Assembly (NCBI GenBank): GCA_026981635.1
Contig: JALSIF010000001.1
Span: 1 to 7,171, forward strand
Origin: JALSIF01 sp026981635 [NCBI: bacterium]
GTDB taxonomy: Bacteria; 4484-113; JALSIF01
Length of the DNA stretch: 7,171 nt
Direction: 5' to 3'
This document shows positions 1 through 7,171 of the stretch, one piece after another. Within the stretch, counting starts at the first letter, position 1. The number at the start of each line of letters is the position of its first letter. Made by a program: the position numbers and the translations under genes. The notes beneath the pieces are model-generated. The model made no database searches, was not told where the DNA came from, and saw nothing but the letters and a program-made list of their open reading frames with translations.

Positions 1-87
1 TTTGAAGGGTAAAGTACCCCTTCCCTCCCTCTCCCAGCTAGCTACCCGGTTTATCAGCTAGCCCCTGCCCAGGCCTGGCTTTTCCGG

Positions 88-999
88 CTAAAAAAGGCCC
101 TGTTTTTGGGCATAGTCCCTCAGCGGAGCAGGCACCTCGTCAAGGCTCTTGAATCGGGTACGAATCACCGGTATCTGGCGCCAGTTCTCCTCGGTTACCC
201 GAGTCCTCTTCACCGGTTTAGTAAAGACACGGTCAAGTCCGCTGTTGAGGTCGTCAATCCACTTCTTCCGCTCTTCGGGGGTCATCTTCTCCACCTGGTT
301 GTACTCCTCCTCCGAGATCATCACTATGAACTTGGAGACCGCAGGAGCACCACCGAGATGCCAGAAGGACTCGGCAAGAACGCCATCCGCCCCATAGATG
401 CGAAGGTAGTAGACCCGAAGGCCATACTCCGGCCTGAGGTCCGCATTGCCGTAGCCAACCGCGTAGACGTCACGGTAGGCATCAACCAGCGATGGATCAG
501 TCATCTCCTGAACATAGACATCGCCGCGGGAGAAGTTATCCCTCTTGCCGAACTGAAGCTCTTCCCCCCGGAGGGGATTGAACACAAAGGAGCTTTCGCC
601 CTGAGCGGATGCCCTGTCAAGCATCTCGCGGGTAGGAAGCAAGCGATCTAACTTGATCCCATCGCCGAAGCTCCTGACCAGCATGCGGTCACTCTCACTC
701 ATCTCCTCCAAGGGAATCTGCTGGTGGGTGAGGTAGGGGCTGAGGCGGGGGTCAAGCTGGGCGATTCTCCTCACCTTCTGGAGATGGTCATACATGTAGA
801 ACTGGGCCCTGCTGCGCTGGCTAGCGGTCAGCTCCGCCAGGGGGTCGGCTGAAGAACTGGTGGAAGCCTGACTCCTGGGTGATGTGGTCTGGTCTGCCTT
901 TTGGTCACATCCCCAGAAACCAGAGATCACCAGCAGGAAAAGCAAAGCCCCCGCCACTAAACCCAACCTCAGGTCTGTCTTCCTCCTCTCTCTTTTCAT
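88..999 (-). CDS. Predicted lipoprotein of unknown function (303 aa)
   Basis: I do not recognise the family. The protein starts with a basic stretch (MKRERRK), followed by a hydrophobic segment at about residues 12-28 and then FWGC, with Cys31 as the likely lipid-modified residue. The box is imperfect because Phe sits at -3 where Leu is usual, so a plain N-terminal anchor is an alternative. A Ser/Thr/Gln-rich linker (about 35-52) leads into a soluble domain of about 250 residues. That domain is rich in charged and aromatic residues (for example FYMYDHLQK at 67-75 and YGLRVYYLRIYG at 192-203), with no metal or catalytic motif I can name. The ATG at 999 is chosen because a near-perfect AAGGAGGTG lies just upstream. 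The gene sits downstream of glcD on the same strand across a 197-bp gap, so joint transcription is possible but not shown. Codon use matches the GC-rich neighbours. Confidence 0.85.
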   Translation of the reverse strand: MKRERRKTDLRLGLVAGALLFLLVISGFWGCDQKADQTTSPRSQASTSSSADPLAELTASQRSRAQFYMYDHLQKVRRIAQLDPRLSPYLTHQQIPLEEMSESDRMLVRSFGDGIKLDRLLPTREMLDRASAQGESSFVFNPLRGEELQFGKRDNFSRGDVYVQEMTDPSLVDAYRDVYAVGYGNADLRPEYGLRVYYLRIYGADGVLAESFWHLGGAPAVSKFIVMISEEEYNQVEKMTPEERKKWIDDLNSGLDRVFTKPVKRTRVTEENWRQIPVIRTRFKSLDEVPAPLRDYAQKQGLF

Positions 1000-1004
1000 C
1001 TTTA

Positions 1005-1013
1005 CACCTCCTT
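1005..1013 (-). promoter_or_regulatory. Strong Shine-Dalgarno of the lipoprotein gene
   Basis: On the minus strand this reads AAGGAGGTG, an almost complete match to the anti-Shine-Dalgarno sequence. Seven bases separate AGGAGG from the ATG at 999. It fixes the start of the 303-aa lipoprotein and predicts efficient translation. Confidence 0.85.
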
Positions 1014-1198
1014 CTCCTTTGTTGCCTCACTCGTTGCTCATCAAACGGGCGTCAACAGTCCTGACAAATATTAACTACCAAGATTGGATATCCCTAGCCC
1101 TAGAGATGGACTCATTATCACTCCCTCCTGTCAGCAGTCGTTTCCAATTTGGTTGGGGGAATTTCCTCCTCACTACATATATACGCTTGAGATGGCCT
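1014..1198. other. Intergenic gap without a clear element
   Basis: The stretch between the end of the glcD-like gene and the lipoprotein ribosome site is more AT-rich than its flanks. It must hold the lipoprotein promoter unless the gene is read from upstream. Minus-strand hexamers GATAAT (1114-1119) and TATATA (about 1176-1182) resemble -10 boxes, but neither has a recognisable -35 box at 16-18 bp. I see no GC-rich hairpin followed by a T-run, no repeat and no convincing small gene. Confidence 0.4.
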
Positions 1199-2635
1199 TC
1201 AGGTTCCCGGCTTGCGGGAAAATTCTCCCAGGATTTTTCCCGGGTTGAGGATGCCCTGGGGGTCAAAGGCCCGCTTTAGGCGCGCCATGAGGGAAAGCTC
1301 CGCCTCACCGTACATCAGCCCAAGGTAGGCGGTCTTGGTCAGGCCCACCCCATGCTCACCGCTTATGGTCCCGCCAAGAGCTACCGCAGCTTCCATGAGC
1401 CTTTGGCGGAGCTCATCTATCCTCTCCCGGTCAACCTCGCCCGCCTGCTCCGGTGGTGAGAAGCCCTCAATGTGGAGGTTGCCGTCGCCGGCGTGGCCGT
1501 AGACGAAGAGGGCAAGCTCCGGGAGCAGTTTCTTCCAGCTGGAATAGATCTTTCCGATGAAGGCGGGCAGGGCGGTGCGGGGGACGCAGAGGTCCTCGTT
1601 TATAAGCTCCAGCCCCTGGGTGAAGAGGGCGCCGTGGAGGGACTTTCTTATCTGCCACACCCGCTCGCGCTCCCCCTCGGGGCAGGGGAGAAACCTCCCC
1701 CCGCCTTCCGACCGGGCGAGGACCTCCTCAACCTGGCCGAGCCTGCGGCGGGCCTCCTCCGGGGTGTCTCCCTCACACTCCACCAGGAGCAGACACCAGC
1801 GTCCCTGGGCAAGCTCCTCCCTGCCCACCCCGGGGAGGGAGAGGCGCTGGGTCTCGGCCACCAGCCTGACGCAGGAGCGGTCCATGAACTCCAGGGCACG
1901 CAGAGGGAGGCGGTGGCGGACCAGGGTGGCGGCGGCGCTGAGGGCACCGCTCTCTTCTGCATAGAGTACAGTCGCAGTGGCCAGGGCGTCGGGCAGGGGG
2001 GTCAGTTTCAGGGCGATCTGGGTGATTATCCCCAAGGTGCCCTCGCTTCCCACCATGAGGCTGACCAGGTCGTAGCCGGCCACATCCTTGCGGGTGGCCC
2101 GGCCCACCTGGATCACCTCGCCGGTGCCGATCACCGCCCGCAGGGCCAGCACCTGGTCCCGGGTCACCCCATAGCGCACCGCCAGCATCCCGCCTGCATT
2201 CTCCGCCACCGTCCCGCCCACCGTGCAGAAGGCGGAGCTTCCCGGGTCGGCGGCATACTGGAGGTTGTGCTTAGCGGCGATGCGGTTTAGCTCCCCCACC
2301 ACCATGCCCGGCTCCACCACCGCCACCTGCTCGTCGGGGTCCAGGGAGAGGAGCCGGTTCATCCGGTTTAGGTCCAGCACCAGCCCGCCCGAAGCCGGCA
2401 CCGCTCCGCCGGTAAGGCCGCTTGCCGCCCCTCGCGGGGTGAGGGGGACCGAGTGGGCAAGGCAGGCGCGCACTATCTCCACCACCTCGGCTTCACTTTC
2501 CGGCTGGGCCACTGCCAGGGGGAGGCGAGTAAGCTTGCTTGCGTCGCGGGAGTAGGCGACGAGGTCCTCCCGCTCGGTGAGAAGGCGATCACCGAGCAGT
2601 CTGCGGAGATGGGCGATAAGCTCAGCCTGGGACAT
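1199..2635 (-). CDS. glcD: FAD-dependent 2-hydroxyacid dehydrogenase, GlcD/D-lactate dehydrogenase type (478 aa)
   Basis: The family (FAD-binding type 4 plus FAD-oxidase C-terminal domain) oxidises D-2-hydroxyacids such as glycolate, D-lactate or D-2-hydroxyglutarate to 2-oxoacids. Visible marks in order are PRGAASGLTGGAVP (67-80), where FAD is held; GGTVAENAGGM (140-150); LMVGSEGTLGIIT (193-205); GHAGDGNLH (380-388), with two His that bind the active-site metal in characterised relatives; SGEHGVG (425-431), whose Glu completes that site; and FDPQGILNPGKIL (457-469), the usual C-terminal signature. Length is typical. The frame is open upstream to 3088, but the extra 151 residues are low-complexity antisense of the divergent gene. 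The ATG at 2635 (MSQAELI) puts the LLGDRLLTEREDLVAYSRDAS stretch where family members have it; its ribosome site is weak (AGAGG only 2 bases away). No Fe-S partner (GlcF/LldF type) or GlcE is adjacent, so substrate and electron acceptor cannot be inferred. Confidence 0.93.
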   Translation of the reverse strand: MSQAELIAHLRRLLGDRLLTEREDLVAYSRDASKLTRLPLAVAQPESEAEVVEIVRACLAHSVPLTPRGAASGLTGGAVPASGGLVLDLNRMNRLLSLDPDEQVAVVEPGMVVGELNRIAAKHNLQYAADPGSSAFCTVGGTVAENAGGMLAVRYGVTRDQVLALRAVIGTGEVIQVGRATRKDVAGYDLVSLMVGSEGTLGIITQIALKLTPLPDALATATVLYAEESGALSAAATLVRHRLPLRALEFMDRSCVRLVAETQRLSLPGVGREELAQGRWCLLLVECEGDTPEEARRRLGQVEEVLARSEGGGRFLPCPEGERERVWQIRKSLHGALFTQGLELINEDLCVPRTALPAFIGKIYSSWKKLLPELALFVYGHAGDGNLHIEGFSPPEQAGEVDRERIDELRQRLMEAAVALGGTISGEHGVGLTKTAYLGLMYGEAELSLMARLKRAFDPQGILNPGKILGEFSRKPGT

Positions 2636-2731
2636 GGCCTCTGGAGTGTAATCATAGGGCAGGTCCCGGTGAACAGGGGAGGGACCGGGGACAGTCAGTA
2701 GAGGAAGACTTACCTGATGGAGGCAAGCACT
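2636..2731. promoter_or_regulatory. Shared upstream region of two divergent genes, with an inverted repeat
   Basis: These 96 bp must carry the promoters of both the glcD-like gene (leftward) and the DUF4139 gene (rightward). GGTCCC at 2662-2667 and GGGACC at 2681-2686 form a perfect inverted repeat with a 13-base spacer. An overlapping, slightly imperfect pair is GTCCCGGT (2663-2670) and ACCGGGGAC (2684-2692). The position would suit an operator, but in GC-rich DNA such pairs also arise by chance. A TATGAT on the minus strand (2651-2656) could be the glcD -10 box, without a good -35. Confidence 0.3.
2719..2723 (+). promoter_or_regulatory. Ribosome binding site deciding the DUF4139 start
   Basis: GGAGG lies 8 bases before the ATG at 2732, an ideal spacing. 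It overlaps the earlier in-frame ATG at 2717, which itself has only GAGG about 12 bases upstream. This is why 2732 is preferred. Confidence 0.6.
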
Positions 2732-4138
2732 ATGGGGGCAAAGATTCCCAGCTGGACCCGGAGAGGGGCAGGCTTTTTGGTGGCAGGACTGACTGCAGCC
2801 CTGCTGGTCATGGTGGGGGCGGGCCCCTCGCAAAGCCAGGCGGGGCAAAGGGACAAGGAAACCTATGTGACGGTCTACAACGGCGGCTTCGGCCTGGTCA
2901 GGCAGATCATGGCGGTAAGCCTCCCCAAGGGGGAGAGCAGGCTGGAGATGACCGAGGTGGCGGCCCGGCTGGAGCCGCCCTCGGTGAAGTTTGCCCCCCT
3001 GGGGGGAAGCGGCTTTACTGTCTTGGAGCAGAACTTTGACTACGACCTGGTGGGGTCGGGAAAGCTCCTCAGCAAGTACATCGGCCAAACCATCGGCCTA
3101 CGGATGGAGGACGGCACCCTGAGACAGGTAAAGCTTCTGGCGGTGGAGGGGGGCCGGCTGGTGGTGCAGGAGGGAGATAGGATCCTCATTGATCCGGAGG
3201 GGAAGGTTGAGCTGCCCCCCGCCCTGGGGACCCTGCGGCTAAAGCCCACCCTGAGCTGGGTAGTGGAGGCTCCCCGCCCCTACCGGGGCAAGGCGGAGCT
3301 TACCTACCTCACCCAGGGGATCTCCTGGGAGGCCGACTACATCCTGGCCCTCACCCCGGACGAGGAGGCCGCCTCCCTGGACGGCTGGATCACCCTGACC
3401 AACAACAGCGGGGCAAGCTACCTAGGGGCAAGGGTGAAGCTGGTTGCGGGTGAGGTGAGCCGGGCGCGGCCGCCCTACGAGGTGATGCGGGGAATGGCAG
3501 CAGAGGCCAAGGCGGCCCCCGGGGTCTCGGAGGAGCAGTTCTTTGAGTACCACCTCTACACCCTGGAGCGCCCCACCGACATCCTGGACCGCCAGCAGAA
3601 GCAGGTGAAGCTGCTTTCTGCGCCCAGGGTAAAGATCAGCAAGGAGTACCTGCTTCAGCGCTCGGGGGATGTGGCGGTGACGGTCATCTTTACCAACTCC
3701 GAGGAGGCGGGCCTGGGGCTTCCCCTGCCCAAGGGGAAGGTCAAGGTGATGAAGCAGGACTCAAGCGGCAGCCTGCAGCTGGTGGGGGAGGACTGGATCC
3801 AGCACACCCCCAAAGATGAGACGGTAAGGCTCAGGGTGGGGACCGCCTTTGACATCAAGGGGACGGTCACCCTGACCGAGCAGAAGAAGCTCAGCAAGGA
3901 CGTGTGGCGCTACTCCTACCGGGTGGAAGTCAGGAACCACAAGGATGAGCCGGTGGTGGTGAAGTATCGCCACTTTGTGAGCTACAACTTTGAGATCTTA
4001 AAGGAGAGCCTGCCCCACAAGAAGGTGGAGAACAACCAGGTGGAGTGGGACATCCCGGTGCCGGCAGAGGGCAAGAAGGTGCTCACCTTCACCTACCTGC
4101 AGGGCCAGGGAGTAGGGGTGCCTGTGCTCATGCCCTAA
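2732..4138 (+). CDS. Exported DUF4139 domain-containing protein (468 aa)
   Basis: The protein has a signal peptide: positive residues (KIPSWTRR), a hydrophobic core at about 13-31 and a likely cleavage after SQSQA near residue 37, so it is probably exported. The mature part follows the DUF4139 pattern: VTVYNGGFGLVRQ at about 46-58, VLEQNFDYDL (97-106), LTYLTQGISWEADYIL (190-205), LTNNSGASYLGARVKLVAGE (222-241), FFEYHLYTLERPTDI (270-284) and a C-terminal beta-rich part ending in VEWDIPVP. The family has no established biochemical activity; its best-known member name is the mucoidy inhibitor A type, so a link to the cell envelope or surface is only inference. The alternative start at 2717 would add five residues. 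The gene ends 6 bp from the convergent ruvB stop, and no terminator fits between them. Codon use is like the neighbours. Confidence 0.88.
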   Translation: MGAKIPSWTRRGAGFLVAGLTAALLVMVGAGPSQSQAGQRDKETYVTVYNGGFGLVRQIMAVSLPKGESRLEMTEVAARLEPPSVKFAPLGGSGFTVLEQNFDYDLVGSGKLLSKYIGQTIGLRMEDGTLRQVKLLAVEGGRLVVQEGDRILIDPEGKVELPPALGTLRLKPTLSWVVEAPRPYRGKAELTYLTQGISWEADYILALTPDEEAASLDGWITLTNNSGASYLGARVKLVAGEVSRARPPYEVMRGMAAEAKAAPGVSEEQFFEYHLYTLERPTDILDRQQKQVKLLSAPRVKISKEYLLQRSGDVAVTVIFTNSEEAGLGLPLPKGKVKVMKQDSSGSLQLVGEDWIQHTPKDETVRLRVGTAFDIKGTVTLTEQKKLSKDVWRYSYRVEVRNHKDEPVVVKYRHFVSYNFEILKESLPHKKVENNQVEWDIPVPAEGKKVLTFTYLQGQGVGVPVLMP

Positions 4139-4144
4139 GGGTCT

Positions 4145-5206
4145 CTAGCCCTCCCCGGTTTCATCAAACAGGCCAGGTTCCCCGCCGATTGACGGAGGAG
4201 GGGGGAGGCCTAGCAGCTCAAAGGCCCGGCGGGTGGCCACCCGGCCGCGGGGGGTACGCTTGATGAAGCCCATCTGGATGAGGTAGGGCTCGTAGACCTC
4301 GCTCAGGGTGTCGCGTTCCTCGCCCAGGGCGGCGGCCAGGGTGTCCAGGCCCACCGGCCCGCCCTCAAACTTCTCCACGATGGTCTCCAGGATGCGGCGG
4401 TCCATCCGGTCAAGGCCGTGCTCGTCCACCCCGGCCAGGGTGAGGGCGCGGTCCACATCCTCCTCCTCCGCCTGGGGCTTGCCCTCCACCTGAACCCAGT
4501 CGCGCACTCGCTTGAGCAGGCGGATGGCGATGCGGGGCGTGCCCCGACCGCGCCGGGCCAGGGCTTCCACCGCCTGGTCGCTGATGGCAAGCTCCAGCAC
4601 CCGGGCGGCCCGGCGGATGATCACCGCCAGCTCCTCCGGAGTGTAGGGGGAGAAGTGGAAGGTGTGGCCGAAGCGGGAGCGCATGGGCCCGGTGAGCAGT
4701 CCGCTTCGGGTGGTGGCCCCGATGAGGGTGAAGGGCTCAAGCTCAAGGCGCACCGTGCGGGCCCCCGGCCCCTGGCCGATGACCACGTCCACCCGAAAGT
4801 CCTCCATGGCCGGGTAAAGGGTCTCCTCCACCGGCCGGGAGAGGCGGTGGACCTCGTCAATGAAGAGCACATCCCCCCGCTCCAGGGAGGTGAGGATGGA
4901 AACCAGGTCGCCGGTCCGCTCCAGCACCGGCCCGCTGGTGGCGATGAGCCGGCTGCCCAGCTCCTCAGCGATGACATAGGCCAGGGTGGTCTTGCCCAGT
5001 CCGGGGGGACCGGCAAGCAGAATATGCTCCAGCGGCTCGCTCCGCGCCCGGGCCGCCTTGAGCATCACCCCAAGCTGGCGCACCAGGTCGGCCTTGATCC
5101 TGCCGCCGGCGGAAAACTCCTCCAGAGTGCGGGGTCTTAGCTCTGCCGGAGCATAAATATCCGCCGGCTGGGGCTCGGAGCCTATCAGGCGGCCTTCGCC
5201 TTCCAT
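4145..5206 (-). CDS. ruvB: Holliday junction branch-migration helicase RuvB (353 aa)
   Basis: RuvB is the AAA+ motor that, with RuvA, drives branch migration of Holliday junctions in recombinational repair. Visible in order are Walker A GPPGLGKTT (66-74), Walker B DVLFIDEVHR (112-121), the YPAMEDFRVDVVIGQGPGAR stretch (131-150) leading into the RuvA-contacting hairpin, sensor 1 GATTRSG (163-169), the arginine-finger segment RSRFG (176-180), sensor 2 GTPRIA (222-227), and the C-terminal DNA-binding winged helix with GGPVGLDTLAAALGEE (282-297) and TPRGRVAT (318-325). Two conserved spots differ: the IGQ after the RPRTLEEF segment is replaced by SAGG (32-35), and the usual Asn after GTPRIA is Ile228. 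The ATG at 5206 is the only start, since a TAG stop lies in frame at 5221-5219. No Shine-Dalgarno is visible, and a candidate -10 box only about 10 bases away suggests a leaderless message. RuvA and RuvC are not next to it. Confidence 0.96.
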   Translation of the reverse strand: MEGEGRLIGSEPQPADIYAPAELRPRTLEEFSAGGRIKADLVRQLGVMLKAARARSEPLEHILLAGPPGLGKTTLAYVIAEELGSRLIATSGPVLERTGDLVSILTSLERGDVLFIDEVHRLSRPVEETLYPAMEDFRVDVVIGQGPGARTVRLELEPFTLIGATTRSGLLTGPMRSRFGHTFHFSPYTPEELAVIIRRAARVLELAISDQAVEALARRGRGTPRIAIRLLKRVRDWVQVEGKPQAEEEDVDRALTLAGVDEHGLDRMDRRILETIVEKFEGGPVGLDTLAAALGEERDTLSEVYEPYLIQMGFIKRTPRGRVATRRAFELLGLPPPPSIGGEPGLFDETGEG

Positions 5207-5215
5207 GCTAGGGGC

Positions 5216-5244
5216 ATTCTAACAGCCACCATAAGGGACTAGAA
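5216..5244 (-). promoter_or_regulatory. Candidate ruvB promoter
   Basis: Read leftward, TTCTAG (5244-5239) and TAGAAT (5221-5216) are separated by 17 bp. The -10 matches TATAAT at five of six positions; the -35 is poor. Transcription would start near 5209, leaving about three bases before the ATG, which agrees with the lack of a ribosome site for ruvB. Confidence 0.4.
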
Positions 5245-5245
5245 T
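5217..5245 (+). promoter_or_regulatory. Candidate promoter of the PEBP lipoprotein gene
   Basis: Read rightward, TTCTAA (5217-5222) and TAGAAT (5240-5245) are separated by 17 bp. The -10 is the mirror image of the ruvB -10 box and overlaps that gene's -35 box. The start of transcription would fall near 5252, giving a very short leader. Confidence 0.4.
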
Positions 5246-5250
5246 AGGGG

Positions 5251-5255
5251 GGAGG
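5251..5255 (+). promoter_or_regulatory. Ribosome binding site deciding the PEBP lipoprotein start
   Basis: GGAGG, the end of a run of six G and then AGG (5247-5255), stands 6 bases before the ATG at 5262. It directly abuts the ATG at 5256 with no spacer, so the later ATG is preferred. Confidence 0.55.
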
Positions 5256-5261
5256 ATGAAG

Positions 5262-5861
5262 ATGCTCGGCCCCGTGAGGCTCTCGCTGATACTCATTTTC
5301 ACGGTGGCTCTGGTCACCCTTTCTTCCTGCCCCAAGGAGAAGGAACCCGAGGGCGGACCTGCCCCAACCTCAGCAAAGATGCAGGCCGAGCAGCAGGAGG
5401 AGGTGAGCAAGGTGGCAAGGCTTAGGCTAAGCTCTCCCGCCTTTGAGCACGGTCAGCCCATCCCCTCCCGCTATACGGCGGACGGCGAGGATATAAGTCC
5501 ACCCCTGGTGATTGAGGGAATCCCGCCGGGGACCAAGAGCCTGGTGCTTATCATGGACGACCCCGACGCACCCATCGGCCTGTGGGTCCACTGGGTGGTC
5601 TTTAACATCCCGCCCGACACCACCAAGATTGAGGAGGGGGTGGAGCCGCCGGGGACCCCGGGGACAAACAGCTGGCGCCGCACCGGCTACGGGGGCCCTG
5701 CACCGCCCAGCGGTACCCACCGCTACTTCTTCAGGGTCTACGCCCTGGACACCGTGCTGGACCTTTCCGAGGGGGCAAACAAGCGCCAGGTGGAGCACGC
5801 CATGGAGGGCCACATCCTGGCCATGGGCGAGCTTATGGGCACCTACTCCCGCAAGCGCTGA
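5262..5861 (+). CDS. YbhB/YbcL-type PEBP family lipoprotein (199 aa)
   Basis: The protein belongs to the phosphatidylethanolamine-binding (Raf kinase inhibitor-like) family, whose bacterial members bind small anionic ligands but mostly lack a known role. The N-terminus is a lipoprotein signal: a hydrophobic segment and then lipobox LSSC, with Cys23 as the lipidated residue. A Pro/Glu/Gln-rich linker (about 24-50) tethers the domain to the membrane surface. Family marks are SPAFEHGQPIPSRYTADGED (58-77), ISPPL (78-82), DDPDAP (99-104), the WVHWVVFNIP stretch, and GTHRYFFRVYALD (151-163), whose Asp and His residues line the ligand pocket in known structures. The domain is complete. Starting at the ATG of 5256 would add Met-Lys; that is possible if the message is nearly leaderless. 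It is divergent from ruvB, and no functional link is evident. Confidence 0.92.
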   Translation: MLGPVRLSLILIFTVALVTLSSCPKEKEPEGGPAPTSAKMQAEQQEEVSKVARLRLSSPAFEHGQPIPSRYTADGEDISPPLVIEGIPPGTKSLVLIMDDPDAPIGLWVHWVVFNIPPDTTKIEEGVEPPGTPGTNSWRRTGYGGPAPPSGTHRYFFRVYALDTVLDLSEGANKRQVEHAMEGHILAMGELMGTYSRKR

Positions 5862-6075
5862 GGCGGGAAAGGGCTCACCGAAAGAGGGGAAACCAGCCGG
5901 GAAAAGCTCAGACAAAGGGCTGGGAGATGACGACATCAGGCAAAGCCCCAGCGCACAGAGAAGGGGTCTGGCGAGGGAAAAAAAATAAACCCGCCCCCGG
6001 AGGGGCGGGACGGGATGAATGAGAGCGAACCCACCTAAGTATACCCCAAATGGGCCCAAAGTGTTTACACCGGCC
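5862..6075. other. Noncoding gap between convergent genes
   Basis: The gap holds the minus-strand terminator at 5978-6009 and otherwise little that can be named. The part near 6040-6070 has small palindromes, GTATAC at 6040-6045, TGGGCCCA at 6051-6058 and GTGTTTACAC at 6061-6070, of unknown meaning. No rightward terminator for the PEBP gene is obvious. Base composition is that of the GC-rich chromosome. Confidence 0.5.
5978..6009 (-). terminator. Rho-independent terminator of the leftward csx1-type gene
   Basis: CCCGCCCC (5990-5997) and GGGGCGGG (6002-6009) form a perfect 8-bp stem with the 4-base loop CGGA. On the minus strand the stem is followed by TTTATTTTTTTT (5989-5978), the classical T-run. 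Read rightward there is no T-run, so it terminates leftward transcription, that is, the gene ending at 6076. It lies about 67 bases past that stop codon. Confidence 0.85.
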
Positions 6076-6096
6076 CTAGTAGGGGGGTCCTAGGGC
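6073..6096. repeat. 7-bp inverted repeat at the GC/AT boundary
   Basis: GCCCTAG at 6073-6079 and CTAGGGC at 6090-6096 are perfect inverted copies around a 10-base spacer containing six G. The pair covers the stop codon and last codons of the csx1-type gene and lies exactly where composition changes. It could be a recombination scar, a hairpin at the transcript end, or chance. Confidence 0.4.
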
Positions 6097-7171
6097 TTCA
6101 AATTCTTCTAATAACTTTTTCAGATCATTTATATAATTTAATCTAGATTTATATATCTTCTTGATTTTATCTTCGCAGTCCGGATTCATGAAAGCATGTG
6201 AAATACAATTTCTTTTATCTCTAATTTTATCTGTTAACTGAGCAGCAAGTGCAAGATTATCATCTTTATATTCTTTATTTATAATCTTTCTTACCAGTTC
6301 GTTCGTTTTTTCTCTTTCATATCTATCAAGAACATATTCTGAATGTCTAAATCTATTCTCAATAATCCAACTAATCACTCCTTCCCTTAATTGAGTAAAG
6401 AACGCGGATAATCGCCTATTCTCTAGCGCCTGGCGAGCTAATTCCTTGTGATAAGTATAGTATGTTAACGGATTAGAAGATATATTGTCTGTAGATTCTT
6501 TAAGTCTTGAGATTATTCTATTAAATGCATGAGCAAAATACCCATAATCAGGATGATTACTCATAATTTCACTTACTGACTTGTCAAGTGAATTGTATAT
6601 AGTATTTATATCTTTTCGAAGCTTTACTGTGTCTGATAATAATAAGATATTTGAATATATTTCTAGACTCCTCTTTATCTGATAGAATGGATTTCGTCTC
6701 CTTATTTGATTACTTAATGAGGTTAATATAGTCTCAATGTTCTCACTTATACCAGAGTTAATTAGCTCTCTCACCGAGTAAGCAAGTTGACTAGCAAGAA
6801 TAAGGTTGCTGATATCGATAATATCGGCATAATTGCTGTTTGTATATCTGCTTTCCATAACATAGAATATCTTGGTTAGATTTTCTAATTTATCCATACT
6901 TACCAAAATGAAAAATATTGTATTTATCAGTAGTACTGGATGTATTCTAAAGCTGTGGGTAATATCAAGATGAATCTCTATATTATAGTTATCAGAGAAT
7001 AGACGAATGATCAATTTTGAGATTGTATTTATCATTTCATTTACTTCTTGATTATTTGCACAGGTTGGAACAGTAATAAACTCTAACTTATTTTCAACAT
7101 AGTTATCAATCACACCGAGATGGCTATTGACTTTAAAATGACCATGTAGATGAGGTAGGCTTTTCCGCTTT
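6076..7171 (-). CDS. csx1: CARF-HEPN ribonuclease, Csx1/DxTHG family, 5' end beyond the window (partial)
   Basis: Relatives are accessory RNases of type III CRISPR systems: a CARF domain binds cyclic oligoadenylate made by Cas10 and switches on a HEPN RNase that cuts RNA in the cytoplasm. Counting from the GTG at 7113, the marks are ITVPTCANN (13-21), then HLDITHSFRIHPVLL (48-62), the DxTHG motif with Ser for Gly; RRLSAFFTQLREGVISWIIE (233-252); and the HEPN site KIRDKRNCISHAF (296-308), with Arg301 and His306 fitting R-x4-H. The frame is open from 7113 to 7171 without a stop and adds residues such as SLPHLHGHFKVNSHLG. The GTG has no ribosome site, and relatives have roughly 100 more residues before DxTHG, so the GTG is probably an internal Val and the gene begins outside. 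Base composition is far more AT-rich than the rest, suggesting transfer. The last residues (LGPPY) are encoded in GC-rich sequence. A CARF-HEPN protein outside CRISPR is the main alternative. Confidence 0.82.
   Translation of the reverse strand, partial: KRKSLPHLHGHFKVNSHLGVIDNYVENKLEFITVPTCANNQEVNEMINTISKLIIRLFSDNYNIEIHLDITHSFRIHPVLLINTIFFILVSMDKLENLTKIFYVMESRYTNSNYADIIDISNLILASQLAYSVRELINSGISENIETILTSLSNQIRRRNPFYQIKRSLEIYSNILLLSDTVKLRKDINTIYNSLDKSVSEIMSNHPDYGYFAHAFNRIISRLKESTDNISSNPLTYYTYHKELARQALENRRLSAFFTQLREGVISWIIENRFRHSEYVLDRYEREKTNELVRKIINKEYKDDNLALAAQLTDKIRDKRNCISHAFMNPDCEDKIKKIYKSRLNYINDLKKLLEEFEALGPPY

What the first reader, a model, noticed from the sequence alone, without database searches (positions are those of the whole stretch)
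6076..7171. Csx1-type CARF-HEPN RNase, hidden as a truncated hypothetical
The AT-rich gene combines a DxTHG-like motif (DITHSFR) with a HEPN catalytic motif (RNCISH) in the order and spacing of type III CRISPR accessory RNases. It is the only defence-type gene in the window and points to a type III locus just beyond the right edge.
Basis: partly seen in the sequence, partly recalled or inferred. Interest (0 to 1): 0.75.

Follow-up and report, generated by a model that had tools for sequence, protein, structure and literature searches.

The report
Foreign-looking Csx1 CRISPR RNase gene
A bacterial contig ends inside a gene for Csx1, a known kind of RNA-cutting enzyme that helps CRISPR systems fight viruses; the gene is ordinary of its kind, apart from DNA so AT-rich that it looks recently imported or wrongly joined on.

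Summary
The minus-strand frame 7170-6076, open to the contig edge, encodes a CARF-HEPN protein of the Csx1 family. PADLOC Csx1/Csm6 E 1.1e-28 over residues 27-357 of 364; each half matches alone; the reversed protein matches nothing. In DITHSFR and RNCISH the residues D, H, F, R and R, N, H are invariant in 9 of 9 aligned proteins. An alignment-guided model aligns best with Marinitoga Csx1-Crn2 (Z 17.5) and then Sulfolobus Csx1 (Z 13.6). The CRISPR link is supported for the genome: a Cas10/Csm1 fragment, cas6, a CARF gene, cas1, cas2 and a repeat array lie on other contigs. "Just beyond the right edge" cannot be tested: the window is the whole contig, and no RAMP gene was found in the 85%-complete genome. 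GC3 is 26% against 64-89% in 12 other genes of the genome, cas genes included; 11 of 11 homologues match the GC of their surroundings. So the gene is either recently acquired or a chimeric contig end. New member of a known kind; low interest.

The parts
6076..7170 (-). csx1 gene, 5'-truncated by the contig end; 364 codons plus stop present, roughly 40-80 residues missing (estimate from where profile matches begin)
   Evidence: frame open to the edge; matches begin at residue 17-27 but at position 60-95 of the best profiles; full-length homologues carry an LG-Y N-terminal strand that is absent here
6700..7170 (-). CARF (Rossmann-like cOA-binding) domain, N-terminal part missing
   Evidence: PADLOC CARF-HEPN E 2e-14 for this part alone; model elements E64-69, H78-91, E98-105, E116-119
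6946..6966 (-). DITHSFR, the DxTHG-type CARF motif (residues 69-75)
   Evidence: D69, H72, F74, R75 invariant in 9 of 9 aligned proteins; aligned to DLTHGLR of Marinitoga Csx1-Crn2
6079..6600 (-). helical linker part plus HEPN RNase domain
   Evidence: PADLOC CARF-HEPN E 5.5e-11 for this part alone; all-helical, aligned with CARF-truncated Csx1-Crn2 8y7f_B, Z 17.6 over 225 residues (model 123-364)
6196..6213 (-). RNCISH, HEPN R-x4-H catalytic motif (residues 320-325)
   Evidence: R320, N321, H325 invariant in 9 of 9; aligned to RNSVAH of Marinitoga Csx1-Crn2
5990..6009 (-). intrinsic-terminator-like hairpin followed by a T run, about 65 bases downstream of the csx1 stop
   Evidence: 8 G-C pairs, tail TTTATTTTTT; 6 sites found in the region against 1.9 expected; -20.3 kcal/mol, z -2.97, 0 of 200 shuffles as good
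6073..6100 (.). sharp composition junction: GC-rich flank to AT-rich gene near 6098, with a 7-base inverted repeat (6073-6079 / 6090-6096) at the edge; the last codons (GPPY, stop) lie in the GC-rich side
   Evidence: GC per 40 bases falls from 0.60 (6061-6100) to 0.15 (6101-6140)

Best explanation
It is a Csx1-family effector of type III CRISPR immunity. When a type III complex meets target RNA, Cas10 makes cyclic oligoadenylate, most likely cA4. The ring binds between two CARF domains of a Csx1 dimer around the DITHSFR motif, the change is passed through the helical linker, and the paired HEPN domains (R320, H325) then cut single-stranded RNA without much choice, slowing virus and host. Shown here: family, domains, motif residues, model fold, type III genes near most of the relatives examined, and type III genes elsewhere in this genome. 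Inferred: dimer, the kind of activator, RNase activity, and that it answers to this genome's own Cas10. The confidence given is for this identity and mode of action; that the gene was acquired recently from an AT-rich donor, rather than misjoined, I put at about 0.55.
For: PADLOC Csx1/Csm6 1.1e-28; both halves match alone, reversed control none. Profile of 9 proteins against PDB sequences: Marinitoga chains 1.4e-34 over 10-408 of 414, S. islandicus Csx1 0.0011; this profile rests mainly on the 8 homologues. Alignment-guided AF2 model pLDDT 72, pTM 0.66; 8y6z Z 17.5 over 320 residues, 8y7g_A (cA4-bound) Z 16.5 over 321, 6qzt_A Z 13.6 over 311. Of 8 homologous loci, 6 carry Csm/Cmr RAMP genes in the same locus; 8 of 8 genomes have RAMPs. 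Thermus homologues lie between csm5 and cas2 or beside cmr6. Own genome: Cas10/Csm1 190.8 bits over cut-off 170, cas6, cas1, cas2 and 6 repeat copies. Marinitoga piezophila Csx1-Crn2 is a cA4-activated RNase; its HEPN variant H402A and CARF variant H129W have no cA4-activated RNase activity (PMC7293037, passages read).
Against: No RAMP gene found in the genome, and the Cas10 fragment ends before the region where the cyclase motif would lie (position recalled), so a working signalling system is not shown. The N-terminal part of CARF is unseen. Scores are below the cut-offs of TIGR02221 and DxTHG. The protein is only 17-24% identical to the 8 aligned homologues and sits on a long branch (4.0 changes per column). 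Composition does not match the genome or its cas genes.
Confidence: 0.92

Rival explanations
1. On origin: the protein is a real Csx1, but it does not belong to this genome. The AT-rich end of the contig was joined to the GC-rich part during metagenome assembly, so the gene comes from an unrelated AT-rich microbe in the same sample.
For: GC3 26% against 64-89% in 12 other genes compared, cas genes included; sharp switch near 6098 next to a 7-base inverted repeat; contig end; not found in the other 9 genomes held of the phylum; 11 of 11 homologues have gene GC within 0.052 of their locus GC, the gene itself counted in the locus.
Against: A terminator-like hairpin in csx1 orientation, in GC-rich host-like sequence, lies about 65 bases past the stop, as expected for a resident minus-strand gene, though such consensus matches are no proof. 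Recent horizontal transfer explains the composition equally well; that type III effector genes are modular is established knowledge, not tested here.
Confidence: 0.4
2. A cA6-activated Csm6 rather than a cA4-activated Csx1.
For: Csm6 and Csx1 share the CARF-HEPN plan; the best PADLOC model bears both names; Csm6 chains appear in the fold lists (E. italicus Csm6 Z 10.2, S. thermophilus Csm6' Z 10.0).
Against: The best structures are Marinitoga Csx1-Crn2 and S. islandicus Csx1 with higher Z (16.5-17.6 and 13.6), both described as cA4-activated (PMC7293037, passages). PMC11229360 defines Csx1 as cA4- and Csm6 as cA6-activated (passages read).
Confidence: 0.07
3. A CARF-HEPN protein used outside CRISPR, or a decayed copy without function.
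For: No RAMP gene found in the genome; foreign composition.
Against: Catalytic and ligand motif residues intact and the frame open for 364 codons; the genome has a Cas10 fragment, cas6, cas1, cas2 and an array.
Confidence: 0.08

Closest known systems
Marinitoga Csx1-Crn2 (PDB 8y6z, 8y7g; biochemistry in PMC7293037), Csx1 part
   Same: CARF with DxTHG-type motif, helical linker, C-terminal HEPN R-x4-H; fold aligned over 320 residues, Z 17.5
   Different: No Crn2 ring-nuclease domain here: the frame stops after HEPN; 17% identity
Sulfolobus islandicus Csx1 (PDB 6qzt; depositors' name 'CRISPR-associated (Cas) DxTHG family')
   Same: Same domain order and overall fold, Z 13.6 over 311 residues
   Different: 10% identity in the structural alignment; chain of 454 residues
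TIGR02221 / csx2 proteins of Thermomicrobium and Thermus plasmids (L010-L012)
   Same: Motif columns aligned and invariant; two of the three lie in a csm or cmr gene block, the third about 7 kb from a cas10
   Different: 18-21% identity; TIGR02221 score of the window protein is below the curated cut-off
Csx1 of Clostridium sp. Cult1 and Clostridium ultunense (L021, L024)
   Same: Share DITHSFR exactly; AT-rich genes and nearest rows in the tree, without support; Csm3 in the locus of both
   Different: 23-24% identity; about 120 residues of extra C-terminal sequence

Membership tests
Csx1 (CARF-HEPN effector of type III CRISPR) | N-terminal CARF domain | tested here: met
   N-terminal 157 aa alone: PADLOC CARF-HEPN 2e-14; alternating strands and helices in the model; N-terminal strand lost at the contig edge
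Csx1 (CARF-HEPN effector of type III CRISPR) | C-terminal HEPN domain with R-x4-6-H | tested here: met
   RNCISH; R, N and H invariant in 9 of 9; C-terminal part alone 5.5e-11; 8y7f_B Z 17.6
Csx1 (CARF-HEPN effector of type III CRISPR) | Association with type III genes, own locus | tested here: inconclusive
   Contig ends; Cas10/Csm1 fragment elsewhere in the genome; RAMPs not found
Csx1 (CARF-HEPN effector of type III CRISPR) | Association with type III genes, relatives | tested here: met
   Csm/Cmr RAMP genes in 6 of 8 homologous loci; Thermus loci
Csx1 (CARF-HEPN effector of type III CRISPR) | Activation by cA4 and RNase activity | not testable with these tools
   Needs protein
NCBIfam TIGR02221 (cas_TM1812 / csx2) | Score above curated cut-off 76.25 | tested here: not met
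   23.5 bits; the protein is truncated, which lowers the score
NCBIfam TIGR02549 (CRISPR_DxTHG) | Score above curated cut-off 21 | tested here: not met
   18.4 bits, E 0.0016; the motif has S in place of G
Csx1-Crn2 fusion | C-terminal Crn2 ring-nuclease domain | tested here: not met
   The frame ends right after HEPN

The most novel reading that the evidence does not exclude
A very diverged stand-alone Csx1 was recently taken up from an AT-rich donor into a GC-rich bacterium as a single effector gene, away from the resident type III-A genes, and works in trans on the host's Cas10 signal: a case of effector exchange without exchange of the CRISPR complex.
Probability: 0.25. Interest if true: 0.35.

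Novelty: new member of a known kind. Interest (0 to 1): 0.17.

Why it matters
Csx1 is a well-studied type III effector, so the finding mainly corrects an annotation: Pfam, and NCBIfam at its cut-offs, leave this protein unnamed. It also shows that this small phylum (10 genomes held) includes a member with type III-A signature genes. If the gene is native, its composition would make it a clean example of recent transfer of one effector gene.

Tried and rejected
Single-sequence AlphaFold model: pLDDT 39, not used. Single-protein scans of genome contigs and viral contigs, and an alignment scan of viral contigs: no relative confirmed; the alignment scan of genome contigs gave 8. phmmer of the single protein against PDB sequences: 3 hits, best E 0.68, to THEMIS constructs, taken as chance. 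Cmr2 search of the genome: none. A second Cas10 hit on C283 (17.8 bits, below cut-off) was dropped; the contig was fetched but not analysed. Search of 391 genomes of the class of G016 at E<=1e-10: 0 hits, but G016, whose genome holds a relative, did not ring either, so it says nothing. Contig end in another contig: none. DNA similarity of 5862-7171 to plasmids and phages: none. Direct repeats of 20 nt or more in the window: only diverged pairs and triples 0.3-3.7 kb apart, no CRISPR array. tRNA in the window: none. Rfam at gathering scores on the window and contigs C77, C14, C270: only a TPP riboswitch on C14. The plasmid matches of the single protein had E 1e-3 to 0.6 and were used as leads to be aligned, not as proof; two phage matches (E 0.3) were dropped. 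Rows with Z under 7 in the fold list, among them toxin chains and designed proteins, were taken as common helical arrangements and not followed. The structure paper of 8y6z was not found in the library (one search returned only PMC7293037). PMC4012209 (passages) was looked at for the motif and not used. The tree places the window on a very long branch with no supported partner, so no donor is named.

Full report
Observation. The window equals contig C1 of a draft genome of 1.745 Mb in 317 contigs, 85% complete. At its right end an AT-rich frame runs on the minus strand from 7170 to 6076, 364 codons, open to the edge; a GTG at 7113 could be read as a start, but full-length homologues have more sequence before this point. 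The other genes of the contig are an FAD-linked oxidase, a DUF4139 protein, RuvB and a phosphatidylethanolamine-binding-protein family gene; the 303-aa frame at 88-999 has no family above its Pfam cut-off.

Identity. Pfam gives nothing above cut-off. NCBIfam gives TIGR02221 (E 4.6e-5) and CRISPR_DxTHG (E 0.0016), both below their cut-offs. PADLOC gives Csx1/Csm6 at 1.1e-28 over residues 27-357; 17 of the 18 families listed are Csx1 or CARF-HEPN groups. As a control, the reversed protein gave no family at E<=1, while the N-terminal and C-terminal parts each matched CARF-HEPN models alone at 2e-14 and 5.5e-11. Aligned with 8 homologues from genome contigs (17-24% identity), the residues D69, H72, F74, R75 and R320, N321, H325 are invariant in 9 of 9 rows. 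The S in DITHS is not a defect: two clostridial homologues have the same DITHSFR, and two others have DVTHAFR or DITHAFR.

Structure. Without an alignment the model was useless (pLDDT 39). With the 9-row alignment it reached pLDDT 72 and pTM 0.66; residues 1-27 stayed under 50. Foldseek put Marinitoga Csx1-Crn2 first (E 3.8e-8, TM 0.57 by query) and S. islandicus Csx1 seventh (4.4e-5, TM 0.49). VIA-align gave 8y7f_B Z 17.6 (225 residues, rmsd 3.3), 8y6z Z 17.5 (320, rmsd 4.5), 8y7g_A with cA4 Z 16.5 (321, rmsd 3.6), 6qzt_A Z 13.6 (311, rmsd 4.2), 8y75_A Z 12.1 (218, rmsd 3.6), a Sulfolobus protein 2q00_A Z 11.2 (106 residues of the C-terminal part), then Csm6 chains from 10.2 down to 6.7. The Marinitoga and Sulfolobus Csx1 chains stand clearly above the unrelated helical rows, which start at Z 6.9. 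The profile of the alignment matched the Marinitoga chains at 1.4e-34, with DLTHGLR and RNSVAH on the two motifs. By my count the motif histidines of that chain are 129 and 406. The paper on the M. piezophila protein reports that H129W has no cA4-activated RNase activity and that H402A in HEPN is inactive (PMC7293037, passages read). The first number coincides with mine, the second is off by four, so I equate the motifs, not the numbers.

Truncation. The best profile matches begin at residue 17-27 of the window protein but at position 60-95 of the profiles, so roughly 40-80 residues are missing. Full-length homologues have an N-terminal strand with an LG-Y motif there.

Surroundings in relatives. 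PF03787 RAMP genes occur in 8 of 8 genomes of the homologues. Fifteen of these RAMP stretches could be placed in 6 of the 8 loci by coordinates; 10 of the 15 were scanned, at least one for each of the 6 loci, and 10 of 10 scored best as Csm3, Csm5 or Cmr4 (one of them, in L025, nearly as well as Cmr1). For L019 and L020 the RAMPs lie beyond the length of the locus's contig, so on others. In L023 the RAMPs are on the opposite strand. In Thermus brockianus the homologue lies between csm5 and cas2, in T. thermophilus beside cmr6, and in Thermomicrobium about 7 kb from a cas10 with no RAMP listed in the stretch, whose gene table may be incomplete.

The genome. Cas10/Csm1 is present: 190.8 bits against a cut-off of 170 on C14. 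The frame (486 aa) runs off the contig end and has an HD-type sequence, HDLGK, near its start (motif name recalled). C77 holds cas6 (1.3e-42 in PADLOC; no NCBIfam match), a 225-aa CARF protein (best 2.5e-7), cas1 (1e-82) and cas2 (2.8e-26) in a row, and ends in one copy of a repeat. Five more copies of its 27-base core, 79-83 bases apart, start contig C270, with a degenerate last copy near 444; that C77 and C270 adjoin is inferred. Cmr2 was not found and no RAMP was found in this genome; the missing csm genes may lie in the gap after C14. Of 10 genomes of the phylum, 2 have RAMPs, 3 have Cas1 including this one, and none of the other 9 has this Csx1 by protein or profile.

Is it native? The csx1 gene has GC3 26%, against 64-89% in 12 other genes compared: four of the window, five cas/CARF genes (64-81%) and three of C270 that I named by eye. 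For 11 of 11 homologues the gene's GC lies within 0.052 of that of the whole locus, so low GC is not a trait of the family. GC falls from 0.60 (6061-6100) to 0.15 (6101-6140), and the last codons (GPPY, stop) lie in the GC-rich side. A 7-base inverted repeat sits at the edge (6073-6079 and 6090-6096), which chance may give; the scan lists a weak terminator-like site on the plus strand at the same place, 6084-6099. A terminator-like hairpin in the direction of csx1 lies at 6009-5990 and suits a resident minus-strand gene. Recent transfer and a chimeric contig both fit; reads are needed. No donor can be named: the tree branch is 4.0 long and unsupported.

Mechanism. By family, the most likely action is cA4-triggered, largely unspecific RNA cleavage by a dimer, fed by Cas10. 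PMC11229360 (passages read) defines Csx1 as CARF-HEPN proteins that bind cA4 as dimers. Family, domains, motifs and fold are shown here; activator, dimer and activity are inferred.

Verdict. A correct and well-read observation of an ordinary kind of gene: a new, very diverged member of Csx1, probably foreign or misjoined in this contig.

Noticed in passing
L026 (G000:C77) 2095-2772: A 225-aa CARF protein between cas6 and cas1, with weak matches to several CARF groups and to TIGR02710 (below cut-off); no second domain showed in PADLOC or NCBIfam, so it may be a ring nuclease or regulator.
   Followed up: partly
L026 (G000:C77) end and L040 (G000:C270) about 33-470: A CRISPR array with a repeat of 36 bases by eye is split over two contigs; the last copy on C270 is degenerate.
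   Followed up: partly
L032 (G000:C14) 4282-4390: A TPP riboswitch on the minus strand, just upstream of a frame at 4238-2673 that looks like a permease by eye.
   Followed up: no
window 6073-6100: A 7-base inverted repeat with a G-run loop at the GC switch, overlapping the csx1 stop codon.
   Followed up: partly
L021 4586-6295 and L024 3932-5641: Clostridial Csx1 proteins carry about 120 extra C-terminal residues after HEPN (569 aa in all); L019 has a shorter extension too; not identified here.
   Followed up: no
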